A stretch of DNA of 51,664 nt, taken from the NCBI GenBank assembly GCA_016936155.1, contig JAFGPO010000154.1, positions 1-51,664 of the forward strand, given 5' to 3'. The notes beneath the pieces were generated by a model. That model ran no database searches and had not been told where the DNA came from. It saw nothing but the letters and a program-made list of their open reading frames with translations. Within the stretch, counting starts at the first letter, position 1. Each line of letters opens with the position of its first letter. Of the stretch, positions 1-51,664 are shown piece after piece. Position numbers and translations under genes: made by a program. This DNA is from Caldifarciminota bacterium. GTDB taxonomy: Bacteria > Hydrothermota > Tepidihabitantia > SM23-42.

Positions 1-59
1 TGGGGCTAAGTCGTAACAAGGTAGCCGTACGGGAACGTGCGGCTGGATCACCTCCTTTC
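1..59 (+). rRNA. rrs: 16S ribosomal RNA, 3' terminal fragment (truncated by window start)
   Basis: AAGTCGTAACAAGGTAGCCGTA...GGCTGGATCACCTCCTTT, universal 16S 3' end including anti-SD. Confidence 0.97.
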
Positions 60-100
60 AAAGAACACTCCGGCTCGATACCCTGGATTTCTTTTCACTT

Positions 101-149
101 TAATCCCCCTTTCCTCTCCCTTTAATAAAGGGAGATTGAGGGGGATTTA
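101..149. repeat. Inverted repeat/hairpin just after 16S (AATCCCCCTTT...AAAGGGAGATTGAGGGGGATT)
   Basis: Near-palindromic arms around an AT-rich loop; could be the rRNA terminator or a dispersed repeat. Confidence 0.6.
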
Positions 150-408
150 ATTTAGCTCCTGGTTTTCAGCATGTACTGATGCCGCAGACATCATAGCGTC
201 TATCAAGGCAGCGATTAGCGTTTGCCTTTATAGTCTCAAACATCCACACTCCTTACCCATCCCTCCTTTTGTAGTGGTTTGATTCATCAAACCGAGCACG
301 ATAAATCGTGCATATACAATCAAACTTCCCTTGTCCGTTGAGGAAGAAGGTCAGGGTAAGGGTGCTCTCCCGCCTCCACACCCATCACCCATCTTCCATC
401 TTGTACTA

Positions 409-436
409 TTGACATACCGAAGATTGTAAATATAAT
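409..436 (+). promoter_or_regulatory. Sigma70-type promoter of rpsP (TTGACA-N16-TATAAT), start codon 8 nt after -10
   Basis: TTGACA 409-414, TATAAT 431-436, ATG 445. Confidence 0.8.
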
Positions 437-444
437 GATAAGCT

Positions 445-681
445 ATGGTTAAGATAAGATTATCCCGAGTCGGACGGAAAAAGATCCCTGTTTATAGAAT
501 TGTTGTCATGGATTCGAGAAAGGCAAGAGGTGGTAACTATATTGAGAATGTGGGCCATTACGATCCCAGAAGCAAAGAACTAATACTCAAACGGGATCGC
601 ATTGAGTATTGGATTTCGAAAGGCGCTCAACCTACCAATACCGTGGCTAAGTTAATCGCCAAACAAGGAGGTACACAATGA
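445..681 (+). CDS. rpsP: 30S ribosomal protein S16
   Basis: [30 protein letters not shown]. Confidence 0.97.
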
Positions 682-908
682 AAGAGCTCATTCAATACAT
701 CGTAAAAGCGCTGGTTGATAATCCAGATAAAGTGGATGTCAAAGAAATTGCTGGTGAAAAAAGCATAATCTACGAACTTCGAGTTGGCGAAGGCGATCTA
801 GGAAAGGTAATCGGCAAAGAAGGCAGAACAGCAAAAGCGATCAGAACGATCATTACCGCTGCGGCGATGAAACAGGGAAAACGCACGGTACTTGAGATAA
901 TTGAATAA
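678..908 (+). CDS. khpA: KH-domain RNA-binding protein (KhpA/YlqC family)
   Basis: KH motif [21 protein letters not shown]; follows rpsP with ATGA overlap. Confidence 0.92.
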
Positions 909-990
909 TGACACCTGACATCTCTTGCCTTTTTCTCCGCAGTTAGCATTTGTGTCATCTGTGTAGTCTTTATTCTGTGAAATCATCATT

Positions 991-1731
991 ATGAAGTTCG
1001 ACATCATCTCAATCTTCCCCGATTTTTTTCAAAGCCCGCTTGCGTGCGGCATCGTGCGTATCGCTCAAGAAAAGGGTATCATTGAAGTACACGTGATCGA
1101 TCCCCGGTCTTGCGCGCCTGACAGCAAAGTTGATGATTACCAGTTCGGCGGCGGAGCCGGCATGGTCATGAAACCTGAGCCGCTCCTGCGATCGATACGA
1201 AAGACAGTAGGAAAAAACAGCCGCCTTATCGCTCTGACGCCACGAGGTATTCCATTTAATCAAAATATGGCAAAGGCATTGAGCAGCGAGGATCACATCG
1301 TGATCGTCTGCGGACGGTATAAGGGGATCGATGAACGGGTGATTACCTTGTGCAAACCCGAAGAAATATCGATCGGCGATTATGTTCTCTCCGGCGGTGA
1401 AGCCGCGGCTTTCGTCCTCATCGAAGCGATAACCCGTTTGCTCCCTGGTGCCCTTGGCAATCGCGACTCGGCCGAATCCGATTCATTCACCACCCCCCTG
1501 CTGGAAGCACCACGGTATACCCGCCCGAACTCATATCGCCGGCACACTGTACCGGCTGTATTGAGAAACGGAAACCACGCTCACATTGCACGCTACCGGA
1601 GGAAAATGGCAATCGAACAAACGCTCGAGAGAAGGCCAGACCTTCTTCCTTACGAGACATTCACCATGCAAGATCTAAATATTCTATTGGAGGTAATGAA
1701 TGGCAAAAATTCCAGACATAAAACCCGGTGA
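991..1731 (+). CDS. trmD: tRNA (guanine-N1)-methyltransferase
   Basis: [53 protein letters not shown]. Confidence 0.97.
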
Positions 1732-2203
1732 TCTGGTTAAGGTATATTCAAAGATCATTGAAGGGGACAAGGAACGCATCGCGCCTTTCCAGGGTGTGAT
1801 CATCCAGATTAGGGGGAGCGATATCCACAAGACGTTCACGGTCCGCAAGATCTCTGCAGGGGTCGGGATCGAAAGAATATTCCCTGTCCACTCGCCAATG
1901 ATCACCAAGATCGAGATAAAGAAAAAAGGCAAGGTCCGCAGAGCCAAACTGTCGTATCTGCGGCAGCGGCGCGGCAGGAAAATGAAGATCAAAGAATCCG
2001 CAGCGCAATCTGCCGGAACGAAAAATGACGAGACGGTGGAACCGGTCCGCGTCCAACCGGAAGAAAAGACGAAAGCGGTCCAAGAACCGAAACCGGCAGC
2101 TGACCGCGCGCATGGATCCACCGGCGAAAAAAATGCGGAAGAAAAAGCCAAGGAACCGTCTCGTGAAGGCACTGCTGGACAAGAAACTGTGGAAAAAAAA
2201 TAG
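1700..2203 (+). CDS. rplS: 50S ribosomal protein L19 with charged C-terminal extension
   Basis: [52 protein letters not shown]. Confidence 0.95.
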
Positions 2204-2747
2204 TCTTATCGCTGGTGTCGATGAAGCGGGACGCGGGCCTCTAGCCGGTCCTGTTGTCGCCGCCGCGGTGATCCTCCCCCGTCACTTCTACCATCCTGAG
2301 ATAGATGATTCAAAAAAGCTTTCTGGACGTAAACGTTCAGTCCTCTACGAACATATAACAAAGAATGCGGTCGCCTACGCGTTCGGCATCATCGATCACA
2401 CAGAGATCGATGATATCAATATCCTGAACGCGACAAAGAACGCGATGACCAGCGCGATCACCGGCCTGCATCCACCGCCTGAGATCGTTCTTATTGACGC
2501 GGTCTCGCTGAACACCATTACCTGCAAACAGATCGCCCTGATCAAGGGCGACACGCTCAGTATTTCCATTGCTGCGGCGTCCATCCTCGCCAAGGTCGCG
2601 CGCGATCGCATCATGGTCCAGTACCATGCGCAATACCCGGCATACGGGTTCGACCGTCATAAGGGATACCCGACAAAATACCACCGGGAGCAGCTTAAGA
2701 CGCACGGTCCCTGTGCGATTCACCGACGATCCTTCCGCCTCACGTGA
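2163..2747 (+). CDS. rnhB: Ribonuclease HII (GTG start at 2163 proposed; the ORF is open from 2025)
   Basis: [52 protein letters not shown]. Confidence 0.93.
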
Positions 2748-3100
2748 CAACCCGTTCGATCGGTACCTATGGTGAGGACCTGGCACGATCGTTTCTTAAT
2801 AATCACGATCATGCGATCATCGACCGCAATTTCCGCTGGCGTTTGGGCGAGATCGATTTCATCACAAGAAAGAACCGCTCCTTACATTTTATCGAAGTGA
2901 AGTACCGGCGCACCCGTGACTATGGTCTGCCCCAGGAATCCGTGATCAAGAAAAAACAGCATAAGATCAGGCGGACCGCGTTGCTCTGGCTGCAGCAACG
3001 CCGCCTTCCTGTGGACAGCGAGATGCACTTTGACGTGCTCGCGATCAGCAAAGACATTCGGGGCAGGATACGGTATGAATATATCGAGGATGCATTCTAA
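2744..3100 (+). CDS. YraN/UPF0102 family endonuclease-like protein
   Basis: GEDLARSFL..RNFRWRLGEIDFITR....FIEVKYRR; GTGA overlap with rnhB. Confidence 0.9.
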   Translation: MTTRSIGTYGEDLARSFLNNHDHAIIDRNFRWRLGEIDFITRKNRSLHFIEVKYRRTRDYGLPQESVIKKKQHKIRRTALLWLQQRRLPVDSEMHFDVLAISKDIRGRIRYEYIEDAF

Positions 3101-3234
3101 ATAATGAAAAGACGGGACGACCAGCTTTTCAAGGAAGTTCTCGATTCCCTTCGTTCACTCGAACGATAATTTGCAGAGTAAACACAGCCAGTATATTATT
3201 CGGGACCAGTGGTGAATTCTTAGCCGACAGGAGT

Positions 3235-3271
3235 GTCATTCTGAGGGCTTCGCAGAAGACTGAAGAATCTC
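3235..3271. repeat. Dispersed intergenic repeat unit (GTCATTCTGAGGGCTTCGCAGAAGACTGAAGAATCT type)
   Basis: Motif type recognised from intergenic regions of uncultured bacterial genomes; only one copy in the window. Confidence 0.4.
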
Positions 3272-3358
3272 TATTTGTCAACAGGGTTGTGCCGATATCA
3301 GTAAATCACACTGTTTGTAGCATTGAAATTTGGTATTCAGGTATTGTTTCGAGTTTCC

Positions 3359-3420
3359 CTGGATTCCCCGGTCCCCGTACATACTTCGTTCTACGGGGCA
3401 GGCAAGCCGGGGAATGACAG
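3359..3420. repeat. Hairpin repeat GGATTCCCCGG...CCGGGGAATGACAG with inner CCCCGTA/TACGGGG stem
   Basis: Nested inverted repeats read directly. Confidence 0.6.
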
Positions 3421-3503
3421 AAGGGCATAGCCCTTTTTAGCCCTCTTATTAAAGAGAACATATAATAGTTTCATTGGATTTCGTACATGGGTTTTGAACC
3501 ATC

Positions 3504-3531
3504 TTGACATTCCTCTGTCTCCAGATATGTT
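3504..3531 (+). promoter_or_regulatory. Promoter TTGACA-N16-TATGTT, ATG 6 nt downstream (leaderless candidate)
   Basis: Direct reading. Confidence 0.65.
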
Positions 3532-3537
3532 TTCACA

Positions 3538-4416
3538 ATGACTGACCAACGGAAAGCATACCTCTACGCATTTGCGGTCGTCGCCATCTGGTCGACCGTG
3601 TCGTCGGCATTCAAATTGTCGCTGCGATACGTAAATCCTCTCCAGCTTCTGTTTATCGCGTCGCTGTACTCGACCGCTTTCCTGTTCATCCTCGTCCTCG
3701 CGCAGAGGAAATGGCGCCTGTTTGCCGCGCAAACCGCGCGCGACCTTCTACGGTCATGCATTCTTGGCCTCTTGAATCCTTTTCTGTACTACATCGTGCT
3801 GTTCAAAGCATATGATCTGCTTCGGGCGCAGGAAGCCCAGGCATTGAACCAGACATGGGCGATCGTTCTCCCGCTCCTCTCGATCGTCATCCTCAAGCAG
3901 AAGATCAGATTGTTGAGTTTCATCGCCCTTGCGCTCAGCTTTGCCGGGGTCCTGCTTATTTCAAGTCAGGGAAACATAGCAGGATGGCAATTCCACAACC
4001 TGCCCGGGATTTTTCTCGCCCTGGGGAGCGCGTGGATCTGGGCGCTGTACTGGCTCTTCAGCCTGAAGGATTCGCGTGACACGACGATCAAACTCTTTTC
4101 CAGTTTCCTGTTCGGCACGCTCTTCATTGTGCTCGCAGCGACCCTGTCAAAACAGCCGCTTCCCGGAGTTGCGGGCATTGTCGGGGGTTGTTATGTCGGG
4201 ATGTTCGAGATGGGTCTTACCTTTGTATTATGGCTTCACGCTCTTCGCCTGTCGCGGTCGACCGCCCAGATCAGCAACCTGGTGTACCTTGTTCCGTTTC
4301 TCGCGCTCATTGTGATCCGCCTCACAACCGGCGAGCAGATCCTCGTATCAACGATCATCGGGCTCGCCCTCATCATCATCGGGATCGTGCTCCAGCGTTC
4401 GATCTCACGACACTAA
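3538..4416 (+). CDS. EamA/DMT-family transporter
   Basis: About 10 hydrophobic segments, EamA-type repeats. Confidence 0.88.
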   Translation: MTDQRKAYLYAFAVVAIWSTVSSAFKLSLRYVNPLQLLFIASLYSTAFLFILVLAQRKWRLFAAQTARDLLRSCILGLLNPFLYYIVLFKAYDLLRAQEAQALNQTWAIVLPLLSIVILKQKIRLLSFIALALSFAGVLLISSQGNIAGWQFHNLPGIFLALGSAWIWALYWLFSLKDSRDTTIKLFSSFLFGTLFIVLAATLSKQPLPGVAGIVGGCYVGMFEMGLTFVLWLHALRLSRSTAQISNLVYLVPFLALIVIRLTTGEQILVSTIIGLALIIIGIVLQRSISRH

Positions 4417-4434
4417 CACTATTACCCGGATGTC

Positions 4435-4632
4435 CTACACGGGGATCGTGAAAATAAAGACCGCAACACGGATGCTCGCGGATACAGTCATGCCCGCGAA
4501 CAACCCAAGGTACGTATTGGCCGCGCACATGAGGAGCGAAAGGACGATCCCCAAGAGCACCGCTCCTATGGTCAATTCACGTACGTTGTTCTTATCGGTG
4601 GCGCGATAACCGGGTAAGGAATTCAGCGACAA
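4435..4632 (-). pseudogene. Truncated OPT (oligopeptide transporter)-family N-terminal fragment
   Basis: ELTIGAVLLGIVLSLLMCAANTYLGLFAGMTVSASI resembles the OPT N-terminus; ORF ends after 65 aa at the eamA 3' end. Confidence 0.7.
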
Positions 4633-5371
4633 ACCGCGCGTTCAACAGGTGAAAGGTGTTATACGCATGAATGGAACCGCACACCCTTCTTTGGATGACG
4701 AACATGTCACCGAGAAGATCGAGTATCTTGTGCCGGACCGGCTCGTCCAGGAATCGCAGAGGCTCGGCTGAGTAAATCCGTGTTTTCGTGATCCCGATCC
4801 CATATGGAGGAAGGTTTTGCAGCCGGGGATCTGATTCATCAGTATAGACAAAGGTGCGCGCGGGTGCGATCTCCCGGCAATAGGTCGTACGGTCCACCAT
4901 GACCGTATACTGTTGTGTGCCGAGAAACGGGTGGGCTAATCCCATGGTTATGACCAGCATATCCTCATCCCCTGGCTCATAACGGATGAATGACTCCTGT
5001 TCATTGACCATGAGCGGCTGCTCAAGCCTTGTCCGTGGAAACGGTACGGTTTCATCATGCTGCAGTGCTTCAGCATACGGACTGCTCGAGCCGTCGAAGA
5101 TCGGCAATTCTTTTCCGTGAACGATTGCGCGCACGCCATAGCAATCCATTCCGTAGAGAGCGCTGAACAGGTGCTCCACGACCTGCAGAGTCTGGCCGTT
5201 AGTGCACACGGATACCATGTGGTCCTGGACACCGATATTCTCGGGTTTCAAATCCATGCGCAGCAGATGTTCACTCCCTGTCTTCACGCAGAGTTCAAAA
5301 GAATCGCACTCAATGATCTCACAGCGCGCAAATCCGCCATGCAAACAGGGACCATGAAGCACGTGTCTCAT
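4592..5371 (-). CDS. lpxC: UDP-3-O-acyl-N-acetylglucosamine deacetylase
   Basis: [50 protein letters not shown]; overlaps lpxD. Confidence 0.9.
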
Positions 5372-6300
5372 GGCTCTCGGTAGAGACGTCCCAGGGCGCG
5401 CAGCACTGCTCTGTGCTCCCGGGCCGGGATCCCGGAATAAACCCGGCGCGCGGGTATCGATTTGAACACGGCCGACTTCGCGTACACGACCGCGTTATTC
5501 CCGATCCTCACGTGATCGCTCACTCCTACTTGTCCGCACAGGGTCACCCTATCACCGATGCGCGCGGATCCAGCGATCCCCACCTGCCCCATGATAATGC
5601 AATTCTTCCCGATCTTCACATTGTGCCCGATGTGAACGAGATTGTCGATCTTCGTACCCTCGCCAATGATCGTACTTCCGATCGTGGCACGATCGATCGC
5701 CACATTTCCGCCGATCTCGACAAACGCATTGATGATCACACCGCCGATATGAGGTATCCGACGAAAGCGCTTCCCTTTGATATATCCAAACCCCGGTTTT
5801 CCAATGACCGTGTTGCTATGGATCGTGACATGATCGCGGATCATAGTCCCCGGGAATATGATAACGTGCGGGTGGATCATCACGTTGCGCCCGATGACGA
5901 CCCCTTCACCCACATAACTTTGTGCACTGATGACTGTCCCCTGCCCGATGCCTGTCCCCTGTTCAATGACCACGAACGGATCGATCCTGCATCGCCGGGG
6001 GCAGCGCACATCAGAAGCGATCTCGGCCTTTGGTGATATCCCCCACCTGGACCGTTGTTTATCCAGGTGCTGTAACAGAGAATACAGTGAGCGCTTAGCG
6101 TCTTTGACGATGATCCCGTTTTTGCCCTTGACCTTGAATGCGGCAATCACCGCGCCTGCTTTTGTTGTTTGATGTGCATTGAATAGAAAAGTAAGATCCT
6201 TTATCCCGGCATCATCCGGCGGTTGAATGTTGCGGATCACAAAGGTCATTCTCCCGTATGTGCTGCCTTTAACGACCTTTGCTATATCACGCAATTGCAC
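5368..6300 (-). CDS. lpxD: UDP-3-O-acylglucosamine N-acyltransferase
   Basis: Left-handed beta-helix hexapeptide repeats, [28 protein letters not shown]. Confidence 0.9.
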
Positions 6301-6305
6301 AGCAC

Positions 6306-6334
6306 ATCGTACCCGGAAATACCGATAATGTCAA
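6306..6334 (-). promoter_or_regulatory. Promoter TTGACA-N17-TACGAT, GTG start 5 nt downstream (leaderless candidate)
   Basis: Minus strand reading upstream of lpxD. Confidence 0.65.
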
Positions 6335-6430
6335 TAATGCCTGAAACTGTACCAAACGAAATTAACGCAATTAAAAATAATAAAAATCAAAACTTCCCAC
6401 GTTCATACTTTCTTACCTTCAATGTTTTAA

Positions 6431-6518
6431 GCCTTCTCATGCCCTCTTATGCCCTCTTGCAGCCCTATCTGTGCCATCTCATGCCTTTTACGTGCCTTCA
6501 GTTGCCCCGTATTGCCTC
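6431..6518 (+). repeat. Solo array of degenerate 10-11-bp GCC-phased units
   Basis: GCCTTCTCAT GCCCTCTTAT GCCCTCTTGCA GCCCTATCTGT GCCATCTCAT GCCTTTTACGT GCCTTCAGTT GCCCCGTATT GCC. Confidence 0.8.
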
Positions 6519-6575
6519 ATCGCGTTTAATATTGACTTCACCGTAATTCTTGGTACAATTGCTCAGGAAAATGTC

Positions 6576-7010
6576 GTGGTACTGGTAGCTCTGGCATGTG
6601 CAAGTGCGCTTTTTGCCGGGTTCGTGCTCTACATGTCCTGGAAAAAACGCACAATAATGGCATTGTTACGGCAGATGCAATTATCCGGCACAACGTTCGT
6701 TCTTGGTCCGGAGATCGGGAGTTACCGGGGTGCAACCGCGCTGTATGGAAGGGTCAAGTGTGACGGAATTATCGCGTTGACCGATACGTTTCTGCTATTC
6801 GCCCCTTTCATCGGCAAGAAAAAAGAGATCCCGCTCAAGGATTTTCAACGTGTCGATGTGACTGATAAATTCCTCGGGCAGTACCGCATGGGAATGCAGG
6901 TACTGGTTCTGCGCGCGGAAACATGCGAGGTCGGTTTCTTTGTGAATGATATCAACCGCTGGCAGACCACATTGACGTGTTACATGCGAAAAATAAGGGA
7001 GGTTTCGTGA
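6576..7010 (+). CDS. Membrane-anchored protein with possible bPH/GRAM-like domain (start uncertain; ORF open from 6471)
   Basis: N-terminal TM then TALYGRVKCDGIIALTDTFLLFAPFIGKKKEIPLKDFQRVDV. Confidence 0.55.
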   Translation: MVLVALACASALFAGFVLYMSWKKRTIMALLRQMQLSGTTFVLGPEIGSYRGATALYGRVKCDGIIALTDTFLLFAPFIGKKKEIPLKDFQRVDVTDKFLGQYRMGMQVLVLRAETCEVGFFVNDINRWQTTLTCYMRKIREVS

Positions 7011-7612
7011 ACTTTGTCTCTGTGCAAAAGAGAATGTATATTATCAACGCAGCATACTTCGACTGGTTCCGGCGCGCATCGCTGGTCGTAAAATTGAGTA
7101 TGTCAATTGGCCTGGCGGCTCTCACCGGAGTGGCTGCCCAGCTGCGCATCCCGCTGCCCTTCACGCCGGTACCGATCACTGCTCAGGTATTTACTGTACT
7201 GCTTGCCGGTATCGTACTGGGTTCACGTTATGGCGGAATGAGTATGCTCTTTTACCTTCTCCTCGGGTTTGCCGGTGTCCCCTGGTTCACGAATGCGGCG
7301 GCTGGATCATTAATCGGTCCGACAACCGGTTATATAATCGGTTTTGTACCCGCTGCCATGTTCCTTGGACATATCGTAATGAAATACCGAAGCGCAAGGC
7401 GGCTCGTGCCGCTCACCGGATGTATGATCGCGGCCGTAGGGATCATTTATGTGTGCGGCGCCCTGAACTTTGCCCTTTTTCTGGGGGCGAGCTTCAAACA
7501 AACACTGATCATGGCGGTCTTCCCGTTCATTCCCTTTGATATTGCTAAGGCAGTTATCGCGGCTCTGTGCGCGCGTGCTCTGTTGCTGCACAATCCATCC
7601 CCGATCGACTGA
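6977..7612 (+). CDS. bioY: BioY-family (biotin ECF S-component-like) transporter; internal start near 7034 possible
   Basis: AQLRIPLPFTPVPITAQVFTVLLAGIVLGSRYG, GPTTGYIIGF. Confidence 0.9.
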   Translation: MLHAKNKGGFVNFVSVQKRMYIINAAYFDWFRRASLVVKLSMSIGLAALTGVAAQLRIPLPFTPVPITAQVFTVLLAGIVLGSRYGGMSMLFYLLLGFAGVPWFTNAAAGSLIGPTTGYIIGFVPAAMFLGHIVMKYRSARRLVPLTGCMIAAVGIIYVCGALNFALFLGASFKQTLIMAVFPFIPFDIAKAVIAALCARALLLHNPSPID

Positions 7613-7681
7613 TGATGCCTGCATCCGCGCATTGCTTCCATGTCGTTGATTAAAAGAATTTTCATTGTAGGAGTAATCATC

Positions 7682-9082
7682 ATGGCACACAGTTGCGAAA
7701 GCAAGGATTTCCGGGAGTCGCCTCACGCCGGAACCTGGTACCCGGGCACTGAACTTGAACTCCGTCAGCAGATCACCACATTCTTGGATAATGTAGAACT
7801 GCACATCACAGGTGAGATCTCCGGTCTGGTATCCCCCCATGCCGGATATATATATTCGGGTCCGGTGGCGGCATATGCTTACAAAATGATACAGGACCAG
7901 ACGTTCGATAATGTTGTCGTGATCGGACCGAGCCACCGCTACGGATTCATCGGTGTCTCGGTCGATACCATGGCAGGACGGATAACCCCGCTGGGAACCG
8001 TTGATTTCGATGTCGATCTGGCGCGTGCGATCATCGCATGCGACAAGCATATCAAATATGATCCCCGCGCTCACAGCGAAGAGCATTCAGTTGAGATCCA
8101 GATACCGTTCCTCCAGATCGTGCAAAGAGAATTGCATCTTGTCGAGATCGTCATGGGTACACAGGATATGGAAACATGTACGATGTTGAGCAACGCCCTT
8201 GTTAAGGCGTGCAAGGGAAAAAGGGTACTGCTCATAGCAAGCAGCGATCTGTCGCACTTTCACACCCAGGATGTTGCCGAGGAACTGGATAACCGGATCG
8301 TCGAAGCGGTCTCGCAGTACGATTACCAGATGTTGTTCAACCGTTTGCGTACTGATAGCTGCGAAGCATGCGGGGGCGGTCCGATCATCACGGTCATGAT
8401 GGCGACAAAGGAGCTCGGTGCAACGGATTCCAAAATGCTACACTATGCAACGAGCGGTACGGTCACCGGAGACTATTCGCAAGGCGTTGTCGGCTATCTC
8501 GCCGCTGTATTCTATAAAGCACATGACGCTGATGTCGGCATTGATCTCGGTTTCTCTGATTCCGAAAAACAGCAACTCAAAGACATTGCCCGGCGATCGA
8601 TCGAGGCAGCGGTCAAAGACAAAGAACAGCCGGAATTCAAAAATATGACCGGCAAACTCCTCGAGCCCTACGGCGTATTTGTCACGCTCAACAAACACGG
8701 CAATCTGCGCGGATGCATCGGGCGGATCATTGGTGACCAACCACTTTACCTGTCATGCCAGCAGATGGCGATCGCTGCGGCGCTCGAGGACCCGCGCTTT
8801 AATCCCGTGCGGAAGGATGAACTCGATGACCTCACGATCGAAATCTCGATTCTCACGCCTCCGGAACGCATCACTGATTTTTCCAAGATCACGATCGGTC
8901 CGGACGGTTTGATCATCAATAAGGGGTATAACCGGGGTCTGCTCCTGCCGCAGGTCGCGGTTGAATACGGATGGACCGCAGAAGAATTCCTCGAACAAAC
9001 GTGTCATAAAGCAGGGCTTCCTTCAAACGCGTACAAATCGCCGGATGCAGAGGTTTTTAAATTCTCGGCTGAAGTTTTTTAG
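7682..9082 (+). CDS. AmmeMemoRadiSam system fusion protein: Memo (AmrB) + AMMECR1 (AmrA)
   Basis: Memo: SPHAGYIYSGPVAAYAY, VVIGPSHRYG, EHSVEIQIPFLQ; AMMECR1: GVFVTLNKHGNLRGCIGRI, ALEDPRFNPV; SD TAGGAG before ATG 7682. Confidence 0.92.
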   Translation: MAHSCESKDFRESPHAGTWYPGTELELRQQITTFLDNVELHITGEISGLVSPHAGYIYSGPVAAYAYKMIQDQTFDNVVVIGPSHRYGFIGVSVDTMAGRITPLGTVDFDVDLARAIIACDKHIKYDPRAHSEEHSVEIQIPFLQIVQRELHLVEIVMGTQDMETCTMLSNALVKACKGKRVLLIASSDLSHFHTQDVAEELDNRIVEAVSQYDYQMLFNRLRTDSCEACGGGPIITVMMATKELGATDSKMLHYATSGTVTGDYSQGVVGYLAAVFYKAHDADVGIDLGFSDSEKQQLKDIARRSIEAAVKDKEQPEFKNMTGKLLEPYGVFVTLNKHGNLRGCIGRIIGDQPLYLSCQQMAIAAALEDPRFNPVRKDELDDLTIEISILTPPERITDFSKITIGPDGLIINKGYNRGLLLPQVAVEYGWTAEEFLEQTCHKAGLPSNAYKSPDAEVFKFSAEVF

Positions 9083-9097
9083 ATCAGCGATATTCAG

Positions 9098-9787
9098 ATG
9101 AAGAGGAGAACGTACACCAAAAAAGTGTTCATCGATCCGTATGACGACCTCGGCTATGCAAAACTCGATCTGCACCGTGAAAAACGTAAGGGATTTCCCG
9201 AAGTGATCTTCGCCCAGGGGAAAACCGTAAAACAGGTCATGAATATCACCGCACGTATTCACAAATTCCATGAACGGGTCATGCTCACCCGCGTCGAGCC
9301 TGCGCTTGCGCGCGTGCTCAAACGGAAATACCGTACCGGCAAATTCCATCCTGAAGCACGGGTTTTCGTGATCGGGAGAGCACTGCCGAAACAAGGTCTG
9401 GTCGCGATCCTGACCGGCGGTACCGCGGATATACCGGTTGCCGAAGAAGCCGCGGTGACCGCGGAAACCATCGGTTCTGTTGTCGAACGGTTTTACGATG
9501 TAGGTGTTGCGGGCCTGCACCGGCTCATCTCAGTCCGCAAAGAAGTCAATAAGGCACGGGCGATCATCGTGGTCGCGGGCATGGACGGCGTCCTCGCTTC
9601 GGTTGCCGGCGGTCTCTTTTCAAAACCCATCGTTGCGGTCCCGACAAGCATCGGCTACGGTCTGAGCCTCAACGGTATCACGCCGCTCTTGACCATGCTC
9701 AATTCCTGCGCTCCGGGCGTGGCTGTGGTCAATATCGATAACGGATTCGGAGCTGGATATATCGCCGCAATGATCAATCGGTCATGA
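9098..9787 (+). CDS. larB: Nickel pincer cofactor biosynthesis protein LarB
   Basis: GFPEVIFAQGKTVKQV, ILTGGTADIPVAEEAA, VAGMDGVLASVAGGLFSKPIVAVPTSIGYG. Confidence 0.94.
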   Translation: MKRRTYTKKVFIDPYDDLGYAKLDLHREKRKGFPEVIFAQGKTVKQVMNITARIHKFHERVMLTRVEPALARVLKRKYRTGKFHPEARVFVIGRALPKQGLVAILTGGTADIPVAEEAAVTAETIGSVVERFYDVGVAGLHRLISVRKEVNKARAIIVVAGMDGVLASVAGGLFSKPIVAVPTSIGYGLSLNGITPLLTMLNSCAPGVAVVNIDNGFGAGYIAAMINRS

Positions 9788-10941
9788 AAATCCTGTACTT
9801 CGATCCCATACCAGGTGCGAGCGGCGACATGATCCTCGCCGCGCTCATTGACTGCGGTGTTCCCCGGAAACATCTTGTCGACCGCCTCTCCTTTGTCCCG
9901 GGATTCACCATGACGGTCAAACGTCTGATACAGAACGGTGTGAGCGCGCGACAGGTGCGGTTCAAGATCCGCCGGGAAGTTAACGAAAGACAATTTCTAC
10001 CCCTGATCAAAAAGAGCGATCTCTCCGGTCGGGTCAAAGAACAATCGATCGCGATCCTTGAGCGTATCTTCGATGCGGAACGCCGTGTCCATCGCGCAAA
10101 ACACCTGCACCTTCACGAACTCGCGGATGCGGATACGCTGCTCGATATCTGCGGTGCGCTTGTCGCGATCGAATACCTTGCCGTGGACAAGATCTATTCG
10201 CGCGCATTGAAAGCCGGCACGGGATTCATCCGGACCGTGGAAGGCACCATGCCATCATTCAATTTTGCCACAGCATATCTTTCAAAGGATTTCCCGGTGG
10301 AATTCATGCCGATCGCGTCTGAACTGACGACCCCGACCGGCGCGGCGATCATCAGTACGATCGCCACTCCCACGGATTCAATCGCGATCTCGCGGATCGA
10401 GCACATCGGCATGGGTGCCGGGACCATGACACTCAAGGACCATCCGAATCTCATGCGGGTATTTATCGGAACAATGGATACCTGTCTCATTGACACCTGC
10501 ACTGTCTACGAAACCAATATCGACGACATGAATCCTCAGGATTATGAATCCGTGGTGGAAAACCTGTATCGCGCCGGCGCCCTCGAAGTCATGATGACGC
10601 CCACTTTTATGAAAAAAACGCGTCCCGGTATCCTGATCACTGTCATCTGCCAGAACAATCATCTTGCGATCAGGGACATTCTGCTTTCCCAGACCACCAC
10701 GCTCGGTATACGAATGCATGAAACAAAACGCTGGAAATTGCGTAGAACTATTAAACAGGTATCCACACCCCTTGGAAAGGTGCGAGTGAAGATCGCCTGG
10801 ATCGGAACGGAAATGCGTTTTTCAATAGAATATAAAGATATTGAACGGATCGCGCGCATGCGCAGGCGATCGATACCGAAGATGCGGACGGAACTGACGC
10901 ACCTCGTAGCAGCACAATTGGCGAAAAGTGCGAAATCATGA
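9784..10941 (+). CDS. larC: Nickel insertion protein LarC (single uninterrupted ORF)
   Basis: YFDPIPGASGDMILAALIDCG, HLHELADADTLLDICG, ETNIDDMNPQDYE; ATGA overlap with larB. Confidence 0.94.
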   Translation: MKILYFDPIPGASGDMILAALIDCGVPRKHLVDRLSFVPGFTMTVKRLIQNGVSARQVRFKIRREVNERQFLPLIKKSDLSGRVKEQSIAILERIFDAERRVHRAKHLHLHELADADTLLDICGALVAIEYLAVDKIYSRALKAGTGFIRTVEGTMPSFNFATAYLSKDFPVEFMPIASELTTPTGAAIISTIATPTDSIAISRIEHIGMGAGTMTLKDHPNLMRVFIGTMDTCLIDTCTVYETNIDDMNPQDYESVVENLYRAGALEVMMTPTFMKKTRPGILITVICQNNHLAIRDILLSQTTTLGIRMHETKRWKLRRTIKQVSTPLGKVRVKIAWIGTEMRFSIEYKDIERIARMRRRSIPKMRTELTHLVAAQLAKSAKS

Positions 10942-10998
10942 CTGATCATAGGTACGTATTCAAAGGGGTAAATCCCGTCAGATCATGTGATGTAATGT

Positions 10999-11640
10999 AT
11001 GAACGGAAATAATAACAGAAAACCTGCCGCGTTGAAAGTGACCAAACAGGATAGTAATGAAGGATCTAACGGGGTAAACGAATTTACCGCTCATTTGTCT
11101 AAATACCGGGATCTAAAAGATCATGAATTGGTCAAACTTGTTAAAGCCGGAGAATTGGCGCCGTATGATGAACTGGTGCGAAGACACCAGATCAAGATCC
11201 ATGACCTGTGTTATAAAATGTTGCGTAATTATGATGACGCGAGGGATATGGCACAAGAAACGTTCTTAAAGGCATACCGCAAAATAAACAAATTCAAGGG
11301 CAAGGCGAAATTCTCGACCTGGCTGTATCGGATCGCGGTCAATAACTGTCTTAACTATATAAAGAAACAGCGGCCGACCGAGGAACTCTTTGAAGAGATC
11401 ACCAGCACAGGCAAGGATGATCCAGTGCAGATATTCAAAGGTAAACGGTTCCGCGAAAAGATCACTGCTGCGGTGGCAAAATTGCCCGAGGTGCAGAAAG
11501 CAGTATTCACGCTCCGCACCCTCGAAGACCTCTCATATCAGGAAGTGAGCGACATCCTCAAAAAACCGGTAAGCACGGTGAAAGTAAACCACCATCTTGC
11601 CGTTAAGAACCTTCGGAACTACCTGAAAGGCAAAGTATGA
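10999..11640 (+). CDS. RNA polymerase sigma-70 family (ECF) factor
   Basis: DARDMAQETFLKAYRKINKFKGKAKFSTWLYRIAVNNCLN; sigma4 LSYQEVSDILKKPVSTVKV. Confidence 0.93.
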   Translation: MNGNNNRKPAALKVTKQDSNEGSNGVNEFTAHLSKYRDLKDHELVKLVKAGELAPYDELVRRHQIKIHDLCYKMLRNYDDARDMAQETFLKAYRKINKFKGKAKFSTWLYRIAVNNCLNYIKKQRPTEELFEEITSTGKDDPVQIFKGKRFREKITAAVAKLPEVQKAVFTLRTLEDLSYQEVSDILKKPVSTVKVNHHLAVKNLRNYLKGKV

Positions 11641-12110
11641 ATTGTTTTGACATACAGGAGAAGATCATCGATCTCGTGCTCGGCGAACTCTCGCCTGCAG
11701 ACGAGATCCTGATCAGACAACATCTCAGGGAATGCCCCCTGTGCAGGCAGGAGTTCCAGCTGATCAGCGAATGCATGAAAACCTGTTCGATGGAGAGCAG
11801 CGAAACGTGCACGTGCTATTTCCAGGAAACGTACTGGGAAGGTTTTGTCGAAGATATGCATCATCGCCTCGAACATGAGACGCCCGAGAAATCATTCCCG
11901 TTCCACATCGTGCTGCCGATCGCCGCGTCCGCGCTGTTCGCCCTTACGATTGGGTACTACGTGTTCATCCGCCCCAAGCCCGCGCAAACGGTCAAGGACG
12001 AACAGGCACCGGGTTACTACGAGTACGATCCGTACGAGGAGATCTATGAACTGTCACCTGAAGAGCAGGAGCAGTTCATCGAGATGATAAACCAGCGATA
12101 CGGACCGTAA
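11637..12110 (+). CDS. Zinc-finger anti-sigma factor, single TM
   Basis: HLRECPLCRQEF; coupled to sigma gene (ATGA). Confidence 0.85.
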   Translation: MNCFDIQEKIIDLVLGELSPADEILIRQHLRECPLCRQEFQLISECMKTCSMESSETCTCYFQETYWEGFVEDMHHRLEHETPEKSFPFHIVLPIAASALFALTIGYYVFIRPKPAQTVKDEQAPGYYEYDPYEEIYELSPEEQEQFIEMINQRYGP

Positions 12111-12224
12111 CTTCCAGACAGTATAAACTAGGAAATAGGAACCAACCGACTTATTGCAGCCCTCTCACGCCTCCCAAGCATTTGTAATTCCGATATTCGG
12201 ATTTGCGGTCATACCCCTACTTGG

Positions 12225-12252
12225 TTGACTGTTAATAAAATATGAATATAGT
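12225..12252 (+). promoter_or_regulatory. Promoter TTGACT-N16-TATAGT, GTG start 8 nt downstream
   Basis: Direct reading. Confidence 0.55.
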
Positions 12253-12260
12253 ATTAAGTA

Positions 12261-13640
12261 GTGGATATCACATTTATCGGTGCAGCGAGAACAGTAACCG
12301 GTTCGCTTCACCTCATCGAATATAACGATAAAAAAATCCTCCTTGAGTGCGGCATGTACCAGGGCCACCGCGAGGAAGCGGAGCGGATCAACCAGACCTT
12401 TCCGTTCAAACCAAAGGACATCAAGGCGGTCATTCTCTCTCACGCGCATATCGATCATTCCGGGAATCTGCCGAACCTTGTAAAACGCGGTTTTAATGGT
12501 CCGATCTTCTGCACGCCGGCGACCAAGGATATTGCATCCCTTTTGCTGCTGGATTCCGCAAAAATCCAGGAATATGATATCAAGCACCTGAATAAGCGAC
12601 TTCGGGAAAAAGGGCTGCCGCAGAAAGAACCTTTGTATGAAGTAGAGGATGCAGAGCACACCCTGAAATATTTCTCTCCCAAGCAGTACCGGGATCCTTT
12701 TGAACCGATCCCCGGCCTTACGATAACCCTCTACGACGCCGGTCATATCCTTGGATCCTCGATCATTCTCCTGGAAACGGAAGAAACACGCCTCCTGTTC
12801 AGCGGCGATCTTGGCCGGAAGAGCATGCCGATAATCAAAGATCCTACAGTACTCAAAGACATCGATTATCTGATCCTTGAATCAACATATGGTGGCCGGG
12901 ATCATAAAACATTCGCGGGCATGATCGATGAATGCCGGCAGATAATCAACGAGGGCAAGAGGAAGCGAAGCAAGATCATCATCCCCGCATTCGCAGTCGA
13001 ACGTACGCAGCTCCTGGTTACAATGCTGAAAACGCTCTATGATGACGGCACGTTGAAGGACATGCCGGTTTACGTTGACAGTCCGCTTGCAAGCGATGTA
13101 ACGGAAGTATTCCGGGACCACCCTGAATGTTTTGATAAAGAAACCTATCAAATCTTTGCAAAAGGGGACCCGTTCAATTTCCCCGGTCTCCACTATGTCG
13201 CGGATTCGGAGGAATCCAAAGCCCTGAACAGCCAGGCAGGACCCATGGTCATCATGTCGGCATCCGGGATGTGCGAAGGTGGACGCGTGGTTCACCATTT
13301 GATACACTGCATCGAGAATGAAAATAACATCATTGTTATCACGGGTTTCCAGGCACGCGGCACGCTGGGCCGCAAGATCCTCGAAGGCGCGGATAAGGTA
13401 TACATATTCAACGATGGATTCAAAGTCCGGGCTAAAGTCTATTTTATGGGCGGTCTATCTGCGCATGCCGATGGGAATGATCTTGTTGAATACGTGCAGA
13501 AAACACAGACCGGAAAATTAAAAAAGGTTTTTCTGATCCACGGGGATATCGAAGAAGCATTCGCCCTGCAGAACCGGCTGCAGAACACCCTGCATATCGA
13601 CACGGACATCCCGCAGAGCATGACGACCGTATCCGTGTAA
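12261..13640 (+). CDS. MBL-fold/beta-CASP RNA-processing exonuclease (CPSF73/Ysh1-like)
   Basis: LSHAHIDHSGNLPNL, LLFSGDLGR, SASGMCEGGRVVHHL, GGLSAHADGNDL. Confidence 0.93.
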   Translation: MDITFIGAARTVTGSLHLIEYNDKKILLECGMYQGHREEAERINQTFPFKPKDIKAVILSHAHIDHSGNLPNLVKRGFNGPIFCTPATKDIASLLLLDSAKIQEYDIKHLNKRLREKGLPQKEPLYEVEDAEHTLKYFSPKQYRDPFEPIPGLTITLYDAGHILGSSIILLETEETRLLFSGDLGRKSMPIIKDPTVLKDIDYLILESTYGGRDHKTFAGMIDECRQIINEGKRKRSKIIIPAFAVERTQLLVTMLKTLYDDGTLKDMPVYVDSPLASDVTEVFRDHPECFDKETYQIFAKGDPFNFPGLHYVADSEESKALNSQAGPMVIMSASGMCEGGRVVHHLIHCIENENNIIVITGFQARGTLGRKILEGADKVYIFNDGFKVRAKVYFMGGLSAHADGNDLVEYVQKTQTGKLKKVFLIHGDIEEAFALQNRLQNTLHIDTDIPQSMTTVSV

Positions 13641-13690
13641 ATTCTTAGCACGAAATTCTAAATCCTGAACAAATCCAAAATACGAAATTA
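13640..13690. repeat. Degenerate AT-rich intergenic repeat (AAATTCTAAATCCTGAACAAATCCAAAATACGAAATT)
   Basis: Short quasi-periodic AAATTC/AAATCC units. Confidence 0.4.
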
Positions 13691-13826
13691 TGATTTCCAA
13701 AGAGATTATCGAAAAATATTATTGTTCGAGCGCAGTCGAGAACCTCATTAACGTCGAACATCCATAACTTGAACTACTCTTCCATATTATAATAGCACCT
13801 TTCGTCCTCAAACTTTAACTATACAA

Positions 13827-13965
13827 ACACAATCCCCCTCTCTTTGTCGAAGAAGAGGGCTGGGGTAAGAGTGTTCTCCCGCCTTCACAGTCCTCACCCA
13901 TCTTCCCTTTATTTGTAGTCGCCTGGTTCATCAGGCACACTGTGTATAATGCCCGATAAAGCGGG
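13827..13965. repeat. Composite intergenic repeat related to 266-405
   Basis: Shares AAG.AG.GTAAG.GT.CTCCCGCC..CACA...CACCCATCTTCC and TTTGTAGT.G..TG.TTCATCA with the region after 16S. Confidence 0.6.
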
Positions 13966-14004
13966 CGCATGCATGCCTGGCGCAGATAGATTGCGCGGGA
14001 GTAT

Positions 14005-14838
14005 TTAGTACCTGGAATTCAATATTCTTTGTAGTTGTATTTTTTCTTTAGTGCCCGGCAGGGTTTCCAAGATGGATAGGGAAAGAACCTTATAGGTGCT
14101 CAGCAATACCGGATCGTAGCACAGCGCTTTCAGGTGTTGCTTGATCGTCTGTATATCACCCCTCTGGAGCGGTCCGCTCAGTGATTTGCGCAGACCACGA
14201 TCCTCTATATTCAACAGTGTATCCCTGATGATCGGCAATACCGCTTCGTGCAGATCGCGGGATGACATACCGGCTTGCTTCATCAATGTGCTGACATCAT
14301 ACAGAAGCGCAACAAGGAAATTCGAAGCGAATACACCAACCAGGTGGCAGTAGACTTTGTCATTTCGAGAAATGAATGTAACTGAGAACGAACGGCCCCT
14401 GAAAAGCCGCTTTGCGGTGACGCGTGCGGAGGGATCTCCCTCAACATATAAAGGAAAACGCGTACGCTTCGGCGGGATGGTCAATCGTGGAAATGTAGCG
14501 AAAGGATGTACTGCTGCCCGGTGAATCCCTCTTCTTTTTGGTAAAACAGTCGATGGCAGAGCACCGCTGAAATGAAATACTCGTGTTTTGTCGTATAATA
14601 GAGGCTCAATGAATTTGTACGCGTTAAGGATCTCGTCATCGGGTGTGGCAATGAAGATCACCGTGCTCATTTTACATAATGTTTCGAGTGGGACATTCTT
14701 TTTGAGCCCAAGCACCTTTGCAGTTCTATGAATCTTTGATCTCTTCGTGTCGTGGACTCCAACGATCTTATTTCGCCGGCGTAGCAGATAACACAGTGTT
14801 GTCCCCACGCGACCGCACCCGATAAGACCGATGTTCAT
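14005..14838 (-). CDS. DUF2520/Rossmann-like NAD(P)-binding protein
   Basis: MNIGLIGCGRVGTTLCYLL; HFSGALPSTVL; HPFATFP. Confidence 0.82.
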   Translation of the reverse strand: MNIGLIGCGRVGTTLCYLLRRRNKIVGVHDTKRSKIHRTAKVLGLKKNVPLETLCKMSTVIFIATPDDEILNAYKFIEPLLYDKTRVFHFSGALPSTVLPKRRGIHRAAVHPFATFPRLTIPPKRTRFPLYVEGDPSARVTAKRLFRGRSFSVTFISRNDKVYCHLVGVFASNFLVALLYDVSTLMKQAGMSSRDLHEAVLPIIRDTLLNIEDRGLRKSLSGPLQRGDIQTIKQHLKALCYDPVLLSTYKVLSLSILETLPGTKEKIQLQRILNSRY

Positions 14839-14843
14839 AGACG

Positions 14844-14871
14844 ATTATACCTAACAACCCAGGCAATACAA
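14844..14871 (-). promoter_or_regulatory. Promoter TTGTAT-N16-TATAAT, ATG 5 nt downstream; -35 region lies in the GGC array
   Basis: Minus strand reading. Confidence 0.6.
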
Positions 14872-14904
14872 GGCATTAAACGGCAATTCAGGGCAGCATG
14901 TCTT
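14862..14904. repeat. 10-bp GGC-phased array, 4 units
   Basis: GGCAATACAA GGCATTAAAC GGCAATTCAG GGCAGCATG. Confidence 0.7.
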
Positions 14905-14956
14905 CAGGGACGAACCCGGTGACTTTAATCCGCCGCAAGCGGATGTGTCTCCGTCG

Positions 14957-14992
14957 CCCTACGCTCTACGCATTACGCCTTACGCTCCTTCT
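14957..14992. repeat. 7-bp quasi-tandem repeat (TACGCNN)
   Basis: CCCTACGCTCTACGCATTACGCCTTACGCTCC. Confidence 0.75.
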
Positions 14993-14998
14993 CTCAAC

Positions 14999-15026
14999 TT
15001 GACTTTTCACATGCCCGCACTACAAT
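14999..15026 (+). promoter_or_regulatory. Promoter TTGACT-N16-TACAAT, ATG 5 nt downstream (leaderless candidate)
   Basis: Direct reading. Confidence 0.7.
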
Positions 15027-15031
15027 AGACC

Positions 15032-15958
15032 ATGCGGAAATATCTGTGGTATTGCGCAGGCATATTGATCATCGTGTCTGCCTGCGCGCACAAGGCAGCG
15101 CCTTTGTTTAAGGACCGCATGAAGCCAAAAATTGTTCGCGTGCGGGCGCTTAATAACCGTCAGGTACAGCTGTCGTTCTCCGAAGATATTGATACGCTCA
15201 GTTTTGACGAACAGAGCATCGCAATGTACTCGGACCCTGAAACCCTCAGCATCGTCGCGGTCTATCCATCGCTCAGCGCGGCTGAGATCGTGTGCCTCAC
15301 TGCAGAACAAACCCCGGTGAAATACCACATTGCCGGCGTGGTTTATGATACCGCCCAGAACAAAGGGATTATCGCCTCATCGTTCGAAGGATCCCGAGTT
15401 CCCGACACGGTCGCGCCGTATATTGCAAAGTACTCTCAAGGTGCAAGGACATATGAGTTCGATCTGCAGTTCTCCGAAGCAATGGACACATCGCTTGTCA
15501 CGTATTATGTTCTGCCTGATCATGCGACGATCTGTGAATGGCAAAACCTTCGATCCTGCCGCATCATCCCGCAGGACCCGAACGACCCGTTCAAACCCGA
15601 AGCGACTTACTACCTGTTCATCGATAGGGGTGTCTGCGATGCAAGCGGCAATTCCCTCCGGCCGTTCATCACGAGCATCACGCCCGACACCGCGTATAAA
15701 CCGATGCTTCTAAAAAGCGAGGTGCGAGTTCATGATACCCTCGCACTCACCGGCATCGCGGTCCTTAAACGACCTGATGCCCGGGGCATCGCGTTCATCA
15801 AAAACGGGCAGGTCAGTTTCGACGTCCGCGATCAGGACGCGTATACGATCGAGGTTCTTAGCAACGGATATTCCGGTTCCGCGGCGGTCTGGTTCGACAG
15901 CGTGAATACTGTTAGGCTCCTTCCAGCCGAGAAAACGATTGATAGCATTATTCATTAG
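15032..15958 (+). CDS. Lipoprotein with Ig-like (Big/SbsA-type) domains
   Basis: Lipobox-like IIVSAC; IVRVRALNNRQVQLSFSEDIDTLSFDEQS. Confidence 0.65.
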   Translation: MRKYLWYCAGILIIVSACAHKAAPLFKDRMKPKIVRVRALNNRQVQLSFSEDIDTLSFDEQSIAMYSDPETLSIVAVYPSLSAAEIVCLTAEQTPVKYHIAGVVYDTAQNKGIIASSFEGSRVPDTVAPYIAKYSQGARTYEFDLQFSEAMDTSLVTYYVLPDHATICEWQNLRSCRIIPQDPNDPFKPEATYYLFIDRGVCDASGNSLRPFITSITPDTAYKPMLLKSEVRVHDTLALTGIAVLKRPDARGIAFIKNGQVSFDVRDQDAYTIEVLSNGYSGSAAVWFDSVNTVRLLPAEKTIDSIIH

Positions 15959-17873
15959 CGCCGTTATCCTTATCGGCGCCTTATTCCTGTACCGCACGTC
16001 CCCCATCTTTGCGGCATTGCGCGGGGTTGCGATCATCATACTCTACCTGATCATAACCGGCTTCTCCCTCCCGATAAGAAAGGCGGTCAAGCAAGCACCG
16101 CCGCTCGTTTTGATCGACGTTTCGAAGAGCATGGCACCGCACGTCGATACCATCAACGCCCTTCTCTCACCGCTCAAATTCGAACATACCACCCTCTATT
16201 TCAGCGAGAAAATCATGGAAACGCTGATCGATAGCATCGAACCGTACGGCACGTACACTGATATCATCGGTGCCCTCGGGTCAATCACATCCATCAATCC
16301 ATCGGCAATCATTCTCGTATCGGACGGAAACCATAATTGTCAGAATACATCCTTGTCGCTGCTTCGCGGATACGCCATTCCGGTCTTCGCCTTCGGGATC
16401 GGAACAGAAATCCCTCAAGACGTGACACTGCTCGACGTGCTGTATCCCGACTACGTATATAGCGGCGATTCGATCGATATCGAAGTTATGGTTCAATCCT
16501 ACGGTTATGAGAAAGGGACTGCGACCGTAGAACTTATATTCGACCATTCCCAGAAAAAACTACGGCGCACATTCCAGCTCAGCAACACAAAAGCCAAAAA
16601 CACGCTGATGTTCCGCGCGGCGCTTGCACAGACAGCGGATACCGGCATCACGGTCACCATCCTGCCCTTGCCCGGCGAAACACACACGCTCAACAACACG
16701 CAAAAATTCTATCTGACGCCCATTGATCGCAAGATCCGGGTCGTGTACTACACCGACCATGTTTCGTTCAACACCAAATTCATTATGCAGGCGCTCGATC
16801 AACACCCACGCATCAGCGCAACATATATCGCACGTTCACCCTCAGGACGTTACATTGATCCCCGCACTGGATCGGATCAATTGCTGCCGCGGTTGGACAC
16901 GGTCGATGCGCTCATCATCGACAATATCGCATGCGCCACGCTTCCCTGGCCGCATAGTGCGGACGCGGTCAATGCCGGTCTCGGACTGCTCTGCCTGGGA
17001 ACGATCCAGCAGCTCACACCCCAGTGGCAGGCACTGCTTCCGATCGCGATCACCGAGGCGGTAATTGAAGGCACGTTTCCGGTAACGGTCATCAACGGGT
17101 TCTCATGCCTTGTCCCTAACAGAGTATACCCCCCATTCTCTCGTGTTCACCGCGTCATTAGCGTACACGAACATGCAGTGACCGTTGCCGAAGCTAATAG
17201 TGCGCCCGCAATAGCCTACCAGCGCTGCGGACAGGGTTCGGTGTTTCAGATCAGCGGTCTGGATATCGGCACATGGCATTTCATGCAAAAAGGAATGCAC
17301 CAGGCGGATGTTCTGTCAGGTTTACTGCCGGACATTATTCGTTTCATCGCGCCCGAAGGACGAAATAAAAGGCTTATCCTCTCATCGCCGCAGCGAAACG
17401 TAACCGTCAATGAAAAAGTGGAACTGGTTTTGAAAAGTTACGATCTTGATTTCCGGGCTGCCGGGGGCGGGGACTTCTGGATCGATGTGCACGATCGGAA
17501 GATCCCGTTCTTTGAATCACAAAAAGGCGTTTATCACACATCATTCATCCTGGAGCGGTCCGGCGACCTTTCCCTCACCGCTTCCGGCATGTTGGGGAAT
17601 GAACTCCTTACGAGCAATACACTTGTGCTGAATGTGAGCGAAAGCGATCTTGAATACGTACAGACATTGAATCGTGTATTTCTAAGCGAGATAGCCCGGC
17701 ACACCGGGGGCGCCTTTTATCCGATAGACAGCCTTCCTCGTTTTACCGTGCCTGAATCGTCCCCTGAATACCGGATCGCTTATGTCGATCTGAACAATCC
17801 ATTCGGGTACTTGCTCGTCGTGGCGCTCTTTGTGCTCGACTGGATCGTACGGCGCCGTCGAGGTATGGTATGA
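15939..17873 (+). CDS. Membrane-anchored VWA-like/BatA-like protein
   Basis: LIDVSKSMAPH, AIILVSDGNHN; TM segments at both ends. Confidence 0.65.
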   Translation: MIALFISAVILIGALFLYRTSPIFAALRGVAIIILYLIITGFSLPIRKAVKQAPPLVLIDVSKSMAPHVDTINALLSPLKFEHTTLYFSEKIMETLIDSIEPYGTYTDIIGALGSITSINPSAIILVSDGNHNCQNTSLSLLRGYAIPVFAFGIGTEIPQDVTLLDVLYPDYVYSGDSIDIEVMVQSYGYEKGTATVELIFDHSQKKLRRTFQLSNTKAKNTLMFRAALAQTADTGITVTILPLPGETHTLNNTQKFYLTPIDRKIRVVYYTDHVSFNTKFIMQALDQHPRISATYIARSPSGRYIDPRTGSDQLLPRLDTVDALIIDNIACATLPWPHSADAVNAGLGLLCLGTIQQLTPQWQALLPIAITEAVIEGTFPVTVINGFSCLVPNRVYPPFSRVHRVISVHEHAVTVAEANSAPAIAYQRCGQGSVFQISGLDIGTWHFMQKGMHQADVLSGLLPDIIRFIAPEGRNKRLILSSPQRNVTVNEKVELVLKSYDLDFRAAGGGDFWIDVHDRKIPFFESQKGVYHTSFILERSGDLSLTASGMLGNELLTSNTLVLNVSESDLEYVQTLNRVFLSEIARHTGGAFYPIDSLPRFTVPESSPEYRIAYVDLNNPFGYLLVVALFVLDWIVRRRRGMV

Positions 17874-18409
17874 CCCCCCAGGACCTGGTTACGCGCGGAT
17901 TCACTCCCGAACTTGCGGTTTTCATCACATCGATGCTGCCGATCGTTGAATTGCGGGGTGCCCTGCCGCTCGCGATCAACCTGTACCACATCCATTGGGT
18001 CAAAGCGTTCGCGATCGCATACGTTGGCAATCTGGTCCCGGTGCCATTCATCCTCTGGCTGCTAAAGCCCATGGCCACACTTCTTTCAAAAATCAAATTC
18101 ATCGGGAGATTTTTTAACTGGCTGTTCGAGCGCACGAGGAATAAAAGTTCGGGCATGATCGAACGTTACGAGGAGATCGGTCTCTTATTGTTCGTGGCGA
18201 TTCCTCTCCCCGGCACCGGAGCATGGACCGGCGCGCTCATCGCCTTCCTCTTTGGCCTCGATTTCAAAAAATCGTTCATCATGATCGCGCTCGGTGTCTT
18301 CATCGCGGGTGTGATCGTGACCTGCCTGTGCCTGCTCGGCTGGATCGGTGCGCTCCTCGCCGGGATCGGTTTTATCGCGCTTGTTTCATTAGGAGCCTGG
18401 AAGCTATGA
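17870..18409 (+). CDS. Small multidrug export protein family (PF06695-like) membrane protein
   Basis: SMLPIVELRGALPLAI, LLLFVAIPLPGTGAWTGALIAFLFGL. Confidence 0.85.
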   Translation: MTPQDLVTRGFTPELAVFITSMLPIVELRGALPLAINLYHIHWVKAFAIAYVGNLVPVPFILWLLKPMATLLSKIKFIGRFFNWLFERTRNKSSGMIERYEEIGLLLFVAIPLPGTGAWTGALIAFLFGLDFKKSFIMIALGVFIAGVIVTCLCLLGWIGALLAGIGFIALVSLGAWKL

Positions 18410-19424
18410 ATGAAACCATGGCAACCCCGCTTGAAAAATACAGCATGGCCCGTAGTCCGAGGAATGCCACCAGCCCTCCAATGAGCGGCCCGATGATCCC
18501 GGATAATCCGATGATCGAATTGAGCAAGCCTGTTACCGTCGAACGCTCTTCATTGTGCTCGAGCAATTCTTTCATGGAACCGAGGTAGAGATTCGCGTAC
18601 GAAAAACCGAGCAGTGCCTGAAGGAAAATCAGGAATTCCCAGTGCGGGATCACTGCATAGCCTAAAAACGTTACCGCCGAAGCGATCAACCCGGTCGCGA
18701 TTAACCTTGAACTTTTCACATTGCGCAGGACGAGCATGAATGTAAATTGCATGAGAGGATTGATCGCGTAGAGCATCCCGATCATGAATCTATCGACACC
18801 CAGCAGCGCCATGTAAATAGGGAATATCGCCCATATTGCACTCGCGGCACTGTGCCGAAGCAGGAAGGGGGCGTATACGTGTATATTCTTGCGTATGACC
18901 TTGACCGGGAACAGAGGCACTTTGATGCGATGTACTTTTTCACGGATAAAAAATGATATTCCGAATCCTGCCACACACATCACCGCCGAGGCGGTGAACA
19001 CGTATGCGTCCTTGGTCAGGATGCCCGCAATAAGACTTGCGATCATGAAACCGAACGAACCGAATGCCGTGAACACGCCGATTGACCCGCTTCCAATGAG
19101 CGCTGCCAGAGGGCCGGGTATCATGCCCGCGCCCAAGCCGGCCAATCCGCGCAGCAGAAAGAGCGATCCAAGATCACGGATCGTGGTCTGGCCGTAGAAT
19201 ACGATCCCGGATACGATAAATCCGATGATTACGATCCTCTTGCGGCCGAGCGTATCGCCCAACCGGCCGAATACCGTTGATGCAAAAAGCATGATGGTAT
19301 TGTAAAGACAGAGTACCAGCGATACGACGAACAAATTATCCGTGTATCGATGCGCAATGAGCGGAATGAATATAAAAGAGAGGGTCCAGGACCCGACGAA
19401 TAGAAAATTAAGGAGTGTCGGTAT
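18372..19424 (-). CDS. MFS transporter; likely begins at the ATA codon right after the pyrE stop
   Basis: (ATA)PTLLNFLFVGSWTLSFIFIPLIAHRYTDNLFVVSLV...FGRLGDTLGRKR; TM1 lies upstream of the tool-called TTG at 19334. Confidence 0.8.
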   Translation of the reverse strand: MPTLLNFLFVGSWTLSFIFIPLIAHRYTDNLFVVSLVLCLYNTIMLFASTVFGRLGDTLGRKRIVIIGFIVSGIVFYGQTTIRDLGSLFLLRGLAGLGAGMIPGPLAALIGSGSIGVFTAFGSFGFMIASLIAGILTKDAYVFTASAVMCVAGFGISFFIREKVHRIKVPLFPVKVIRKNIHVYAPFLLRHSAASAIWAIFPIYMALLGVDRFMIGMLYAINPLMQFTFMLVLRNVKSSRLIATGLIASAVTFLGYAVIPHWEFLIFLQALLGFSYANLYLGSMKELLEHNEERSTVTGLLNSIIGLSGIIGPLIGGLVAFLGLRAMLYFSSGVAMVSFIASRLLMKQAR

Positions 19425-19979
19425 TTACAAACCCCCGAGCGTACTCAGAGGGACCTTTGCTTTGCATAAAGGGCAGTTTGCAGGATCGAAGTTCTCAACG
19501 GTCCTGGCATAGGTGGCGTAATACTCGAACGGCATCTTCCCGGTACTGCGGTCGATCAAAACCGCAGCACCGGCCACCCGTGCGCCTTTTCCCTTGACCG
19601 CATCGAGCGTCTCAACAAGGGATTTACCGGTCGTCATGACGTCATCAACGATCAACACCGTCTTGTCGTTGATGTCATATCCGCGCCGGATCATTCGTTT
19701 TCCATCGTATTCCTCGGCAATGCCTGTGCGCGCGCCCATTTGCCGGGCGACCTCAAAGGCGATCACAATGCCCCCGCTGGTTGGACCGATCACCCACTCG
19801 ATGTGAGCGTCCTTGAAATGATCGGCGATCATTGCGCACAGTGTTGACGTCGCCTCGGGATTTTCCAGGATGCGGAATTTCTGGAAGTAGTACTTGCTGT
19901 GCAGGCCGGAATTGAGGAGAAAGTGTCCTTCCTGCAGAACCTTCAGATCTTTAAGCATTTGTTCTAAGTCCATCTTCAA
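19425..19979 (-). CDS. pyrE: Orotate phosphoribosyltransferase
   Basis: VLIVDDVMTTGKSLVE PRPP motif; LNSGLHSKYYFQK. Confidence 0.95.
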   Translation of the reverse strand: MKMDLEQMLKDLKVLQEGHFLLNSGLHSKYYFQKFRILENPEATSTLCAMIADHFKDAHIEWVIGPTSGGIVIAFEVARQMGARTGIAEEYDGKRMIRRGYDINDKTVLIVDDVMTTGKSLVETLDAVKGKGARVAGAAVLIDRSTGKMPFEYYATYARTVENFDPANCPLCKAKVPLSTLGGL

Positions 19980-20688
19980 TCTCCTGTAGTATCTTCTCGG
20001 CCGCCTCCTTTGGTGATGCAGCCTTTACGATCGGCCTGCCAATGACCATGTAATCGACACCGGCCTTGACCGCTTCTTTCGGGGTCATAACGCGCGCTTG
20101 ATCATCCGATTCAACGAGTGAATGTGCGGGCCGGATCCCCGGTGTCACGATCAGCAAATCCTTTCCGCACGCCTTGCGGATGTGCGTCACTTCCTGGGGT
20201 GATGCTACGACACCGTCCAACCCAGCACTGCGCGCCAGTTGCGCGAAAAATACCACCTGTTCTTCAAGGCTCCGCTGGATATCGCCGAATAGGTCTTTGA
20301 AGTACGCTTCGTCGATGCTTGTCAGCACGGTAACACCGAGCAGTTTCGGGCGAGGTATTTCCTTGATATCCGAAACCATGAGTGTCGCCTTCACGGCTTC
20401 CTCAAGCATGGAAAATCCGCCGCTCGTATGCAGGGTGATACAATCAACGCCCAGTTCCATCGCGCCCTCGCATGCGCGCGCCACTGTATTCGGGATATCA
20501 TGGTACTTCATGTCAAGCATAACCTTGAGCCCGCGGTCTTTCAAGAACCGGATCAGGTCCAGGCCGAAATAGATGAACGGTATCGGTCCTACCTTATAGT
20601 ACTGCACAAGACCGTCAAGGTCATTGACCAGCTTCTTAATTTTTTGCAGATCGTTCAGATCCAACGATACGATGATTTTATCCGTCAT
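19951..20688 (-). CDS. pyrF: Orotidine 5'-phosphate decarboxylase
   Basis: IIVSLDL, MLDMKYHDIPNTV, VTPGIRP, DYMVIGRPIVKA. Confidence 0.94.
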   Translation of the reverse strand: MTDKIIVSLDLNDLQKIKKLVNDLDGLVQYYKVGPIPFIYFGLDLIRFLKDRGLKVMLDMKYHDIPNTVARACEGAMELGVDCITLHTSGGFSMLEEAVKATLMVSDIKEIPRPKLLGVTVLTSIDEAYFKDLFGDIQRSLEEQVVFFAQLARSAGLDGVVASPQEVTHIRKACGKDLLIVTPGIRPAHSLVESDDQARVMTPKEAVKAGVDYMVIGRPIVKAASPKEAAEKILQEIEDGLRTNA

Positions 20689-20700
20689 TTCATTCCTTTC

Positions 20701-20800
20701 AGAAGGCTGTGAGAGGGCTATGACAGGGCGAAGAGATGGCTTGATAAGGCGGATATAAGACTCGAGAAGAATCAGATGTCAGAATAGGGCGAAAACAGCT
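20701..20800. repeat. Left array: 10-11-bp GGC-phased units beginning AGAAGGC
   Basis: GGCTGTGAGAG GGCTATGACAG GGCGAAGAGAT GGCTTGATAA GGCGGATATA... Confidence 0.85.
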
Positions 20801-20805
20801 GAACA

Positions 20806-21225
20806 TCATTTATTCTCCGATGATCTTCTAAGTCGATCTATAAGATACATTGTTTTAATCGCGAGGTCAGTAAATTCTTCGTACAATCCATCCAGAATGT
20901 AACCCTTCCGACTAACTCGCCGTACCCTTTCACGTAATTCACCAAGAGACCGTTTACTATATCTAAGGAATTTCAGATATTCAGGTATTGAACCACTATA
21001 GTATCCCTCTACAAAATTTGCACCTACGGAATCCGAAGCATTGTCGATCTGTGATCTCATTTTGACTTCAAAACGAGGTATCTTTTTCAAGATCTTCTGC
21101 ACAATGATATCCAGTTTGTCCATATTCTGCCAGACGATCATCTTTTCGTGTCCGCGCGGTTTGTTTCTTCCTGCTTCCTGCGCCTGGTTGCGCCTTTTCC
21201 TGCCCTCTTCATCCTCTTGTTTCAC
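20806..21225 (-). CDS. Four helix bundle protein (23S rRNA intervening-sequence protein/S23, Avd-like); core start may be 21141
   Basis: MRSQIDNASDSVGANFVEGYYSGSIPEYLKFLRYSKRSLGELRERVRRVSRKGYI. Confidence 0.85.
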   Translation of the reverse strand: MKQEDEEGRKRRNQAQEAGRNKPRGHEKMIVWQNMDKLDIIVQKILKKIPRFEVKMRSQIDNASDSVGANFVEGYYSGSIPEYLKFLRYSKRSLGELRERVRRVSRKGYILDGLYEEFTDLAIKTMYLIDRLRRSSENK

Positions 21226-21281
21226 GCCTTCTTTTGCCCTCTATGCCTTGTTAAGCCCTTTCCTGCCATCTCCTGCCTTCT
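21165..21281. repeat. Right array: GCC-phased units (inverted relative to the left array)
   Basis: ...GCCTTCTTTT GCCCTCTAT GCCTTGTTAA GCCCTTTCCT GCCATCTCCT GCCTTCT. Confidence 0.85.
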
Positions 21282-22113
21282 TCCCCCTTCTTAAGAAGCT
21301 TTCCAGTTCCTTGATAATGGCAATCGGTGCTTCGGGATCGCGCAGCATCGCGCTGCCTACCGCTACTGCGGACGCGCCGGCAAGGAGGAACTCGTACGCA
21401 TCCTGACCGGTCATGATGCCGCCCATGCCGATGATCGGCACGCCGATATCCCGGATGCGGTTCACGCAGTACAGGGCAAACGGCTTGATCGCAGGACCGG
21501 AAAGACCGCCAATGATCAAAGGCTTGCCTGAGCTGGTATCATACGCCATGCCGTAGAGCGTATTGATCAGGGATATCCCGTCCGCGCCTTTATCGACACA
21601 CATCCTGGCGACGCGCAGCGGATCACAAAAATTAGGGGTTAGTTTAACGATGACCGGGCATTTTGTTTTTTTGCGGACTCCCGCGACGATCCGGCCCACG
21701 ATGTCCGGATCCTGACCGAATGCCGCACCGCCTTCCTTGACGTTCGGGCAGGACACGTTGAGCTCAAATGCGTCGACGCGGTTCCCGATGCGCTCCACGA
21801 TCTCAATATACTCGTTGACACTGAAGCCTGCAACATTGGCGATCACCCGCGTCTTGAGTTTCGCGAGCCCGGGTATGATATGAGCACAGAACGCATCGAC
21901 ACCCGGATTTTCCAGACCAACCCAATTGATCAATCCGCCCGGCGTCTCATAGATCCTGGGGGGCGGATTTCCTTCCCGGGGTTTGAGCGTGATGCCTTTT
22001 GTTATCACGGCGCCGACCGCATTGGAGATCCGCTGGTACTTCAGTCCGAAACCGAATACGCCGGACGCGGTGAACACCTCATTTTTGAACGCGATGCCGA
22101 ATATCTTAACCAT
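21241..22113 (-). CDS. pyrD: Dihydroorotate dehydrogenase catalytic subunit; C-terminus runs into the right array
   Basis: FELNVSCPNVKEGG, KLTPNFCDP, GLSGPAIKPFAL, GMGGIMTGQDAYEFLLAGASAVAVGSA. Confidence 0.95.
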   Translation of the reverse strand: MVKIFGIAFKNEVFTASGVFGFGLKYQRISNAVGAVITKGITLKPREGNPPPRIYETPGGLINWVGLENPGVDAFCAHIIPGLAKLKTRVIANVAGFSVNEYIEIVERIGNRVDAFELNVSCPNVKEGGAAFGQDPDIVGRIVAGVRKKTKCPVIVKLTPNFCDPLRVARMCVDKGADGISLINTLYGMAYDTSSGKPLIIGGLSGPAIKPFALYCVNRIRDIGVPIIGMGGIMTGQDAYEFLLAGASAVAVGSAMLRDPEAPIAIIKELESFLRRGKKAGDGRKGLNKA

Positions 22114-22858
22114 TGAACTCTATCCCGCTCAAATCGAACACCGGACCATCCTCGCAAATGCGCTTGTACACGCCGCGGTACCGGATCGCGCACCCCAGGC
22201 AGAGCCCGCACCCGCAGCCGAGGAAATCTTCGCAAAAGGCATACACGGGGACCGGAAGTTCCATACGCTGCAGCGCAACGAGCATAGCGCGCGGTCCGCA
22301 CGCGTACGCGCATTCATACTCCGGAGCAAACCATGCCTTCAGTTCCTGCAGCACCGTACGCGGTTTTTTCATTCCCTTCTCAGCAACGAACGCGCACGCA
22401 TCGCTCATTTTCCGTATTTCTTTAGTCAGAACGAGATCGCGTGCATGGCGCGCGCCATACAGGAATGCGAACGGCGCGTTTTTTTTCTTTAAGTGCTGCG
22501 CAACGAACAAGAGCGGCGCAACCCCGATGCCGCCGGCAATGATCAGACTCCGCTTGCGTGCCGGCACGATGCCATGACCAAACGGCCCCAGGAGCGTTAC
22601 TTCTTCTCCTGGTTCTTTTTCGCTCAAGAGCCGCGTTCCCCGGCCGACAATACGCACGACAAGACGCAGTATACCACGCTCGTACTGAGCAGCACTGATC
22701 GGACGATTCAGGAACGGATCAAGGCTCGCACCAAGTCGAACCTGAAAGAACTGTCCAGGCATAAGCCGGGTCAATGGCACCCGGACCGAAAAACTAAAAA
22801 TATCAGGGGAATGCCATGTCTTTTGTTGTATCCTTGTCTTATGGCTCAATCGGCTCAT
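22106..22858 (-). CDS. pyrK: Dihydroorotate dehydrogenase electron transfer subunit (ORF open from 22903)
   Basis: PGQFFQVR..DPFLNRPISA, GGIGVAPLLFVA, CEDFLGCGCGLCLGCAI. Confidence 0.93.
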   Translation of the reverse strand: MSRLSHKTRIQQKTWHSPDIFSFSVRVPLTRLMPGQFFQVRLGASLDPFLNRPISAAQYERGILRLVVRIVGRGTRLLSEKEPGEEVTLLGPFGHGIVPARKRSLIIAGGIGVAPLLFVAQHLKKKNAPFAFLYGARHARDLVLTKEIRKMSDACAFVAEKGMKKPRTVLQELKAWFAPEYECAYACGPRAMLVALQRMELPVPVYAFCEDFLGCGCGLCLGCAIRYRGVYKRICEDGPVFDLSGIEFNG

Positions 22859-24206
22859 CGTGCATATCGGGTGTTTCCGTCTCCTCGTTTTCCTGTGAAC
22901 CATCCCATCCCATTAAAGTCCGGGCACTCAGCGCGTACTCGGTTCTCGGGTACGCTTGCGTCAGTAATTGCGCACATTCCCGCGCAATACTGTCGTTTTT
23001 GATCACGGTATGGTTGATCCAGAAGCGCGCGTACAGCGCCTTCGGCGCCCAAATGCTTGCCGGAAAGTCCTTATAAACCTTCCGGTATTCTTGAGACGCA
23101 CGATCCGGATCATTGAAATCTATGTAGTATATCTCCGCCCTCATGAACTGCGCCCGGTCCAGGTCTTCGCTCTGTCCAGCAAGAAGGTTTATGCGCCGCA
23201 GGACCTCGGCCATTTTTTTCGCCTTTGATCCATATTCACTGATCGCAGACCTGTACAGCGCTGAATCATAGTGGACGATCGCCATGTCCAGGCTGTCCTG
23301 GGCACGATAGAGCTCTGCGAGTTGGAAAAATGCCTGGGCCGCGATATCCGAGAACCCGCTCACCGCAACCTCAAGGTAGATCTCTTTTGCTTTCAGCGTA
23401 TCACCGAGCGTTGCGGTAAGCTCAGCAAAAATATTCCTGAATTCCGGATCGTATTCGCCCTCGAGGAAATCGCGGCATTTCGCGTACTCGCCCATCGCAA
23501 GGTAAATTTCCGCGATCCGCAATTTTAATGCTTGTTTGTCATCCGGCATACTGGTGAGAGACAGCAGTTTGTTGTAGGTTTCAAGCGCGTCATCGAACAA
23601 TTCCTGCTGGAACTGCGCGTCACCGAGGATGCTCAGAATCCACCGACGTTCCTCTCTATTCAAATGTTCCTTCATCATCTGCCCTGCGGCGGCGGTCAGA
23701 TCCGTGTAATTTTTTGTCGCAAAATATGCCTGACAGAGAACGAGCCCGGCCCTGCTGCGAAACGGTTTGAACTCCTTTGCTTCTTTGAGATCAATCACTG
23801 CCTGGCCGTATTTTTGCTCCTTGAAGTACGCAAGTCCCCGGTAGTACAGCGCATCATCATAATATTTGGAATCGGAATAATTATAGAGAATATAGTCCAA
23901 TTTCTCAAGCGCGCGGGCATAATCACCTTTGTAATAATAGCTCACTCCCATCATAAAGAGCGCATCATCGACATACCTGGAGTGTGGGTACTTCACGATA
24001 ACCGAGGTCGCTTTTTCGATCGTCTTGTCAAAATTCTCGGAATCAACCTTTAAGGTATCGTTGGTGACGGTTTTTTTTGCTTCCCGAAAATAGTGCTGCG
24101 CATTGTAAAAGGTATTGAAGTAGGCGCAACTAATCCATAGAACCAATGGAATCAACACTAATAACCGGCGGCAATTCTTCCGTGTAAGTCCAGATCTAGT
24201 TATCAT
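22839..24206 (-). CDS. Tetratricopeptide-repeat outer-membrane lipoprotein (BamD-like)
   Basis: Lipobox-like LWISCAYFNTFYNA; many TPR units. Confidence 0.8.
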   Translation of the reverse strand: MITRSGLTRKNCRRLLVLIPLVLWISCAYFNTFYNAQHYFREAKKTVTNDTLKVDSENFDKTIEKATSVIVKYPHSRYVDDALFMMGVSYYYKGDYARALEKLDYILYNYSDSKYYDDALYYRGLAYFKEQKYGQAVIDLKEAKEFKPFRSRAGLVLCQAYFATKNYTDLTAAAGQMMKEHLNREERRWILSILGDAQFQQELFDDALETYNKLLSLTSMPDDKQALKLRIAEIYLAMGEYAKCRDFLEGEYDPEFRNIFAELTATLGDTLKAKEIYLEVAVSGFSDIAAQAFFQLAELYRAQDSLDMAIVHYDSALYRSAISEYGSKAKKMAEVLRRINLLAGQSEDLDRAQFMRAEIYYIDFNDPDRASQEYRKVYKDFPASIWAPKALYARFWINHTVIKNDSIARECAQLLTQAYPRTEYALSARTLMGWDGSQENEETETPDMHDEPIEP

Positions 24207-24357
24207 AAAATCCTACTATCCGTATCCGAAATTCCAAACAGAAGTGTATCAAGATACCCCCGCACCTCATTCGCCTTAGACTATCTGGCAATATTTCGAA
24301 TTTCATTCAATCCACACAAATAAACCTGCGTAAACAGCACAGCTGGATCTCAATAAG

Positions 24358-24480
24358 GTATCGGAGCAGGCAGAATATCAGCGGGAAGCACATCCGAATA
24401 TCGAAGCATCAGATTCAATCCCTGATGTTCTGGTTTCCTGGTTTCCTGCGTGCTGATATCCTGATCTGCTGATGCGCGCT
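24358..24480. repeat. 8-bp-phased CTGATnnn hairpin repeat, copy 1
   Basis: CTGGTTTC CTGGTTTC CTGCGTG CTGATATC CTGATCTG CTGATGCG with TATCAG-type left arm. Confidence 0.75.
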
Positions 24481-24523
24481 TTGTCAAAATTATTCAGTGC
24501 TTCCAATTTAGAATTTCTAAGGT

Positions 24524-25951
24524 TCATTTGGCGATCCCGATCTGCACCTTCCGGAAGCGTGCAGGAACGGTCCCGTGACCCACGAACGCGGTCTGTCCAG
24601 GTTCCCCTTTGCCGCAATTTGGTACTCCCCAGAGGACCCACTCCTTCTTGTTCCCAAGCGCATCGCACCGGTTCCAGAACTGGGGTGTAATGCCGGTATA
24701 GGTCGAGTTTTTATAGACCTGGCCCAATTTTCCATTCTTGATCTGGCGCGCGAGTTCACACCCGAACTGGAAGTTGAGGCGCTTGTCATCGATCGACCAG
24801 GATTTGTTCGTGCTCATGAAGACACCATCTTTTGTATCCGCGATCATATCCTTGAGGCTCCACGTGCCGGGCACAAGATTGATATTGGTCATACGGATGA
24901 GAGGAATCCTGTTCCACCCGTCCGCGCGCATTGCGCCGCTCGACACGCTGCCAATGACCGGCGCGGTCTCGCGCGAACTGAGGTACCCGACGAATACGCC
25001 GTCCTTTATCAAAAACACGCGTTGTGCCGGAATCCCTTCATCATCCCACCCAAAAGTCCCCAGACCGCCCGGCGTGGTCGCGTCCGCCACGATATTCACG
25101 ATCGCTGATCCGTACTTCAGAGCATGCAGTTTGTCCGTGGTCATGAAACTCGTACCGGCATATGATGCTTCAGTACCCAGCACCCGGTCGAGCTCAGTCG
25201 GATGACCGCACGATTCATGGGTTTGCAAAACCATTTGCTCGGAATCGAGGATCACCGTAGTCTCTTTTGAAGGACAGGGCTTGGCTGTCAGGAGCATCAC
25301 TGCGTCATCCCGGACACGCGCGGCATTGCCGGCCAGATCCAGTTCATCAATGAATTCATACCCTGCCTGGCGATGGTTCCCGTAGGAACGCGTTTGCAGA
25401 TCTCCTTTATCCATGGCGAATGCTTTGATATTCCCTCCGGAAAAATACATTTCCTGTTCCAGGAAGGAACCGACAATCGACGCGAAATAATTCTTGATCC
25501 GCCGGAAGCGGATGAACCCGGTGCTGACCTTGATCTTCGGATCCTTGCGCATGATGCTGTCACACTTCATGAGCAGGTCGATCTTCTTGCTTAAGGGGAC
25601 CTTCATCGGTTGGACCTTCACGTTCGAACAATACGAACCCCGGTACGCCTTTACCGGAGCCAGGGTGATCCCGCTTCCTTTCACCTTCGCGGAAGCGCGC
25701 GCGATATTCAGAGCATCACGCGTCACCACATCCGCCTCTCGTTTCGTGACCGTATTGGAAGATGAAAATCCCCAGGCAGAATCCTTGATCAACCGCACAC
25801 CGAAACCTGCGTCCGTGGTATGCGTGATCGCTTCAAGGACGCCGTTCTTGATCATGATGAGCTCGGCTTCCTGTTCGACATACCGCACATCGCCATATTC
25901 CACTTTTTTGCTCTTTAATGTATCAATTATTCTTTTAAGGAATTGCTGCAT
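24524..25951 (-). CDS. tldD: TldD/PmbA-family metalloprotease
   Basis: VLDSEQMVLQTHESCGHPTELDRVLGTEASYAGTSF. Confidence 0.9.
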   Translation of the reverse strand: MQQFLKRIIDTLKSKKVEYGDVRYVEQEAELIMIKNGVLEAITHTTDAGFGVRLIKDSAWGFSSSNTVTKREADVVTRDALNIARASAKVKGSGITLAPVKAYRGSYCSNVKVQPMKVPLSKKIDLLMKCDSIMRKDPKIKVSTGFIRFRRIKNYFASIVGSFLEQEMYFSGGNIKAFAMDKGDLQTRSYGNHRQAGYEFIDELDLAGNAARVRDDAVMLLTAKPCPSKETTVILDSEQMVLQTHESCGHPTELDRVLGTEASYAGTSFMTTDKLHALKYGSAIVNIVADATTPGGLGTFGWDDEGIPAQRVFLIKDGVFVGYLSSRETAPVIGSVSSGAMRADGWNRIPLIRMTNINLVPGTWSLKDMIADTKDGVFMSTNKSWSIDDKRLNFQFGCELARQIKNGKLGQVYKNSTYTGITPQFWNRCDALGNKKEWVLWGVPNCGKGEPGQTAFVGHGTVPARFRKVQIGIAK

Positions 25952-26054
25952 CGTCTATCTCCTTTTCTTGCCATAGTCCACACTGATCAGGTACTACATG
26001 CAACATTCAATGATAATCATACCCGTATTTTAAGGGAGGTCAAGCGTATGATGG

Positions 26055-26110
26055 TTACGGCATAATACGGGAATACCGCACTGTCAATTCCAAAATCCGC
26101 AATGCCGTAA
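26055..26110. repeat. Inverted repeat TTACGGCAT...ATGCCGTAA with inner GGAAT/ATTCC
   Basis: Perfect 9-nt arms between the kinase 3' end and tldD. Confidence 0.6.
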
Positions 26111-26133
26111 AAGTCCTCTTCTGCCTTCTTCGG

Positions 26134-27414
26134 TTACTGTGGTAACCGTATCGTGAATGTCGTACCCTTGCCCGGCGTGCTCTCGACCTGGATGCGGCCG
26201 TTGTGGAGTTCTATGACCCGGCTCACATACGCAAGACCAAGTCCCATGCCATTTGCCTTTCCTGAATAAAAGGGCGTGAAAATCCTTTCCATTTCTTTTG
26301 CATCCAGACCTTTACCCGTGTCCGTGACTGTAATGACCAGGTGATCGTTCACCACGGATGCGCTGATCGCCACGATCCCCTTATCCTCGATCGCCTCATA
26401 GCTGTTCTTGAGAAGATTGGCGAGCGCCATCACGAGCAGGCCGTGATCACCAATAAACCGGGACCGCTGGAGATCGATCTTCTTCTGAATTGTAACATAT
26501 TTTGGTGGACGTGACCGCTCGATCGAAGTAGCCAGCAGGTCCGCGATATCGAATTCACCCTGAACCATATCGAGTGGTTTTGAGTACTCAAGCAACCGGT
26601 TGATCAGCTGTTCCATGGTCTTGCACTCCTTAACGATCTCGGTCGCGCCCTTCTTCCCTTTTTCCACGAGGCGCGCAAGCCCGGAGATCGCGCCAATGGA
26701 ATTGCGGAACTCATGAGCGATGTACGCGGAGAATTCCACCAGCGTCTGTTCCCGTACTTTCATTTTTTTGAAGATCTCACTGAAGGTTTCAGAAACAAAA
26801 TCCTCCTTGTGCGTTTCCACGCCGAGATCCTTTGCAAGCCTGGTCACGTAGCGCATGGGCATGAAAAGATTGCGGATGAGGAAAATACCCAGGAATCCGA
26901 TAAAAAACAGAGAAAAGGTAATATAAAATAGATGCCATCTGAATAACACATCGTATGTTGCCAGGTATGACGATGAATACGACGCGTAAAAATAAAATGC
27001 CGGCTGACTGCTGCGGTACAAAAATGTTGATCCGCGCCGCACAAGTTCATCCTCACCCGGCATGCGTTCGAATTCGTTGGAAAAATCGATCGTCTGATGC
27101 ATGGGCATATACTGCGGCTTTAGAACATGCGAATCAAAATGGCGGGATCCGCTGGTATCGCTGATGATCATATGGTCAAATTCAAAAGCCCGATGGATGT
27201 TTTTCAGTTGAAAGAAAAGTCCGGGATCAGTCTGATTCGTCCGCATGAACAGACCGCAGAGCGTGGCAACCGAGATGATGGTGTTCTGGTCCTGGGCAAT
27301 GAGTTCATTTCGCAGGCGAATGCCGACATACAAATTGACCGCGGCGAGAAACAAAATGCACGCGATAAAAACGACCGCCACGATCGTGATGGTGCGCGGA
27401 TACGAACTTTTCAC
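26134..27414 (-). CDS. Membrane sensor histidine kinase
   Basis: H-box AYIAHEFRNSIGAISGLA; VTDTGKGLD; GMGLGLAYV; two TM. Confidence 0.93.
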   Translation of the reverse strand: MKSSYPRTITIVAVVFIACILFLAAVNLYVGIRLRNELIAQDQNTIISVATLCGLFMRTNQTDPGLFFQLKNIHRAFEFDHMIISDTSGSRHFDSHVLKPQYMPMHQTIDFSNEFERMPGEDELVRRGSTFLYRSSQPAFYFYASYSSSYLATYDVLFRWHLFYITFSLFFIGFLGIFLIRNLFMPMRYVTRLAKDLGVETHKEDFVSETFSEIFKKMKVREQTLVEFSAYIAHEFRNSIGAISGLARLVEKGKKGATEIVKECKTMEQLINRLLEYSKPLDMVQGEFDIADLLATSIERSRPPKYVTIQKKIDLQRSRFIGDHGLLVMALANLLKNSYEAIEDKGIVAISASVVNDHLVITVTDTGKGLDAKEMERIFTPFYSGKANGMGLGLAYVSRVIELHNGRIQVESTPGKGTTFTIRLPQ

Positions 27415-29087
27415 CGGATTATGGTCAAACGACCCTTTTGCCGTTCTGTATTCCCGCCGGTCTTTTCCACTTCGATCACATACAGGTACATGCCGCTCAC
27501 GGCATTCTGCCCGCGTTCATTCTTGAGATCCCAGTACGCGCGCCGGGCAAAGGGATCCACTTCAAAGGGCTCGGAATCCAGAATGCGCACGAGTTCACCT
27601 GCGATGTTGAACACGCTCACTTTGAACGATGGGAACTGCTGACCGAGTTCCATGGTATCGGACGGTACATAAGTGATGATCACCTTGCTCCCCCAGGAGG
27701 GTTCCTCGCGGGCAATGAACGGATTGGGGAACGAGTAGACCCGGCCCAGGAATACCGGAGTCACCCAGAACGAAGCGGTGATCGTCGATCCTGCCCCGCC
27801 GATATCATACACCCAGACACCGGTCGGATTGCCGTCATAATCAAAACTGTTGGGTGTTGTGGTATCGCCGAAACCGTATGTTGCATTCTTCCAGAGATCA
27901 GAATCCTCACCCCGGTCTCTGAGCAAAAAACTCCCATCGCCATCCGCCTGCATGATGCCAACGAGCGGGTGATCCTCGCGGTCATTGTGCTGGCGCGAAT
28001 CATCGACATGCAGGATGAGCAGACCGTTGCCTGGCAGGCCCCGGTCAAATCCCGTTTGATAACGGTTCTCGATCAAGAAATACTCGCCGGTCCCCCCAGA
28101 ATACGTTTCCCAATCCGCGCCGTTCGGATCCTCGAGCATGCGCACGGCAAACGGGTTTGTTGCTGCGGCTGATACTTGAACGCCCTCGCGCTTGGGAACC
28201 CCGTACCGGGTTACTTCGACCAGATTGTCGAGCCATCCGAACTGGTACTTTGCCCAGGCGCAAAAATGCGTGGGCGTGGAACCAGGCAGGCTGTCTTCAT
28301 GAGGTCTGCCCCATGACCCGGCGGCCATGATGCCAAAAAAACCCAATCCATAGGTCGAGTAATCCCGGTCATACAGATCAGGCAGGCCCAGCACATGGCC
28401 GAACTCATGTGCAAATACCCCGACCGTGATCCGTCCTGAGTAGGTTTCAAAGCGTTCCGGTTCCATGGAGTACACATCAACGACCACCCCGTCATTGGTA
28501 TGGAAAGCGCCCGGGCATCCGCTGCCCGTGTTTGAAAGCTGCCATTTGTGCGACCACACACAACCCGGGTCTCCGGTTTCCTCGGCACCCGGTCCCGCGT
28601 GCACGATGAAGATCGCATCGACCATGCCGTCGCCATCCGCGTCAAAATCCGAGAAATCAACGACCGGATCAGCAAGGCTGCACGCCGCGATCACGATCCC
28701 CTGCACGTTGTTCGGGTATGTGCCCGGATAGATGCCAAAACTGTCGCCGATGTAGTATGAGTAATCCCGCGGTGCCCTGACCCACTGCGTGATCACGCTG
28801 CTCTTGCTGATCGTGAATTTCCCGTGCGATACTTCTGAATAGTAATCACGCATGGAATTCTGGTTCTCGCCGTAAATAAGCGAATCGAATCGATCAGCTG
28901 AATAGGATGCACCATTATCATCAAAATCGACGAGAATGACCAGTGCAGCGCGCTCGCCGGTTGGCGGTTCGAGCAATGGCTCGGCTTTTTCCATGAGCGC
29001 GGGGAATTTTGGCTGGATGACCGGCGCCTTAATCCTGGCATAGGGATTCGGCGGCATTACGATGAGTGCGAGTAATAGTACATACAT
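27411..29087 (-). CDS. Secreted M6-family metalloprotease with C-terminal FlgD/T9SS-like domain
   Basis: GVFAHEFGHVLGLPDLYD; C-term NIAGELVRIL...YWDLKNERGQNAVSGMYLYVIEV. Confidence 0.92.
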   Translation of the reverse strand: MYVLLLALIVMPPNPYARIKAPVIQPKFPALMEKAEPLLEPPTGERAALVILVDFDDNGASYSADRFDSLIYGENQNSMRDYYSEVSHGKFTISKSSVITQWVRAPRDYSYYIGDSFGIYPGTYPNNVQGIVIAACSLADPVVDFSDFDADGDGMVDAIFIVHAGPGAEETGDPGCVWSHKWQLSNTGSGCPGAFHTNDGVVVDVYSMEPERFETYSGRITVGVFAHEFGHVLGLPDLYDRDYSTYGLGFFGIMAAGSWGRPHEDSLPGSTPTHFCAWAKYQFGWLDNLVEVTRYGVPKREGVQVSAAATNPFAVRMLEDPNGADWETYSGGTGEYFLIENRYQTGFDRGLPGNGLLILHVDDSRQHNDREDHPLVGIMQADGDGSFLLRDRGEDSDLWKNATYGFGDTTTPNSFDYDGNPTGVWVYDIGGAGSTITASFWVTPVFLGRVYSFPNPFIAREEPSWGSKVIITYVPSDTMELGQQFPSFKVSVFNIAGELVRILDSEPFEVDPFARRAYWDLKNERGQNAVSGMYLYVIEVEKTGGNTERQKGRLTIIR

Positions 29088-29092
29088 ACTCT

Positions 29093-29120
29093 ATTATAAT
29101 CATGCGTCTTAACGTGTCAA
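29093..29120 (-). promoter_or_regulatory. Promoter TTGACA-N16-TATAAT, ATG 5 nt downstream (leaderless candidate)
   Basis: Minus strand reading. Confidence 0.8.
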
Positions 29121-29131
29121 TGAAGAGAAAC

Positions 29132-29178
29132 CAGAAGACGTTAGGATCGTTAATTGCGTTAATAGCGTTATTATAATC
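29132..29178. repeat. 9-bp quasi-tandem (GTTAATNGC)
   Basis: GTTAGGATC GTTAATTGC GTTAATAGC GTTATTATAATC. Confidence 0.6.
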
Positions 29179-29195
29179 ATTATAATCCATAAAAG

Positions 29196-29270
29196 CATAT
29201 CAGGATTCTATCTGATACCCTGGGTTGCTGGTACCCTGCGTGCTGATGTCCTGATCCGCTGATACGCGCT
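29196..29270. repeat. 8-bp-phased CTGATnnn repeat, copy 2
   Basis: CTGATACC CTGGGTTG CTGGTACC CTGCGTG CTGATGTC CTGATCCG CTGATACG. Confidence 0.75.
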
Positions 29271-29478
29271 TGCGTAACAGTCATTTGTTATCAGTCGTTT
29301 GAAATTCAATTAGCATCGGGATTCTGTAATGTGATATTCACGAGTTCGGTGGGTAATTTTTTACCCAATCCACGGATTTATTTCCATAGTCAGCATGTTT
29401 TTCGCGCACAACTCTCTATATTACGTGGTTTATTATCTTAAAACAGGCATGTATCTTGCATACTATATATGCGTATGA

Positions 29479-30042
29479 TTGGAGGTGAAAATGTTCAAAC
29501 GACTTTCACAGTATAGAAAAGACGGTTCATCACGCGGTTTTACGCTCGTTGAAGTCATGGTCATCATAATCCTCATCGGCATTATCCTGCTCTTTGCGAT
29601 CCCGAATTTCGGATCGATCCAGCGCCGGGCGCGCATCCGCGCCGGCGCCCAGGAGATCGGACAGGATCTTCGGAGCATCCGGGAGCGCGCGCTCGCGTCC
29701 GGACAGAGATTTTACGCGGTCAAGGACCTGTCAAACAAGTCCTACCATGTATATCTGCCGGATGGCACGCAGCAGACGCGCGACCTTGGATCAACAACCG
29801 GCGGCAATTTGCAATTCGGCACGTCGGTTGCCGGGGTGGGGATACCTGAAGATCCGGACGGCCTGGCAGGATCCTTTGACTTCACTACCGGCGATACGCT
29901 GTGGTTCGAACCACGGGGTTCAATGTCACGGGGTGCGATCTACCTCACTGACGGCAAGGAAGATTATGCAGTCGGTGTCACGAGTCTCGGCATGATACGC
30001 GTGTACATGTGGGGTAAAGCCGGCACCTGGAATAAATTCTAA
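29479..30042 (+). CDS. Type II/IV pseudopilin (GspH/FimT-like)
   Basis: RGFTLVEVMVIIILIGIILLFAIPNF; SD GGAGGTG. Confidence 0.92.
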   Translation: MEVKMFKRLSQYRKDGSSRGFTLVEVMVIIILIGIILLFAIPNFGSIQRRARIRAGAQEIGQDLRSIRERALASGQRFYAVKDLSNKSYHVYLPDGTQQTRDLGSTTGGNLQFGTSVAGVGIPEDPDGLAGSFDFTTGDTLWFEPRGSMSRGAIYLTDGKEDYAVGVTSLGMIRVYMWGKAGTWNKF

Positions 30043-30055
30043 CTGGAGGTGAAAA

Positions 30056-30463
30056 ATGAAAAATGGGTTTACTTTAGTTGAAGTCCTGGTGGCGGTGGTC
30101 ATTCTCTCGATCGGCATTTTAGCCGTGAGCCAGATGACGGTCATGGGCATGAAAACGACCGCGGTCATCAACCAGCGGCTCTATGCGCGGACCACCATGG
30201 CGCGCCTGTTCGAGGACCTGAATACGCGGCCGCCAGATGACAGCCTGGTCAGGGATCCGGACGGCCCCGGCGATCTGGATGATGACAGTATTGGTGATTT
30301 TGCAATGACAATCAGTGATTCGCTGGCCAAGGTCAGTTATCAGACATTATGGAATGTCGCGGATAATATACCGGAACCCGGGCTTAAAACGATCCGGCTA
30401 TTCGTGCGCTGGGGTCCGGGCGATAAATACAGGCTCACCTCTAACCTGATCATGAGGATGTAA
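30056..30463 (+). CDS. PilV-like minor pilin
   Basis: NGFTLVEVLVAVVILSIGILAV. Confidence 0.85.
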   Translation: MKNGFTLVEVLVAVVILSIGILAVSQMTVMGMKTTAVINQRLYARTTMARLFEDLNTRPPDDSLVRDPDGPGDLDDDSIGDFAMTISDSLAKVSYQTLWNVADNIPEPGLKTIRLFVRWGPGDKYRLTSNLIMRM

Positions 30464-30472
30464 GGAGGCACC

Positions 30473-31405
30473 ATGAAAAAAGGTATGACGCTCGTTGAAG
30501 TCCTGGTCTCGCTCGTGATCCTCTCTTTCCTGCTCGCCGCGGTATTCACGATCCTCAATTTGCAAACCGTAAAATCCGCGACGGTCCGTAAAACAACGAT
30601 CCAGCAGACTGATGCCCAGGTTGCGCTCACACTCCTTAAATGGGATCTTGCAACGGCTGGTCTTGCGTACCCGAAGTCCGATACCGCAATCCTCGATCTT
30701 GATGGAGCGAATGATCCGGATACGATCGTCCTGCGCGGGGTCGGACTGGGCTTCGAAGCCACCACCACGAAATGGTCCTGGCTCCTTGACAAAGCCAGCG
30801 GTACACAAGCGCTCGTGCGCGCATTCGAAGGCAAGGACAGCGTGCTCAATTTTGGCGGCGGGGAACAGGTCGTGGTCCTTGACCGGGACCGGAACATCCT
30901 GAATCCGCCTGGCATCATCACGATTGTTAATGTTACGCCGGATACATTCGTTGATCCGAACAATGACTCAATCCCGGCACTCAAACTGGATCTCGACCTC
31001 TCGCTCTTCTCGATCGCAGGCATGGTCATGATCACGATCGACACCACGATCTACAATCCGGGACTGCCGATCTACGTGGATTTTGCCAACCGCACGTTGA
31101 TGCGCGGCAATGAAGTGCTGCTCGACAATGTTGAGGATCTGCAGATGGCCTACGGCACGGATTCAGATGGCGATGAGATCATTGATACATGGAATGATTT
31201 CCTGCCTGCCAACACTATTTCCTTAGGACGCAAGTGGATGATCAGATATACGCTGGTGACGGTTTCCCGGCCGCTTGGCGACTACAATTACCCTCATAAC
31301 CAGCTAACGATTGAGAATCATGTATACACCGTGACCCCGGCAATGCAGAAACAGAAGCGCATCTTTCTTACCGGGCTCGTCGCGCCCCCCAACCTGCAGC
31401 CATAG
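30473..31405 (+). CDS. PilW-like minor pilin
   Basis: KGMTLVEVLVSLVILSFLLAAVF. Confidence 0.85.
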   Translation: MKKGMTLVEVLVSLVILSFLLAAVFTILNLQTVKSATVRKTTIQQTDAQVALTLLKWDLATAGLAYPKSDTAILDLDGANDPDTIVLRGVGLGFEATTTKWSWLLDKASGTQALVRAFEGKDSVLNFGGGEQVVVLDRDRNILNPPGIITIVNVTPDTFVDPNNDSIPALKLDLDLSLFSIAGMVMITIDTTIYNPGLPIYVDFANRTLMRGNEVLLDNVEDLQMAYGTDSDGDEIIDTWNDFLPANTISLGRKWMIRYTLVTVSRPLGDYNYPHNQLTIENHVYTVTPAMQKQKRIFLTGLVAPPNLQP

Positions 31406-31413
31406 GAGGATTT

Positions 31414-31962
31414 ATGAAAAGAGATCGAACCTTAGAACTTACGAAGTTGAGAAGGTGTAAAACGAATCCGCTGCGTGCCTTCTTAACCTCGGTGTTTCCC
31501 AACTTCAATTCTTCACGAAAAGGTATCGCGCTGCTCGTTGCCCTCGGCACCATGATCATCATCCTTATCATCGGCGCCCTTGGTATCTTCCTGATCACGC
31601 GGGGCCTGCGCGTCACTGCCGGGCAGACACGGTACGAAACCGCGTACGAATCCGCGATCGCTTCAATGGAGATCGGCAAAACGCGCGCCCTGTACCTTAA
31701 CCAGAATCTGGCGATCCCTGACACTGCAGAGGTTATCAACGTGGGCAGCTACACGTGTTCGCTGTACGTGGAGCGCACGTCGTCGGTCGCGATCACCCTT
31801 TCCGGCACCGCCATGAAATTCGCGCGCGCCATTTCTGGACCCGGTTCCACGCCTTCAACCGGCAGTTACCGGACCTACTATATTCAGGTCCAGTCAACCG
31901 GTGCGGGCGGCGAGCAGGCGATGCTCGAAGTCTTGCAGCGGTATACAATCTTAGCGCAATAG
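31414..31962 (+). CDS. PilX-like pilin with unusually long repeat-derived leader
   Basis: RKGIALLVALGTMIIILIIGALGIFLITRG after ~35 residues. Confidence 0.8.
   Translation: MKRDRTLELTKLRRCKTNPLRAFLTSVFPNFNSSRKGIALLVALGTMIIILIIGALGIFLITRGLRVTAGQTRYETAYESAIASMEIGKTRALYLNQNLAIPDTAEVINVGSYTCSLYVERTSSVAITLSGTAMKFARAISGPGSTPSTGSYRTYYIQVQSTGAGGEQAMLEVLQRYTILAQ
31431..31511. repeat. Inverted repeat inside the PilX leader (GAAGTTGAGAAGG ... CCTTCTTAACCTC...AACTTC)
   Basis: Direct reading. Confidence 0.65.
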
Positions 31963-31971
31963 GAGGAAATA

Positions 31972-34900
31972 ATGAAAACAATCATTGTAACCTTAGTTTT
32001 ACTTGTGGGCATTGGTTTTGCCACGGACATGGCGCCCTACTGCTGTGCCCCGCCGTTCGTTACCACGGTCGTGGCGCCCAATATCCTGATCTCGCTCGAT
32101 AATTCAGGCAGTATGTGGGACCCGGCATATTCAACCTCCACGATCTACATGACCGACACCACGACCTGGTACGGATATTTCAAGCCGGAGAGCATGTACA
32201 CGTGGTCGTCCAATCACTGGGAATCCGATCCGGCCGGCATATGGCCCGGCAATATCCTCAACTGGGCAACAATGTCGCGCGCTGATGTCGCAAAAAAGGT
32301 ATTAACCGGCGGCAAGGCGAATATCGTGGGCGGTCATGCCCGGCTCGTGGGCGAGGGCCGTTCGGACTGGTATCGGTACTATCGCCGGGACGCAAGCAAT
32401 TACAACCGGTTTTACGTGTATCATTCAGCGGATAAAACCTACGTGACCGTTGACACGTACGGCGCTAACCCGCCGATCAACGGCACGATGAGTGGTCTGG
32501 CAATTGCGGTTGACATACCAGAGGAAGAGTACGGCGGCGTGCTTGATCAGATCGGGGACAAAGACGGCGATGAACACTGGGACGGCGATGCGCCGATCTT
32601 CGGTCTGTGGCACTATAATACTGACCGGGGCGGGCATATCCGGGATTACCTTGGCGACCCGGATTTCATTGACCTGCGCAACCACATCAATGATATGCAG
32701 GCGCTGACCTGGACCCCGCTGGCTGAGAATTACTTCGAGATCCTCCACTACTTTTCCCAGGCATCGCCCTATTACTTTAACGGCGACTACACGCGGAACC
32801 CCCAGGGTTTGCATGATCCATACTATGATAAGTATCTGCATGACATGGTCGAGTGCCGCCGTTCGTTCGTGCTCATGATCACGGACGGTGAAGCGACCAT
32901 GGATGCGGAGATCCCGGTCAATGATGCGACCATGCCCAACTGCACTGGTTTGACTACCTACTGGAACGGCGGCGGCGCGGAACACATGCTCGATGACGTC
33001 TGTCTGTACGGACACGTCAATGACCTGAGACCGGATACAGGAAGCGGCTGGGGCAACCGGGAATTACCGGATGACCAATCAATTGCCGGCTTCATCATCT
33101 ACGCGTTCGGCACGTCAGGTTCTGCGTTGCTCAGGGAAGCGGGCAAGTGCGCCGGGTTCAAGGACAAGAACGGCAACCACATCCCTGATCTGCAGCAGGA
33201 GTGGGACGAGAACGGGGACAGCATCCCGGACAATTACTATGAAGCCACGAACGGTTACGAGCTCGAAGCCGCGATCATGAACGCGATCATGCAGATGCTC
33301 GAGCGCATATCCTCGTCATCCGGTGTCGGCGTCGTATCTCAGGGCTCAAAAGCCGGCGGCGCAACTGCCCAATCGCAGTTCTATCCGCGCCGGACCTTTC
33401 CGTTCTCCGGTGAGGTCCTGACATGGATCGGCACGTGCCAGAGCCTCTGGCTCGATTCATACGGCTGGCTGCGCGAGGACACAGACCAGAATGGCACGCT
33501 CCACCTGATCAACGACTATGTTATTACTGAAGAATTCAATTCCGCAGCAGGAACCGGCTCCGGCAATGTCATATGCATACGAAAACAAGACCCCACGGGT
33601 CAGGGCGACCCGGCCCAGTTCGTCCTTATCGACACCGTGGAGATCGAGGATCTCAAACCGATCTGGGACGGCGGCAAATGGCTCTATAACCATACGCCCG
33701 GCGTGAGGAACATCACTGCCTTCATCGACTTTGACGGGAATGGCACGGTCAATCCAGGATCTGAGATCCTGAATTTCGTGCCGGCCAATGCCGCGCAATT
33801 CCGCCCGTACATGGGCGTTCCATCCATTGACAAAGCTGATACGATCATCCAGTATATCCGGGGCACTGACTTTACCGATCTGAGGCCGCGTAAAGTCGGC
33901 ATGACTACATGGAAGCTGGGTGATATCATCAATTCGAGCGCGGTCATTGTACAGAGCGACATCGAACGCTACGACTTTATTTACGGTGATCAATCATACC
34001 TTGACTACCATGAAATGTACGCTGACCGCCGCCAGGTCGTATATGTGGGCGGCAATGACGGGATGCTGCACTGCTTCAACGGCGGCGTTCCTGAGATGCT
34101 CTATGGTAACGAGATCGAACCCATGCGTTACAACGGCGCTGGGTACGATCTGGGCCAGGAACTCTGGGCGTACATTCCGTACAATCTTCTCCCGCACCTG
34201 ATGTGGCTCCCAGAACCCAGCTACTGCCACGTCTACTACAACGATCTTAAGGTGTATGTCACGGATGCCCAGATCTTCGCCGATGATGCCACGCATCCCC
34301 ATGGCTGGGGAACGCTCCTGGTCGGCGGCATGAGGCTCGGCGGATTGCCGATCACCAATGATGTTGACACGCGCACCTCGGCGCTGTTCGCGATCGATGT
34401 GACGGATCCGCTCGATCCTGTACCGATGTGGGAATTCACCCGTTCCCAGTTGAAATTGACGACCTGCTACTCCTCGGTCGTTAAGGTCGACTCCTCATGG
34501 TATCTCGTGTTCGGATCCGGCTGTGCGACGTGCAGCGGCGAGAGCAACCAGAATGCGGTCGTGTATGTACTCGACCTTGCGACCGGCGATTCACTCACAT
34601 CATGGGTCGTCCCGGAAGCGAATTCGTTCATTACCAATATCTTTGGGGCTGACTGGGGTCTTGACTACACGGTCGACCGTATCTATTTAGGCACCTGCCA
34701 TGAGGACGGATCCTTACCTGGTGATTACGGCGGGAAAATATACCGGATCGATACGAACGATGATCAGGATCCAGGTTCCTGGAGCGGACTCATCGAGGTG
34801 TTCGATTTGCAGCGTCCAATCACTGGCGAAGGCAGCATAGCGACCGACGACTACAACCATCTGTGGGTGTACTTTGGCAGCGGCCGTTTCTTCTCGGATG

Positions 34901-35454
34901 CTGACGAGGCAGACATGACGTATCAGCGTTATGTCGGCTTCCGGGATGACACGACCCACGCCGGTACGGTCGCCGGGTTGTACGATGTCACGAATGTCTG
35001 GATTGACACCACCGGTGAAGTCCATGGCGCAGCCGGTATCACTGATTTTAGCGCGCTCATCGATACGGTTGACTCGTATCTTGGCTGGTGGCGCGAATTC
35101 GACGAAGAAGGCGAGCGGGTCATCGCGACAACGCTGGTCTTTGGCGGTGCGGTACTCTACACTACGTTCGTGCCGACCGGTGATATCTGTTCATACGGCG
35201 GCGAAGGTAATCTCTGGGCATTGTATTACCGGACCGGTACCGCGTATACGAATCCTTTCCTTATTCCCGACACCACGTCTGAACGCCATCCTGAAAAAAT
35301 ATACCTCGGACCGGGCATGCCGTCTGAGCCCAGTTTGTACGTAAGCGCAGACCAGACCAAGGTCTTTATCCAGGCTGGTGGCGGCATTGTCTCGCCGCAG
35401 ACCGGCATTCCCGGATTACCGAAATCAGGCGTCATTATCTGGAAGGGTAGATAA
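31972..35454 (+). CDS. PilY1-like pilus tip/adhesin with VWA-like N-terminus and beta-propeller
   Basis: NILISLDNSGSMWDPA; QVVYVGGNDGMLHCFNGG; GWGTLLVGGMRLGG. Confidence 0.9.
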   Translation: MKTIIVTLVLLVGIGFATDMAPYCCAPPFVTTVVAPNILISLDNSGSMWDPAYSTSTIYMTDTTTWYGYFKPESMYTWSSNHWESDPAGIWPGNILNWATMSRADVAKKVLTGGKANIVGGHARLVGEGRSDWYRYYRRDASNYNRFYVYHSADKTYVTVDTYGANPPINGTMSGLAIAVDIPEEEYGGVLDQIGDKDGDEHWDGDAPIFGLWHYNTDRGGHIRDYLGDPDFIDLRNHINDMQALTWTPLAENYFEILHYFSQASPYYFNGDYTRNPQGLHDPYYDKYLHDMVECRRSFVLMITDGEATMDAEIPVNDATMPNCTGLTTYWNGGGAEHMLDDVCLYGHVNDLRPDTGSGWGNRELPDDQSIAGFIIYAFGTSGSALLREAGKCAGFKDKNGNHIPDLQQEWDENGDSIPDNYYEATNGYELEAAIMNAIMQMLERISSSSGVGVVSQGSKAGGATAQSQFYPRRTFPFSGEVLTWIGTCQSLWLDSYGWLREDTDQNGTLHLINDYVITEEFNSAAGTGSGNVICIRKQDPTGQGDPAQFVLIDTVEIEDLKPIWDGGKWLYNHTPGVRNITAFIDFDGNGTVNPGSEILNFVPANAAQFRPYMGVPSIDKADTIIQYIRGTDFTDLRPRKVGMTTWKLGDIINSSAVIVQSDIERYDFIYGDQSYLDYHEMYADRRQVVYVGGNDGMLHCFNGGVPEMLYGNEIEPMRYNGAGYDLGQELWAYIPYNLLPHLMWLPEPSYCHVYYNDLKVYVTDAQIFADDATHPHGWGTLLVGGMRLGGLPITNDVDTRTSALFAIDVTDPLDPVPMWEFTRSQLKLTTCYSSVVKVDSSWYLVFGSGCATCSGESNQNAVVYVLDLATGDSLTSWVVPEANSFITNIFGADWGLDYTVDRIYLGTCHEDGSLPGDYGGKIYRIDTNDDQDPGSWSGLIEVFDLQRPITGEGSIATDDYNHLWVYFGSGRFFSDADEADMTYQRYVGFRDDTTHAGTVAGLYDVTNVWIDTTGEVHGAAGITDFSALIDTVDSYLGWWREFDEEGERVIATTLVFGGAVLYTTFVPTGDICSYGGEGNLWALYYRTGTAYTNPFLIPDTTSERHPEKIYLGPGMPSEPSLYVSADQTKVFIQAGGGIVSPQTGIPGLPKSGVIIWKGR

Positions 35455-35465
35455 AGGAGGTCAAC

Positions 35466-35834
35466 ATGAAACTACTCGCTCTCTTCTTAGTATTGATCAC
35501 ATTTCCGCTCCTTGCCCAGGATGATTTCGATCAGAATGTACAGGAAATCTCCTTAGGTATGGTGGTCGGTGCTCAAGGTGATTCACTCCTGCTTGTTGAC
35601 GGAGTGAAGGTCTACGTTCCGAATCTCAGTTTTGCCCGGTACATCGATAACGATGATAACATGGTCAGTACGGCGATCTCCTACCCCTTCACCGCGTCTC
35701 TCGTCATCACCGAGGCAGGCGGCGGTATTGTCAGTGAAGACCGCAGCGCCGGCCGAACCGTCACGAACACGATAAAGATACACGACTTCTATGATATTGT
35801 CGACGGGCGACTCATCAAGCGGAATCACGAATAA
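35466..35834 (+). CDS. Small secreted hypothetical protein ending the pilus cluster
   Basis: Signal peptide MKLLALFLVLITFPLLAQ; SD AAAGGAGG. Confidence 0.7.
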   Translation: MKLLALFLVLITFPLLAQDDFDQNVQEISLGMVVGAQGDSLLLVDGVKVYVPNLSFARYIDNDDNMVSTAISYPFTASLVITEAGGGIVSEDRSAGRTVTNTIKIHDFYDIVDGRLIKRNHE

Positions 35835-35848
35835 TACGGCGATCATCA

Positions 35849-35877
35849 GCAGAGGGGAGGCAAAGCCTCCCCTCTGC
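35849..35877 (+). terminator. Hairpin GCAGAGGGGAGGC-AAA-GCCTCCCCTCTGC
   Basis: Perfect 13-bp stem, weak T tract. Confidence 0.75.
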
Positions 35878-35921
35878 TCGTTTGAATACACTCCCTGTCA
35901 CATGGATTTACTTCATCCCCA

Positions 35922-36680
35922 TTGCCCATGCAGATGATCCAATGGCTTAGACGTCTCCTCACTAAGGCATTACGGGGAGCACTTGAAGTATCCCTGTTCG
36001 CCGGGGTCGTCGTCATCCAGAGCGGCGATACTCTTTATTTCAGCAAGAACGAACATACGATAGAAACCTGGGCTCTGGCGCCGGACTCCACCGTCACCCC
36101 GCAGGGGTTGGTCGTTCATACGCAAAAGGTGAAAGTGTCAGACAACAACAAACACTTCATTCTCTACGATGAATACCGGAATTCTACGGCGGACAGCCTG
36201 ATGACAACGCTCTCGCTCTACACGTCAGGCAAAGAACGCCTGTGGCTGCGGGAATACGCGAATGGTCGGCGCATCGATTTTGATAAAACCGAGATCCTTA
36301 ATGACGATGTTGCGGTCGTGTCAACGGATAAGACCTATGGACAACCGGTCCTTGAATTGATCCATAACAACACATCGATCACGCTTATGGAAAAGGATCA
36401 GTGGCAACGACTCGTTACCTTCGCCTTTGCGCCTGATATGAGATATCTCGCGCTCCATGTAAGAAACCCGCATAATCGTAAAATGTGGGATTTCATCCAT
36501 TTCATCGACCGGAAGACCAAGGATACATGGACCTACTTGTTCCCAATATGTATTTCCTGCAAACGCCACCGCATCGACCTTCAGGTCGACAATGAAGGAA
36601 ACACCGAAGTGATCTATAAAGATCAACACAGGATTTTCAATAGGAAGGGTTCTCTCGTCGATTTTTTCATGGGCATGTAA
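35922..36680 (+). CDS. Hypothetical protein
   Basis: Long ORF with hydrophobic N-terminal segment; no family recognised. Confidence 0.6.
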   Translation: MPMQMIQWLRRLLTKALRGALEVSLFAGVVVIQSGDTLYFSKNEHTIETWALAPDSTVTPQGLVVHTQKVKVSDNNKHFILYDEYRNSTADSLMTTLSLYTSGKERLWLREYANGRRIDFDKTEILNDDVAVVSTDKTYGQPVLELIHNNTSITLMEKDQWQRLVTFAFAPDMRYLALHVRNPHNRKMWDFIHFIDRKTKDTWTYLFPICISCKRHRIDLQVDNEGNTEVIYKDQHRIFNRKGSLVDFFMGM

Positions 36681-36711
36681 CCGGTCCGTGACCGGGCGCA
36701 CGAAATTATTA

Positions 36712-36739
36712 TTGACAAGGTTTTCAATTTGCCTATAGT
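36712..36739 (+). promoter_or_regulatory. Promoter TTGACA-N16-TATAGT followed by SD GGAGGT and TTG start
   Basis: Direct reading. Confidence 0.75.
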
Positions 36740-36758
36740 TACCTATTGGAGGTGAACA

Positions 36759-37682
36759 TTGAAACAATACATGCACATTTCAGCACTTATCTTTTTATGT
36801 TTTGTGGTGCTTACCTGTAATGGTAACGCAGGTGGTAAAAACGGGACCTCAACCAATACCTTGCCGGTCATCAATCAAATCTCTCTTCTCCCTGCTCATC
36901 CAACCGCGCGATCAGAGATCAAGGCACAGATCACGAGTTCGGATAAGGATGGCGATCCCATTACCTATGAGATCAAGTGGTTCCTGAACAACCAGGAGAT
37001 CGGTGAGGGCATGCTCTTTTCGCATGAGGGTGTGGAACGGGGAGACAAGATCTTTGCCGAGATCCGGCCCTTCGATGGTAAGGATTATGGCGAATCCGTG
37101 CGCTCATCCGAAGTCACGGTCGGGGGTCTCCCTCCCCGTATTCTTTCAGTTTCAATAACTCCAGAATCGGTTTTTGTGACCACGCCGCAGGTCGTGCTCA
37201 CGGCTCTTGCCCAGGACCCGGACCATGATTCCGTGACCCTGTACGCGCACTGGGTGGTCGAGGACGAGGCGATCCCGGATACATCAAATGTCCTGCATGT
37301 GAGGACCCACAATGTCAAAAAAGGTGATGTCATTCATGTATCCGCGTTCGTTACTGACGGAGAGCTGCAGAGCGAACCATTCTTATTCGAAGTGCATATC
37401 GCGAATGCGCCCCCGGTCTTCACGACCCAGATCGACTCGGTTGTATGCCGACCGGAAAGTGTATACTACAAACTCCCGATCATGGATCCGGACAACGACC
37501 CGATCACGTATGAACTCATTGAAGCACCGAGCGGGTTGACCATTGACCGGGAAACAGGGATCATCTCCGGCAGCGTGGGAAATGTCCAGACATTCGATAT
37601 TGTCGTGCGTGCGATTGACCCGGAAGGTGCATTCCTTGAAGCTCGGTTCACGCTCATAACGGCAGATTTTCAGACGCCATAG
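36759..37682 (+). CDS. Lipoprotein with Ig-like/cadherin-like repeats
   Basis: FVVLTCNGN lipobox; putative Ig domain DPDNDPITYELIEAPSGLTIDRETGIISG. Confidence 0.75.
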   Translation: MKQYMHISALIFLCFVVLTCNGNAGGKNGTSTNTLPVINQISLLPAHPTARSEIKAQITSSDKDGDPITYEIKWFLNNQEIGEGMLFSHEGVERGDKIFAEIRPFDGKDYGESVRSSEVTVGGLPPRILSVSITPESVFVTTPQVVLTALAQDPDHDSVTLYAHWVVEDEAIPDTSNVLHVRTHNVKKGDVIHVSAFVTDGELQSEPFLFEVHIANAPPVFTTQIDSVVCRPESVYYKLPIMDPDNDPITYELIEAPSGLTIDRETGIISGSVGNVQTFDIVVRAIDPEGAFLEARFTLITADFQTP

Positions 37683-37700
37683 CGGCTAATAGAAAAATAC

Positions 37701-37727
37701 AAAAGGCGGTCATTTTGACCGCCTTTT
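37701..37727. terminator. Bidirectional-looking terminator AAAAGGCGGTCA-TTT-TGACCGCCTTTT
   Basis: 12-bp stem with A/T flanks between convergent genes. Confidence 0.88.
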
Positions 37728-37745
37728 CTTTTCTACTGCGAATCG

Positions 37746-37952
37746 TTATTTCTTCGGATGATCCGGATCCGGCTGTGGCGCGTCAACCGGGCACACTGCC
37801 ACGCACTGGGGTTCGTCAAAATGCCCGTCGCACTCAACGCATTTGTCCGGGTCAATTATATATATAGGATCGCCTTCAGTTATCGCCTGCACCGGGCACT
37901 CTGGTTCGCAAAGCCCGCAAGCGGTGCACTCTTCATTAATTTTATAAGCCAT
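37746..37952 (-). CDS. 2[4Fe-4S] ferredoxin (YfhL/Alvin-type)
   Basis: [16 protein letters not shown]...[27 protein letters not shown]16-TATAAT and AAGGAGG upstream. Confidence 0.93.
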
Positions 37953-38073
37953 GACAACCTCCTTTTTCGTTTTTAAAGGGTTATTATAGGGATAATCTAC
38001 TTTTTGTCAAGGCACAAAGACAGCAGGCAGTAAACACTAATCCGTAGGCGGAGCGATTTTAAAAATAATAACA

Positions 38074-38240
38074 GCGTATCAGAAGACCAGAGTATCGGCA
38101 GGCTGCTGACCAGAGTACCAGAATCCTTTGAATTAGAAATGACCCCTCTCCAGACGAAGTTTCACTTCCATGCGACGCATCCAGGATTTAATTTGATTTG
38201 CGGGTATCCTGCATGCTGATGTCCTGATCCGCTGAAACGT
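38074..38240. repeat. 8-bp-phased CTGATnnn repeat, copy 3 (arms separated by other sequence)
   Basis: GTATCAGAAGACCAGAGTATCGGC...CTGCATG CTGATGTC CTGATCCG CTGAAACG. Confidence 0.65.
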
Positions 38241-38261
38241 ATTCATCCTTCGGTCTACTGC

Positions 38262-38966
38262 CTACTGCCCTCGGTTCGCACTTCGTTGGAGCACCACCAG
38301 CGCGAGCGGCCGTCGTTCGATCGGCGTAACGAACGTATGCACTTCGGCAGCGAGCCCGAACCGGTCCATGAGAATACGTGCCTGCTTGAGTTCCTGTTCG
38401 ACCCTGCAGGTTTTGTAGAAGACCGCTCTGCCAGAAGGAGCAAGCAGTCGGTCGATGGTTTTCAAGTTCTTCTTGATCGCACCGACGGCCCGGAGCAGGA
38501 TTGAATCGAACCTGTCACCGGTATAGTGTTCAGCCCGCTCAGGCACGACCATTACTTGCGCAAGCCCGAGTTTCCTGACCAGGGTCATGAGGAACACGGC
38601 TTTTTTTCCGATAGACTCAAAGAGCACAAGGCGAAATTCGGGCGCGATGATCTTCAACGGCACCCCGGGAAATCCCCCGCCGGAACCGATATCGCACAGG
38701 GAAGAACCAACGAGAAAACGCTGCGCAATGAGCGATGGCAGCACATGCCGTATCACGATGCGCGTGTGATCCTTCCGGGAAATCAAATGAAGGCGGCCTC
38801 TATATTCGTGCAACAAACGGATATAGATCTCGAACCGGCGTCCCTGGCGGGTTGATAATGGAATCCCGAGCTCGCGCGCGCCCTGCCTGAGCAGCTGCAA
38901 ATCAAGCTGCAGGGCAGGCGTGATCTCAGGATCCATCCTGGTGTTTGATCTCATCCCAGATCGCAT
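38262..38966 (-). CDS. rsmG: 16S rRNA (guanine527-N7)-methyltransferase
   Basis: LCDIGSGGGFPGVPLKI; LLRAVGAIKKNLK. Confidence 0.9.
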   Translation of the reverse strand: MRSGMRSNTRMDPEITPALQLDLQLLRQGARELGIPLSTRQGRRFEIYIRLLHEYRGRLHLISRKDHTRIVIRHVLPSLIAQRFLVGSSLCDIGSGGGFPGVPLKIIAPEFRLVLFESIGKKAVFLMTLVRKLGLAQVMVVPERAEHYTGDRFDSILLRAVGAIKKNLKTIDRLLAPSGRAVFYKTCRVEQELKQARILMDRFGLAAEVHTFVTPIERRPLALVVLQRSANRGQ

Positions 38967-39717
38967 CCATTTCCTGCAGGCTCGCCTTACCAGGACTCAA
39001 GCCGCGCTTTTTTAATTCCTCCTGCATTCGTCTGAAGCGCTCGACGAATTTCCGGTTCGCGGCTCGCAGCGCATCTTCAGGATCGACCTTGAGGTGCCGG
39101 GCAAGGTTGACGCAGGCAAACAGCAGGTCGCCATATTCCTCAATAATCCCTCCCGGATCCTGTACCTGTTCGATCTCGCGGAGTTCTTCTTTCACTTTTT
39201 CAAGAGGTCCCTCATGGGACTCCCAGTCGAACCCCACTTTGCTCGCCCGCTCCTGTATCGTCTTTGCCGAGAGCAAGGCCGGAAGGCTCAGCGGGATCCC
39301 GCTGAACATGTCCGCCTTGCTCTCATGCCAGAATCGCAGGACCGACTCTTGATCCGGCAGATCTTTGCCTTTGAATACATGCGGATGTTTGTCTTTGTAT
39401 TTTTTCACGGTCGCGCGGATAAGAGCATCCGGAGCAACGCCTTTTTCATCGTTGTACAAACGAGCAAAGAAAAGCGCGAGGAAAAGCACGTCGCCGATCT
39501 CTTCCTGGATCGCAGGCGGATCATCATGCTCGATCGCATCGATCAATTCATAGGACTCTTCGATGATCTTATTTTTGAGCGAAGCAAGGGTCTGTTTACT
39601 GTCCCAGGGACACTCCTTCCTGAGCACCGCGATCAGCTCGATGAGAGATTGTAATACCCTGGCCTGCTGGCCCGTCGAAGGATCACTCATCGACGGGCGG
39701 CTCTTCCTCATTCTCAT
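38926..39717 (-). CDS. mazG: Nucleoside triphosphate pyrophosphohydrolase MazG
   Basis: RKECPWDSKQTLASLKNKIIEESYELIDAIE; EEIGDVLFLALFFARL. Confidence 0.95.
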   Translation of the reverse strand: MRMRKSRPSMSDPSTGQQARVLQSLIELIAVLRKECPWDSKQTLASLKNKIIEESYELIDAIEHDDPPAIQEEIGDVLFLALFFARLYNDEKGVAPDALIRATVKKYKDKHPHVFKGKDLPDQESVLRFWHESKADMFSGIPLSLPALLSAKTIQERASKVGFDWESHEGPLEKVKEELREIEQVQDPGGIIEEYGDLLFACVNLARHLKVDPEDALRAANRKFVERFRRMQEELKKRGLSPGKASLQEMDAIWDEIKHQDGS

Positions 39718-40366
39718 TCAGTTCAGCAGCTTCATCATCGTGCACGAAATTCGTGTAGAAATCCTCTTCGTAGTTAAGGCAGCACAGCAATCGTCCGCAG
39801 ATCCCGGAGATCTTGCTCGGTGACACATATAATTTCTGGTCCCGCGCCATGCGCAGGGAGATCGATTTAAGTTCAGAAAGAAAGGTCGTGCAACACAGAG
39901 TGCGGCCGCATGGACCGATCCCGCCGAACAAACGCGAATAATCGCGGCTTCCGATCTGTTTGATCACAACGCGCTTGTTCAACTTCTGGGAGATGAAACG
40001 ATGCAGCTTGCGGAATTCAAGCCGTTTTTGTGCGGTAAAGTAAAAGATCACACGCTCCTCATCGAACTGACAGTGCGCATACACGGGTTTCATCGGAAAC
40101 CTGAATTCGTCCACCGCGCGCCTGAGTTCGATCAGGCAGAATTCCTCGTATTCTTTCAATTCTTTGCGCTTTTCCGTATCCATCTCGTTGATGCCGCGGA
40201 TGACCTCGCCATAAGGTTCCTCTCCTTCATCAACGCGTGAACACATAACCGTCCCGAAATCGATACCCTCCTTGCTTTTGATGATCACGGTATCACCCGG
40301 GCTATAGGCGACTTCGCTCGCGCATATCTCAATGCGAAATGGTGTGATCTCGATCCGGTAGTTCAT
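39683..40366 (-). CDS. PSP1-domain protein (YaaT/RicT-like)
   Basis: GTVMCSR, VIFYFTAQKRLEFR, GGIGPCGRTLCCTTFL, KISGICGRLLCCLNYE. Confidence 0.93.
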   Translation of the reverse strand: MNYRIEITPFRIEICASEVAYSPGDTVIIKSKEGIDFGTVMCSRVDEGEEPYGEVIRGINEMDTEKRKELKEYEEFCLIELRRAVDEFRFPMKPVYAHCQFDEERVIFYFTAQKRLEFRKLHRFISQKLNKRVVIKQIGSRDYSRLFGGIGPCGRTLCCTTFLSELKSISLRMARDQKLYVSPSKISGICGRLLCCLNYEEDFYTNFVHDDEAAELNENEEEPPVDE

Positions 40367-40668
40367 TCCTTTGGCACCAGGTAGATCTCTTCACCCGGTT
40401 TGATCATACCAAGGTCATCGCGTGCTTTTGCTTCAAGCAGGGTGCCGCGCTCATATTGATTGATACGGTCAATGAGGACTTCATTCTCGGCACGCAGTAT
40501 AAGTATGCCCTTTTTCACCGTGCGCTCTTTGTGAACCGCGCTGATGTACCGGTATACCCGACGCCCGAAATAGATGAGCGGCAGCGCTACGATTATGAGC
40601 AGTATGATGATCCGGGTCCGGGTCATCTTTTTCTTGCGGCTTTTCTTCATAGATCGTGGTTGTTGCAC
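40363..40668 (-). CDS. FtsB/DivIC-family septum formation initiator-like protein
   Basis: One TM plus short coiled coil, EAKARDDLGMIKPGEEIYLV. Confidence 0.85.
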   Translation of the reverse strand: MQQPRSMKKSRKKKMTRTRIIILLIIVALPLIYFGRRVYRYISAVHKERTVKKGILILRAENEVLIDRINQYERGTLLEAKARDDLGMIKPGEEIYLVPKE

Positions 40669-40702
40669 CCAACAAAATGGAAAGTGATCGTGTTACACAA
40701 GG

Positions 40703-43015
40703 TCACTTGTGCGGATAATAGTAGTAATAGCGATTGCGGTAGTAATGCCGTGTAAGATCAACGCCGTTCAATACGAATCCGATGATCTTTTCACCGCTCC
40801 GCTCCAGTTCATCTTTTACTTCAAGCACTGCATCCCGGTTGGTCTTTCGCGCCATAACGACGACGACAATCGCATCCGCGATCTTACCGAGAACCCGCGC
40901 ATCAGCCACTCCCAGGGCAGGCGGCGCGTCAATGATCACATACTCGTAATTCTCCTTGAACTCCTCTATGATACCGCCCATCTTCATTGAGCCCAGCAGC
41001 TCCGCGGGATTTGACGGAATAGTGCCGCTCGTGATAAAACTAAGGTTCTCGGTCTTGCTTTTGACAATGGAGTCCTTCAGTTTCAGATGATCGAGCAGGA
41101 CATCGGACAGGCCGTGATGGTTATCCTTAACGAGCTGGGAAAAATAACTGTGCAGCATGGGTCGGCGGAAGTCACAATCAAGAATGATCGTCCTGTGCCC
41201 CTGCTGGGCAAGGGTTATGCCCAGATTAATGCAGGTTGTGGTCTTTCCTTCCTGGGGCAGGGTTGACGTAATGAGCACTGATTTGATCGGTTTCGCAGTC
41301 GCGGCAAACGCGATATTCGTACGCAGGATGCGGTATGCTTCGGCGATCTGTGAGTGCGGCTCATCGATCGTTGGAACATGTGGACGGTGATTCTCTCGCA
41401 CCAGCGGTATCGTTGCCAGAACCGATAATCCGGTTATTTCTTCGATCTCTTTCGACGACTTCAATGATGTGTCGAGGTTTTCCAGGAGGAACGCTCCAGC
41501 GAGCCCGATACAGGCGCCTAAGAGAAATCCCAGTATCGTGTACTGCTTCGGTTTTGGCTGGACCGGTCGCTCCGGGATCGTTGCGATATCGATAACCCGC
41601 GCCTCGCTGATCTGCATCGACTCGGCGATCTTGGATTCTTCAAGCTTGCCCAGGAGCATCGTGTATATCTCCTCATTCGCCATTTTCTGACGGGTCAGTT
41701 GAGCAAGATTGACTTCTGCTTCCGGAAGTCTCTTGAGCCTCTTGTTCTGCCGATCGATTATCTGATCGAGGGCATCGATACGGCTTTGTACGGCGATGGC
41801 ACGCGTTTCGCTGTTAATGACATTCGTAATGATCGACATCAGAACCGGGTCCTTGACCGGCGGGCCCGCTAACACGACCTTCCTGGTCGCTTCCTGCAGG
41901 TCTTCTTCGATCGTGGCAATACGTTTTTCGATCTCGGTAATCTCTGCCGATGACTCGCTTTTCACGAACAATTCCTGCCGCTGGACTTCCAAACTCTTGA
42001 GTTTTTCTTTTAACGTGACAATGAGCGGACTGTTCGACACCGTCGGATACGATGCCAGTTTTTTGTAGACCCCGTATGACGCTTCGTCCTCGGATAACTC
42101 ATCCCCCAGGTTCGCGATCGTGCTTTCGACCTCCTGAAGTTCGACAATTGCCTGAGCCCTTTCAACTTCGAATTCCGCGGCTGCGGTTATGATCTCTTTA
42201 GCAGACTCATCAAGAAGAAATATACCGGCTTTTTCCTTGTACTGGCGCAGCCCTTCTTCGGCTTTGCTGAGTTCCTCACCGAATATCGCGATCTGACTTT
42301 CGATGAACTCTTTAGAGCCGCGCGCTGCCTCCCGGATCGTTGTCAGGGAGTAATTGATGTACTCGCGCGCAAGGGTATTGGCGATACTCATTGAAAGTTC
42401 AGGCGAGTGCGACTTTGCTTTTAAAAGTACAAGATAGGTATTTTTGATCTGGCTCGCGCTCACATTTTCCTGCAGTGCATCCGCGCTCATATCCACATCA
42501 ACAACCGTGAATTTCAGTGTATTGTCCGGCGGCCGCTCCGCGATCAGAAAACGCAGATCGCCGTGGTCATAGAGTTCGCCGATCGCTCCGGTGCCGTGCG
42601 TCCGACCTTTCTTGTCGATAACGGTAAATCCGTTGCCGTTCAATTTGAGCGTGTATTTACCGGGCACGGCGCAGTCCCCGACATCCAGCGATTCGAACCG
42701 CCATTCCTGATGGCCTTCGACAACGAAATTGAGATCCAGCTCCTTTACCACGGAACGGGCAAGCGTGCGGCTCCGGATAATCTCGAGCTGGCTTTCCACT
42801 GGATCAACCCGTTTCGGCGTGTAGATCTCGGAAAAGAACATCGGTTTTGATTCGGAAAGGTCCAGTTTGAACTTCACCTGGGCTTCATATATTTTTGGCA
42901 GAATCAAACTCAGGACAAAAGCTCCGATCGTTGCCGTGATCACGCAGACAATGATCAACCAGCGCCGTTCTATGACAACGCTGATGTAATCCTGGAGCTT
43001 GGGTTCGGTCTTCAT
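40703..43015 (-). CDS. Polysaccharide biosynthesis tyrosine autokinase (Wzz/BY-kinase, Wzc-like)
   Basis: Wzz domain; Walker A TSTLPQEGKTTTCINLG; Tyr-rich tail HYYRNRYYYYYPHK. Confidence 0.94.
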   Translation of the reverse strand: MKTEPKLQDYISVVIERRWLIIVCVITATIGAFVLSLILPKIYEAQVKFKLDLSESKPMFFSEIYTPKRVDPVESQLEIIRSRTLARSVVKELDLNFVVEGHQEWRFESLDVGDCAVPGKYTLKLNGNGFTVIDKKGRTHGTGAIGELYDHGDLRFLIAERPPDNTLKFTVVDVDMSADALQENVSASQIKNTYLVLLKAKSHSPELSMSIANTLAREYINYSLTTIREAARGSKEFIESQIAIFGEELSKAEEGLRQYKEKAGIFLLDESAKEIITAAAEFEVERAQAIVELQEVESTIANLGDELSEDEASYGVYKKLASYPTVSNSPLIVTLKEKLKSLEVQRQELFVKSESSAEITEIEKRIATIEEDLQEATRKVVLAGPPVKDPVLMSIITNVINSETRAIAVQSRIDALDQIIDRQNKRLKRLPEAEVNLAQLTRQKMANEEIYTMLLGKLEESKIAESMQISEARVIDIATIPERPVQPKPKQYTILGFLLGACIGLAGAFLLENLDTSLKSSKEIEEITGLSVLATIPLVRENHRPHVPTIDEPHSQIAEAYRILRTNIAFAATAKPIKSVLITSTLPQEGKTTTCINLGITLAQQGHRTIILDCDFRRPMLHSYFSQLVKDNHHGLSDVLLDHLKLKDSIVKSKTENLSFITSGTIPSNPAELLGSMKMGGIIEEFKENYEYVIIDAPPALGVADARVLGKIADAIVVVVMARKTNRDAVLEVKDELERSGEKIIGFVLNGVDLTRHYYRNRYYYYYPHK

Positions 43016-43017
43016 TG

Positions 43018-43596
43018 TTATCTCGCGGCGATGTATATCTGCAGGATGAGCGTGCCGAGCGAAAAGAGCACTCCCCATTCCTGAAACGCGCCCATGAAAC
43101 GCCGCGGCACGATCACGATATCACCCGGGCGCAACGCGAGTTTTTCCATATCCGCTTCGTTTTTGATCGCTTTTTTAAAATCAATCCGCCGCTCCACGCC
43201 TACATTGATGATACGTATGTTATTAAGCGAACCGTCGTTCGTAGGACCCCCGGCCTGTGCCAGAAGGTTCGCAAGATTGTCCTCACTTCGCACATAGTAG
43301 TCACCGGGTATCTTTACTTCACCGAATATATTAATCCGGTAGTAAAAATTGATATCGATCGGCACGTCCGTATAGAATTGCTGGAATTCATCAAAAAGAA
43401 ATTCGTATAAGGAATCGAGCGCGATATCTTTGACTGAGAATTTCCCGAATAGTGGTATGGTCAGGGTGGTATCATCGTCCACAAAATAGCGACCGCTCAG
43501 ATCCTCCTGTCGCCAAATCGTGATCTCAACTGCGTCATATGGCTGCAGACAGATATCATTTGAAAACGTAACAACCGCAAATATCAGACACAACAT
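43018..43596 (-). CDS. Polysaccharide export protein (Wza/SLBB-like)
   Basis: LQPYDAVEITIWRQEDLSGRYFVDDDTTLTIPLFG; GEVKIPGDYYV. Confidence 0.9.
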   Translation of the reverse strand: MLCLIFAVVTFSNDICLQPYDAVEITIWRQEDLSGRYFVDDDTTLTIPLFGKFSVKDIALDSLYEFLFDEFQQFYTDVPIDINFYYRINIFGEVKIPGDYYVRSEDNLANLLAQAGGPTNDGSLNNIRIINVGVERRIDFKKAIKNEADMEKLALRPGDIVIVPRRFMGAFQEWGVLFSLGTLILQIYIAAR

Positions 43597-43604
43597 AACA
43601 CCGA

Positions 43605-43633
43605 ATTATAGTCAAAAAAGGAAAACTTGTCAA
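43605..43633 (-). promoter_or_regulatory. Promoter TTGACA-N17-TATAAT, ATG 8 nt downstream
   Basis: Minus strand reading. Confidence 0.75.
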
Positions 43634-43672
43634 GCTGATGTAAAAGTACAAGTTTTTTCACTGGCCCGTGGA

Positions 43673-43701
43673 TTGACAAACCCCGCGATACTCCGTATAA
43701 T
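43673..43701 (+). promoter_or_regulatory. Promoter TTGACA-N17-TATAAT
   Basis: Direct reading. Confidence 0.8.
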
Positions 43702-43716
43702 ACGTTCGAGGTCCAG

Positions 43717-44940
43717 GTGAACGTACAGATCACAACCGCACGATGTATCCCCCTTGCCGGCGCGCTGATCGTCCTGGGGATACTGCTCGATGCGCCATTA
43801 CCCGCGTCTTTTTCAGCGCATAACTGCCGTTTCTGGGGGATAGTGTATGCGGTAAAGGATCAGTCGATCCAGAATGCGATCAATAGCCACCTTGATTCAC
43901 TTCGTTCGCTCGGCGCGCACCATACCGATGGCTGGGGCATCGCTTATTATGTCACGTTGGATAGTGGAGACGGGCTGCCTGTCATTGAACGCGGCGAACC
44001 TGGAGCGCCGCTCGATCCCCGTTATGCCTGCGCAGCCGGTCATGTAGCCGATCATGCAAACAGCGCAGCGATCGCGCATGTCCGGAGCGGTTCAAGCGGT
44101 CCATGCTCAGGAATACCTGATCCCCACCCATTTTCACGCTATGCCGTGTACCGCGCGTTCCACATGTTCTTCGCCCATAATGGTACTCTCGACAGCCAGG
44201 TACTCCTTGATCTTATCGCCGCGATCGATCCTCTCTACCTTAGTTTGAATCCGCCGGACTACGCGCCTGATCACCTTGATTCCGACCTCTATGCGATCTT
44301 AGTAACGGAAATAATCGATATGAACACATCCCAGCCCATAGAAGAATGCATTCGTATCGCCATCACTAAGATCGATTCTGCGGTCGCGGCTGGATCCGTG
44401 CAGTGTAACTTTGTCATGATTGATGGCTCGACCCTGTACGCGGTGAACTTCTCGCGTTCTCCGATCGATGCCCTCACCCTGTACTTCTACGCGCCTTCTG
44501 GCCGGATCGATTTCTGGGCAGCAGCGTCAGAACCTCTCGATAATCAGCCGTTTTGTTGGACCGAGGTGCCGAATTCCACGCTTGTCATACTCACACCCAA
44601 TTCATACCCGAGATTTCTTGATGTTCTCATTGCTGATCCTGCAATCGAGACCGCGGGCTTCAATATCGTGTACCCGAATCCCACCACTGCACCGGTAACG
44701 ATCTCATTCACCCTTCCGGAACGATCCCGGACCGATCCGGCATGTAGGATCCGCATCTACAATTGCGCCGGACAACTCGTAAAGACCATGACCCCAAATG
44801 CCGCTGAGCGCAGTAGCCAAAACTCGGTGGTCTGGCATGGATCGGACGAAAAGGGAAACCAGTTGCCAAGCGGTGTGTATTACTGCTGCCTGTGCTCCGG
44901 CGATACATCTTTTTCAAAGAAGCTCGTGTATATACGGTAA
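43717..44940 (+). CDS. Predicted secreted class II glutamine amidotransferase-like protein with T9SS/FlgD-like C-terminus
   Basis: Signal peptide then HNCRFWGIVYAV, HHTDGWGIAYY, AIAHVRSGSSGPCS..HPFS, FFAHNGTLD; C-term YPNPTTAPVTISFTLP...LPSGVYYC. Confidence 0.85.
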   Translation: MNVQITTARCIPLAGALIVLGILLDAPLPASFSAHNCRFWGIVYAVKDQSIQNAINSHLDSLRSLGAHHTDGWGIAYYVTLDSGDGLPVIERGEPGAPLDPRYACAAGHVADHANSAAIAHVRSGSSGPCSGIPDPHPFSRYAVYRAFHMFFAHNGTLDSQVLLDLIAAIDPLYLSLNPPDYAPDHLDSDLYAILVTEIIDMNTSQPIEECIRIAITKIDSAVAAGSVQCNFVMIDGSTLYAVNFSRSPIDALTLYFYAPSGRIDFWAAASEPLDNQPFCWTEVPNSTLVILTPNSYPRFLDVLIADPAIETAGFNIVYPNPTTAPVTISFTLPERSRTDPACRIRIYNCAGQLVKTMTPNAAERSSQNSVVWHGSDEKGNQLPSGVYYCCLCSGDTSFSKKLVYIR

Positions 44941-44968
44941 AGGCGTCCCTGAGACGCCAGGGAGATTT

Positions 44969-45091
44969 ATGGGACCATTATATTTTCCGTGGCTGACGTT
45001 TTGTGCCTGGCTGGTCGCGATCGGGTGCATCGTATTCAGCATACTCTGGGCGATTTTCATCTACAAACCCGGGGATGATGACCATGAGTGA
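44969..45091 (+). CDS. Small (40 aa) symporter accessory-like membrane protein
   Basis: MGPLYFPWLTFCAWLVAIGCIVFSILWAIFIYKPGDDDHE; directly overlaps symporter start. Confidence 0.7.
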   Translation: MGPLYFPWLTFCAWLVAIGCIVFSILWAIFIYKPGDDDHE

Positions 45092-46523
45092 ATCATTGAT
45101 CTATGCATTGATCATAATCGCGTATCTTGCGCTCCTTGTCTTTATCGGGCTGCTCATGGGACGGCGCACAAAGAATGTCGAGGACTTTTACATCGGCGGC
45201 CGGCAGATCGGTCCATGGGTTACAGCGCTGTCATTCGTAGCGGCGTATTTCAGCTCCGTGGTCATTGTCGGCGGCGGCGGATATGGTTACATGTTCGGAA
45301 TGTCCACCCTCTGGATCGGAGCAATCAATGTGCTTCTTGGCTGCACGATATGCTGGATCGTCCTTGGTCCGCGTGTCCGCCGCTTCACGCAGCGTCTGAA
45401 TACCATGACAATACCTCATTTTTTCGGCGAGCGCTACCAGTCATCCTTCGTGGTGGTCTTTACTGCCCTGATCATCATAATCTTCATGGTATTCTACAAT
45501 GTGAGCATACTCAAAGGCATGGGGCATATTTTTGAAGTGCTCATGAACATACCCTACACCTATGCGATCCTGATCGCAGGCATCATCATTCTCTTTTATG
45601 TAACGATCGGCGGCTACCTTGCAGTCGTGTGGACGAGCTTTGTGCAAGCGTGGGTCATGGGCCTCGGGTTGATCCTGCTTACCGTATTCTCGATCAAGGC
45701 GATCGGAGGTGTATCCCAGGCGAATCAAGCATTACACTCGATCGATCCGGGTCTGATCACGACGCCCGGCGTGTGGGGCTGGCCAGGACTTTTATCATTT
45801 GCCCTGATCGTCAGTTTCGGCGTATGGGGAATGCCCCAGCTGGTTGTCCGTTTCTACTCGATCAAGAACCTGAAGGTTTTGCGTATCGGGACCGTGATCG
45901 CGACGATCGGCACATGTATGGCTCTGCTCCCTTATTTTAACGGCGCGATCGCGCGCGTACTGTACCCGGGGTTGGAAAACCCGGATCTCGCCATTCCCTT
46001 TCTTGCCAAGAACGTACTCTCGCCGCTCGGTTCAGCGATCGTCCTGGCTGCGGTTGTTGCGGCCGGGATGTCGACATTCGCCTCGGTCCTGATCATTCTA
46101 TCAAGTTCAATGATCCATGATACACTGATCAAAGGATTCAAGATGAATATGTCAAAGGAACGAAGCCTCCTCTATAGCAAGATCGGCAGCCTGATCATCG
46201 GACTGATCTCGCTGGTCATCGCGTTCAAGCCCCCGGCCCTGGTTCTGACATTGACCGCTTTCGCATGGGCAGTCATCGCCTCGACCACCCTTTGGCCACT
46301 TTTGTTCGGGATCTACTGGAAGAGAGCGACCAAAACCGGGTGCATCGCCTCGATGATTGGCGGCTGCTTGACCGCCCTTGCATGGATGGCGATGAAAAAC
46401 CCGTTTAAGATCCATGGTTTCATCCCGGGCATTATCGCAGGAGCGGTACTGATGATCGTTTTGAGCCTGCTTACCCCCCGGCTTCCAGAAGCGCATATTG
46501 AAAGGATATGGGGAAAGGCGTAG
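45084..46523 (+). CDS. Sodium:solute symporter (SSS family)
   Basis: TKNVEDFYIGGRQIGPWVTALSFVAAYFSSVVIVGGGGYGY. Confidence 0.93.
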   Translation: MSESLIYALIIIAYLALLVFIGLLMGRRTKNVEDFYIGGRQIGPWVTALSFVAAYFSSVVIVGGGGYGYMFGMSTLWIGAINVLLGCTICWIVLGPRVRRFTQRLNTMTIPHFFGERYQSSFVVVFTALIIIIFMVFYNVSILKGMGHIFEVLMNIPYTYAILIAGIIILFYVTIGGYLAVVWTSFVQAWVMGLGLILLTVFSIKAIGGVSQANQALHSIDPGLITTPGVWGWPGLLSFALIVSFGVWGMPQLVVRFYSIKNLKVLRIGTVIATIGTCMALLPYFNGAIARVLYPGLENPDLAIPFLAKNVLSPLGSAIVLAAVVAAGMSTFASVLIILSSSMIHDTLIKGFKMNMSKERSLLYSKIGSLIIGLISLVIAFKPPALVLTLTAFAWAVIASTTLWPLLFGIYWKRATKTGCIASMIGGCLTALAWMAMKNPFKIHGFIPGIIAGAVLMIVLSLLTPRLPEAHIERIWGKA

Positions 46524-46543
46524 GGCGCAAAGCGAAAAACATG

Positions 46544-46662
46544 TGTATCAGGATACCAGATTATCAGCAGGAAGCAGAGCAGACCATCAGAATATCAGAT
46601 ACAAAAACTGGTATACTGGGTTGCTGATATCCTGCATGCTGATACTCTAATTCGCTGATACA
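46544..46662. repeat. 8-bp-phased CTGATnnn hairpin, copy 4 (outer ends TGTATCAG/CTGATACA)
   Basis: Most complete palindromic copy. Confidence 0.85.
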
Positions 46663-46673
46663 CCATTTTGTTA

Positions 46674-46702
46674 TCCGTCATTTGTCATTCGTCGTTCATA
46701 AA
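46674..46702. repeat. 7-bp quasi-tandem (GTCATTN)
   Basis: CCGTCATTTGTCATTCGTCGTTCATAA. Confidence 0.55.
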
Positions 46703-46764
46703 TCACGATTCACCAATACGCTTTTGCGCTGTTTCGGCTAACGCTCTATGGCTACTCTTAAGCC

Positions 46765-46792
46765 TTGACAAGCATGGAGTATCGTTTATAAT
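46765..46792 (+). promoter_or_regulatory. Promoter TTGACA-N16-TATAAT followed by AAGGAGG
   Basis: Direct reading. Confidence 0.85.
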
Positions 46793-46816
46793 GCATTATA
46801 TTAAAAAGGAGGTATT

Positions 46817-47572
46817 ATGTTAAAGCGAATGTTGGTTTTTGGATGCGCACTGGTGTTTGCCGCCCTCATTACTGGATGCGGCGATAAGATCGACGAAGAC
46901 GAACAGCGCGAAGCTGAACAGCTCGTAACCGGGCTTAATATGATGGCGATGATGACCAATGTTGATGCCTACAGTACGACTGGCCTGGATGGCGCCCCGT
47001 TTGGCTGGACCGGTCCATTTGTTTATGAGCTTCCGGACTGGACCGATACACTGTACTACGAGTACTTCATTAAACTGCCGCTTGACAGTATCGATGTGTT
47101 CATCGATTCCATTATATGGCTCGTCATGCCGGAACCGAATGTCTGGGGTCCGGATTCATTGGAACCATGGACCGGCATTGACACCTGGATCATCGGCAAG
47201 GCACGTACTGATATATACTTCCACACCACGTTCTCGGTTGAGGACACCCTGGCCATTACCGGTCTTTTACGGTGGAACTGGAGTGAAACCTGGTATCAGT
47301 ATGACTATGATGTGAGCATGATCACCGAAGCTGCGGATATCGATATCACCACATCGAGCAATATCGGTCTGGCCGCGCACTTCCTCTTTGCTGACGATGG
47401 TTCCGGCACTGTCGACGACTGCTATGCTGAGTGGAACAATACGATATTCGTACGGTACGAATTCTTTGACGTCCCGAATGCCGAAGAGTACGATGGTTAC
47501 TACGAGTTGCTCAGCGAAGCGTGGAAAGTCCAGCACTTCTTCAAGTTGACTAAAGAAGAATCGACGATGTAA
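46817..47572 (+). CDS. Hypothetical lipoprotein
   Basis: Lipobox ALITGC; SD AAGGAGG. Confidence 0.75.
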   Translation: MLKRMLVFGCALVFAALITGCGDKIDEDEQREAEQLVTGLNMMAMMTNVDAYSTTGLDGAPFGWTGPFVYELPDWTDTLYYEYFIKLPLDSIDVFIDSIIWLVMPEPNVWGPDSLEPWTGIDTWIIGKARTDIYFHTTFSVEDTLAITGLLRWNWSETWYQYDYDVSMITEAADIDITTSSNIGLAAHFLFADDGSGTVDDCYAEWNNTIFVRYEFFDVPNAEEYDGYYELLSEAWKVQHFFKLTKEESTM

Positions 47573-47587
47573 CTTCGAACAGTCATG

Positions 47588-47617
47588 AAAAAGGGGAGCT
47601 TGCGCTCCCCTTTTTTT
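47588..47617 (+). terminator. Intrinsic terminator AAAAAGGGGAGC-TTGC-GCTCCCCTTTTTTT
   Basis: Stem-loop plus T7. Confidence 0.93.
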
Positions 47618-47671
47618 GTCATTGGTAATTAGTAATCGGTCATTCATTTCGCATTTTTGATTCGAACTTTG

Positions 47672-48970
47672 TTATTGCAAGGGAAACGGTAGTTTCCCTT
47701 TGCCCTTGCGTCCCATTTGTTTCAACATGTTCCGCGCCATCTTGAACTGCTTGAGCAAACGGTTGATGTCCTGCATCGAGGTACCGCTCCCGGCCGCGAT
47801 CCTCCGCTTGCGCGATCCGTCTATGATCTCCGGGTGGAGCCGTTCCTGTTGGGTCATGGAATTGATCATCGCCTCGACTTTTTTCAATTCACCCTCATCC
47901 ACGTCCGTTTCTTTTACGCCCGGAATCATGGCCGCGATCTTGGCAAGCGGACCGAGTTTTCGGACCGCTTTCATCTGCTCGAGAAAATCAACAAAATTGA
48001 GGTCGCCTTTTTCGATCTTGGCGCGCATTTTTTTTTCGTCGACCCGGATTTCCAGACCCCTCACTTTTTCAACGAGACTCGCCATATCCCCCATCCCGAG
48101 AATACGCTGCGCCATACGATCCGGGTGGAATTCCTCGATCCCCGGCAGCTCTTCGCCGGTGCCGACAAAAAACAGGGGAACGCCGGCTGCCCTGCTGATC
48201 GATAAGGCGGCTCCACCCCGGGCATCGCCATCCATCTTGGTGAGGATCGCACCCTCAAGACCGACTTTTTCCTTGAATGAGATCGCCTGGTTCACAGCAT
48301 CCTGACCGCTCATTCCGTCGGCAACAAGCAACCGGTAATCAGGATCGATGACTTTATGAATACCCACAAGCTCCTGGACAAGCATTTCGTCGATATGGAG
48401 CCGCCCCGCGCTGTCAACGATCACGAGCCCATGACCATCCGCATGCGCGCGTTTCATCGCCTGTTTAGCGACGTCACGAGCATTTTCCCCCTCAAGCGGG
48501 AAAACCGCCACGCCGGCGCGTTTGCCAAGTGACTGCAGCTGCTCGTATGCTGCTGGTCGCTTTACATCCGCAGGCACCAAGAGCGGTTTTCTTCCTTTAT
48601 ATTTGACCGCGATTTTCGCGGCGGTGGTCGTCTTGCCCACGCCCTGCAGTCCCAACAGGCTGATAACGGTAATGGCATTTGGCTTGAAAATGAGCAACCG
48701 AGGGGTTTGCCCGAGGAGCACTATGAGCTGTTCATAGACGGTTTTGATAATCAGATCCCCGGGCTGCAAACTGCGCGATAACTCGAGTTTCAAGCAGTGA
48801 TCGTTCAGGACCTCAATGAACTCCTTTACGACCTTGTAATTCACATCCGCCTCGAGCAGCGTGATACGGATATCCTTCAGTATACTATCGAGCTCGCTCC
48901 TGGTGATACGCCCGTATCCCAGCACCTTGCGCCGGATAATGGAGAAGCGGTCGATCAGACCTTCGAACAT
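47672..48970 (-). CDS. ffh: Signal recognition particle protein Ffh
   Basis: LLGLQGVGKTTTAAKIA, DSAGRLHIDE, ILTKMDGDARGGAAL; M-domain IDGSRKRRIAAGSGTS. Confidence 0.97.
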   Translation of the reverse strand: MFEGLIDRFSIIRRKVLGYGRITRSELDSILKDIRITLLEADVNYKVVKEFIEVLNDHCLKLELSRSLQPGDLIIKTVYEQLIVLLGQTPRLLIFKPNAITVISLLGLQGVGKTTTAAKIAVKYKGRKPLLVPADVKRPAAYEQLQSLGKRAGVAVFPLEGENARDVAKQAMKRAHADGHGLVIVDSAGRLHIDEMLVQELVGIHKVIDPDYRLLVADGMSGQDAVNQAISFKEKVGLEGAILTKMDGDARGGAALSISRAAGVPLFFVGTGEELPGIEEFHPDRMAQRILGMGDMASLVEKVRGLEIRVDEKKMRAKIEKGDLNFVDFLEQMKAVRKLGPLAKIAAMIPGVKETDVDEGELKKVEAMINSMTQQERLHPEIIDGSRKRRIAAGSGTSMQDINRLLKQFKMARNMLKQMGRKGKGKLPFPLQ

Positions 48971-49605
48971 CTGAGTTCCTGGATCGCCTGCGCGTAGTCG
49001 TGCGAACGGAAAACACTGGCACCAGCAACCACGATCTCAGTACCGGCCTTTTTCAATGTGCAGGCATTCTCTCTGTTTACTCCTCCGTCAACCGCGATCG
49101 AACACGTTATCCCGTGTTCAATCATATACTGTCTTGCTTCCTGGATCTTGGGCACAACGTCGTCCATGAATTTTTGACCGCAAAAGCCCGGCGTGACTGT
49201 CATGATGAGCAGAATGTCAACATGGGGGAGATAGTGCTTCACCTGTTCCAACGGGGTCGCGGGATTGATGCTGAGCCCGGTCTGAACACCATGCTGCTTG
49301 CAGTATGCTAAACATTGGTCCACACGTTCGGTCGCTTCCACATGAAAGGATATCCAGTCTGATCCGGCGGCAATATATTCTTTGAGATATTTTTCAGGCT
49401 GCATGATCATGAGATGAGACCACAGCGTCATATCCGTCACCCTGTCGATCGCTTCTACGATCATCGGTCCAAAAGTAAGATTCGGCACGAACACACCATC
49501 CATGACATCAAGATGCAGACAGTCGGCACCAGCATCTTTGATCTTTTGAAGTTCCTCTTGATAATGGGAAAAATCCGCGGCGATGATCGAGGGTGCGACC
49601 TTCAC
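48955..49605 (-). CDS. rpe: Ribulose-phosphate 3-epimerase
   Basis: APSIIAADF, LHLDVMDGVFVPNLTFGP, VTPGFCGQKF, AVDGGVN. Confidence 0.96.
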   Translation of the reverse strand: MKVAPSIIAADFSHYQEELQKIKDAGADCLHLDVMDGVFVPNLTFGPMIVEAIDRVTDMTLWSHLMIMQPEKYLKEYIAAGSDWISFHVEATERVDQCLAYCKQHGVQTGLSINPATPLEQVKHYLPHVDILLIMTVTPGFCGQKFMDDVVPKIQEARQYMIEHGITCSIAVDGGVNRENACTLKKAGTEIVVAGASVFRSHDYAQAIQELRCSKV

Positions 49606-50306
49606 TTAATGATCATCAAGGTTACTGTGTCACCGCGCTCGACCACATGTTCGGGAGCCGGATCCTGTACGATCACCGTACCCGAGGTTCCGCTCCCCTC
49701 GACCTCCTTCACCTCACCAAGTACGAGGTCCATGGAATCAAGCAGCCCTCCTATCTGTTCCAAGGTCATATTGCTTAAATTGGGCATTTTCAGTACCGGC
49801 CCTTTGCTTACGATGAACGTAATACCATCCCCTTTCTTCATCTCGGTCTCAACAACCGGGACTGTAGCAATGATCTTATTCACGGCGATGGTATCAGAGT
49901 GCTGGTACTCCATGGTTTCGATCGTAAAACCAAGGCGTTTCACAATAAGTTCCGCTTTCTCGGCATCAATCCCGATCAAAAACGGCATGCGGATCGTTTC
50001 TGGCCCCAAACTTACGGTCAGGTTAACGATCCTTCCGGTCTTAACGCGCGTTTCTGGCAGCGGATCCTGAATGATGATCTTTCCAGGCTCAACGATCGGA
50101 TCAAAACGTCGTTCGACCACGATGCCCTCCAGATCCTGCTTGCTCAGCTCAGCGATCGCATTATCAAGGGTCATGTGCACGACGTTCGGGACCGATACAA
50201 CCCTGCCTTGATGGACAATAAGGGGCATAACGATGAAGTTCGCGATCATCACGCCGACGATAAAAAAGAGCGCAATGATCGCAATGTAAATAAGAAATTT
50301 TTTCAT
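49602..50306 (-). CDS. PASTA-domain membrane protein (no kinase domain)
   Basis: One TM plus three PASTA repeats. Confidence 0.9.
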   Translation of the reverse strand: MKKFLIYIAIIALFFIVGVMIANFIVMPLIVHQGRVVSVPNVVHMTLDNAIAELSKQDLEGIVVERRFDPIVEPGKIIIQDPLPETRVKTGRIVNLTVSLGPETIRMPFLIGIDAEKAELIVKRLGFTIETMEYQHSDTIAVNKIIATVPVVETEMKKGDGITFIVSKGPVLKMPNLSNMTLEQIGGLLDSMDLVLGEVKEVEGSGTSGTVIVQDPAPEHVVERGDTVTLMIIK

Positions 50307-51034
50307 TCCAGCACGGTCGCGACCACGAGATTAATGGCGCTTCCTTTTTTCACCTGGCTTCCACTCCCTGGATTCTGACGCATGACAATCCCGACGTTGT
50401 AGTCAATACTTACTTCCCATGACACATTGCCGACCGTGAACCCTTTTTCTTCAATGAGACGTTTTGCGGTAGAAAGCGATTTACCGATCAGATTAGGGAC
50501 CGATGCAGACTCGATGCCCTGGCTTAAGACCACGGCAACGACGTCGCCTCTATTGATCGGCGATCCGGCACCAGGAATCGTCCGGATGATCTTGTCTTTT
50601 TCGATCGAGGCGTGCTGTTCGGTCTTCACTTCCCCGACCTTCAAGCCCATGTTCGAAAGCAGCACTGTTGCCTCGGCCAAGCCCTGGCTGGTCAGATCCG
50701 GCAAAGATACCCGGGTCGAGCCCAGGCTGATGAACACGGTCACCGTTGATCTCGATCCCACGACCGATCCTGGCAAGGGTGTCTGCCGGCATATGAGATT
50801 GGCGGTGGTTTTTTCGCTTTCCTCCTCCCCGCCAACAACCAGGAGCAATCCCCTGGTTTCAGCAATGACCCGTGCCTGTTCAGTGGTCGATCCGACAAGA
50901 TCCGGAACCATGATATCACCGCCCGGTTTTACTGCAGGAGCGACCACAAAGAAAAATAGCACACAGATTATTATCGAGGTAAAAAGCGCGACCAAAAAAG
51001 ACATCAAAAAAACTTTACCACCGTTATAATACAT
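50303..51034 (-). CDS. PASTA-domain membrane protein (no kinase domain), tandem paralog
   Basis: One TM plus three PASTA repeats; SD AAAGGAG. Confidence 0.9.
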   Translation of the reverse strand: MYYNGGKVFLMSFLVALFTSIIICVLFFFVVAPAVKPGGDIMVPDLVGSTTEQARVIAETRGLLLVVGGEEESEKTTANLICRQTPLPGSVVGSRSTVTVFISLGSTRVSLPDLTSQGLAEATVLLSNMGLKVGEVKTEQHASIEKDKIIRTIPGAGSPINRGDVVAVVLSQGIESASVPNLIGKSLSTAKRLIEEKGFTVGNVSWEVSIDYNVGIVMRQNPGSGSQVKKGSAINLVVATVLE

Positions 51035-51193
51035 GCTTCTCCTTTCTATGAGCTTTGCTCATTGATCACTGAGATAACAGAAAGCTTACAGCGATTGCGT
51101 TCAATACCCATTAGCCGTTTACCTCCTGCAGAATCATTGATTTCTCTGTCATCTTCCTTCATCTCTGTAATCATTGTCGCTTACAGCGATAAT

Positions 51194-51282
51194 CGGAGAG
51201 GGTGGGATTTGAACCCACGATCCCGATCTCTCGGGATACACGATTTCCAATCGTGCTCCTTAGGCCGCTCGGACACCTCTCC
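51194..51282 (-). tRNA. tRNA-Ser (anticodon GGA), CCA not encoded
   Basis: GGAGAGG...CCTCTCC acceptor, CACGATTGGAAATCGTG anticodon arm, long variable arm, GGTTCAAATCC T-loop. Confidence 0.95.
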
Positions 51283-51323
51283 ACCACGATCCGAGCCGTA
51301 GCATGATGCTCCCGACAACGTAA

Positions 51324-51515
51324 CTACTGTTCTTTGTTCTTTTCGACCTTTTCTTCCTTATCATCATCAACCGGACTATCGATCTCCCTTATGCCTTTCT
51401 TGAATTCTTTGATACCCTTACCTAAACTGCGGGCAAGATCCGGTATCTTTTTCGCACCAAAAAGCAACAGGGCGATGAGCAATATAAGAAGGATCTCCTG
51501 CCAACCAATATTCAT
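51324..51515 (-). CDS. tatA: Sec-independent translocase TatA/E
   Basis: [46 protein letters not shown]16-TATAAT and TAGGAG upstream. Confidence 0.95.
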
Positions 51516-51664
51516 GATTACTCCTAAACATAATTATAGTGAAATTCAATAATTTGTCAATGAAACCTCCTTAAAAGCAGCCTTGCCGAATCAAATGTAT
51601 GTTTTTTGGCAAATTGGTGTTGCGGTTGGTAAAAATTATTGGTTTTAAGGAGCGGGCGTCAAAA

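Follow-up and report, generated by a model that had tools for sequence, protein, structure and literature searches.

The window analysed here is the whole stretch of 51,664 nucleotides (contig JAFGPO010000154.1) from a Caldifarciminota bacterium, whose genome (G000) is a 2.49-Mb draft assembly, 86% complete. The gene order on the minus strand is pyrK, pyrD, a gene for a four-helix-bundle (FHB) protein, pyrF and pyrE. The FHB gene is flanked by two inverted arrays of a short motif, referred to here as the arms, and the features of the locus are as follows.

22106–22903, minus strand: pyrK-like electron transfer subunit, the operon gene upstream
21241–22113, minus strand: pyrD, dihydroorotate dehydrogenase, with its final ∼15 codons encoded by the 5′ arm
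20701–21281, minus strand: whole element, arms and gene, mobile as a unit, with putative ends (20 of 21 relatives have no FHB gene here; same arms with a homologous gene elsewhere)
21180–21281, minus strand: 5′ arm, in transcript sense a purine-rich GGC array, overlapping the 3′ end of pyrD and the 5′ end of the FHB open reading frame (ORF)
20806–21225, minus strand: FHB gene (PF05635 / TIGR02436), 139 amino acids as called from GTG, a putative start
20701–20752, minus strand: 3′ arm, in transcript sense five GCC, the inverted form of the 5′ arm, stopping just upstream of the pyrF start
19951–20688, minus strand: pyrF, orotidine-5′-phosphate decarboxylase, the next operon gene
19425–19979, minus strand: pyrE, orotate phosphoribosyltransferase, the operon gene downstream

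With all genes on the minus strand, the unit separates pyrK–pyrD from pyrF–pyrE and keeps their orientation, as stated in the original prediction for this DNA. Read in transcript sense, six GGC in the 5′ arm are spaced by 10, 10, 10, 9 and 10 nt and five GCC in the 3′ arm by 10, 11, 11 and 11 nt. Both arrays were located where they had been predicted; the upstream array had been drawn too short, as more GGC follow beyond a 24-nt break, to about position 21180. The predicted match between the outer ends, AGAAGGC/GCCTTCT, is present and closes the element. The 5′ arm is also coding sequence, supplying the final ∼15 codons of pyrD and, with the start as called, the N-terminal residues encoded by the FHB ORF.

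The arrays were assessed with a combined statistic, which adds the best trinucleotide chain at 9–11 nt on one flank to the chain of its reverse complement on the opposite flank. The window element scored 11, and none of 300 dinucleotide shuffles scored above 7. A search of the window for four GGC at 10 nt, with one mismatch allowed, gave four matches where 0.36 were expected; three of these represent the 5′ arm and the fourth a separate array at 14862–14894. Three apparent array remnants (GGCAATT at 10 nt, a GACACG/CTTCAG hairpin unit and an ACGC array) were seen at 14857–14990, a gene-free intergenic region between divergent genes. The window element had no match in Rfam.

The FHB protein

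Assignment of the ORF to the four-helix-bundle family of 23S rRNA intervening-sequence proteins (IVP) was confirmed by matches to Pfam PF05635 (23S_rRNA_IVP; E = 4.6e-16, 59.4 bits, cut-off 33.8) and TIGR02436 (E = 3.7e-15, 56.1 bits, cut-off 24). The AlphaFold2 model is a confident four-helix bundle (pLDDT 93.7), for which the nearest structures identified by Foldseek were 2gsc and 2rld of the S23 family (TM-score of 2gsc to the query 0.74–0.79), followed by Avd of diversity-generating retroelement (DGR) complexes. The predicted protein is basic, with a pI of 9.86. Identities at codon positions 1, 2 and 3 were 0.75, 0.85 and 0.41, and the gene is therefore under protein-level constraint. Its conserved core spans about 20845–21147; in-frame stops in some homologues fall mostly outside this core, and within it only in L292 and L296. 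To our knowledge, no function has been established for stand-alone FHB (S23/IVP) proteins.

Avd, which is part of the DGR ribonucleoprotein, has the same fold (PDB 4dwl and 8ub7, TM-score about 0.69). However, the window element has inverted arrays as arms and lies in a genome without a reverse transcriptase. RVT_1 was absent from G000 (86% complete) and from most FHB-rich relatives, including the four single-contig, FHB-bearing assemblies G002, G004, G018 and G020. Retrohoming of the DGR type through a resident enzyme is therefore unlikely, and a resident reverse transcriptase is not required for the persistence of the element.

Occupancy of host junctions

The original prediction called for a comparison with empty sites. 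No FHB gene was present at the pyrD–pyrF junction in 20 of the 21 relatives in which this junction was readable, and in most relatives the gap measured −4 to 66 nt. The sole relative with an FHB gene at this position, G007, has a distantly similar one with AAATTC/GAATTT arms, while G009, G006, G012, G015 and G002 carry a gene-less inverted short-period hairpin of another motif. These data identify the FHB gene as inserted DNA, and the junction as a recurrent target. No target-site duplication was established for the window element, and no same-genus relative supplied an empty site.

The location inside the pyr operon, and the hairpins at the same junction in several relatives, would also fit a domesticated regulator, in which FHB protein and hairpin serve pyrimidine regulation. 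This is highly improbable, as the gene is missing there in most relatives, the FHB protein of G007 is from another subfamily and the operons that hold close homologues are unrelated to pyr.

The junction downstream of a MazG-like gene was found to hold an FHB gene with TCGT arms, an FHB gene with CGGTTGCG arms, DUF559 genes or gene-less repeats, or to be empty. Two DUF559 reading frames at this junction, joined by hand from translations, match PF04480, and a DUF559 family search also places DUF559 genes at such sites. DUF559 nuclease genes with palindromic repeats share this junction and the sense orientation with FHB elements; however, their flanking repeats are mostly direct, whereas FHB arms are inverted, and DUF559 cargo was rejected as the same type of element on this ground. 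DUF559 genes with direct palindromic CTCACCCT-type flanks were additionally seen at L183, L186, L207 and L329–L358, some of them at one shared junction. At the apt junction, the site of a close homologue of the window protein, the FHB gene was absent from all eight other genomes read; by eye, same-genus (g5) genomes mostly have short, relic-like GGC or GCC stretches there rather than clean empty sites.

Joint inheritance of arms and gene

Nine proteins closely related to that of the window (64–75% identity) are encoded at other host sites, among them acyP–apt, lysS-like/lolC-like, nuo-like, bioY and acyl-CoA-dehydrogenase sites (genes named by eye); two, L291 and L292, share a type of host gene and are perhaps not independent. 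GGC/GCC chains at 9–12 nt were present on both sides in all eight homologues with a complete or near-complete gene, and on one side only in the ninth, L297, in which the gene is partial. The arrays of L295 are hugely expanded. Across non-orthologous sites the mean arm cosine rose with protein identity, from about 0.2 below 50% to 0.41 at 60–70% and 0.65 above 70%, and arm similarity was correlated with protein identity where host flanks were unrelated (Mantel r = 0.244, P ≤ 0.001). That gene and arms are mobile as one unit is well supported by these data.

Arms were also found without a gene. In the genome from which the window derives, a gene-less GGC/GCC hairpin lies downstream of sucD (named by eye; L390 1420–1552, contig C117 of G000 near 8616), and the final codons of sucD are array sequence. 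Set against shuffles, this hairpin folded better than most (z −2.27). Dispersed TCGT heptamer arrays were observed in G006 (L360, L370, L378 and L385) and its relatives; G006 gave 62 TCGT array matches, none with the reversed control pattern, and has only five FHB genes.

Arrays around FHB genes

Co-occurrence of arrays and FHB genes, as proposed in the original prediction, was investigated in a clade set of 102 non-redundant FHB loci, with tests and thresholds devised with the data already in view. The inverted arm score had a median of 19 for own partners and 11 for non-cognate pairs; relative to mismatched pairs, 66 loci lay above the 95th percentile and 34 above the 99th, whereas in direct orientation only six of the 102 passed the 99th. 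About a third of the loci had no arms above the 95% cut-off, some having other hairpin arms and others none. Another arm type, tandem small hairpins with CTGAAGACACG-like linkers, was seen at the FHB genes of L002, L013 and L026.

In a stricter test a four-letter motif had to be chained at 7–11 nt on one side of the gene and its reverse complement on the other. This was passed by 31 of the 102 clade FHB genes and by none of 193 control genes, all from one relative. The window element fails this four-letter test and passes a three-letter version only. An unbiased 400 kb of sequence from G002 contained just three arrays that passed the strict test, none enclosing a gene. Forty of 79 FHB loci passed in a diverse set, picked by similarity to one FHB subfamily and covering Planctomycetota, Acidobacteria, Bacteroidota, Chloroflexi, cyanobacteria, CPR bacteria and others. 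Cultured isolates are represented in this set, for example Mastigocoleus testarum, whose FHB gene has flanking arrays. The 5′ arm was purine-rich in 39 of 39 diverse and 49 of 56 clade elements.

The period of the arrays is specific to the element, at 7, 8, 9, 10 or 11 nt, with harmonics. A uniform 10–11-bp phasing with the DNA helix as a general rule is thereby ruled out; the spacing of 10–11 nt noted in the original prediction is a trait of this subfamily. Where both neighbours agreed in direction, with genes called by a simple ORF rule, the clade FHB genes had the same orientation as their neighbours in 78 cases and the opposite in two; the bias was weaker in the diverse set (52 same, nine opposite). 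No array-positive clade locus combined a divergent gene upstream with a co-directional one downstream. This bias speaks for a role of, or selection on, the RNA, or for reliance on promoters of the host.

These results also bear on a DNA-level regulator, in which the FHB protein would bind helically phased GGC sites on both sides of its gene, one DNA turn being 10–11 bp, and act as an autoregulator or a regulator of the operon. A basic protein, a spacing of 9–11 nt in the window and the co-travel of motif and protein lineage are all compatible with this. We nevertheless consider it decidedly unlikely: other FHB elements have periods of 7, 8 or 9 nt, the arms lie behind or between genes in sense orientation rather than at promoters, and the upstream gene is nearly always co-directional, which DNA-level binding would not need.

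RNA pairing and folding

The predicted pairing of the arms in the transcript was examined with duplex and whole-element folds. The duplex of the window arms was modestly more stable than expected by chance, at −75.9 kcal/mol compared with −65.7 ± 5.4 for shuffles, 6 of 200 of which were equally good, whereas the whole window element folded no better than dinucleotide shuffles (z −0.98). Over the elements studied, cognate arm duplexes had −55 kcal/mol and mismatched partners −42 kcal/mol. Pairing was not confined to one register, shifts by at least one period often being almost equal, so the arms could be arrays that share a motif instead of a maintained stem. A strand-specific comparison of G·U and A·C mismatches, made to detect selection on the RNA, was contradictory, the clade set favouring G·U (P = 0.007) and the diverse set A·C (P = 0.006).

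Arms with a common motif but no fixed register would also arise neutrally, if slippage produced short-period arrays, template switching between quasi-palindromic arms kept them alike and the FHB gene were an ordinary mobile gene lying between them by chance. The many gene-less arrays agree with this, as does the huge expansion possible in L295. A neutral product should not, however, be confined to FHB genes in the strict test (31 of 102, as opposed to 0 of 193 controls), have a motif that tracks the protein clade at unrelated sites or keep a constant purine polarity, and this explanation appears unlikely.

Discussion

The feature in the window is probably a mobile element of mRNA operons resembling the 23S rRNA intervening sequences (IVS), and a member of a widespread family of small elements. 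The original prediction of a compact, IVS-like mobile unit in a protein operon agrees with the absence of the gene from nearly all relatives, with arrays specific to FHB genes, with the co-travel of arms and protein lineage and with the sense orientation. Three findings had been named in advance as counting against it: an armless gene at this locus in all relatives, arrays not specific to FHB genes and a lack of pairing between the arms. None of these was observed.

Gene-less forms of 23S rRNA IVS exist, and G008 (L142) has a 23S hairpin, about 120 nt long, that contains no gene. FHB genes inside the 23S rRNA of the clade were considered and rejected, as the insertions of about 660 nt in G010 and G013 (L146 and L147) encode proteins that are LAGLIDADG-like by eye and have no FHB match. 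Large-subunit rRNA matches were fragmented or shortened in several relatives (G002, G005 and G011). The 23S rRNA IVS of Coxiella burnetii has an S23/IVP ORF between complementary ends and is cut by RNase III (PMC4990558), and IVP ORFs have also been reported from 16S and 23S inserts in CPR bacteria (PMC11270868). The window element resembles such IVS in having an FHB ORF between flanks that are inverted and may pair, in its sense insertion into a transcript and in its scattered, probably horizontally acquired distribution. However, it lies between protein genes of an operon and not in rRNA, and its arms are degenerate short-period arrays with an element-specific motif, in contrast to the near-perfect 28-bp stem of the IVS. 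The element thus has the look of an IVS, and may act as one does, yet its place outside rRNA means that it is not an IVS.

Two types of gene-less repeat invite comparison. REPIN and MITE-type repeats are dispersed, gene-less inverted repeats with fixed palindromes and an association with transposases. The dispersed gene-less TCGT arrays of G006 are similar in this respect, but FHB arrays are short-period and the gene associated with them is a non-catalytic FHB gene and no transposase. Heterocystous cyanobacteria have STRR heptamers that form hairpins between operon genes and were described without an FHB gene (PMC2670836). These 7-nt repeats are like the gene-less hairpins found here; the window element differs in its period of 9–11 nt, while other FHB elements have a period of 7. 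At two Nostocales loci (L234 and L238) heptamer arrays surround an FHB gene.

By analogy with rRNA IVS, the purine-rich 5′ arm would pair with the 3′ arm in the pyr transcript, giving a long hairpin, imperfectly matched, whose loop would contain the FHB message. This stem may be cut, probably by RNase III, or may shield the flanking messages, which would make the insertion cheap for the host. A basic FHB oligomer would bind its own type of arm, and so motif and protein would stay together.

The data suggest that FHB genes with inverted short-repeat arrays form a class of element found in many bacterial phyla and inserted in sense between, or just behind, operon genes. They also suggest that the known rRNA intervening sequences are part of a larger, mostly unrecognised class in ordinary operons. 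More tentatively, there could be bacteria-wide mobile elements of mRNA operons in which each FHB protein recognises the motif and period of its own arms, with rRNA IVS, gene-less operon hairpins and perhaps the cyanobacterial heptamers as special cases; FHB proteins might then be RNA-hairpin-recognition proteins of evolvable specificity.

No paper on the association of FHB genes with inverted arrays was found in the open-access literature searched. Arrays whose motif changes with the protein provide a partner for the stand-alone FHB proteins, and the association offers a testable pairing code across many phyla. It also suggests a reason why uncultured bacteria have degenerate 7–11-nt inverted arrays between their genes, and the larger pool of operon elements is a possible origin of the rRNA intervening sequences.
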